Below are positions 1 through 34,746 of a stretch of 34,746 nucleotides of DNA, one piece after another. Both the position numbers and the translations under genes were made by a program. The stretch's first letter is position 1, and each line of letters starts with the position of its first letter. Below the pieces are notes generated by a model. The model made no database searches and was not told the origin of the DNA. It was given only the letters and a program-made list of their open reading frames with translations. The DNA comes from Bacillota bacterium (GTDB lineage: Bacteria > Bacillota > Clostridia > Peptostreptococcales > Anaerovoracaceae), in NCBI GenBank assembly GCA_021443825.1, contig JABUTE010000040.1, positions 1 through 34,746 of the forward strand, in the 5' to 3' direction.

Positions 1-136
1 TGAGAAGGATCCTTCTCAGCGCATTTCCGAGGGTGTTTCCGTAGCCTCTTTCGAGGGGTTCAACGATAAATTTTCCGTAGCAAGGATCATCTTCAGCGCA
101 TTCGCTCATGATGTTCGGCTTTTCAATTTCTATCAC
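1..136 (-). CDS. rpoA: RNA polymerase alpha subunit, 5' part
   Basis: Alpha subunit of RNA polymerase, the dimer on which beta and beta' assemble. Only the first 45 codons are present; the gene leaves the window at the left edge. The visible protein begins MIEIEKPNI and reaches the conserved [13 protein letters not shown] of the N-terminal dimerisation domain. I chose the GTG at 134-136 because AAGGAGG sits about 8 bases upstream and because clostridial alpha subunits usually start MIEIEKP. An ATG nine codons further in has no such site. The gene follows rpsD after 51 bases, the standard order of the alpha operon; rplQ would be expected beyond the edge. Confidence 0.95.
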
Positions 137-187
137 TCAAAATCCCTCCTTGTTCCTTTCATCTGTTGATTTATCGGTTCAAGCTAC

Positions 188-808
188 TTATTTTGAGTAG
201 AGCTCGACGATCAGGTGCTCAGCAACAGGTGTATCGATCATTGCACGAGTGGGGAGAGAAAGTACCTTTCCTTCCAGCTTCTCGGTGTTGATGGTGACCC
301 ATTCGGGAGTGCTGATGGTCATTTCCTTCATTTCTTTGAACTTGAGAGATGACTGGCTCTTTTCCTTGACTGCGATTACATCGCCGGCCTTGACCAGCTG
401 AGAGGGAATGTCGACCTTCTTGCCGTTAACGGTGAAGTGACCGTGAGTAACCAGCTGTCTTGCTTCCTTTCTGGAGGAAGCAAAGCCCATTCTGAATACG
501 GTGTTGTCAAGTCTGCTCTCCAGCATGATGAGCAGGTTTTCACCGGTGATACCGGGCTTGGCAGCTGCCTTTTCAAAATAGTTTCTGAACTGAGTTTCCT
601 GCAGTCCGTAGAAACGCTTGGTCTTCTGCTTTTCGCGAAGCTGGAGACCATAGTTGGAGTTCTTCTTTCTATCCTGTCCGTGCTGTCCGGGAGCATAAGC
701 TCTCTTCTCCATAGCGCACTTGCTGCTGTAGCAGCGTTCGCCCTTGAGGAACAGCTTGCATCCTTCTCTTCTGCAAAGCTTGCAGGAAGGTCCTGTATAT
801 CTTGCCAT
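188..808 (-). CDS. rpsD: 30S ribosomal protein S4
   Basis: Primary 16S rRNA-binding protein of the small subunit, 206 residues, full length. Cys9, Cys12, Cys26 and Cys31 form the zinc site of the cysteine-rich form of S4. The S4 RNA-binding fold covers about residues 97-157, beginning [16 protein letters not shown]. The start is supported by AAGGGAGG just upstream. It lies between rpsK (19 bases) and rpoA, unlike Bacillus subtilis, where rpsD is outside this cluster. S4 is the translational repressor of the alpha operon in Escherichia coli, so its position here makes feedback on the rpsM leader possible, but that is inference. Confidence 0.98.
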
Positions 809-827
809 GTTGTTTGTCCTCCCTTAA

Positions 828-1223
828 CTACACTCTTCTTCTCTTCGGCGGTCTGCAGCCATTGTGAGGAATAGGAGTGATATCCTTGATCATAGTAACT
901 GTAAGACCGGCGCTCTGCAGAGCTCTGATAGCAGCTTCTCTGCCGGAACCGGGGCCCTTTACATAAACTTCTACGGTCTTGAGTCCCTGATCGATCGCGC
1001 CCTTGGCAGCTTCTTCAGCAGCCATCTGAGCAGCAAACGGGGTGGACTTTCTGGATCCCTTGAAACCGAGGGAACCGGCGCTGCACCAGGAGATCGCATT
1101 TCCGGAAAGGTCGGTGAGGGTTACCAGGGTGTTGTTGAAGGATGCCTGAATATGTGCCTGACCGGCTTCGATATTCTTGCGTTCTCTCTTCTTCTTGCGT
1201 ACAGTCTTCTTTACTGTTGCCAT
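828..1223 (-). CDS. rpsK: 30S ribosomal protein S11
   Basis: Small-subunit platform protein that contacts the mRNA path near the E site, 131 residues, normal length. The N-terminus is a lysine/arginine-rich tail ([13 protein letters not shown]). The conserved core holds [13 protein letters not shown], and the C-terminus ends in the family signature [14 protein letters not shown]. It follows rpsM after 17 bases, with a good ribosome-binding site, and precedes rpsD. Confidence 0.98.
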
Positions 1224-1240
1224 TCTAGCTTACCTCCTTA

Positions 1241-1612
1241 CTAATCCTTCTTCTTGCGGCCGACAGTCTTCTTGGGGCCTTTTCTGGTGCGAGCGTTATT
1301 CTTGGTGTTCTGGCCGCGAACGGGAAGACCTCTTCTGTGGCGAACGCCTCTGAAGCATCCGATCTCCATCAGACGCTTGATATTGAGAGCGGTGTCTCTC
1401 TTCAGATCACCTTCGACCATGTATTCGCTGTCGATGATCTTTCTGATCGCACCTGCTTCATCTTCTGTAAGATCCTTTACTCTGGTATCCGGATTTACGC
1501 CGGCCTTCTCAAGGATGGCCTTTGCAGTGGGCTTTCCGATACCGTAAATGTAGGTAAGTCCGATTTCGACCCTCTTTTCTCTGGGCAAATCGACACCGGC
1601 TATACGAGCCAT
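1241..1612 (-). CDS. rpsM: 30S ribosomal protein S13
   Basis: Small-subunit head protein that contacts the P-site tRNA and forms an intersubunit bridge, 123 residues. It begins [14 protein letters not shown] and has the usual [10 protein letters not shown] helical segment. Its basic C-terminal tail ([20 protein letters not shown]) reaches toward the tRNA in known structures. The start follows AGGAGG by 9 bases. It is the first gene of the alpha part of the cluster and is preceded by a 117-base gap, the longest in the cluster, which holds a hairpin (see the entry at 1659). Confidence 0.98.
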
Positions 1613-1729
1613 AAATTATACCTCCTGATTGTACTGCAACTATAAATTATAATTTGACGTGCCAACCGCGTGAGTGCGCCGGCACACAATACCTATTGGA
1701 AGATGTCTGATCCTGTTGATCTGATCATC
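1613..1729 (-). promoter_or_regulatory. rpmJ-rpsM spacer, candidate alpha-operon leader
   Basis: A 117-base gap in a cluster where most gaps are 10-20 bases. On the transcribed strand it carries a hairpin at 1659-1685 (GTGCC/GGCAC outer stem, GCG/CGC inner stem), then an A+T-rich stretch and the rpsM ribosome-binding site. A TATAAT lies at 1646-1651, but I see no -35 at the right distance. In E. coli, S4 represses this point of the operon through a pseudoknotted leader. That this spacer has the same job is inference from position and structure only. Confidence 0.35.
1659..1685 (-). other. hairpin upstream of rpsM
   Basis: Inverted repeat: GTGCC at 1659-1663 pairs with GGCAC at 1681-1685, and GCG at 1668-1670 pairs with CGC at 1677-1679 around a six-base loop. 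No T-run follows on the minus strand, so it is not an intrinsic terminator. It ends about 46 bases before the rpsM start codon. Confidence 0.5.
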
Positions 1730-2076
<347 letters not shown>

Positions 2077-2084
<8 letters not shown>

Positions 2085-2877
2085 GAACAGCGTCCTCCTT
2101 GTTGGAACTCAAATTTGTTTCTTCCGCACCCAGAAGCGTAAGGATCCTGGGCTCGCCTTCGGTGATAACGACGGTGTTTTCGTAATGGGCTGCCCAGGAG
2201 CCATCACAGGTGACGGCTGTCCAGTCGTTGGACAGGACCTTTACATCATAAGCGCCGGTGCAGATCATGGGCTCGATGGCCAGGGTCATACCCGGGGTCA
2301 GGAGCGGACCGCGACCGGCCTTTCCGTAATTGGGGATCTGGGGATCCTCATGAAGATTTCTGCCGACACCGTGGCCCACGAAATCGCGGACGACGGCAAA
2401 GCCTGCGGATTCAACACATGTCTGGATCGCATGGGATACATCTCCGAGGCGGTTGCCCTTTCGGCAGAACTTGAGTCCTTCGAAAAAGCTTTCCTCGGCG
2501 ACCCGGATCAGCCGGGCATGTTCATCGCTGATCGTGCCGACCGGATAGGTCCTTGCGGCATCGGAGTAATAGCCGTTGCAGACGGTTCCCAGATCGACAC
2601 TGACGATATCACCCTCGCGAAGCAGCCGCTTCTTCGAGGGGATGCCGTGAACGACTTCCTCATTGACAGACACGCAGGCAGCGGCGGGAAACCCGCCGTA
2701 GCCCTTGAATGCGGGAAGCATTCCGTGATTGCGAATATAAGCTTCGCACCAATGGTCGATATCCTTTGTGCTGATACCGGGCGCGATGATCGAAGGCAGC
2801 TCGTCGAGCATGGCTGCGGTGACGGCTGCTGCTTTTTTCATTTGCTCGATCTCATGCGCGGATTTGAGCACGATCAT
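2077..2877 (-). CDS. map: methionine aminopeptidase, type I
   Basis: Removes the N-terminal methionine from new proteins with small second residues; a cytosolic dinuclear metalloenzyme. It has 266 residues. All five metal ligands are visible: Asp95 and Asp106 ([14 protein letters not shown]), His169 ([10 protein letters not shown]), Glu202 (AIEPM) and Glu233 (HYENTV); His78 is the usual substrate-side histidine. The last 15 or so residues ([12 protein letters not shown]) extend beyond the catalytic core and partly encode the ribosome-binding site of infA. It starts only two bases after the adk stop. Many Clostridia carry a small KOW-domain gene between map and infA; here the two genes overlap. 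Confidence 0.98.
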
Positions 2878-2879
2878 GG

Positions 2880-3527
2880 TTATTCTCCCAATACTGCACA
2901 GATCGCGTTCAGTACATCCTGTACAGAACCGGCTCCGTCGATGGGCGCCAGCTTACCGCTGCTGCGGTAGTAATCGGTGAGAGGACTTGTCTGAGCCTGA
3001 TAGACTGCAAAACGATTTTTAACGGTCTCTTCCGTATCGTCTGCTCTCTGATAGACTTCGCCGCCGCAGACATCGCAGACGCCCTCGACCTTGGGGGGCA
3101 TGGAAACGACGTGATACGGCTTTCCGCACTTTCTGCAGACTCTTCTTCCGACCATTCGGGGAAGGAGGATAGCTTCATCTACTTCGATATCTATTACTTT
3201 ATCCAGCTCCTGACCGTTCTTTGCCAGATATTCGTCAAAGAACTTTGCCTGGGCGACGGTTCTGGGGAAGCCGTCCAGAAGATAACCGTTCGCGCAGTCG
3301 CTCTTCTGCACTCTGTCTGCCACGACCTCGCATACCAGCTCGTCGGGAACAAGCTGACCGGCTTCCATAATGGAGCTGATCTTTACCCCCAAAGGAGTAC
3401 CTTCCTTGACATTTGCCCGGAAGATATCTCCTGTGGAGATGTGCGGGATGTTATATTTTGTGGAAATTCCTTCGGCCTGGGTGCCCTTTCCGGCGCCCGG
3501 GGGGCCTAATAAAACAACACGCTTCAT
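2880..3527 (-). CDS. adk: adenylate kinase
   Basis: Catalyses ATP + AMP = 2 ADP in the cytosol. It has 215 residues, the long bacterial form with a full LID domain. The P-loop GPPGAGKGTQ is at residues 8-17, and the AMP site motif DGFPRT is at 85-90. The LID carries Cys131, Cys134, Cys151 and Cys154, the structural zinc site typical of Gram-positive adenylate kinases. It sits 16 bases after secY and two bases before map, the standard secY-adk-map order. Confidence 0.98.
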   Translation of the reverse strand: MKRVVLLGPPGAGKGTQAEGISTKYNIPHISTGDIFRANVKEGTPLGVKISSIMEAGQLVPDELVCEVVADRVQKSDCANGYLLDGFPRTVAQAKFFDEYLAKNGQELDKVIDIEVDEAILLPRMVGRRVCRKCGKPYHVVSMPPKVEGVCDVCGGEVYQRADDTEETVKNRFAVYQAQTSPLTDYYRSSGKLAPIDGAGSVQDVLNAICAVLGE

Positions 3528-3543
3528 TTTCGTACCTGTCCTC

Positions 3544-4827
3544 CTACTTAAGGAATCCGCTGTAGTTGCGCATTACCATCATGGTCTCGATCTGCTTCAT
3601 GGTATCCAGGGCAACGCCGATCGCAATGATAACGGAGGTGCCGCCGAAGCCGATGGACAGGGTGGTAAGCTGCTGCAGAATGGTGGGCAGAGTCGCTACG
3701 ACCGCAAGGAAGAGGGCGCTTACCACATTCAGTCTGCTGCTGACCTTCTGGATATATTCCGCAGTGGATCTGCCGGGACGGATTCCGGGAATGAATCCGC
3801 CGTTGGACTTCATCTGCTCAGCAATTTCAACAGGGTTGAAGGTGATGGCAGCATAGAAGTAGGTGAATCCGATGATGAGCAGGATCTCCAAAACGCCCAT
3901 GATGTAGACACCGGGGTTTCCGGAGGTGCTCAGGTACTTGGTCACAAAGTTTGCGAATCCGGTGTTGGGAGCCATATATGCGATGGTATTGGGCAGCTGC
4001 AGAATGGATACTGCGAAGATGACGGGAATAACGCCTGCCTGATTTACCTTCATGGGGATATGGCTGCTCTGTCCGCCGTAGACCTTGCGGCCGACGACTC
4101 TCTTTGCGTACTGTACGGGGATCTTGCGGGTACCCTCGGTAACGAGGATGATGCCCACGATGATCAGCAGTGCAAAGATCAGGAAGAGCACAACGGAGAT
4201 GATTCCGACGCTGCCGCTTGCGACCTTGCTGACAGTCTTGGAAATGGTGGTGGGGATTCTGGAAACGATACCTGCGAAGATGATCAGCGAGATACCGTTG
4301 CCGATGCCCTTATCGTTGATCCGTTCGCCCAGCCACATCAGGAAGATGGTGCCGGCGACCAGAGTCAGAACGATGACGATCTTGGAAAGGATGCTGTTGT
4401 CAGACAGCACGTTTCCGAACAGACCGAAGGTGTAGCCGATGGCCTGGATCAGAGCCAGACCGACGGTGATGTATCTTGTGAGAGCAGCCATCTTACGTCT
4501 TCCCTCTTCGCCCTGCTTGGTCAGCTCTTCCAGCTTGGGGAAGGCAACTGCCAGCAGCTGCAGAATAATGGAGGATGTGATGTAAGGAGTGATGCTCAGC
4601 GCGAAGATGGTGAAGTTGCTGAAGGATCCTCCGGAGAACAGATCGAACAGACCAAACAGTCCGGCTTCGTTGGAATCGAACATGTTGGTCAGCAGTGCTC
4701 TGTTGATACCGGGGACGGGGATGTTGGAGCCGAGGCGGAAGACTACCAGCATAGCGAAGGTATAGAGAATTTTCTTTCTCATTTCAGGAATCTTCCAGGC
4801 CTGCTTCATAGTCTGCAGCATGCCCAT
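3544..4827 (-). CDS. secY: preprotein translocase subunit SecY
   Basis: Channel subunit of the Sec translocon in the cytoplasmic membrane, 427 residues, with the ten hydrophobic segments expected. The N-terminus (MLQTMKQAWKIPEMRKKILYT) and the segment GSNIPVPGI are family hallmarks, as is the cytoplasmic loop GIRPGRST near residue 345. The start codon overlaps the rplO stop as TAATG at 4825-4829, so translation is probably coupled to L15. Partners SecE and SecG are not in the window. Confidence 0.98.
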   Translation of the reverse strand: MGMLQTMKQAWKIPEMRKKILYTFAMLVVFRLGSNIPVPGINRALLTNMFDSNEAGLFGLFDLFSGGSFSNFTIFALSITPYITSSIILQLLAVAFPKLEELTKQGEEGRRKMAALTRYITVGLALIQAIGYTFGLFGNVLSDNSILSKIVIVLTLVAGTIFLMWLGERINDKGIGNGISLIIFAGIVSRIPTTISKTVSKVASGSVGIISVVLFLIFALLIIVGIILVTEGTRKIPVQYAKRVVGRKVYGGQSSHIPMKVNQAGVIPVIFAVSILQLPNTIAYMAPNTGFANFVTKYLSTSGNPGVYIMGVLEILLIIGFTYFYAAITFNPVEIAEQMKSNGGFIPGIRPGRSTAEYIQKVSSRLNVVSALFLAVVATLPTILQQLTTLSIGFGGTSVIIAIGVALDTMKQIETMMVMRNYSGFLK

Positions 4828-5267
4828 TAGATCACCTCAGCCTTTCCTCCTGCTGCAACGATCTTGTCGATCGCGCTGTTGCTGAACTTCTGTGCCTGTA
4901 CGGTCAGCTTCTTGGTCAGCTCGCCGTTTCCGAGAATCTTGATGCCGTCGGATACGCCCTTTGCAAGGCCCAGATCCATCATCATTTCGGGAGTAACGGT
5001 GGTTCCGTCTTCAAAGACATTGAGTGCATCTACATTGACGCCAACGTAGGTAACGCTCCAGTGATTGGTGAATCCTCTCTTGGGGATTCTTCTGTAGAGA
5101 GGCATCTGGCCGCCTTCGAAACCGAGACGGAGCTTGCCGCCGCTTCTGGACTTCTGACCGTTCATACCACGGCCGGCGGTAGTACCATTTCCGGTACCGG
5201 TACCTCTGCCCTTTCTCTTGCCCACGAAAGTGGAGCCTTCGGGCTTCTTTAATTCATGAAGTTTCAT
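4827..5267 (-). CDS. rplO: 50S ribosomal protein L15
   Basis: Large-subunit assembly protein, 146 residues. The glycine/arginine-rich N-terminal arm ([20 protein letters not shown]) threads into 23S rRNA in known structures and is intact. The C-terminal globular part ends [10 protein letters not shown]. The stop codon overlaps the secY start by one base, while rpmD lies 15 bases upstream. Confidence 0.98.
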
Positions 5268-5282
5268 TGATTCGTCCTCCCT

Positions 5283-5456
5283 TTAGCACTCTTCAACCTT
5301 TAAGAGGTGAGAAACCTTCTTTACAGCTCCCCAGGTCTGAGGAGTGTCGGGCAGCTCTACAGTGTGATGGAGCTTTCTCAGTCCGAGAGCTTCAACAACC
5401 TTCTTCTGATAAGGAGTAGCGCCGATCGTGCTCTTTACTAATGTGATCTTAAGCAT
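5283..5456 (-). CDS. rpmD: 50S ribosomal protein L30
   Basis: Large-subunit protein of 57 residues, starting MLKITLVKSTIGATPYQKK. The motif LGLRKLHHTVELPDTPQ is the conserved L30/L7e signature. The ATG at 5454-5456 follows an AGGAGG site by eight bases. It sits between rpsE and rplO, as in most bacteria. Confidence 0.96.
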   Translation of the reverse strand: MLKITLVKSTIGATPYQKKVVEALGLRKLHHTVELPDTPQTWGAVKKVSHLLKVEEC

Positions 5457-5468
5457 TTATTTCTCCTC

Positions 5469-5969
5469 CTATCCCAGAATCTCTTCCTTGCTCAGTCCTC
5501 TCAGAGCTGCGACCTGTTCAACAGTTCTCAGCTGCTTCAGGCCTGCGAGAGTTGCATGCGCAACGTTTCCTGCATTGCTGGAGCCCAGGGACTTTGCTCT
5601 TACGTCAGTAACACCGGCAAATTCCAGCACGGTACGTGCAGAACCACCGGCAATAACTCCGGTACCGGGAGCGGCGGGCATGATGAGAACCTTGCCTGCG
5701 CCGAAGACACCGAGGGTCTTGTGGGGGATGGTCGTTCCTACGAGGGGAACGGTGATCAGGGACTTCTTTGCATCCTCGGTAGCCTTTCTGACGGCTTCGG
5801 GGATTTCAACGGACTTGCCGAGACCCAGGCCTACATGACCTGCATTGTCACCTACAACGACGGTGACGCTGAATCTGGAGTTCTTACCACCCTTAACAAC
5901 CTTGGTAACTCTTCTGATGTTAATGATGGATTCCTTCAGATCGAGCTTGGTTACGTCAATATTACGCAT
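5469..5969 (-). CDS. rpsE: 30S ribosomal protein S5
   Basis: Small-subunit protein near the mRNA entry site and decoding centre, 166 residues. The double-stranded-RNA-binding-type N-terminal domain contains [19 protein letters not shown] and the loop [14 protein letters not shown]. The C-terminal domain includes [17 protein letters not shown]. Both are intact. It follows rplR after 15 bases. Confidence 0.98.
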
Positions 5970-5984
5970 TCAGATAACTCCTCC

Positions 5985-6350
5985 TTAGAAATTCAGGCCG
6001 GCAGCTCTTGCGCCATCAGCCAGTTCCTGTACTCTTCCGTGATAGAGGTATCCGCCTCTGTCGAAGCATACAGTTTCAACTCCAGCTTCCTTAGCTCTCT
6101 TGCCGACCAGCTCGCCGACCAGCTTGGCAGCAGCCTTGTTGCCGCCGTAAGAGACCTGTTCCTTGATCTCCTTGTCAAGGGTGGATGCTGCACAGATGGT
6201 CTTGCCGTTTACATCGTCAATGACCTGTGCGTAGATGTTCTTGGAGCTTCTGAATACACACAGTCTGGGCATCTCGGGAGTTCCGAAAACGCTCTTTCTT
6301 ACTCTGGCATGTCTGGCCAGACGATTATCATTTCTGCTTCTGTTAGCCAT
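5985..6350 (-). CDS. rplR: 50S ribosomal protein L18
   Basis: 5S rRNA-binding protein of the large subunit, 121 residues from [19 protein letters not shown] to [10 protein letters not shown] chose the ATG at 6348-6350: its GGAAGGAG site is about eight bases upstream. A GTG three codons earlier would sit one base from the same site and is unlikely to be used. The conserved segment [17 protein letters not shown] near the C-terminus is present. Confidence 0.97.
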
Positions 6351-6367
6351 TTCGTTCACTCCTTCCT

Positions 6368-6907
6368 TTACTTACCGGTCTTGCCTTCTTTTCTGCGTAC
6401 ATGTTCACCTGCGTAGCGAATACCCTTGCCCTTATAGGGTTCAGGCTTTCTCCAGGAGCGAATGACTGCAGCGTAGTTGCCGACGAGAGCCTTATCAGCG
6501 CCCTTGACAACGATTTCGGTAGCAGAGGTGCAGGCAGTTTCAATGCCTTCGGGGTCAGTCATGATAACAGGGTGAGAGTAACCAAGCTGCATAACCAGGT
6601 CCTTGCCCTTCTTTTCGGCCTTGTAACCAACGCCGATCATTTCCAGCTTCTTTTCGTAACCCTGGGTTACGCCGATTACCATGTTGTTGACCAGGGTTCT
6701 GGACAGACCGTACTTCATTTCTGCGTCACGGCTGCTTTCTGCGGTGGTCAGGGTAACGACACCGTTTTCCTGTTCAATTTTGATGAGGGGGCTGATCTGC
6801 TCGCTGAGGGTACCCTTGGGTCCCTTTACGGTAACCAGGTTCTTGTCACTAACGGTGACTTCGACGCCGGCAGGAACAGTCACAGGCAGTTTTCCTATTC
6901 TGGACAT
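6368..6907 (-). CDS. rplF: 50S ribosomal protein L6
   Basis: Large-subunit protein close to the factor-binding site, 179 residues made of two similar folds. The N-terminal half begins [17 protein letters not shown]. The C-terminal half carries the signature [27 protein letters not shown] region at about residues 152-179. It is followed by rplR after 17 bases. Confidence 0.98.
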
Positions 6908-6925
6908 TTGTTTCTCCTTTCCTAA

Positions 6926-7324
6926 TTACCAAACGTAGCAGATAACTTCGCCGCCAACGTTCAGCTTGCGAGCTTCCTTATCGGTGATAAGGCCGTTGGA
7001 GGTGGAGATGATAGCAATACCCAGGCCGCCCAGGACCTTGGGAACTTCATCCGCTTTTACATAGACCTTGAGTCCGGGCTTGGATACTCTCTGAATACCG
7101 GTGATGACTCTGGTCTTATCGCCTGCATACTTCATCTGGATCTTGATGGTGTTCTGAACGTCACCTTCAACGATCTCGAAGCTCTTGATATAGCCTTCCT
7201 TCAGAAGGATTTCAGCGATATTCTTCTTGAGCTTGGATGCGGGGATTTCAACACTTGCATGACCTGCAATGTTGGCATTTCTGATTCTTGTAAGCATATC
7301 TGCTACAGGATCTGTCATAGTCAT
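6926..7324 (-). CDS. rpsH: 30S ribosomal protein S8
   Basis: Primary 16S rRNA-binding protein, 132 residues. It begins [18 protein letters not shown] and ends with the family signature ([20 protein letters not shown], then ICYVW). Two ATG codons lie two codons apart; the first is placed about ten bases from AAGGAGG and is preferred. S8 represses the spc operon in E. coli; I see no clear copy of its target helix here. Confidence 0.97.
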
Positions 7325-7349
7325 TGTGAGTATGCCTCCTTCCTTCGAA

Positions 7350-7535
7350 TTACCAGCTTGCCTTCTTTACGCCGGGGATCTGTCCCTTGTAAGCAAGCTC
7401 TCTGAAACAAATACGGCAGATACCGTACTTTCTTAAATATGCATGGGGTCTTCCGCAAATCTTGCAGCGGTTGTAAGCCTGAGTGGAATGCTTGGGAGCT
7501 CTCTGCTGCTTAACCTTAAGAGATGTCTTAGCCAT
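7350..7535 (-). CDS. rpsN: 30S ribosomal protein S14, type Z
   Basis: Small-subunit head protein, 61 residues. It is the short zinc-binding form: Cys24, Cys27, Cys40 and Cys43 (CKICGRP, CRICFRE) bind one zinc. The C-terminus [11 protein letters not shown] is characteristic. This form is sometimes called rpsZ. It sits between rplE and rpsH, the usual place. Confidence 0.97.
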
Positions 7536-7544
7536 TGTGACCTC

Positions 7545-8087
7545 CTACTTCTCAAACGGCATGCCGAGCATTTCGAGAAGAGCCTTTGCTTCTTCGTCGG
7601 TCTTAGCCGTGGTGGTGAAAATAATGTCCATACCTCTGACCTTTTCGACCTGATCGTAAACGATTTCGGGGAAGATCAGCTGTTCCTTTACGCCCATGGA
7701 GTAGTTGCCGCGGCCGTCGAAGGAATTCTGCTTAACGCCCTTGAAGTCTCTTACTCTGGGCAGTGCGATGTTGAACAGCTTATCAGCGAATTCATACATG
7801 TTGTCGCCGCGCAGGGTTACCTTGCAGCCGACAGCCATGCCTTCTCTGATCTTGAAGTTCGCGATGGACTTTCTGGACTTGGTGACTACGGGAGCCTGTC
7901 CGGAGATCATGGCCATTTCCTTAACAGCCAGTTCCTGCAGCTTGGCGTTGTCTTTGCAATCGCCGAAGCCCATGTTGAGGGTGATCTTCTCAAGCTTGGG
8001 AACCATCATAACGTTCTCGTACTGAAACTTTTCCTTGAGTGCGGGGAAAACTTCAGCGGTGTACTTTTCTTTCAGTCTTGCCGACAT
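7545..8087 (-). CDS. rplE: 50S ribosomal protein L5
   Basis: 5S rRNA-binding protein of the central protuberance that contacts the P-site tRNA, 180 residues. It begins [21 protein letters not shown] and carries the family signature [14 protein letters not shown] at about residues 34-47. The C-terminal region ([21 protein letters not shown]) is intact. It follows rplX after 18 bases. Confidence 0.98.
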
Positions 8088-8105
8088 TGTGTTTTCTCCT
8101 TTCTA

Positions 8106-8411
8106 TTAGTCAATGACCTGACCGGACTTCTTGGAAACTCTCTTCTTTACGCCGTTTTCTACGACATAACCGATCTTGGTTGCAGCCTTGGCCTTGGTGT
8201 CGTAGTACATAACGTTGGAAACATGGATGGGTCCTTCGACCTTGCGGATCTCGGCAGGCTGATTCTGCTGTGCCTTCGCATGCTTGGTCTGAATGTTTAC
8301 GCCTTCTACATAAACGCGCTCGTTCTTGGTGTCAACACGGAGAACCTTTCCCTTCATGCCCTTGTCTTTGCCGGCAATTACCAGGACGGTATCATCTTTT
8401 TTGATTTTCAT
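8106..8411 (-). CDS. rplX: 50S ribosomal protein L24
   Basis: Assembly initiator protein of the large subunit, 101 residues. The KOW motif covers roughly residues 4-31 (KDDTVLVIAGKDKGMKGKV). The rest matches the family, including GPIHVSNVMYY. It is translated 13 bases after rplN. Confidence 0.97.
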   Translation of the reverse strand: MKIKKDDTVLVIAGKDKGMKGKVLRVDTKNERVYVEGVNIQTKHAKAQQNQPAEIRKVEGPIHVSNVMYYDTKAKAATKIGYVVENGVKKRVSKKSGQVID

Positions 8412-8424
8412 TAATCTGAACCTC

Positions 8425-8793
8425 CTACAGAACTTCAGGAGCCAGGGAAACGATCTTCATGAATCCCTTGTCTCTCAGCTCTCTTGCTACCGGTCCAAAG
8501 ATACGGGTTCCGATAGGTGTCTTGTCATCCTTAATAATAACAGCAGCATTCTGATCGAACTTTACATAGCTTCCGTCCATTCTTCTTGCGCCGCTTGCGG
8601 TTCTTACGATGACAGCCTTAACGACGTCACCCTTCTTTACCTGACCGCCGGGGGTTGCATCCTTGACGGCACATACGATGATGTCGCCGATGTTTGCATA
8701 CTTACGACCGGTGCCGCCGAGAATACGGATGCAAAGGAGTTCCTTTGCGCCGGAATTGTCAGCAACCTTCAGTCTTGTTTCATTCTGAATCAT
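8425..8793 (-). CDS. rplN: 50S ribosomal protein L14
   Basis: Large-subunit protein at an intersubunit bridge, 122 residues, the normal bacterial length. It begins [19 protein letters not shown] and ends [16 protein letters not shown], both strongly conserved. It lies 11 bases after rpsQ. Confidence 0.98.
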
Positions 8794-8804
8794 CTGGTGC
8801 CTCC

Positions 8805-9065
8805 TTACTTGACCTTCTCGACGATTTCAACAAGTCTCCATCTGCAGTTCTTGGACAGAGGTCTTGTTTCCATGATCTTTACCTTATCGCCGATCTGGCA
8901 CTCGTTGTTTTCATCGTGTGCCATGAACTTCTTGGTGATCTTTTCAGACTTACCGTAAAGAGAATGGCGACGGGATTCTTCGATTGCAACGACGATCGTC
9001 TTGTTCATCTTGTTGCTAACTACAAAACCAACCTTGGTCTTTCTGAGATTTCTTTCATCAGACAT
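8805..9065 (-). CDS. rpsQ: 30S ribosomal protein S17
   Basis: Primary 16S rRNA-binding protein with an OB fold, 86 residues. Conserved parts include [18 protein letters not shown], the KKFMAHDE loop, and the C-terminal signature [20 protein letters not shown]. It lies 19 bases after rpmC. Confidence 0.98.
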
Positions 9066-9084
9066 TTCTGCATCCTCCTTTCGA

Positions 9085-9288
9085 TTACTTTTCTGCTGCC
9101 TTGAGCTCGTTCTCTCTCATGACAGTCTTGATTCTTGCGATGTCTTTCTTAACTTCTTTCATCTTGAGCGAGTTCTCAAGCTGGCCGGTAACATGCTGGA
9201 AGCGGAGGTTGAACAGCTCCTTCTTCAGCTTCAGTTCCTCAGCTGCAAGCTCGGTCTGGCTCATCTTCTTGATTGCTTCAATTTTCAT
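9085..9288 (-). CDS. rpmC: 50S ribosomal protein L29
   Basis: Two-helix protein near the peptide exit tunnel, 67 residues. It begins [21 protein letters not shown] and includes the signature [17 protein letters not shown]. Its start overlaps the rplP stop as TAATG at 9286-9290, which suggests translational coupling. Confidence 0.98.
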
Positions 9289-9701
9289 TATGCTTCTTCC
9301 TTCTTAACGAACTTGCACTTTACGGGGAGCTTGTGGGAAGCGAGACGCATAGCTTCTCTTGCTGCTTCTTCGGAAACTCCGCCGATCTCAAACATAACTC
9401 TGCCGGGCTTTACAACTGCTACCCAATATTCGGGAGAACCTTTACCGGAACCCATACGAACTTCAGCAGGCTTCTTGGTTACAGACTTGTGAGGGAAGAT
9501 CTTGATGTAGACCTCGCCGCCTCTCTTGATATATCTGGTCATTGCGATACGAGCAGCTTCGATCTGGTTAGCAGTGATCCAACCGCATTCCATGGACTGG
9601 AGACCATAGGTACCGTAGGTAACGGTGTTACCCTTGGTTGCAATGCCCTTCATTCTGCCTCTGTGAAGTCTTCTGTACTTCACGCGCTTTGGCATTAACA
9701 T
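9288..9701 (-). CDS. rplP: 50S ribosomal protein L16
   Basis: Large-subunit protein that helps position the A-site tRNA, 137 residues. I start it at the ATG at 9699-9701 ([19 protein letters not shown]), nine bases after AAGGAGG and the usual family start. A TTG two codons earlier is less likely. The conserved segment [18 protein letters not shown] is present. The stop overlaps the rpmC start by one base. Confidence 0.97.
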
Positions 9702-9721
9702 TGGCAAATTCCTCCTTCTTG

Positions 9722-10603
9722 TTACTCTTCTGCGGGTGCAGCTTCTTCAACTGCAGGAGCAGCTTCAACTACTTCGGGTTCGGCAGCCTTAACGGGGCGC
9801 TTGCGAGGATTCTCGAACTTCTTGACTTCTTTTTCCTCGAATCTGCCGCCTCTGCGCTGATCGCGATCGGTTCTTTCACGGCGTTCTCTTCTTTCGCCGT
9901 TTCTGCGATCGCCGCGCTTGCCGCGTTCTCTCTTGGTTTCAGTCTCTTCGGGAATGGCAGGAACCAGATCCTTGCCCAAAACTTCGCCGACGTTGACCCA
10001 AACCTTTACACCGATTCTTCCGTACTGGGTATCCGCTTCGGTGAAACCGTAGTCGATATTGGCACGGAGAGTGTGAAGGGGAACATTACCTTCGCTGTAC
10101 TTTTCGCTTCTTGCGATTTCAGCACCGCCTACACGGCCGCTGATGACGACCTTGATACCCTTGGCACCGGCCTTCATGGCTCTCTGGATCGCCTGCTTCA
10201 TGGCTCTTCTGAAAGAGGTTCTCTTTTCCAGAGCCTGTGCAATGCTTTCTGCAGTCAGCTGAGCATCGGCGTCGGGGCGCTTCAGCTCTACGATGTTGAG
10301 GGAGATCTGCTTGCCGGTCAGCTTTTCGATCTCGCTCTTCAGCTGATCGATGCCGTCGCCGCCGCGTCCGATGACCATACCGGGCTTTGCGGTGAGCACG
10401 CTGATGCGCATGGTGTTCTCTGCAGCTCTTTCAATGACGATCTTGCTGACGCCGGCTGCATAGAGCTTCTTCTTGATGTATTCTCTGACCTTGTTGTCTT
10501 CTACCAGATAATCAGAGAAGTTCTTCTTATTAGCGTACCACTTGGAATCCCAATCCTGGATAACGCCGACTCTGAATCCATGGGGACTTACTTTCTGACC
10601 CAT
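9722..10603 (-). CDS. rpsC: 30S ribosomal protein S3 with long C-terminal tail
   Basis: Small-subunit protein at the mRNA entry tunnel, with helicase-like activity on mRNA in E. coli. The core, residues 1-215, is normal: [13 protein letters not shown], the type-II KH domain motif [12 protein letters not shown] (76-87), and the C-terminal domain to [14 protein letters not shown]. The protein then runs on to residue 293, about 60-75 residues more than usual. This tail has an arginine-rich part (about 224-255, with [18 protein letters not shown]) followed by an acidic, alanine/proline/glutamate-rich end ([16 protein letters not shown]). The tail is in frame and has the base composition of its neighbours, so it is a genuine extension. 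Confidence 0.97.
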
Positions 10604-10618
10604 TTTATTTCCTCCTGA

Positions 10619-10951
10619 TTATCTTTCCTTAAGTACAACACCGATGTGAGAGCTTCTCTTGAGAATTCTGCCTGCTCTGCCCTGAGAACCGGCTCTCCAA
10701 CGCTTCATGGTGGGGCCCTGGTTTACATAGATCTCAGCGACATACAGCTTGTCGAAATCCATATCGAAGTTGTTTTCTGCGTTTGCGCGGGCAGAGATGA
10801 CAACCTTTTCAACAAGTTCAGCGCTCTTTCCGGGGGTGAACTTTAAGATGGTAAGTGCTTCCTGAAGGCTCTTGCCTCTGACCAGGTCAGCTACAGGCTT
10901 GAGCTTGGAGGGAGACATTCTTACGTATTTAGCAATTGCTCTTGCTTCCAT
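10619..10951 (-). CDS. rplV: 50S ribosomal protein L22
   Basis: Large-subunit protein whose beta-hairpin lines the exit tunnel, 110 residues. It starts MEARAIAKYVRMSPSKLKPVADLVRG. The hairpin is marked by VNQGPTMKRWRAGSQGRAGRI, interrupted only by normal variation. It lies 15 bases before rpsC and 19 after rpsS. Confidence 0.98.
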   Translation of the reverse strand: MEARAIAKYVRMSPSKLKPVADLVRGKSLQEALTILKFTPGKSAELVEKVVISARANAENNFDMDFDKLYVAEIYVNQGPTMKRWRAGSQGRAGRILKRSSHIGVVLKER

Positions 10952-10970
10952 TTTTTATCTCCTTCCTTTC

Positions 10971-11243
10971 TTACTTTACCTTGGAGGAACCGGCGTGGCC
11001 TCTGAAGGTTCTGGTGGGTGCAAACTCGCCCAGCTTATGACCGACCATATCTTCGGTTACATATACGGGGATGTGCTTGCGGCCGTCATATACGGCAATG
11101 GTGTGTCCGATCATCTGAGGGAAAATGGTAGAAGATCTGGACCAGGTCTTTACGACCTTCTTATCGTTGGCTGCGTTCATTGCTTCGATTGCCTTCAGAA
11201 GCTTTTCGTTTACGAACGGGCCCTTCTTTAATGATCTGCTCAT
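10971..11243 (-). CDS. rpsS: 30S ribosomal protein S19
   Basis: Small-subunit head protein, partner of S13, 90 residues. It begins [16 protein letters not shown] and holds the signature [17 protein letters not shown] near the C-terminus. It lies 17 bases after rplB. Confidence 0.98.
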
Positions 11244-11260
11244 TTAGTTATCCTCCCTGA

Positions 11261-12094
11261 TTACTTCTGATTTCTTCTCTTAACAATGTACTTGTCGGAA
11301 GCCTTGTTCTTCTTTCTGGTCTTGTAACCGAGAGCAGGCTTGCCCCAAGGAGTAACAGGTCCGGGACGACCAACGGGTGCCTTACCTTCACCACCGCCGT
11401 GGGGGTGATCATTGGGGTTCATTACAGAACCGCGAACGGTAGGACGGATGCCCATGTGTCTGGTGCGGCCGGCTTTACCGATGTTGACCAGCTCGTGATC
11501 GCCGTTGCCGACTTCACCGATGGTCGCTCTGCAAAGCATGCTGATCTTGCGAACTTCGCCGGACGGAAGTCTTACCTGTGCATAGTTGCCTTCCTTTGCC
11601 ATGAGCTGTGCAGCGTTACCTGCGGCTCTGCAAAGCTGAGCACCCTTGCCGACCTTGAGCTCTACATTGTGGATCAGAGTACCGAGAGGGATATTTGCAA
11701 GGGGAAGAGCGTTTCCAACCTTGATATCTGCGTCTGCACCGCTGTACAGTACATCGCCGACCTGCAGCCCGTTGGGAGCGATGATGTAGGTCTTTTCGCC
11801 GTCTGCGTAGCAGAGCAGTGCGATGTTTGCGCTTCTGTTGGGATCGTATTCGATGGTCTTAACAGTTGCGGGGATGCCATCCTTATTTCTCTTGAAATCG
11901 ATGACTCTGTACTTGCGTCTGTTGCCGCCGCCTCTGTGGCGAACGGTGATGGCGCCGCGGTTATTTCTTCCTGCGTTCTTCTTCAGAGAAACGGTCAGGG
12001 ACTTTTCCGGAGTGGAAGAAGTGATCTCTTCGAAGGTGGAGACGGTCATTCCTCTCAGACCCGGAGTAGTCGGTTTATACTTTTTGATTCCCAT
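11261..12094 (-). CDS. rplB: 50S ribosomal protein L2
   Basis: Large-subunit protein needed for subunit joining and peptidyl transferase assembly, 277 residues. It begins [19 protein letters not shown]. The signature [19 protein letters not shown] at about residues 221-239 contains the conserved histidine of the HPHGGG loop. Length and domain order are normal. It follows rplW after 16 bases. Confidence 0.98.
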
Positions 12095-12110
12095 TTTAAT
12101 CTCCTCCTAA

Positions 12111-12401
12111 TTACATGCCTTCGAAGAATTCGATGGTCTTGCTGGTTTCAGAGATGAATACAACTGCCTTCTTGTAAGCAGGAGTTCTGCCTACGTTGAC
12201 GCCCTGTCTCTTTACCTTGCCGTCGTAGTTAACGGTGTTGACTCTTACTACGTCTACGCCGAATGCTTCTTCAACAGCTGCCTTGATCTGAGGCTTGGTA
12301 GCCTTAACGTCTACCTTGAAGGTGTACTTTCTTTCCTGTGCGTCGTCCATGCTCTTTTCGGAGATCACGGGGCACTTGATAATGTCATAAGCGGTCTTCA
12401 T
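12111..12401 (-). CDS. rplW: 50S ribosomal protein L23
   Basis: Exit-tunnel rim protein that docks trigger factor and SRP, 96 residues. It begins MKTAYDIIKCPVISEKSMDD and includes KYTFKVDVKATKPQIKAAVE. The start codon overlaps the rplD stop as TAATG at 12399-12403. Confidence 0.98.
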   Translation of the reverse strand: MKTAYDIIKCPVISEKSMDDAQERKYTFKVDVKATKPQIKAAVEEAFGVDVVRVNTVNYDGKVKRQGVNVGRTPAYKKAVVFISETSKTIEFFEGM

Positions 12402-13024
12402 TATGCGTATACCTCCTCAAGCTTCTTAGCAGCATCCTGAGTCAGGATGAGGCTGGTATGGTTGATGATCTCATATACGTTGACCTGACCGACCCAGGTT
12501 ACCTGGACGCCGGGGATGTTTGCTGCGCTGAGCATAACGTTTTCGTCAACGTGGTCGGTAACGATCAGAGCCTTCTTGGCGGCGCCGATGTTAGCCAGGA
12601 CCTTGATCATTTCCTTTGTCTTTGCGGTCTCGAAGGACAGGTTGTCGAGAACGATCATTTCGTTGTCGGCCAGCTTGGAAGAGAGCATGGACAGCATTGC
12701 CAGTCTCTTTACCTTCTTGGGGATCGCATATCTGTAGCTTCTGGGCTTGGGTGCGAATGCTACGCCGCCGCCTACCTGAGTAGGATCAACAGTGGAGCCC
12801 TGTCTGTGACGACCGGTACCCTTCTGCCGGAAGGGCTTTCTGCCGCCTCCTCTGACGTCGCCTCTGGTCTTTGCGGACTGGGTGCCCTGTCTCTGATTTG
12901 CTAAATAATTCTTAACATATGCATGTACTGCGAATTCATTGGGCTCGATCGCGAAAACGGCATCGTTCAGTTCGATGGTTCCGGCTTCTGCGCCGAGCAT
13001 GTTCAGCATTTTTAATTCTGCCAT
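12401..13024 (-). CDS. rplD: 50S ribosomal protein L4
   Basis: Large-subunit tunnel protein, 207 residues. The extended loop carries TRGDVRGGGRKPFRQKGTGR (about residues 54-73). The globular part is complete. L4 is the autogenous repressor of the S10 operon in E. coli, so the structured leader upstream of rpsJ is a natural candidate target. It overlaps rplW by one base and lies 23 bases after rplC. Confidence 0.98.
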   Translation of the reverse strand: MAELKMLNMLGAEAGTIELNDAVFAIEPNEFAVHAYVKNYLANQRQGTQSAKTRGDVRGGGRKPFRQKGTGRHRQGSTVDPTQVGGGVAFAPKPRSYRYAIPKKVKRLAMLSMLSSKLADNEMIVLDNLSFETAKTKEMIKVLANIGAAKKALIVTDHVDENVMLSAANIPGVQVTWVGQVNVYEIINHTSLILTQDAAKKLEEVYA

Positions 13025-13047
13025 TGGACTACCTCCTTTCAGTCGCG

Positions 13048-13680
13048 CTACTTACCAACCTTGACTGCTGTACGGATACGGAGGAGACCTCCCTTGTTTC
13101 CGGGAACAGCGCCCTTAACGAGCATCAGGTTTCTGTCAGCAATAACTTTTACCAGTTCGAGGTTCTGCATGGTGACGGTATCTCTACCGGTTCTTCCGGG
13201 AGCCTTGTTGCCAAGGAATACTCTGGAGGGGTAGGTTGCAGCAGCCAGACCGCCGGGCAGTCTCTTGTGCTTGGAACCGTGAGTCATAGGTCCTCTTCTG
13301 TGGTGGTTTCTCTTGATGTTACCCTGGGTACCCTTACCTTTGGAAGTACCGGTAACGTCCAGCTTGATGCCGGCCTCGAAGTCTGCGACGGTGATGACCT
13401 GTCCGACCTCGTAGGTATCGCCCTCTTCCGGTCTGAATTCGGCCAGGTGCTTCTTGTAGCCTACGCCGGCCTTATCGAAGTGAGCCTTGGCAGGCTTGTT
13501 CATTCTGCAAGCCTTCTGGTCTTCAAAACCGATCTGTACGCCGTAGTAGCCATCATTTTCAACGGTCTTGATCTGGGTTACCACTGCGGGGCCAGCTTCA
13601 ATGACAGTTACAGGAATGATTTCTCCTGCTTCGGAAAAGATCTGGGTCATGCCGATCTTCTTTCCCAAAATTGCTTTCAT
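13048..13680 (-). CDS. rplC: 50S ribosomal protein L3
   Basis: Large-subunit assembly initiator close to the peptidyl transferase centre, 210 residues. I start it at the ATG at 13678-13680 ([15 protein letters not shown]), which follows TAGGAGGA by seven bases. In-frame codons further upstream lack a site and are not part of the family. The loop [20 protein letters not shown] and the signature KLAGQ-type region [19 protein letters not shown] are intact. Confidence 0.98.
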
Positions 13681-13762
13681 TCTTTTTCCTCCTAAGTTCT
13701 TACAGCGGATTGCGTTGTGCAATCATACTAAGTCCGTTAGTAATCTATGTTACGTCTGGTAC

Positions 13763-14071
13763 TTACAGCTTAATTTCGATATCCACACCTGCGGGCATGT
13801 CCAGCTTCATGAGAGTGTCCATGGTCTTTGCGGTCGGGTTGAGGATATCAATCAGTCTCTTGTGGGTCCTCTGTTCGAACTGTTCACGGCTGTCCTTGTA
13901 CTTGTGAACGGCTCTCAGGATGGTAACGACTTCCTTCTCGGTGGGGAGAGGGATGGGTCCGGAGACCTCAGCGCCGGTCTTCTTTGCAGCTTCTACGATC
14001 TTTGCTGCAGACTGGTCCAGAGCCTTGTGGTCGTAAGCCTTGAGTCTGATTCTGATTTTCTGACTACTCAT
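13763..14071 (-). CDS. rpsJ: 30S ribosomal protein S10
   Basis: Small-subunit head protein that in other bacteria also pairs with NusB in antitermination, 102 residues. It begins [20 protein letters not shown] at the ATG at 14069-14071, preceded by AAGGAG. The motif [16 protein letters not shown] and the C-terminal [14 protein letters not shown] are conserved. It is the first gene of the cluster; no str-operon genes (rpsL, rpsG, fusA, tuf) precede it here. Confidence 0.98.
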
Positions 14072-14397
14072 TTGATTTTTTTCTCCTTCTGTGTTTGCTT
14101 TGCGAAGCGGAATGCTTCGCGGTTTACACGCATTTTCGCTATATCTGCGTGAGGTTGTTCCATCGTGTTTTCGTTGGAACTTCAACGGTTTGTTGTCTTG
14201 CCCCTGCAACTCTTAGGGGTTCGGTACACGCTGCCGCGTGTTCCCTGCTTGATCGCTCAAGCGAAAATCACGAGAACGCCTTCGCCCATCTCAAGGATGG
14301 ACAGTTCTCCCCAGGAGTTCCCTGATAGCACAGCAACCTCCTGCGTCTTGGCTGGTAAGGGCGGATTCTTTGCGGAATTTCCCTTCCGTAAGCAAGC
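14072..14397 (-). promoter_or_regulatory. structured 5' leader of the S10 operon
   Basis: About 326 transcribed bases between the predicted promoter and rpsJ. On the transcribed strand I find a series of hairpins: 14370-14395 (GGAA/TTCC plus TTGC/GCAA), 14286-14300 (CCATC/GATGG), 14247-14262 (GCTTGA/TCAAGC closing a GCGA tetraloop), 14226-14241 (ACACGC/GCGTGT), 14201-14219 (CCCCT/AGGGG) and 14102-14120 (GCGAAGC/GCTTCGC). None has a T-run after it. S10 leaders are autoregulated by L4 in some bacteria; this one matches no consensus I can recall. Confidence 0.6.
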
Positions 14398-14403
14398 CTA
14401 ATC

Positions 14404-14432
14404 AATATACATCATGAAACATCGATATGCAA
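14404..14432 (-). promoter_or_regulatory. predicted promoter of the S10 operon
   Basis: Sigma-A-like promoter on the minus strand: -10 TATATT at 14404-14409, 17-base spacer, -35 TTGCAT at 14427-14432. The -10 is five of six; the -35 keeps only the TTG. The predicted transcription start is near 14397, which leaves the long leader described at 14072. Confidence 0.5.
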
Positions 14433-14744
14433 CCCCTTTTTTGAAAATTTCCGATTTTTTTTCAGGCCCCAAAAGCCTTGTGTTTTAACGGTTTCGGGCA
14501 TTTACGCAAAACCGTCGAAAAGCCGTTACCTCGCCCACGCGTCCGTGCGTTTCCACGTATGAAAATATTTAAAATAAATTATCGCAGAGCCCGTTTCAAT
14601 GACGACTTTTTTCGCATATTTTTATAGGAAACACTGTAAAAATATATATATTTTATAGTATTTTTCCGTTTCACCGCCCTTCCTGTCACTTTTCATTTCG
14701 TAAGGACGCAAGCTGAGCTGTACGCAAAAAATTTTTCTGTATAT
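14433..14744. other. non-coding A+T-rich spacer upstream of the S10 operon
   Basis: About 310 bases with no credible gene on either strand. It includes an inverted repeat (ACGGTTT at 14488-14494 with AAACCGT at 14509-14515) and long A/T tracts around 14570-14670. A weak second promoter is possible on the minus strand (TTGAAA, 17 bases, TATTTT, around 14570-14600), but I would not rely on it. Confidence 0.5.
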
Positions 14745-14776
14745 TAAAAAAAGAAGACCCGGCAGGGAGTCTTCTT
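14745..14776 (-). terminator. intrinsic terminator after birA
   Basis: On the minus strand an AAGAAGAC/GTCTTCTT stem (14751-14758 with 14769-14776) with a ten-base loop is followed at once by a run of T (A-run at 14745-14752 on the plus strand). It lies 58 bases after the birA stop and separates birA from the S10 operon promoter. Another hairpin (14795-14820) lies between it and birA. Confidence 0.85.
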
Positions 14777-14834
14777 GAAAAAAATATTTTTTCACCCGGA
14801 TCCGAAAGGGTCTTTCCGGGCCGGAAATTGCTCA

Positions 14835-15638
14835 TCAGACGTAGCCGCAAAGGCCGCGCACCGACACCTCGCCGGTGCTGACATGCTGAACCTGGCCGTC
14901 TGCCATACGCACCACCAGACGAAAATCGTCATCGATGGCAAGGCCGTAGGCTTCCTCACAGGTGCCGCCGGCATAATGGAGCATCAGGGGGATGCCGACG
15001 GTGCAGCAGCGCTGCCGGTATTTCTGCAGGTACTCCTCTTTCTGCGCGGGAAAGACACTGTACAGCCGGTCCAGGTGCCTGGTCAGAGCAGCGGCCAGCG
15101 CGGTGCGGTCTACCTCATGGCCCAGGTGCATGGCAAGAGATGTGGCGATGGGGCGGATGGAAGGCTCCAGATCCTCTTCCCGGTGATTGACGTTGATGCC
15201 GATGCCGGGCACGATATAGCGGACCGTTCCCGTTTCTGCATCCACCTCCATCTCGGTGAGAATGCCGCACAGCTTTTTCCCGTCCAGAATGATGTCGTTG
15301 GTCCACTTGATCTGCGTGCTGACGCCGCAGGTCTCTTCGATGGCGTCGCAGACAGCCGCCGCGATCCAGGCCGTCAGGTTCACCGCCTCTTCGGGGCGAA
15401 GCTGCGGGCGAAGCAGGCACGAATAGTAAAGGCCCTTGCCCTTGGGCGAATGAAAGCTGCGCCCGTAGCGGCCTCTTCCTGCGGTCTGTTCTTCTGCGGT
15501 GATCACCAGGCCCTCCGGCTCTCCGGCCAGGGCGCGGCGCTTGCACTCGGTGTTGGTGGAATCGATGGTGTCAAGGCACTGGAAGCGGCGGCCGATCACC
15601 TGCGTATCCGAAAGGCGCTCTAAGGTATTGCTGTTCAT
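14835..15638 (-). CDS. birA: biotin--protein ligase, monofunctional (no DNA-binding domain)
   Basis: Activates biotin with ATP and attaches it to the lysine of biotin carboxyl carrier domains. The protein has 267 residues and is only the catalytic and C-terminal domains: the biotin-binding GRGRYGR loop, the catalytic KWTNDI motif, then a C-terminal SH3-like domain ending STGEVSVRGL. The N-terminal helix-turn-helix of bifunctional BirA repressors is absent, so it should not repress biotin genes. I start it at the ATG at 15636-15638 (MNSNTLERL), seven bases after AAAGGGAG; an ATG six codons earlier has no good site. It lies 54 bases after the PHP gene, with a hairpin between them. Confidence 0.93.
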   Translation of the reverse strand: MNSNTLERLSDTQVIGRRFQCLDTIDSTNTECKRRALAGEPEGLVITAEEQTAGRGRYGRSFHSPKGKGLYYSCLLRPQLRPEEAVNLTAWIAAAVCDAIEETCGVSTQIKWTNDIILDGKKLCGILTEMEVDAETGTVRYIVPGIGINVNHREEDLEPSIRPIATSLAMHLGHEVDRTALAAALTRHLDRLYSVFPAQKEEYLQKYRQRCCTVGIPLMLHYAGGTCEEAYGLAIDDDFRLVVRMADGQVQHVSTGEVSVRGLCGYV

Positions 15639-15665
15639 GATATGGCTCCCTTTCATTGAAAATGC

Positions 15666-15683
15666 CCCGGTAAAAGAACCGGG
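15666..15683 (-). other. hairpin between PHP gene and birA
   Basis: CCCGGT at 15666-15671 pairs with ACCGGG at 15678-15683 around a six-base loop. On the minus strand it is followed by GCATTTTC, a weak T-run, so it may be an inefficient terminator or an RNA-end stabiliser between the two genes. Confidence 0.5.
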
Positions 15684-15692
15684 ACATGCACA

Positions 15693-16523
15693 TTATAACA
15701 TACGATAGAACCTCTCCATGACCTCCGGCTGAGGATCGTTGGTGCTGCCAAGGGGCGAGCGGCCCGCTCCGTGGTAATCGCTTCCGGCGGTCACCGCCAG
15801 ATCGTAAAGGCCGGCAAGATACAAAAGCCGGTTTTCTTCTTCATCGGAAAAGGTGGGATAATAGCATTCCATGCCCTGCAGACCGTCTTTTTTCAGGCGG
15901 AGGATCCGGTCTTCCATCTCGCGCCAGTCCAGCCGCTGCGAACCGTCTCCCAAAAGCCCGTGGGCCAGAACGGGAATGCCCCCGCTTTCCAGAATATAGC
16001 GGATCGCCTCCTGCGGGGTCAGATAGAAGCTGTTGCCGCCAAGGCCCGACACCAGCTGAAAGGCGCTCTCAAAATCGGGCGCCAGCTTCTTTTCCAGCAT
16101 CAGGCGGGCAAAGTGAGGCCGCCCCGGGTTATTTTCCGCCAGGATGCGGCTCTTTTCTTCTTCGGTAAAGGGAACACCTGTCTTTTCTTCGATATAGGCA
16201 AAGCGGCGGATCGCTTTTTCGATGCGCTCGGCGTGGGTCATGATGGCAGCCCTCTCCACGGAAGAGCCCTCCTCCTGAAAGCGGTAGCCCAGAATGTGAT
16301 ACTTTCCCAGGTCGTCTTTGCAAGAAAACTCAATGCCGTTAACAAAGGCCGGGTCGCCGGGTCGCAGGGCCTCCCGGATCTCTTTGCAGCCGCCAAAGCT
16401 GTCGTGATCGGTCAGCGAAAAGATGTCGAGTCGGTTTTCTCTTGCCTTCTGAAGCACCTGCAGGGGCGTGTCCGAGCCGTCGGAATAGACGGAATGCATG
16501 TGAAGATCCGGTCTGCTGTACAT
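15693..16523 (-). CDS. PHP-domain phosphoesterase (nucleoside bisphosphate phosphatase-like)
   Basis: A 276-residue PHP-fold metal-dependent phosphoesterase. Metal ligands are visible in order: DLHMHSVYSDGS (Asp6, His8, His10, Asp15), LTDHDS (Asp39-His40-Asp41), GIEFSC (Glu65), RPHFAR (His137), VLAHG (His188) and TAGSDYHG (Asp249, His251). The closest known group is YciV/TrpH, which acts on 3',5'-nucleoside bisphosphates and short RNA 5' ends; substrate here is inference. It begins five bases after the stop of the Na/Pi cotransporter gene and is almost certainly cotranscribed with it, which suggests a link to phosphate recovery. Confidence 0.9.
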   Translation of the reverse strand: MYSRPDLHMHSVYSDGSDTPLQVLQKARENRLDIFSLTDHDSFGGCKEIREALRPGDPAFVNGIEFSCKDDLGKYHILGYRFQEEGSSVERAAIMTHAERIEKAIRRFAYIEEKTGVPFTEEEKSRILAENNPGRPHFARLMLEKKLAPDFESAFQLVSGLGGNSFYLTPQEAIRYILESGGIPVLAHGLLGDGSQRLDWREMEDRILRLKKDGLQGMECYYPTFSDEEENRLLYLAGLYDLAVTAGSDYHGAGRSPLGSTNDPQPEVMERFYRML

Positions 16524-16528
16524 CGCCC

Positions 16529-18154
16529 TTATTCCTTCAGATCGGCGAAGGCTTCCGCAACATTGACCGCGTGGTCGGAGCAGCGCTCCAGATCGGAGGC
16601 CATATCGGTAAAGAGAACGCCGCCCAGAGGATCACAGCGCGATACCATGAGCCTTTGGATATGGTTGTTGACGATCTCCTTCTGGATGGCGTCGACCTTT
16701 TCTTCCTGACGGTCCACATCGGGGATCCGGTCGAAATCTTCGCTTTCGAAGACCTCCATCGACATCTGCACCGACTTGAGGGTCTCTTCGGCCAGATGCT
16801 TCAGCTCGCGAAGGCCTGTCTCGGAGATGATGGCCTTCTTATTCTTATAATCCAGCGCGTATTCGGCGATGTTTTCAGCATGGTCGGAAATACGCTCGAT
16901 ATCGGAGACCACCAGCATCATCTTGGAGATCATCGACGATACCTTGGGGGTAAAGTCTCTGGACCTCATGATGATCAGACGCTCCTGGATCTTGTCGGTC
17001 AGGATATCGACGGTCACCTCACCCTCCATGGAACGCTCTGCCAGCTTCTCGTTGAGATTGAAGAAGGCATCGACGGCATCCTGCAGGCTGTCGATGGCGA
17101 TCTGGCCCATGCGCACGATCTCAAGGCGCGCCTGGTGCAGCGCTACGGAAGAAGGCAGATTGGTCTGTACCATGTAGTGCAGCTTGCGGTCTTCCAGCTG
17201 CTTGCTTTCGTCGGGGCGAACAGCGATGATCTTTTCGGACAGGGAAACGATGAAGCGGGCGAAGGGATATTCGACAATGACCGCCACGATGGAGAAGATG
17301 GTGTGGGTATTGGCCACCTGACGGGCGATGCTGTTGGGGGTCAGGCTGTGGATCAGATTCAGGGTCTGGGGGAATACATTGATGATCAGAATGATGATGG
17401 CGGCGCGGAACAGGTTGAACAGCAGGTTCAGAACAGCCGTCCGCTTGCCGTTGCGGTTGGTGGTAAGAGACGCCAGAATGTTGGGGGTTACCGAACCGAT
17501 GGCGGCGCCGATGACCAGGTAGACGGTGATCTCATAGCTGATGAGACCCTCTACGGCAAACGCCTGAAAGATGACGACCGACGAAGAGGAGCTCTGCAAA
17601 AGAGCGGTAAAGCCGATGCCGAACAGAACGGCGATGGCGGGGTTGGCCAGGGTGCTTAAGAACGTGATAAACTGATCGCTTTGCGACAGAGGCGCGATAG
17701 CGGCTTTGATCAGCGAGATGCCGAAGAACAGCATACCGAAGCCCATGATGATGGAACCGATGTGCTTGACGGTATTGCGCTTTAAGAAGATATACATGAT
17801 CGCGCCGATAAACAGGATCATGGGTGCGTAGGCACCTAAATTGAAGGCGGTGATCTGCGCGGTGATGGTGGTACCGATGTTGGCGCCCATGATGACGCCG
17901 ATGGCCTGCATCAGGGTCATCAGGCCGGAGTTTACAAAGCTGATGACCATCATGTCGGTAGCCGACGAGCTCTGCACCAGCAGAGTAACGAGAATACCGA
18001 CCATTACGGCAACAAAGCGGTTTGAGGTGGCATGCTCAAGGATGCCTTTCAGATTGTCTCCTGCGGCGTTTTTCAGGCCGGTGGACATGATGCTCATGCC
18101 GTAGAGGAACAATCCGACGCCTCCCAGCAATGAGAACAATTCGTACATTGTCAT
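16529..18154 (-). CDS. Na/Pi cotransporter family protein with PhoU domain
   Basis: A 541-residue membrane protein. The first part holds two inverted Na/Pi-cotransport repeats: QSSSATD at 61-67 with GANIGTTITAQ at 90-100, and QSSSSSV at 187-193 with a degenerate GAAIGSVTPNILAS at 216-229. Hydrophobic segments fill residues about 5-305. From about 330 to 541 it is a soluble helical PhoU-type domain. Family members move phosphate with sodium; the PhoU part is thought to sense or regulate. The first of two close ATG codons is preferred, about ten bases from AAAGGAG. The upstream region has Pho-box-like repeats. Confidence 0.93.
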   Translation of the reverse strand: MTMYELFSLLGGVGLFLYGMSIMSTGLKNAAGDNLKGILEHATSNRFVAVMVGILVTLLVQSSSATDMMVISFVNSGLMTLMQAIGVIMGANIGTTITAQITAFNLGAYAPMILFIGAIMYIFLKRNTVKHIGSIIMGFGMLFFGISLIKAAIAPLSQSDQFITFLSTLANPAIAVLFGIGFTALLQSSSSSVVIFQAFAVEGLISYEITVYLVIGAAIGSVTPNILASLTTNRNGKRTAVLNLLFNLFRAAIIILIINVFPQTLNLIHSLTPNSIARQVANTHTIFSIVAVIVEYPFARFIVSLSEKIIAVRPDESKQLEDRKLHYMVQTNLPSSVALHQARLEIVRMGQIAIDSLQDAVDAFFNLNEKLAERSMEGEVTVDILTDKIQERLIIMRSRDFTPKVSSMISKMMLVVSDIERISDHAENIAEYALDYKNKKAIISETGLRELKHLAEETLKSVQMSMEVFESEDFDRIPDVDRQEEKVDAIQKEIVNNHIQRLMVSRCDPLGGVLFTDMASDLERCSDHAVNVAEAFADLKE

Positions 18155-18207
18155 GTTATCGTTTTCTCCTTTGCAACGATCTTTCTTTTTTAAACCAATT
18201 TTCTACG

Positions 18208-18234
18208 AATATATGCTAACACCATTTCCGTCAA
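18208..18234 (-). promoter_or_regulatory. possible promoter of the Na/Pi cotransporter gene
   Basis: On the minus strand TATATT at 18208-18213 resembles a -10, and TTGACG at 18229-18234 a -35, but the spacer is only 15 bases. Such a weak core would fit a promoter that needs an activator, and the Pho-box-like repeats lie just upstream. A nine-base direct repeat TATGCTAAC (plus strand 18212-18220 and 18276-18284) overlaps this region. Confidence 0.4.
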
Positions 18235-18251
18235 AATAACAGGTAAGGAGC

Positions 18252-18270
18252 TTGTAAAATTTCTGTAAAT
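18252..18270 (-). promoter_or_regulatory. Pho-box-like direct repeat
   Basis: On the minus strand TTTACA-GAAAT-TTTACA, two hexamers with an 11-base period, fits the Bacillus PhoP consensus TT(A/T/C)A(C/T)A-N5-repeat exactly. It lies about 100 bases upstream of the Na/Pi cotransporter start. Two more such hexamers, in the opposite orientation, follow at 18288-18293 and 18297-18302. A near-identical 19-base motif lies upstream of the flavoprotein gene (19055-19073). PhoP binding is inference. Confidence 0.45.
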
Positions 18271-18341
18271 TAGCCTATGCTAACTCGTTTACAAACTTTA
18301 CAATGCACGACCTGTCGGGCCCGCCCGTCTTGCCGGAGCAT

Positions 18342-18375
18342 AAAAAACAGGCACCGGGAACCTTCCCGATGCCTG
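18342..18375 (-). terminator. strong intrinsic terminator
   Basis: CAGGCACCGGGAA (18348-18360) pairs with TTCCCGATGCCTG (18363-18375), a 13-pair stem with one G-T wobble, followed on the minus strand by TTTTTT. It ends the flavoprotein transcript before the Na/Pi cotransporter promoter. Confidence 0.92.
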
Positions 18376-18390
18376 CTGCTGTTGGTATTG

Positions 18391-18427
18391 AAAAGCCGTC
18401 TTTGCGGGGAGTTCTTCCCCGAAGACG
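18391..18427 (-). terminator. second terminator-like hairpin after the flavoprotein gene
   Basis: CGTCTT (18397-18402) pairs with AAGACG (18422-18427), and CGGGGA (18405-18410) with TCCCCG (18416-18421), with a two-base bulge. On the minus strand GCTTTTC follows. It begins 13 bases after the flavoprotein stop and precedes the stronger terminator, forming a tandem pair. Confidence 0.6.
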
Positions 18428-18439
18428 ATTTTGGCGCTG

Positions 18440-18964
18440 CTACATAGCCTCGCCGATCAGACGCAGCTCTTCCATCGCTGCTTCGTTGAACATGATCTCT
18501 TCGGGCTTGGTGGCACTGTAGGACTTGTGGAACTTGATATCCCAGTTGAGGTAATTGCCCATCATGCGGAACTGGTCCTCGATCAGCTTATACTGCTCGC
18601 TGTCGGTATTGGCACCGCCGACGACGATGACGCCGATCTTCTTTCCCTTCATCTGAGCAGCCTTGCAATACATCTTGTCGATGACCAGCTTCAGCTGGGC
18701 AGAAAGGCCCCACCAGTAGACGGGAGATGCAAATACGATCATGTCGGCTGCCACCAGCGTGTCGACGATCATGTTGCTGTCGTCTTTTTCGATGCAGCCT
18801 TTGGTGTTCTGGCACTGCAGGCAGGCAACGCAGGGCGATACCTTCAGCTTATAGGTATCGATGATCTCAAAGGAATGCTGAGGGCCAAGGGCGGTGGTAA
18901 AGGCCTTGGCGGCAGCCAGCGTATTGCCCTGTCTGGGGCTTCCGTTCAGTACTACGATCTTCAT
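18440..18964 (-). CDS. flavodoxin-fold NADPH-dependent FMN reductase / iron-sulfur flavoprotein-like
   Basis: A 174-residue flavodoxin-fold protein. The FMN phosphate loop NGSPRQGNT is at residues 7-15, and the second flavin segment is ASPVYWWGLSAQ near 80-91. Between them is the cysteine cluster Cys45, Cys48, Cys51, Cys57 (CVACLQCQ...C), like the compact motif that binds a [4Fe-4S] cluster in archaeal and clostridial iron-sulfur flavoproteins. It is probably a cytosolic electron-transfer or quinone/oxygen-detoxifying reductase; the substrate is unknown. I start it at the ATG at 18962-18964, six bases after GGAGGAG. It has its own promoter and terminators. Confidence 0.88.
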   Translation of the reverse strand: MKIVVLNGSPRQGNTLAAAKAFTTALGPQHSFEIIDTYKLKVSPCVACLQCQNTKGCIEKDDSNMIVDTLVAADMIVFASPVYWWGLSAQLKLVIDKMYCKAAQMKGKKIGVIVVGGANTDSEQYKLIEDQFRMMGNYLNWDIKFHKSYSATKPEEIMFNEAAMEELRLIGEAM

Positions 18965-19018
18965 TATAAACTCCTCCATTTGATACAAAGCAAGTGCGCC
19001 CTCGGGCACACCATCGGT

Positions 19019-19047
19019 ATTCTAATACAGCGAAAGACTTCTGTAAA
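19019..19047 (-). promoter_or_regulatory. predicted promoter of the flavoprotein gene
   Basis: On the minus strand -35 TTTACA (19042-19047), a 17-base spacer and -10 TAGAAT (19019-19024), each five of six to consensus. The predicted start is near 19012, leaving a leader of about 48 bases. Confidence 0.6.
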
Positions 19048-19054
19048 CATATTT

Positions 19055-19073
19055 TTGTTACATTTCTGTCAAT
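19055..19073 (-). promoter_or_regulatory. Pho-box-like motif upstream of the flavoprotein promoter
   Basis: On the minus strand TTGACA-GAAAT-GTAACA, with 11-base periodicity. On the plus strand it matches 16 of 19 positions of the motif at 18252-18270. It sits directly upstream of the -35 element, the place of an activator site. The same transcription factor may control both genes; this is inference. Confidence 0.4.
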
Positions 19074-19100
19074 CTCTGCATAAGGCGGAAAACCGCCGGT

Positions 19101-19571
19101 CTATTTGGTTCTGGCCTTGGCGGAAAACTCGTCGGCGGTGAACTTCAGCACGTTGATGGGCGCCGCCATTGTCTCGTCGAAGGCAAAGTCTTTTCCGGAC
19201 TGCTGCTTCATGATGCGCTGAAGGCCGTGGATCTTTTCTTCCGGGGTCTGTAGCAGCTGCACCCTTCCTCTTGCGACGACGGAAGAGAAAATGGCACCGA
19301 ATTTGCAGGGCACCTCGGCACCGATCACCTTCATCTCACCCTCCACCTCAACACAGGCATGGGGATCTTCTTTGATCAGATCCAGCTTATGGCCCTCCTT
19401 TGCGCAATGCATATAGAAGACGAGGCGGTCTTCCTCATATTCGTAGCCGAAATGCAGGGGCACGATGTAAGGATAGGCGCCGTCAAACAGGGCCATGCGC
19501 AAAACCCGGGCCTCATCGATCACGGCCAGGATCTGCTGCAAATCGGTGATCTCTCTGTCTTTTCTTCTCAT
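19101..19571 (-). CDS. pyridoxamine 5'-phosphate oxidase family / NimA-like flavoprotein
   Basis: A 156-residue split-barrel flavin-binding protein of the Pyridox_ox_2 type. It starts MRRKDREITDLQQILAVID and continues with PYIVPLHFGYEYEEDRLVFYM region and HCAKEGHKLDLI, the pattern of NimA-like proteins from anaerobes. NimA relatives reduce 5-nitroimidazoles, but many family members have other or unknown roles, so resistance is not implied. The start follows AGGAGG. The gene has its own extended -10 promoter and is followed by a GGCGG/CCGCC hairpin (19084-19097) without a clear T-run. Confidence 0.85.
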   Translation of the reverse strand: MRRKDREITDLQQILAVIDEARVLRMALFDGAYPYIVPLHFGYEYEEDRLVFYMHCAKEGHKLDLIKEDPHACVEVEGEMKVIGAEVPCKFGAIFSSVVARGRVQLLQTPEEKIHGLQRIMKQQSGKDFAFDETMAAPINVLKFTADEFSAKARTK

Positions 19572-19597
19572 ATTGACCTCCTGTAAGTTTTTCTTTC

Positions 19598-19606
19598 ATT
19601 ATAGCA
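19598..19606 (-). promoter_or_regulatory. extended -10 promoter of the NimA-like gene
   Basis: TGCTATAAT on the minus strand, a perfect -10 with the TG extension. No good -35 lies 17 bases upstream, where the sequence is a G+C-rich palindrome (GGCGCC), but extended -10 promoters need none. The start would be near 19591, about 20 bases before the start codon. Confidence 0.55.
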
Positions 19607-19631
19607 TACGGCGGCGCCGCTTGCGCGGGGC

Positions 19632-20126
19632 TTACCGGACGGTTTGCTGATAGCGGGCGCGGCATTCCCCGATCACCCGGGCAGCATCCTCGCGCCCCCG
19701 GTAGGCACCGGTGGTCACATCGACCCCCTGCAGCACCTTGTAATTGTCGAAGAAATTGGAGATCTCTTTCAGTTTGAAGCCGGGCAGGTCGCTGAGGTGC
19801 TGCACATCGTCGTAGCGGGGATCGCAATCCACGACGGCGATCAGCTTGTAGTCGGCATCTCCCCCGTCGGTCATCTCCAGATAGCCCAGAACCCGGGCCG
19901 GAACGATGCAGCCGGCAAAGGTAGGCTCGGTGCCGATGACGAGAATGTCCAGCGGATCGCCGTCGGGCGCCAGGGTGTTTTCGATGATGCCGTATTCGGT
20001 GGGATACCGCATGGCCGCATATAAGACCCGGTCCAGGCGGATCCGCCCGGTGGCATGGTCTTTTTCGTATTTATTCATGGAGCCGAGAGGGATCTCGATC
20101 AATGCATCGACCAGTATCTTATCCAT
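19632..20126 (-). CDS. ppa: inorganic pyrophosphatase, family I
   Basis: Hydrolyses pyrophosphate to two phosphates, pulling biosynthetic reactions forward. It has 164 residues. The family signature DGDPLDILV gives Asp55, Asp57 and Asp60, matching the metal ligands Asp65, Asp67 and Asp70 of E. coli; Asp87 and Asp92 match the other acidic pair. The EIPLGSMNKYE segment supplies the conserved Glu11 and Lys19. I start it at the ATG at 20124-20126, eight bases after AAAGGA; an ATG ten codons upstream lacks a site. It lies 29 bases after the DUF6440-like gene and is probably cotranscribed with it. Confidence 0.94.
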   Translation of the reverse strand: MDKILVDALIEIPLGSMNKYEKDHATGRIRLDRVLYAAMRYPTEYGIIENTLAPDGDPLDILVIGTEPTFAGCIVPARVLGYLEMTDGGDADYKLIAVVDCDPRYDDVQHLSDLPGFKLKEISNFFDNYKVLQGVDVTTGAYRGREDAARVIGECRARYQQTVR

Positions 20127-20155
20127 AATCGTATTCCTTTCCGCAGAACATGGCA

Positions 20156-20338
20156 CTACTTTGTGATGATGGGCTTTCCGTCGGCATCGAGCAGAGGGGT
20201 GATACCGGCGCCGTAGCCGGCCTTCCAGAGCAGATAGCTGACGCCGGTCTGCTTGTCGACCAGGATCTGGCGCAGACCTTCGTTCTTCATCTCGCTTCCG
20301 TCTTTATAGATCACCTCGAAGCGGGTCTCTTTATTCAT
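20156..20338 (-). CDS. small DUF6440-like protein
   Basis: A 60-residue protein starting MNKETRFEVIYKDG with the central LVDKQTGVSYLLWKAGY and the end ITPLLDADGKPIITK. This pattern, a short beta-rich protein in which an inherited 'DKxTGVxYL' strand is followed by GxTPLLD, matches DUF6440 as I remember it; its function is unknown. AAGGAGG lies ten bases upstream. A possible extended -10 (TGATACACT on the minus strand, 20365-20373) precedes it. Confidence 0.75.
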   Translation of the reverse strand: MNKETRFEVIYKDGSEMKNEGLRQILVDKQTGVSYLLWKAGYGAGITPLLDADGKPIITK

Positions 20339-20451
20339 TGGTATACTGCCTCCTTTTTCTTTTCAGTGTATCACAGGCCGGGATGAAATAAAAGCCGCCT
20401 TGCAGAATGCCCCGGGCGTACGCAGGTTCTTACGGGGCGGTTCTTTCGCAT

Positions 20452-20478
20452 AAAAAAGCCGGGAGGCTTTCTCCCGGC
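20452..20478 (-). terminator. intrinsic terminator
   Basis: GCCGGGAG (20458-20465) pairs with CTCCCGGC (20471-20478) around a five-base loop, followed on the minus strand by TTTTTTA. It ends the transcript coming from the four-helix membrane protein gene and the genes upstream of it. I see nothing else in 20374-20451. Confidence 0.92.
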
Positions 20479-20551
20479 GATGATCTTTTCCCTTTGGTTT
20501 TTATTTTGTTAAAGAAAGGAACAGCGTGAAGAGTGAAAGGAGGCAAACACC

Positions 20552-20761
20552 ATGATAGACAGAAGGGAAAAGAGCGGCTTTAATGTTCTGCGTGTCTACA
20601 TGCTTATTGTAGCAGGCAGCCTATGCATATTTTTGTACAGAAAAGCCCAATTTCTCATCTTTTCCCGAAGCATCGCGGTTTTTCGGCAGGCCATCCTCTG
20701 CTCTTCTTCTCAGATAAACAGATCCTTATTGATGAGCAGCAGGATCAGGATGGTCACGTAG
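20552..20761 (+). CDS. possible small membrane protein on the plus strand
   Basis: An ORF of 69 codons, the only plus-strand reading frame I take seriously. A perfect AAAGGAGG lies eight bases before its ATG. The protein has basic residues (MIDRREKSGF), one hydrophobic segment (about residues 12-28, VLRVYMLIVAGSLCIFL) and a basic, serine-rich tail. It lies in a non-coding gap except that its last 52 bases run antisense to the end of the next gene. There is no obvious promoter, and I recognise no family, so it may be chance. Confidence 0.3.
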   Translation: MIDRREKSGFNVLRVYMLIVAGSLCIFLYRKAQFLIFSRSIAVFRQAILCSSSQINRSLLMSSRIRMVT

Positions 20762-21144
20762 CAGACCGCCTTCAGAATGGGGAAGGCATTGATCTTTCCC
20801 TTCAGCTTAACGGCTACCGACGCGATGGAAAACAGGGTGAAACCGACAGCGACGGCATAGAGAAGGCTGCTTCCGCCCTTCAGGATCGCAAAGGAGGTGA
20901 TGCCCTGCACGATGCCAACCCAGAAGGTGACCTTGCCCATCTTTCTGGCAAAGGCGTCTTTTTTCTCTTCGGTGTTAAGCTTTTGAACGGTCTTTTCCGA
21001 CAGCTCCAGCGGATTCAGCTGCCGCTTTCCGGCAGCATAGATGATGCCGGTCACGATGCTGAACACGCACAGCAGAGCGTAAAACAGACCGCATAAAATG
21101 AGAAGCAGATTGTCTGCATTGCTGATGATCCAGGTATTTTCCAT
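20710..21144 (-). CDS. hypothetical four-helix membrane protein
   Basis: A 144-residue protein with four hydrophobic segments at about residues 13-38, 71-88, 92-113 and 120-138. Between the first two is a charged cytoplasmic loop (LSEKTVQKLNTEEKKDAFARKMGK). The layout, one helix, a charged loop ending in a K/R-G-K, then three helices, recalls DUF3784-type clostridial membrane proteins, but I cannot assign it. AAAGGAG precedes the start; a small CGGGC/GCCCG hairpin lies just before that site. It follows the deaminase gene after 73 bases and is the last gene before the terminator at 20452. Confidence 0.75.
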   Translation of the reverse strand: MENTWIISNADNLLLILCGLFYALLCVFSIVTGIIYAAGKRQLNPLELSEKTVQKLNTEEKKDAFARKMGKVTFWVGIVQGITSFAILKGGSSLLYAVAVGFTLFSIASVAVKLKGKINAFPILKAVCYVTILILLLINKDLFI

Positions 21145-21217
21145 GAGTTCTCCTTTCGGGCAGTGCCCGTCTTACTTTTTATGCTTATGCACATTTCCGG
21201 TGTGGTAGCCGCTGTGT

Positions 21218-21610
21218 TCAGATCCACCAGTGGGGAGTGAGCTCGCCCAGTGTCACAACGGTCTCGTTCTCAAGATCCAGCAGGATCTCAATGCTTTTAT
21301 ACGCTTCCGGCATCAGCTGGGTCATCAGCTCCCGGCAGGCGCCGCAGGGAGCCCCTGTCTTGCCGTTCGGCATCAGGGCAACGACTCTGCGGATCCGGTG
21401 CTCACCATTGGTGATCATATTGAAAATGGCATTCCGCTCTGCGCAGATGCCCAGGGTGCAGGCCGTGTCGACACAGACGCCCACATAGATGGTTCCGCTA
21501 TCTGCCTCTACGGCAGCGGCGACACCGCCCGCCGAGACAAAAGGCGATAGATCTCGCCCTTTTTGCACAGCTCTGGCAGCCTCGATCATATCGATCCAGA
21601 TCTTTTCCAT
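21218..21610 (-). CDS. cytidine deaminase family protein
   Basis: A 130-residue zinc-dependent deaminase. The catalytic motif CAERNAI (Cys56, Glu58) and the second zinc motif PCGACREL (Cys89, Cys92) are complete, with three cysteine ligands, as in tetrameric cytidine deaminases. The segment that in true cytidine deaminases reads NxE and holds the ribose is instead GVCVDTACTLG (residues 44-54), and the C-terminus ends LTPHWWI. Hence the deaminase chemistry is firm but the substrate is open. AAAGGAG precedes the start. It lies 21 bases after the DUF885 gene. Confidence 0.85.
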   Translation of the reverse strand: MEKIWIDMIEAARAVQKGRDLSPFVSAGGVAAAVEADSGTIYVGVCVDTACTLGICAERNAIFNMITNGEHRIRRVVALMPNGKTGAPCGACRELMTQLMPEAYKSIEILLDLENETVVTLGELTPHWWI

Positions 21611-21631
21611 AGGGTTGCTCTCCTTTGCTTG

Positions 21632-23248
21632 CTACTCCATATACAGGCTCTTAAAATCCTGCGCCAGATGGGCCCGGTCTTCTTCGCTGAGGTCCAGAAT
21701 CATTTTAAAGGCTTTCAGTGAGAAATGGGAGAACGAGAACAGCAGCTCGGTGTAGGTCTTCTTATCGAAGCCGTATTCGTCTTCCCAGTCGCAGAGCTTT
21801 TTCATGCCGTAGTAATAGCAGGTGAAGTAGCCGGGCATATCCAGCTGGGCCTGCACCTGGCCCCGGGCGGTTCGCTGATCGAAGCCAAGCTCCTGCATGT
21901 ATACCTCGGTGGCCTGCTGCAGGGTGCAGCCGTAATAGCGCAGCAGCAGATCCGCATGGATGCGCACGGCGGTGTGGTGCCTGCGGTAGGCGGCAAAGAG
22001 CTCAAAGAACGGGTCTTCTTCGTAAATAAAGGCAAAGGCCTTCTCGGTGCGGTGGGCCATGCCCTCCAGCACGGGAATATACTTGGCGCCGATCTTGACC
22101 GTTTCGGGGGCCGGATCGCCGGCATTGCGCACAAACTGGCAATGGTGGCCCGGATAGGCCTCATGCAGGCAGTTCATCTTGAGCCACCCGTCGGTCACGT
22201 TTTTAAAGTTGTACTGATTTAAAAACATGGTGCCGGTAAAGGGTCTTACCTCGTCGTCGCCGTCGGAGTAGCCGCCCCAGGGGAAGGAATACCGCAGGCT
22301 GTAGGGCACCTCTTTGATAAGGCACTGCTCGTCTTTTGGAAGCTTTACGTATTGGTGGGCAAGGGCACGGGTGCGCTTCATATAGTCGGCGGCTCTTGCA
22401 AACATCTCTTCGGCGCTGCCACAGGGGCCGGCATACTTGTTCAGAAGATCGTTCACCTGGCCCATATGAGTGACCGCAGGCTCTCCCTTTTCTTTTGCCA
22501 GGCGGTTTGCCAGTTGGAAGCACTCGGAGCGGGTCTTTTCCATCTCGGTCTTTTCCCACAGCAGCAGCTCGTCAAGCTCGACGCCCCGAAGGTCGCTGAG
22601 CAGGGTGCGGTATTCGGCTTCTTCCATTTTGGCGGTGGCGACCGCATCGTCTACCTCGATACTCTCTTCGGAGGGAAGGTGCCGCTGCAGCTCTTCGGCA
22701 AAGCCTTGCATTTTGGCTGCGGCCCCTTCCATGAAGGAGGATGCCTCTTCAGTCATATACGTCTCGTGGCGGATCTCGTCGGCACAGCTTACCAGGCGAC
22801 GGCAAAGAGCGGGAGCATTGGTTATGGGAACCGCCTGCAGGGCTTCCTCCAGCCGGCCGTAGATGGCTTGGGTGTTCTGCCACTCGGCTTCGCCCTTTTC
22901 GGCAAGGCGGCGGTATTGACGAAAGAAGGCCGAAAGCCCCCGCACCGGATCGTTAAAATAATCGGCGAGCTCATAGCGCAGCGCATCGCAGAAATCCTTC
23001 AATTGGTGCTTCATCACGGTAAAATAAGGAGCCGGTGTATCCAGCCTATCCACCTGCGCCGAAAGCGCTTCGTATTCGGCAAGCAAAAGCTGCCGGTTTT
23101 CTTCGGAGGGGATCACCACCTGATCCTTTCTTCCCTTGCCCGAATGGAGCTGGTAATACATGTCGGCCAACGCCCGATCGAGCTTTCGGTAGGTCGTTGT
23201 CAGTTCTTCTTTATATTCTTCTGCCTTTTGGCCACCGTACGTTGTCAT
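21632..23248 (-). CDS. DUF885 family metallopeptidase
   Basis: A 538-residue protein. The zinc-binding motif HEAYPGHH lies at residues 362-369, followed by LEGMAHRTE around 394-402, which corresponds to the EGWA-type segment with the third ligand. Long helical segments before the motif are typical of DUF885. Members are putative carboxypeptidase-like zinc peptidases; no export signal is seen, so it is probably cytosolic. I start it at the ATG at 23246-23248, six bases after AAAGGAG; this codon overlaps the Bfd-like gene's stop as ATGA. Confidence 0.88.
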   Translation of the reverse strand: MTTYGGQKAEEYKEELTTTYRKLDRALADMYYQLHSGKGRKDQVVIPSEENRQLLLAEYEALSAQVDRLDTPAPYFTVMKHQLKDFCDALRYELADYFNDPVRGLSAFFRQYRRLAEKGEAEWQNTQAIYGRLEEALQAVPITNAPALCRRLVSCADEIRHETYMTEEASSFMEGAAAKMQGFAEELQRHLPSEESIEVDDAVATAKMEEAEYRTLLSDLRGVELDELLLWEKTEMEKTRSECFQLANRLAKEKGEPAVTHMGQVNDLLNKYAGPCGSAEEMFARAADYMKRTRALAHQYVKLPKDEQCLIKEVPYSLRYSFPWGGYSDGDDEVRPFTGTMFLNQYNFKNVTDGWLKMNCLHEAYPGHHCQFVRNAGDPAPETVKIGAKYIPVLEGMAHRTEKAFAFIYEEDPFFELFAAYRRHHTAVRIHADLLLRYYGCTLQQATEVYMQELGFDQRTARGQVQAQLDMPGYFTCYYYGMKKLCDWEDEYGFDKKTYTELLFSFSHFSLKAFKMILDLSEEDRAHLAQDFKSLYME

Positions 23249-23442
23249 CGCTCGCTCCTTTCTGCTTCGCGCAGCAGATCCTTTACCAGATATTCGATAA
23301 ATTCCCGGCACCGGCCGCAGCTTTTGGCGCAGCCGGTCATCTGCTGCACCTGGGCAAAGGAGGAGGCTCCCGCCCTGACGGCATCCTCGATCTCGCCGTA
23401 GGTGATGTGCCTGCACTCGCAGGCGATCTTGTTTCTGTTCAT
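23245..23442 (-). CDS. Bfd-like [2Fe-2S]-binding protein
   Basis: A 65-residue protein of the BFD-like fold. The ligands are Cys8-X-Cys10 (ACEC) and Cys42-X2-Cys45 (SCGRC), separated by 31 residues, which is the Bfd spacing; Cys38 is extra. Domains of this kind bind a [2Fe-2S] cluster and occur free (bacterioferritin-associated ferredoxin) or fused to reductases. No bacterioferritin is nearby. The stop overlaps the DUF885 start (ATGA), and a basic tail (REAERSER) encodes the next ribosome-binding site. Function here is unknown. Confidence 0.85.
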   Translation of the reverse strand: MNRNKIACECRHITYGEIEDAVRAGASSFAQVQQMTGCAKSCGRCREFIEYLVKDLLREAERSER

Positions 23443-23482
23443 GATAGTCGAACCTTTCTTTTATCGCATGAGCAGCCGCTCT

Positions 23483-24688
23483 TTATGCAGGGCTGCCTTT
23501 TTGAGCGGCTTTCTTTTCTTTGCGGGCGAAGACCGCCATAACAGGGATCGAGACCGCCTCCAGGCAGAGGAACATCACAAACAGGAAGTTGTAATTTCCG
23601 GTTGCCTCGTACAGGGGGCCGATAAACGAAGACAGGGTCGCGGTGATGATATTGGTCGCCGCCGTGAGGTAGCCTCCGTATTTCTTGTAGCCGTTTGCCC
23701 CGAACACCCGGATGGCAATGCGCGCCACGCCAACGGCGCTCTGCGAAAAGACAAGCGAATAGAAGGCCGCCGACAGGAACAGCGCGCCAAGAGTCTTTCC
23801 AAAGAACACGAAGCCGATAAACGACAGCGAGATCATTACGTAAGCGCCCATGCAGGTCTTCCAGGGGCCGATCTTATCGATGCACCAGCCGAACACGATC
23901 TTCCACAGCATGTTGCCGATCTGGCTGGTAGATGACACCAGGGTGGCCGAAGCCAGCGGAAAGCCCATGTCGGTAACGTAGTTGGTCATGTAGCTGGAAA
24001 ACATCCAGGTGCTGCAGGGCGCCAGAATGGCCAAAAGCACGAGAAGAAAAAGCCTGGTATTGAAGGGCTCCTGTTTTTGCTGTGCAAGGTCTTTGCCGGC
24101 AGGTGCGGGTTCGGTTTCTGGAACCGGCCTTCCCAGCATCATAAGGATTCCGGGAATCGCCAGCACGGCGGTGGAGATGCTCATCACCCAGAGGGCCCCC
24201 TGCCAGCCGAAGGCAGCCGTTGCCTTAGCGATGATGGGATTAAAGACGGTTCCCGCAAAGCCCAGCATGGCCATGGCGATGCCTGTGGCCGTGCCTGCAA
24301 AATCCGGCATCCACTGGTTCAACACGAAGGGGACCGCCAGAGCAAAGGTGCTGTTGCCCAGAGAGTAGACGATGGCCGCCAGCGCCCACATGGGAGCGCC
24401 GGTGCCCAGCAGAAACAGCATGTGGCCCGCGATGTTGAAAAAGACGCAGACAAAGGCAAACAGCCGCTTGTCGACCTTAAAGAAATAGCGGGCAAACAGA
24501 GCCGCAAAGAGGGCTCCTGACAGGCCCTTTACCGAAAAATAGGTGGAGACCCTGGTGAGGGGAAAGCCCAGCGAAAGGCGCATGGCCGTAAACAGAGTGC
24601 CCTCTGTGTTAGAGAAGATGCCCGCAGAGACCTCGTAGATCAGCGCGCCGATAAACACGGTCAGCTGCTGCCGGTTCAGTTTTTTCAT
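23483..24688 (-). CDS. MFS transporter, OFA (oxalate/formate antiporter-like) family
   Basis: A 401-residue membrane protein with twelve hydrophobic segments in two halves joined by a charged loop (PVPETEPAPAGKDLAQQKQE, about residues 208-227). The first half has the features of OFA-type carriers (YFSVKGLSGAL, LNQWMPDFAGTATGIAMA). The substrate cannot be read from sequence; family members carry small organic anions. GGGAGG precedes the start. The gene lies 34 bases after the M50 protease gene and 40 before the Bfd-like gene, probably in the same transcript. Confidence 0.88.
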   Translation of the reverse strand: MKKLNRQQLTVFIGALIYEVSAGIFSNTEGTLFTAMRLSLGFPLTRVSTYFSVKGLSGALFAALFARYFFKVDKRLFAFVCVFFNIAGHMLFLLGTGAPMWALAAIVYSLGNSTFALAVPFVLNQWMPDFAGTATGIAMAMLGFAGTVFNPIIAKATAAFGWQGALWVMSISTAVLAIPGILMMLGRPVPETEPAPAGKDLAQQKQEPFNTRLFLLVLLAILAPCSTWMFSSYMTNYVTDMGFPLASATLVSSTSQIGNMLWKIVFGWCIDKIGPWKTCMGAYVMISLSFIGFVFFGKTLGALFLSAAFYSLVFSQSAVGVARIAIRVFGANGYKKYGGYLTAATNIITATLSSFIGPLYEATGNYNFLFVMFLCLEAVSIPVMAVFARKEKKAAQKGSPA

Positions 24689-24722
24689 CGATCATTACCT
24701 CCCGGAACTTCCCGGAGTCTGT

Positions 24723-25859
24723 TTACTGCTTCTGCTTTTGCGCGATCAGGTCGAAGAGACGCTGCTCGTTTTGCGCATCCAGCTTGTTGGGATAGTTTTT
24801 TACGGACTTTGCAAATTGCTTTTGGTATTTTTCGGCCTGCTTTGCATCGGGCTCCACCAGGGTATAGTAGGCGCAGTAAATGCGCTGCATGGAGATAAAG
24901 GTGCGGATGGCCTTAAATTCCTTTTTATGGGCAGCGAAGATGGTCTTTGCGGTGTCGACGTCGCCCTGCAGCGATGCGATGAACAGCAGCTCTCCGCAGA
25001 TCAGCTTTTCGTGCAGCTGGTGGATGCACGTCGCATGGCTGAGAATAAAGGCACCCGTCTCTTTGGCCTCGTCGAAGCGGAAGAGGTTGACCAGGTAGTT
25101 AAAGCGGTTGAAGGCCTGCGACGAGGTGATGGGGTCATCAAGAGGCATCGCCCGGTCGAGGAAAAACAGCTCTTCGGGCATGTCTTGCAGCTGCACCTGA
25201 CGGTCAAGCAGCTCCAGAATGCGAAGAGAATTGGCAAAGGGAACGCGAGCCGCCTTGTTTTTGCAAAGGATCACTGCGTTGGCCCCGTCGGTGCCCAAAG
25301 AGGTAAAGGGAAGGCCGTTGGTGATCAGGAGGGTCAGGTTGAGAAGCCCTGTCAGCAGAGCCGCGGAGGAAGCCAGCGGCGCCGTATTTTTCAGGCAGAA
25401 AAAGGCGATGGCGCCGGCCAGCGCAAGGATCAGATTCATCAGCAGGCCGCCCAGGTTGTAGAGCACCACAGGCATGTCTTTGGGATCGACCTCGGGCGCC
25501 AGCATCAGGCACTGACCGCCGGTGCCGGGCATGCTGTATCTGGCCAGCCTGAGCCTTCCGTTTTCGTTTTGAAAGACCACCTTGCCGAAGCGGATGGAAA
25601 GAAACCGGTAGCCCGACAGCAGCCCGCCGATCAGATGGCCCACTTCATGAAGCCAGATACTGACGAAATAGCAGGCATAGAAACCGGCCATGGCGCACAG
25701 CAGCAGCAGAAACGACTTCGCACCGCCGGACGCAGCCGCCTGCCGCTTTTCCAGCGTGGCCAGCAGAAACCCTGCCGCCCCGCCGCAGCCGGTCAGGCAG
25801 ACAAGATTGAGCGCGTAGAATATGAAGCTTTGAAGCTTGGATTTTTTGCGTGAAGACAT
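24723..25859 (-). CDS. M50 family membrane metalloprotease
   Basis: A 378-residue integral membrane protein. The zinc motif HEVGH (His71, Glu72, His75) lies in the second hydrophobic segment. A later YNLGGLLMNLILALAG segment (134-149) and the LGTDGANAV motif, with Asp191 as the likely third ligand, fit the site-2-protease family. The last 160 residues are soluble, helical and partly repeat-like. Its target is unknown; site-2 proteases cut membrane-bound regulators or signal peptides. I start it at the ATG at 25857-25859 (MSSRKKSKL), seven bases after AAAGGCGG. It lies 31 bases after topB. Confidence 0.82.
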   Translation of the reverse strand: MSSRKKSKLQSFIFYALNLVCLTGCGGAAGFLLATLEKRQAAASGGAKSFLLLLCAMAGFYACYFVSIWLHEVGHLIGGLLSGYRFLSIRFGKVVFQNENGRLRLARYSMPGTGGQCLMLAPEVDPKDMPVVLYNLGGLLMNLILALAGAIAFFCLKNTAPLASSAALLTGLLNLTLLITNGLPFTSLGTDGANAVILCKNKAARVPFANSLRILELLDRQVQLQDMPEELFFLDRAMPLDDPITSSQAFNRFNYLVNLFRFDEAKETGAFILSHATCIHQLHEKLICGELLFIASLQGDVDTAKTIFAAHKKEFKAIRTFISMQRIYCAYYTLVEPDAKQAEKYQKQFAKSVKNYPNKLDAQNEQRLFDLIAQKQKQ

Positions 25860-25890
25860 AGGTGAACCGCCTTTCTGCATCGCAGCCACT

Positions 25891-28500
25891 TTACCTTGGC
25901 TTTTGGGAGTACCATCCGGGGCGGTGGGAAGTTGCCCTGCTGCCTCTTGGCGTAAAGGAAAACTTCAAGCCATATGTACCAAGCTCATTGATAAGGGATT
26001 TGCACTCTGACTCTCCACCGATGATCCAAAGGCTTCCTCCATTATTCCGCTTATCGACGTATTCAAATCCGGATGCTTCAATTACTTTTATTACATCAAC
26101 CTCCTGCGCAGGTACTGCATGTGCGTCAGTTGGGAGATCCCATGTTGCATCACTAACATATTCATAGACTTCAATTATCGGAGTGCCTTTCGCTGCAAAG
26201 TAACTATTGCGATGGTCATCCTCTACCTTTAAGTACCAGCCGCTTTTACGCCCTAATGCCCTTACATTTTCTGCAAATGAAAGAACGCATCCGAATTTCC
26301 TGCATTCTCTGACAAAATCGTTCATAACCTCATCCGAACGAGTTCCTTCAAACCAGATAGCGCCTCCCCTATCGACGTTATCGATCGGCAATAGATTGTA
26401 GTCATTTATCAATTCAAAGAACTTTTGATAATCCGGTTCGGGCAGGGGCGTCCGCACAAAAGAAATATACGGGGCATTCGGGATGAGTGTATATGTTCCT
26501 CTTTCATCTGTTGCTGTCTGATTAGCCAGTAATTCCCGCATCGTTATTGAGCCCAGATATGGATGTGATCCCCTAACTATTTTATAGATCTTTCGAAAAC
26601 CGCAAGCCTTATTCACGCAATAGTACGAATTTTCATATTCCCGCACCATATTACCACACAAAGGACATCTCCCTACGCTATTCGCATTCTTTATACCGGT
26701 ATTTCCTTTTTCAAGAGCATATGCAACAAGCTGTTCTGTTAAGTCATTGATCCCCCTTCTGAATGTCCTTGGATTACCAATTCCTTTGCTGATCTTATTC
26801 AGCGTCGCTTCCCATTGTCCGGTCATATCCGGTCTTGTTAAATACTCCGGAAGGATGGAGATCAGTTTGACACCGTATTCCGTAGGCTGCAGCGTGCGCC
26901 CTTTCCGCACCACCATTTCTTTTGTAATCAGAGTTTCAATTGTGGCCGCTCTGGTCGCAGGAGTACCAATGCCATACTCTGTTTCCTGTACGTCGGCATC
27001 CTCTTCCGCATACGTTCCTGCATGCTCCATTGCAAGCAATAAAGATGCATCGGTATGGTGCGGCGGCGGGGTCGTTTGATCATGCCGTACTCTAAGGTTC
27101 GTAACGTTATAGAATTCCCCTGCTCTACATCTTTTCTGCGGGGTATTTTCTAACCTGCGGCTTTTATCAACAGCACTCCATCCCTCAACCACAACTATAT
27201 CTCCGCCGGCGATAAAAGAATTTTCGCCTAACTGCAGCTCATATTCCTGATGGATCACGACTGCATCCGGAAGGAACATACCCACAAAACGATTCGCAAT
27301 AAGACCATAGACAAGCCTTTCATACTTTGTCCATGTTTCTATTTGTTTTGCCTCGCCCGTCGGAATGATCGCATGATGATCGGATACACCTTTGTTATTT
27401 ATAAAACGACCAAACAGATCTTTTTGACTGGCCTTCGCTTCTTCTACCCCTGCGGACCATTCCGTTTGTTCCAGACTCTCTAACCGCTTTTGTAAGGTTG
27501 ACGCCAAGTCTGAAGACAAAAACCTCGAATCGGTCCTGGGATATGTAATTGCTTTATATTTTTCGTACAGAGACTGCGCCACATCCAGCGTTGTCTTCGA
27601 TGGGATCCCGTATAACCGATTGGCATCTCTTTGTAAAGATGTCAGGTCGTATAATAATTGAGCCGGCACCGATTCTTCTGTCTCTTCAGCGGTTTTGACG
27701 ACCGCCTTCCCATTTTGATTCTTTAAAATAAAGACTTCTAATGCTTTCTTTGTCTCTTCTGTCGCAGGAAATCTCGTGGGATGTACAGCAGTCTCAGCCA
27801 ATTGTTCATTGAGCATTTTTGCATTGATTCCGGAAAAATCAGCCGCAAGCTCATAATATTCCTCTGGCACAAAGTTTCGGCGTTCAAGTGCCCTTTGTAC
27901 AAGGATCGCCAGTGTGGGAGACTGCACTCTGCCTACAGAGAGTCTCCTCATATCGTTGACGATCGCATAAGCCCGACTTCCGTTCATACCGATCAGCCAG
28001 TCGGCTTCTGCCCTGCATCTGGCGCTTTCGTACAGATCATCGTAATCAGAAGCAGGATTCAGGTTTTCAAAACCTTTTTTGATGGCACTAAAAGTCAGCG
28101 ATGAGATCCAAAGACGTTCTACCGGTTTCGTGCACCCGGCCATCTGATAGATATAACGAAAGATCAATTCGCCTTCTCTTCCGGCATCTGTCGCGCAGAC
28201 GATCCTGTCGACCTCCGGGCTATTCATCAGATCTTTTACGATCTCAAACTGTTTTTTTCCTGACTCTATTGGCTTCAGGAAAATCTCATCAGGAATGATC
28301 GGAAGTGTCGATATCGACCATTCCTGATATGCCGGATCCAATTCATCCGGATAGCATAATGTTACCAAATGACCAATTGCCCATGTGACGATATCTGTAT
28401 CGCCGATCTGGCAGCCTGCTCCCTTTTCACGACAGCCAAGAACTTTTGCAATATCTCTGCCTACAGCAGGCTTTTCTGCAACGATAAGTCTTTTTCCCAT
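25891..28500 (-). CDS. topB: DNA topoisomerase III with duplicated C-terminal domain
   Basis: Type IA topoisomerase that decatenates single-stranded or nicked DNA, 869 residues. The TOPRIM domain covers about 4-140 (VAEKPAVG with Glu9; ATDAGREGELIFR with Asp105). The catalytic Tyr320 lies in AITYPRTDSRFL. The core runs to about 600. One zinc ribbon follows (Cys612, Cys615, Cys628, Cys633). Then come two copies of a domain of about 65 residues, at 689-758 and 801-866, each with a DxxxxGGxxW motif and ending with GWY. GGAGG precedes the start. The gene is visibly richer in A+T than the genes on either side. It follows the RQC helicase after 36 bases. Confidence 0.95.
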   Translation of the reverse strand: MGKRLIVAEKPAVGRDIAKVLGCREKGAGCQIGDTDIVTWAIGHLVTLCYPDELDPAYQEWSISTLPIIPDEIFLKPIESGKKQFEIVKDLMNSPEVDRIVCATDAGREGELIFRYIYQMAGCTKPVERLWISSLTFSAIKKGFENLNPASDYDDLYESARCRAEADWLIGMNGSRAYAIVNDMRRLSVGRVQSPTLAILVQRALERRNFVPEEYYELAADFSGINAKMLNEQLAETAVHPTRFPATEETKKALEVFILKNQNGKAVVKTAEETEESVPAQLLYDLTSLQRDANRLYGIPSKTTLDVAQSLYEKYKAITYPRTDSRFLSSDLASTLQKRLESLEQTEWSAGVEEAKASQKDLFGRFINNKGVSDHHAIIPTGEAKQIETWTKYERLVYGLIANRFVGMFLPDAVVIHQEYELQLGENSFIAGGDIVVVEGWSAVDKSRRLENTPQKRCRAGEFYNVTNLRVRHDQTTPPPHHTDASLLLAMEHAGTYAEEDADVQETEYGIGTPATRAATIETLITKEMVVRKGRTLQPTEYGVKLISILPEYLTRPDMTGQWEATLNKISKGIGNPRTFRRGINDLTEQLVAYALEKGNTGIKNANSVGRCPLCGNMVREYENSYYCVNKACGFRKIYKIVRGSHPYLGSITMRELLANQTATDERGTYTLIPNAPYISFVRTPLPEPDYQKFFELINDYNLLPIDNVDRGGAIWFEGTRSDEVMNDFVRECRKFGCVLSFAENVRALGRKSGWYLKVEDDHRNSYFAAKGTPIIEVYEYVSDATWDLPTDAHAVPAQEVDVIKVIEASGFEYVDKRNNGGSLWIIGGESECKSLINELGTYGLKFSFTPRGSRATSHRPGWYSQKPR

Positions 28501-28536
28501 TGGGTCCTCCGGAATAACCAGATCTAAAGTGATTCT

Positions 28537-31500
28537 TTATACCAGAAAGCCATCATTCTTTTTTTCCAGCCCATCCAGAAGCTTCTTCAGATTCTTCGGG
28601 GTGATGTGGACTTTGTAATTTCTGCCTTCGGGGGTGGGATGCAGAACCGGATATTGAGCTTTCGTCTGCAGAATAAAATGCTGCTCGATGCACCACTCGA
28701 TGATATACACGAGATCCGCCTTGCTCAACCGACACAGGCTTCCATATTCTGCAATCTCGTTAAGCTTTGCGTTGCTAATCCGGTTGTTTTTGGAACCTCT
28801 AAGCACATCGGCCAGCATATGCACGCCATAGTAATGCGTTTTACTGACATGCTCCAGCCCCTGCAGCACGGTTTGCACTACATCATTCAGCGCCAGGCCC
28901 TTATAGACATATTCCTTTTTGATTTCTGCCTTTTCGATTTCAACGACGGGCTCCGAATCCCTTGCCAAGACAGGCTTTTTTGGCGCCTGCGCCGGATACG
29001 TGATCGTCTTCGGCTTTGGCTTTCGTGTTTCGGCCTCTTCCTGCGAATCTTCCAGCCCGAACATCATGTTGTATTCTGCCATACTGATCCGCTTGAAGCA
29101 GCCGGTCCCGTTCCTTCGGTAGTTCGTACAGCCAAGTAAATATCCTCCGTTGCCTTTGCCTGGTTTGACGATCAGATATCCATCCCGGCATTTGTCGCAT
29201 TTCATGATCGAAAGTTTTCCGGCCTTCGGTTCGTTAGTCATAAAGCCGCAGATCTCAGGTTCGTTGGTGCAGATATAAAGGCGAAGCCCGAATGCATTCT
29301 TATACCGATACTGCATGGGATATCCGCAGATCGGACAGGACTTTCTGCCCAATCGGGGCTGAGGGTCTTCTTCGTTCCACTCTCCTCGCAGCACTACATT
29401 CTTGTGGTCTCGCTTGAGCTCCAGTAAAAACTCCGACGGATTCTGCTCCGGTGCGATAAAGAACACCCTGTTTTTCGTACGGGTCATGGCCACATAGAAC
29501 AGACGCCTCTCTTCCGCGTAGTCGATGGATCGGTCTCCCTTGATTACAAACGCCAGCACAGGATCGTCCTCGATCTTCGACGGAAAACCATATGTCTCGT
29601 TTCTGCCGTTGACAACGATCACATTGTCATATCCCAGTCCTTTTGAAGCATGAGCCGTCATAAAGGTGATATCCAACTGCGGATAATTTACCGAACGCAG
29701 CTTTCCCCCGCGATTCTTGAATTCAAACAGTCCTGACCGTTCCAACTTATCGCCGTCAAAGCCAAAGCGGCCAAGAAGAAGGATCTTCGATCCGTCAGGC
29801 TTACCCTCCGCCTTGTTATAGACAACGATCTGCTCCAGCGCCGTCTCGACCGCATGGGCCATGGCATAATTGGCACCGCTGCGCCGGTCTGCATTCTGTT
29901 CCTTGCGAGAATTGTCATAGGTGTAGATGATCACCGGATCCTCCAGATGCTTCGGAGATCGCAGCTCTTTGCGGATCTGCGCCGTGTTTTTCTGGATAAA
30001 GCCTCCTGCGATGTCGATCACTTCCTGCGAATTGCGATAGGTGTTTTCGATTTTAAGAAGCTTTGCATAGCCCATCGATTCCGCAAAGTGGGTAAAGAGG
30101 CTGATATCCGACCCGCTGAAGGCATAGATCGACTGCCAGTCATCACCCACCGCCATGATCTTCGCATCAGTCACCTCCGAAAGGGCCTTTGTCAGATCGA
30201 ACCGCTGTCTCGAGATATCCTGATACTCATCGACGATGATGTATTTAAAATCCAGCTTCTGCTTCATCTCCTGAACTTCATGAAGCACTCTGGCCGACTC
30301 ATTGATCATGTCTTCAAAATCGACCGCGTGGTTCGTCTGCAGATACTGCTGATACTCAAGATAGCACTCGCGGCAGATCTCAAGAAACAGCTGGGTGCGC
30401 ACATTCTGGGTGGAACGATACATGCGGCTGAATTCTTCGACCGTATACCCATTCGTCTTGAAATTGGTGATAAATCGGCAGATCAGATTTACCAGCTTTC
30501 GGATATACCGGTTTTCTTCGTCGGAAACAAGCTTTTTGAGCACCTCTTCGTTTGGCCGGGGCTTAAGAACAAATCCATGCCTTTCCAGTTCTTCCTTCAG
30601 ATGCACCGTCAGCGCCCGCCCGTCGTTATACGCCGAGTAGGTGTAGAGCAGTGTCGTTCCGTGCTGCTTGTGCTGGCGGATCTTATCATCAATAGCCGAT
30701 CGATATGCCTGCAGTTCTTCCTGAGTAAACCGGTTGCTGCGACCATCCTCCGTGATGCCAAAATGTTCGATATAAGCAGTCTTTTCGCCCTGCCGGATCA
30801 GAAAATCGGGCGTGTAGGGCTTTTTCGCATACTGAATATCGTAGCGATAGAGGGGCTCGTACTCGTAGTCCAGATTATTCAGGTAGAGGAAGTTGGCGAT
30901 CTCCACCTCCTGGGCTGAACGCATATATTCGCCGTGAATGGTGATCTTCTTTTGGCTTCTGCGGTCGATAATCTGATGCTGATATTCATCGAAATCGCTC
31001 TTCATGGTTGAATAATTAGCTTTCGCCAGTTTATTCAACAGTTCCCTGATGTCACTGCCCTCATAGGGCTCATCGAAATAGGAAGCAAAGAACAGGATCA
31101 GTTTTTCGACCATGCTCTCATTTTTCAGGATAGAATGCTTAAAGTAATCTTGTACCACAAAGTAGAGCTTGCTTTGTTCTACGATATTCAACTTTTCTGG
31201 ATCCTGTTTGCGCAGAATGGCATTGCCTGTGGAATGGAATGTAGCGATAGGGCAATCCAACTGCAGGTCTTTGTTGATCTTATCTCTGAGCTCGCCCACC
31301 GCCTTATTGGTAAACGTGATGATGAGGATCTGCTTCGGGTCGATGCCCTGCTGCTCGACCAAATATTTTACTTTTGCCGCCACCGTAGTGGTCTTTCCTG
31401 CACCGGCACCGGCAACCACCAGGCAGTAATCTTCGTCATTGAGAACGACCCTGCGCTGATCGTCATCCAGCTGAATGTCCGGATCCACATCCTTGAGAAT

Positions 31501-31860
31501 ATCATCCAGATACGACTTCTTTTCGACAAACGAATTCGTGATGTAGGACTCGTTGTGAACATCTGCCAAAGCTGCCATGCTTTCGTAATCGTGAAGCGCT
31601 TTTTCTACCCGTTCCTGTGCAAACCGATTCTTTTTGCAGTAATCGGCCAAAAGATCGCTCTTAACAAGCACCTGAAAAAAATCGATCACCCCAGCATAGT
31701 CTTCAGCCAGCTTCGAATACTCGCTTTTTGCGATATATCGGTTCTCCGAAAGCAACTCGCTCAGGCGCAACGCAAAATCAGCCAGTGCCTTGTATTCGGC
31801 AGAAACTGGCTGCACAGGAGATGTTGTTTTCTTTTTGAACAGGGAAGTAAAAATGCTCAT
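28537..31860 (-). CDS. UvrD-like SF1 helicase with nuclease-like insertion, zinc ribbons and RQC domain
   Basis: A 1,107-residue protein. Helicase motifs are complete: Q motif LDDDQRRV (131-138), Walker A AGAGAGKTT (150-158), ITFTNKA (181-187), DEYQD (544-548), GDDWQSIYAFSG (572-583), TAHASKGL (735-742) and RRLFYVAMTRTK (785-796). At about 309-430, between Ia and II, is a HelD-like insertion with YTPDF (349-353) and YIEHFG (363-368). Two zinc ribbons follow (Cys842, 845, 864, 871 and Cys888, 891, 911, 921). Residues about 986-1085 match the RecQ RQC domain (VLRGSKNNRI). The ATG at 31858-31860 is preferred, though its ribosome-binding site is weak; a TTG 23 codons upstream has none. Role in DNA repair or recombination is inferred. 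Confidence 0.9.
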   Translation of the reverse strand: MSIFTSLFKKKTTSPVQPVSAEYKALADFALRLSELLSENRYIAKSEYSKLAEDYAGVIDFFQVLVKSDLLADYCKKNRFAQERVEKALHDYESMAALADVHNESYITNSFVEKKSYLDDILKDVDPDIQLDDDQRRVVLNDEDYCLVVAGAGAGKTTTVAAKVKYLVEQQGIDPKQILIITFTNKAVGELRDKINKDLQLDCPIATFHSTGNAILRKQDPEKLNIVEQSKLYFVVQDYFKHSILKNESMVEKLILFFASYFDEPYEGSDIRELLNKLAKANYSTMKSDFDEYQHQIIDRRSQKKITIHGEYMRSAQEVEIANFLYLNNLDYEYEPLYRYDIQYAKKPYTPDFLIRQGEKTAYIEHFGITEDGRSNRFTQEELQAYRSAIDDKIRQHKQHGTTLLYTYSAYNDGRALTVHLKEELERHGFVLKPRPNEEVLKKLVSDEENRYIRKLVNLICRFITNFKTNGYTVEEFSRMYRSTQNVRTQLFLEICRECYLEYQQYLQTNHAVDFEDMINESARVLHEVQEMKQKLDFKYIIVDEYQDISRQRFDLTKALSEVTDAKIMAVGDDWQSIYAFSGSDISLFTHFAESMGYAKLLKIENTYRNSQEVIDIAGGFIQKNTAQIRKELRSPKHLEDPVIIYTYDNSRKEQNADRRSGANYAMAHAVETALEQIVVYNKAEGKPDGSKILLLGRFGFDGDKLERSGLFEFKNRGGKLRSVNYPQLDITFMTAHASKGLGYDNVIVVNGRNETYGFPSKIEDDPVLAFVIKGDRSIDYAEERRLFYVAMTRTKNRVFFIAPEQNPSEFLLELKRDHKNVVLRGEWNEEDPQPRLGRKSCPICGYPMQYRYKNAFGLRLYICTNEPEICGFMTNEPKAGKLSIMKCDKCRDGYLIVKPGKGNGGYLLGCTNYRRNGTGCFKRISMAEYNMMFGLEDSQEEAETRKPKPKTITYPAQAPKKPVLARDSEPVVEIEKAEIKKEYVYKGLALNDVVQTVLQGLEHVSKTHYYGVHMLADVLRGSKNNRISNAKLNEIAEYGSLCRLSKADLVYIIEWCIEQHFILQTKAQYPVLHPTPEGRNYKVHITPKNLKKLLDGLEKKNDGFLV

Positions 31861-31932
31861 AGGGGAGTCTTCTTTCGATGCAAATGATCGCAGCAAGTCA
31901 GGGAGTTCTCGGAATGAGATCGATACCAAGAG

Positions 31933-32174
31933 CTATTTGATGAACCCGTATTCAGCAAGTCTGTCGCGGCAGATGTTGTGTTCTTCTTCGGTAAAGAGGG
32001 ATTCGTATTCCGGCTTCAACACATGGGATTCGATAGAAAGATCCAACCTTTTATACAAATACAAGGTCGCAAACCCTTCTGTGCCGTCCTCTTTGCTTAC
32101 GAGCGGTTTAGCTGCAGCCGATCCACCGATACTGTTTATTAATTGCAGAAATCGGGTGGCATTGACCGATCCCC
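31933..32174 (-). pseudogene. 3' remnant of an unrecognised gene
   Basis: In the 314-base gap between the Sel1 gene and the helicase, one minus-strand frame stays open for about 80 codons and ends with TAG at 31933-31935. Its product looks like real protein: GGSVNATRFLQLINSIGG, then GFATLYLYKRLDLSIESHVL and ESLFTEEEHNICRDRLAEYG. There is no ATG or GTG in a useful place and no ribosome-binding site; the frame instead runs back into the end of the Sel1 gene. The likeliest reading is the C-terminal end of a gene whose 5' part was lost, perhaps when the helicase region was rearranged. I do not know the family. Confidence 0.45.
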
Positions 32175-33992
32175 CTAAAACGGCAGCGGCTCTTCCGCTT
32201 TTACCGCTTTTTTGTAGCGGTCGGACGGAAGGCCAAGCTCCGATTCATACTGCTCGAACACACGCTCCACCGTAACGAAGGTATCGCCGTTATAGCCGGG
32301 CACCACGACAGTGTCGCCCTCCCGCACCGTCTCATCGTCGCACAGATAATCGTAGGTGCGCCCGCCGGACTGAAAGCGGATCGATATCAGACGCAGCTTT
32401 CTTCCGGACGGCGCTTCTTTTTTCGGTGCCTTCACCACATACGAAGAGCAGCAGATCCATCCGATCCGTTCGTTGTCGAAGAAGAGCTCTACCTGCTGCT
32501 CTTCGTCGTTCCACTCGGCCCAGTCGATCACCACGGGGCCATCTTTTTTTGAGGGAAGATAATAGGTCGCATCGATCAGGGTAAACTCGATTTCGGCAGT
32601 CAGCAGGCACAATTCCAGCCTCGCCATGGTGAGCAGAATGGGACGCACCCTCTGCCCAGCTCTGACGGGAACGCGAACAGCCCTGAGCACGCTGTACTTG
32701 TCGAATTTTTCGATAGAGACCGCTACCCGGTTGTTTTCCTGCAGCAGGCTGTAAAGCAGCCAGGGCTGGGGCGAGTTCAGGCTGTCGGTGAAAAAGTCGT
32801 TTTCCAGCTGTGTTTTCGTTTCATCCAGCGCTTTTCGGATGTTAGCCGCTACCGTGGTATCACCGTAGAACGAGCCCCGGGCGGTTCGCATGCGGTGAGC
32901 CAGTTCTGCCTGCAGATAATAACCGTAGGCTCTGCCGGGATCTTTTTCTTCGCCGATGCCCTTCAGATATACATTGCCCATGCGGATGGCTGCATCAGCA
33001 AAGGGAGAATTCTTGCCGTTCAGAAAGCTTTCGTAACACTGATCATAGACCATACCGTACATACTGCGGGCTGCTTTCGCACTTTTTCTGCAGCCGTAGC
33101 CGTGCGCATACATATCAGCCAGCTTATAGATGCTCTCGTAGTAGCCGTTGGCTGCCCCAAAAGAAAACATCTCGCGGGCCTTGTCGTATTCCGGCTTGCC
33201 GCCGGTGCAGCGCCCGTAATAATAAATATAGCCCAGAGTGTTGGCATACATGGGGTCGTCTGTTTTTTCCAGCAGGGCCAGCATGCAGTCGCGGGATGCC
33301 TTCCAGTCGCAGTCGTACAGCCGGTTTCCGCCGTAGCAGGCATAGCCCTTCATACGAAGCGCCTCTTCCTGACCCATCTCGCACAGCTCGTCGGTAAACT
33401 GCCGGCAGAGGGCAAGCTCGGCCTGCGTTGCGTGATCCAGACGGTCGTCCGAATCGAACTCCTCGATAAAACACGTCTTCTGCCATTGGGAAAACTGCCA
33501 CTGACTGAGGGACTTGCCGCAGTTTTCATAATACCAGTCGATATCGCCCAGGTAATCATTTTCCAACAGGGTACCTGCCGGGGCATCGTCGTCTTCCGCC
33601 TCCGACCAGAAATCCTCCAGCGCATCCCAGATCCGGGCGAACATGGACTCCTCCGTTACCGGAAGGCCCCGCACAAGGCCGGGCTCAGCCTGGTCATAAT
33701 AAGAAACGTCGCCCTTTTCGTAGATGGCATCGATGCCGAAGTCTTCTCCCAGCTGCCGGATCGGGTAAAACCAGTTTTCTGCGAATTCTTCTCCGGAGGG
33801 ATCCTTTTCGATCAGGTTGCCCAGGGCGGCGTAAAGATCCCGCAGGGTGTATTGATAAGTCTCCTGCAGGGTGAAGATATCTTCGATGATATCAAAGCTG
33901 TCTGCTCCGGGCGCAAGGTCCGCAAAATCCAGCTCATAGCGGGCAAGAGCCTTCAGATGCGCTTTGGTCAGTACGATCTTTTTATCGCTCAT
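32175..33992 (-). CDS. Sel1-repeat protein with C-terminal beta domain
   Basis: A 605-residue soluble protein. Residues about 1-200 are acidic and aromatic-rich and unrecognised. Residues about 207-375 hold Sel1-type helical repeats, best seen as AREMFSFGAANGYYESIYKL (272-291) and AAIRMGNVYLKGIGEEKDPG (334-353). The last 100 residues form a beta-rich domain with TYDYLCDD, VREGDTVVVPGYNGDTFV and ESELGLPSDRYKKA, a module I have seen at the ends of clostridial proteins of unknown role. Sel1 repeats usually bind other proteins. It starts at the ATG at 33990-33992, seven bases after AAAGGA, and lies 49 bases after the metallo-beta-lactamase-fold gene. Confidence 0.82.
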   Translation of the reverse strand: MSDKKIVLTKAHLKALARYELDFADLAPGADSFDIIEDIFTLQETYQYTLRDLYAALGNLIEKDPSGEEFAENWFYPIRQLGEDFGIDAIYEKGDVSYYDQAEPGLVRGLPVTEESMFARIWDALEDFWSEAEDDDAPAGTLLENDYLGDIDWYYENCGKSLSQWQFSQWQKTCFIEEFDSDDRLDHATQAELALCRQFTDELCEMGQEEALRMKGYACYGGNRLYDCDWKASRDCMLALLEKTDDPMYANTLGYIYYYGRCTGGKPEYDKAREMFSFGAANGYYESIYKLADMYAHGYGCRKSAKAARSMYGMVYDQCYESFLNGKNSPFADAAIRMGNVYLKGIGEEKDPGRAYGYYLQAELAHRMRTARGSFYGDTTVAANIRKALDETKTQLENDFFTDSLNSPQPWLLYSLLQENNRVAVSIEKFDKYSVLRAVRVPVRAGQRVRPILLTMARLELCLLTAEIEFTLIDATYYLPSKKDGPVVIDWAEWNDEEQQVELFFDNERIGWICCSSYVVKAPKKEAPSGRKLRLISIRFQSGGRTYDYLCDDETVREGDTVVVPGYNGDTFVTVERVFEQYESELGLPSDRYKKAVKAEEPLPF

Positions 33993-34041
33993 CGTTTGTT
34001 CCTTTCTGTTCGAGCTGCACCGCCGGGAAGATCCGGCCTTC

Positions 34042-34746
34042 TTACACCTCAAAGGTCTTTCCCGCGGCCATGGGCTGCAGGCGGTCTTTCATGACCTCCT
34101 TCATCCAGGCGAAGGCCACGGTTCCGGTGCAATGGCCGGAATAAAATACCGCGTCGCTGCTTTTCATCAGCTGCTGTGCCAGCGACTCCACCTCTTTTCT
34201 GCTATAGCCGCAGGTGCCTGCACCCAGCAGGCCCATCAGATGAAAGCCGCCGAAAAAAGCCTTGATCCGTTTTCCGGCATACTGCTGCCGAACCTCTTCG
34301 ATGATCTGTTCTATCCCTGCATGGGAACAGCTGTTGATGCATACCAGGCCATCCTCTTCTTCGAACACAACCGTCTGCTCGTGGCTGAAATCGTCGAGGG
34401 AGAGCCTGCCGTTTCGCCGGGTATACATATGGGTCTGCCTTGCCCGAAGAAGGCACCGTTGCAGATCGCTGTGGGGAACGATGCGGATGCCGTTTTCCAC
34501 ATTCAAAGCTCCGTCGACGTATACAAACCGGTCGGCATAGGTATCCAGAATGCCGGCGGGAATGCCGATATTCTCCCGCAGAACGAAGACCTTGAACAGG
34601 TAGTCACGCTCCGAGCCCTGCTGCAGATAGACCTTCGCCGTCTGATTCGCCGCAAAAAACGCAGGAAACCCGCCGGCATGGTCGTTGTGGGCATGAGAAA
34701 GAAAGGCTGCCTTTACCCCGGAAAGCTCCAGCCCCATGCGGGCCGC
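34042..34746 (-). CDS. metallo-beta-lactamase-fold hydrolase, partial
   Basis: The last 234 residues of a protein whose N-terminus lies beyond the right edge; the frame is open to the edge, so the ATG at 34735-34737 is probably internal. The zinc motif SHAHNDHAGG is complete. Further motifs are CSHAGIEQIIEEVR and AFFGGFHLMG, which fit the COG1237-type group related to the methanopterin-precursor synthase (dihydropterin ribofuranosylaminobenzene phosphate synthase-like). The true substrate is unknown. It heads the visible end of the transcript with the Sel1 protein. Confidence 0.85.
   Translation of the reverse strand, partial: AARMGLELSGVKAAFLSHAHNDHAGGFPAFFAANQTAKVYLQQGSERDYLFKVFVLRENIGIPAGILDTYADRFVYVDGALNVENGIRIVPHSDLQRCLLRARQTHMYTRRNGRLSLDDFSHEQTVVFEEEDGLVCINSCSHAGIEQIIEEVRQQYAGKRIKAFFGGFHLMGLLGAGTCGYSRKEVESLAQQLMKSSDAVFYSGHCTGTVAFAWMKEVMKDRLQPMAAGKTFEV

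Follow-up and report, generated by a model that had tools for sequence, protein, structure and literature searches.

The S10 operon leader and its transcript

The window, a 34,746 nt stretch of DNA from a member of the Anaerovoracaceae, carries on its minus strand an S10 operon in which rpsJ is followed, in the usual order, by the genes for L3, L4, L23, L2, S19 and L22 (Pfam). The upstream neighbour on the same strand, a biotin/lipoate ligase-like gene whose end lies at 14835, is followed by a terminator-like hairpin of its own (14776-14751), so that the S10 operon needs a separate promoter. The sigma-70-type promoter listed in Table 1 is also present in five genus mates, where it lies at -352 to -382. 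From its position, transcription is predicted to start near 14397, leaving about 326 untranslated bases ahead of rpsJ. This fits the leader length given in an earlier note on this DNA, which was made from the sequence of the window.

The leader has a predicted folding energy of -113.8 kcal/mol, compared with a mean of -91.5 kcal/mol for shuffled sequences (z = -4.7), and none of 100 shuffles folds as well. We conclude that the S10-operon leader is genuine. The 5′ end of the transcript, GCUUGCUU (14397-14390), can pair with AAAGCAAAC (14101-14093), which lies just before the ribosome-binding site. Both segments recur in most genus mates and could form a closing helix of the leader; no covariation is seen for this pairing because both arms hardly vary.

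Table 1. Features upstream of and including rpsJ, by position in the window
Feature	Positions	Strand	Basis
Promoter: -35 TTGCAT (14432-14427), 17 nt spacer, -10 TATATT (14409-14404)	14404-14432	-	Sequence, sigma-70 type
S10-Clostridia r-leader core: P1 (about 14344-14311) and P2 (14302-14284)	14282-14357	-	RF03136 match
Helix A: GAGAAC (14309-14304) with GUUCUC (14277-14272); extends P2, excludes P3	14272-14309	-	Own-fold probability 0.97
P3 5′ arm, GGCGUUCUCGUGAUUUUCG	14262-14280	-	15 Watson-Crick pairs with 14173-14153; partner-swap z
H3, ACACMCGG segment, ACACGCGGCAGCGUGU	14226-14241	-	Within P3-closed region; sequence conservation
P3 3′ arm, CGAAAACACGAUGGAACAACC, directly before P5	14153-14173	-	Pairing with 5′ arm; partner-swap z
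P5 hairpin, nearly fixed loop GNAUAGCGAAAA	14127-14152	-	Pair covariation, partner-swap, covariance model
P6 extra hairpin, GCGAAGCAUUCCGCUUCGC, between P5 and ribosome-binding site	14102-14120	-	Conserved hairpin with differing sequence
rpsJ ribosome-binding site, AGAAGGAGA	14082-14090	-	Sequence; unpaired in MFE and P3-forced folds
rpsJ (S10), ATG at 14071	13763-14071	-	Pfam S10; first gene of the operon

A divergent member of the S10-Clostridia class

The Firmicutes S10 motif is reportedly the subject of a 2007 paper. A search at Rfam gathering thresholds gives no match anywhere in the window, and the earlier note had held that the structure matches no class known to its author. A sensitive Rfam scan, in contrast, aligns 14357-14282 with all positions (1-81) of the S10-Clostridia r-leader model RF03136, at 20 bits (E 0.04-0.2), a score below the curated cut-off of 35.1. 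The match sits at the expected place upstream of rpsJ, retains the conserved UUGCUG..CAGG..GGAG..GGCGA and is the only RF03136 match in the organism's whole genome at E ≤ 1. Genus mates align along the entire element. When the organism's own genome and its relatives are taken together, 79 of 99 genomes are matched, 34 of them above the cut-off, and these stronger matches occur both in family mates and in other families of the order.

According to Eckert and Weinberg (2020; PMC7247131), there is no fundamental difference between the S10-Clostridia motif and the Firmicutes S10 leader established earlier. Given this identity and the full-length match, the window leader is, as judged by its sequence, a divergent RF03136 member that fails the score cut-off alone. 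It shares with the class its placement before rpsJ, the P1-P2 architecture, the conserved core and occurrence across the same order. It differs in its sub-threshold score and in carrying P3, H3, P5 and P6, which have no place in the 81-position model; that model ends 210 bases short of the rpsJ start codon.

Not every relative retains these elements, and P5 or the core is missing from some family members. In three family genomes (L078, L082 and L084), P5 is missing, no S10 core can be recognised near rpsJ, and a promoter-like site lies at a shorter distance from the gene. There the leader seems to have been lost or changed.

Compensatory change in the long-range helix P3

The leader was called structured in the earlier note, and rightly so, but P3, the element with the strongest evolutionary support, was missed there. 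P3 is also absent from the minimum free energy (MFE) fold of the window leader and from RNAalifold predictions on MAFFT alignments. The latter fail because the loops between the P3 arms vary greatly in length. We therefore used a partner-swap test, in which the duplex energy of arms from the same genome is compared with that of arms exchanged among genomes (20000 permutations). The comparison of leaders drew on rpsJ upstream regions from 80 genomes.

In the window, P3 joins GUUC-UCGUG-A-UUUUCG (within 14280-14262) to CGAAAA-CACGA-UG-GAAC (within 14173-14153). In relatives, one arm follows closely on P2 and the other comes shortly ahead of the last family-wide hairpin. Individual pairings can be recognised by eye, as with AGAC-U-AUUGAA paired to UUCAAU-GUCU. 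Within the family (43 genomes), same-genome arms reach -13.0 kcal/mol versus -10.0 when exchanged (z = -8.0, 0/20000). In the order's other families (25 genomes) the values are -12.0 and -7.5 kcal/mol (z = -7.6, 0/20000). The test carries a composition component: reversing one arm, which keeps composition, leaves z at -2.6 in the family and -1.4 in the order, a much weaker signal than that of the native arms. Reverse-complementing the same arm gives 0.7 and -1.3, respectively. At least four expected P3 pairs are found in 34 of the 43 family leaders and 20 of the 25 others. Compensatory change in these 68 leaders thus indicates that P3 is clearly kept folded across the order.

Many longer family leaders also carry, between H3 and the P3 3′ arm, an element that corresponds in the window to CGUUGAAGUUCCAACG (14187-14172), a stem with a UUGAAA-like loop.

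A hairpin with a nearly fixed loop beside the ribosome-binding site

P3 directly abuts P5. Across the family, 89% of cells in the P5 stem are paired, and double changes occur at four of its six pairs, with 14 such cells compared with 3.2 in shuffles; the partner-swap z is -7.6. The stem thus varies in a compensatory manner in the Anaerovoracaceae, and the 12-base loop, GNAUAGCGAAAA, is almost invariant. A covariance model of P5 (R1) finds the element in 71 of 109 family genomes (52 of the 61 of good quality) and once in the organism's own genome. When applied to a sample of 291 genomes from the class, the model yields four family members, two weak places elsewhere and nothing more. A MAG named Emergencia (L150) carries the element, and NCBI taxonomy places Emergencia in the Anaerovoracaceae, Peptostreptococcales, which is thus evidently the family concerned. 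Order-level relatives have the same stem, UCGUACG/CGURCGA, separated by a few bases from the ribosome-binding site and closed by different loops. The nearly fixed loop is confined to the family.

Covariation analysis, proposed in the earlier note, has thus revealed compensatory change in both P3 and P5. Together with the RF03136 match, it upholds the view that this is a cis-regulatory leader of the S10 operon. The 3′ domain formed by P3 and P5 is well supported, lies outside the 81-position model and is apparently undescribed in the literature covered.

The local hairpins on which the earlier note had built its description are present in the MFE fold as reported, but for the most part they are not those with conserved support. 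The hairpin with a GCGA tetraloop (GCUUGA-GCGA-UCAAGC, 14262-14247) does form in the MFE structure, yet it is specific to the window sequence. As a candidate conserved part it was rejected, since the corresponding interval of relatives is no more stable than shuffles (mean z -0.2) and its partner-swap z of -2.6 is the same as that of a control. The last hairpin (P6) is real: other members of the genus and certain neighbouring genera have a hairpin there of quite different sequence, with compensatory changes, although it is absent elsewhere, including from most of the family. The alternative pairing suggested to compete with it, AATGC (14134-14130) with GCATT (14115-14111), was not found in genus mates, and the switch proposed on it was rejected as not conserved.

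The ACACMCGG segment occupies two positions in S10 leaders

The ACACMCGG segment (H3) is nearly invariant across the order and is conserved in Bacilli as well; no covariation is detected for H3 (z 0.5). In 55 Bacilli leaders the segment lies inside P1, always 11 bases past the start of the matched P1 motif. In contrast, Clostridia leaders with a recognised P2 carry it after P2. These sets comprise loci L130-L203 (Bacilli) versus L032-L111 and Clostridia loci. Peptostreptococcus and Clostridioides difficile (L187, L191 and L194) have ACACACCCGG before rpsJ and no recognised P1-P2 core.

The Bacilli S10 leaders, represented by RF03136 matches in Bacillus and Halalkalibacter, resemble the window leader in their P1-P2 core and ACACACCCGG segment. 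They differ in that ACACACCCGG falls inside P1, 11 bases past the start of the P1 motif (e.g. AGGUUGC), in that the ribosome-binding site follows directly after P2, and in having neither P3 nor P5. Read from the order of conserved motifs, ACACMCGG is one module at two places of the same S10 leader, relocated between Bacilli and Clostridia. No description of this relocation was found in the literature covered, which takes in the main text of PMC7247131.

These observations admit a reading in which the leader is a two-part sensor. The 3′ domain (P3, H3 and P5) would be a recognition module separate from the core, its ACACMCGG part having moved between Bacilli and Clostridia. In the Anaerovoracaceae, the fixed P5 loop would be a newly gained binding site that might accommodate a second ribosomal protein. 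We regard this proposal as tentative and rather unlikely.

A proposed model for autoregulation of the S10 operon

We consider it probable that the RNA is an autoregulatory leader, a lineage-elaborated form of the Firmicutes S10 r-leader (RF03136), through which a protein of the operon, most likely L4, represses translation. We infer the ligand, the direction of control and its translational level. The precedent for L4 is E. coli, where it controls the S10 operon (reviewed in PMC10931766). In the proposed mechanism, P1-P2 would be the known core, and P3 would close a 3′ domain that holds ACACMCGG and abuts P5, whose loop lies a short way upstream of the ribosome-binding site. Whenever the operon protein outnumbers free rRNA, it would bind the leader and stabilise its folded form. 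The unit of P3 and P5 beside the ribosome-binding site would then lessen 30S loading on rpsJ and hence on the operon.

Several features bear on the level of control. A promoter and terminator scan of the window revealed no convincing terminator in the leader, which makes translation the likelier level. Furthermore, the leader contains no conserved short reading frame, and the UAG of the loop is spread over all three frames; the lack of a leader peptide and the nearness of P5 to the ribosome-binding site point to translation. The leader resembles the L4 leader of E. coli and other gamma-proteobacteria in being long and structured, in preceding the same operon and in ending beside the rpsJ ribosome-binding site. 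It differs in that no correspondence was found and no convincing counterpart of that leader's attenuator is seen here, a comparison drawn from the review and general knowledge rather than from an alignment.

A resemblance in sequence to 23S rRNA was considered and rejected. P5 initially resembled the L4 region of domain I, but local sequence alignments of P5, H3 and P1-P2 to the 23S rRNA of relatives, among them a family member, were no better than shuffles.

Several observations run against the autoregulation model, among them the sub-threshold RF03136 score, the absence of resemblance to 23S rRNA in sequence and the family members that lack P5 or the core. The window's own sequence prefers helix A plus a local hairpin over P3 by about 6 kcal/mol, and neither of these folds pairs the ribosome-binding site, leaving the route of repression out of view. 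A competing helix around P2 exists in the window sequence, without covariation. Helix A could instead be one state of a bistable switch, in which it and P3 exclude each other and a protein selects one of them, altering access near the start codon. Both helices are strong in the window and have GUUCUC in common, the P3-forced fold lies 6.2 kcal/mol above the fold that favours helix A, and helix A reaches at least four expected pairs in three of six genus members, a fourth having 3.7. Outside the genus it is weak: in all, at least four pairs are expected in 5 of the 43 leaders from the family, genus included, and in none of the 25 others. Its 5′ arm is conserved even where the 3′ arm mismatches, and the ribosome-binding site is not masked in either state. 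A bistable switch is on this evidence improbable.

The P3-P5 domain might also serve chiefly to set mRNA stability or processing, with the leader sensing no ribosomal protein. Hairpins near the start site can protect mRNA, and the S10-Clostridia class was predicted by comparison, with no ligand given in the literature examined. The nearly fixed 12-base P5 loop and the invariant ACACMCGG, however, suggest a specific binding partner, and we find this explanation about as improbable. Similarly improbable is transcription attenuation, with polymerase pausing or ending at a U-rich stretch after P2: L4 acts with NusA in this way in E. coli (PMC10931766) and U runs follow closely on the P2 region in many family leaders, but these runs vary among relatives, lack a consistent hairpin, partly double as a P3 arm and are often replaced by A runs in other families, and the window has only UUUUC with a scan stem of five pairs, within chance expectation.

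The covarying P3 and the nearly fixed loop adjoining the ribosome-binding site offer concrete parts to mutate. The Firmicutes S10 leader precedes a ribosomal-protein operon that is among the largest, and the move of ACACMCGG within this leader provides a natural test of which leader parts meet in space for protein binding.
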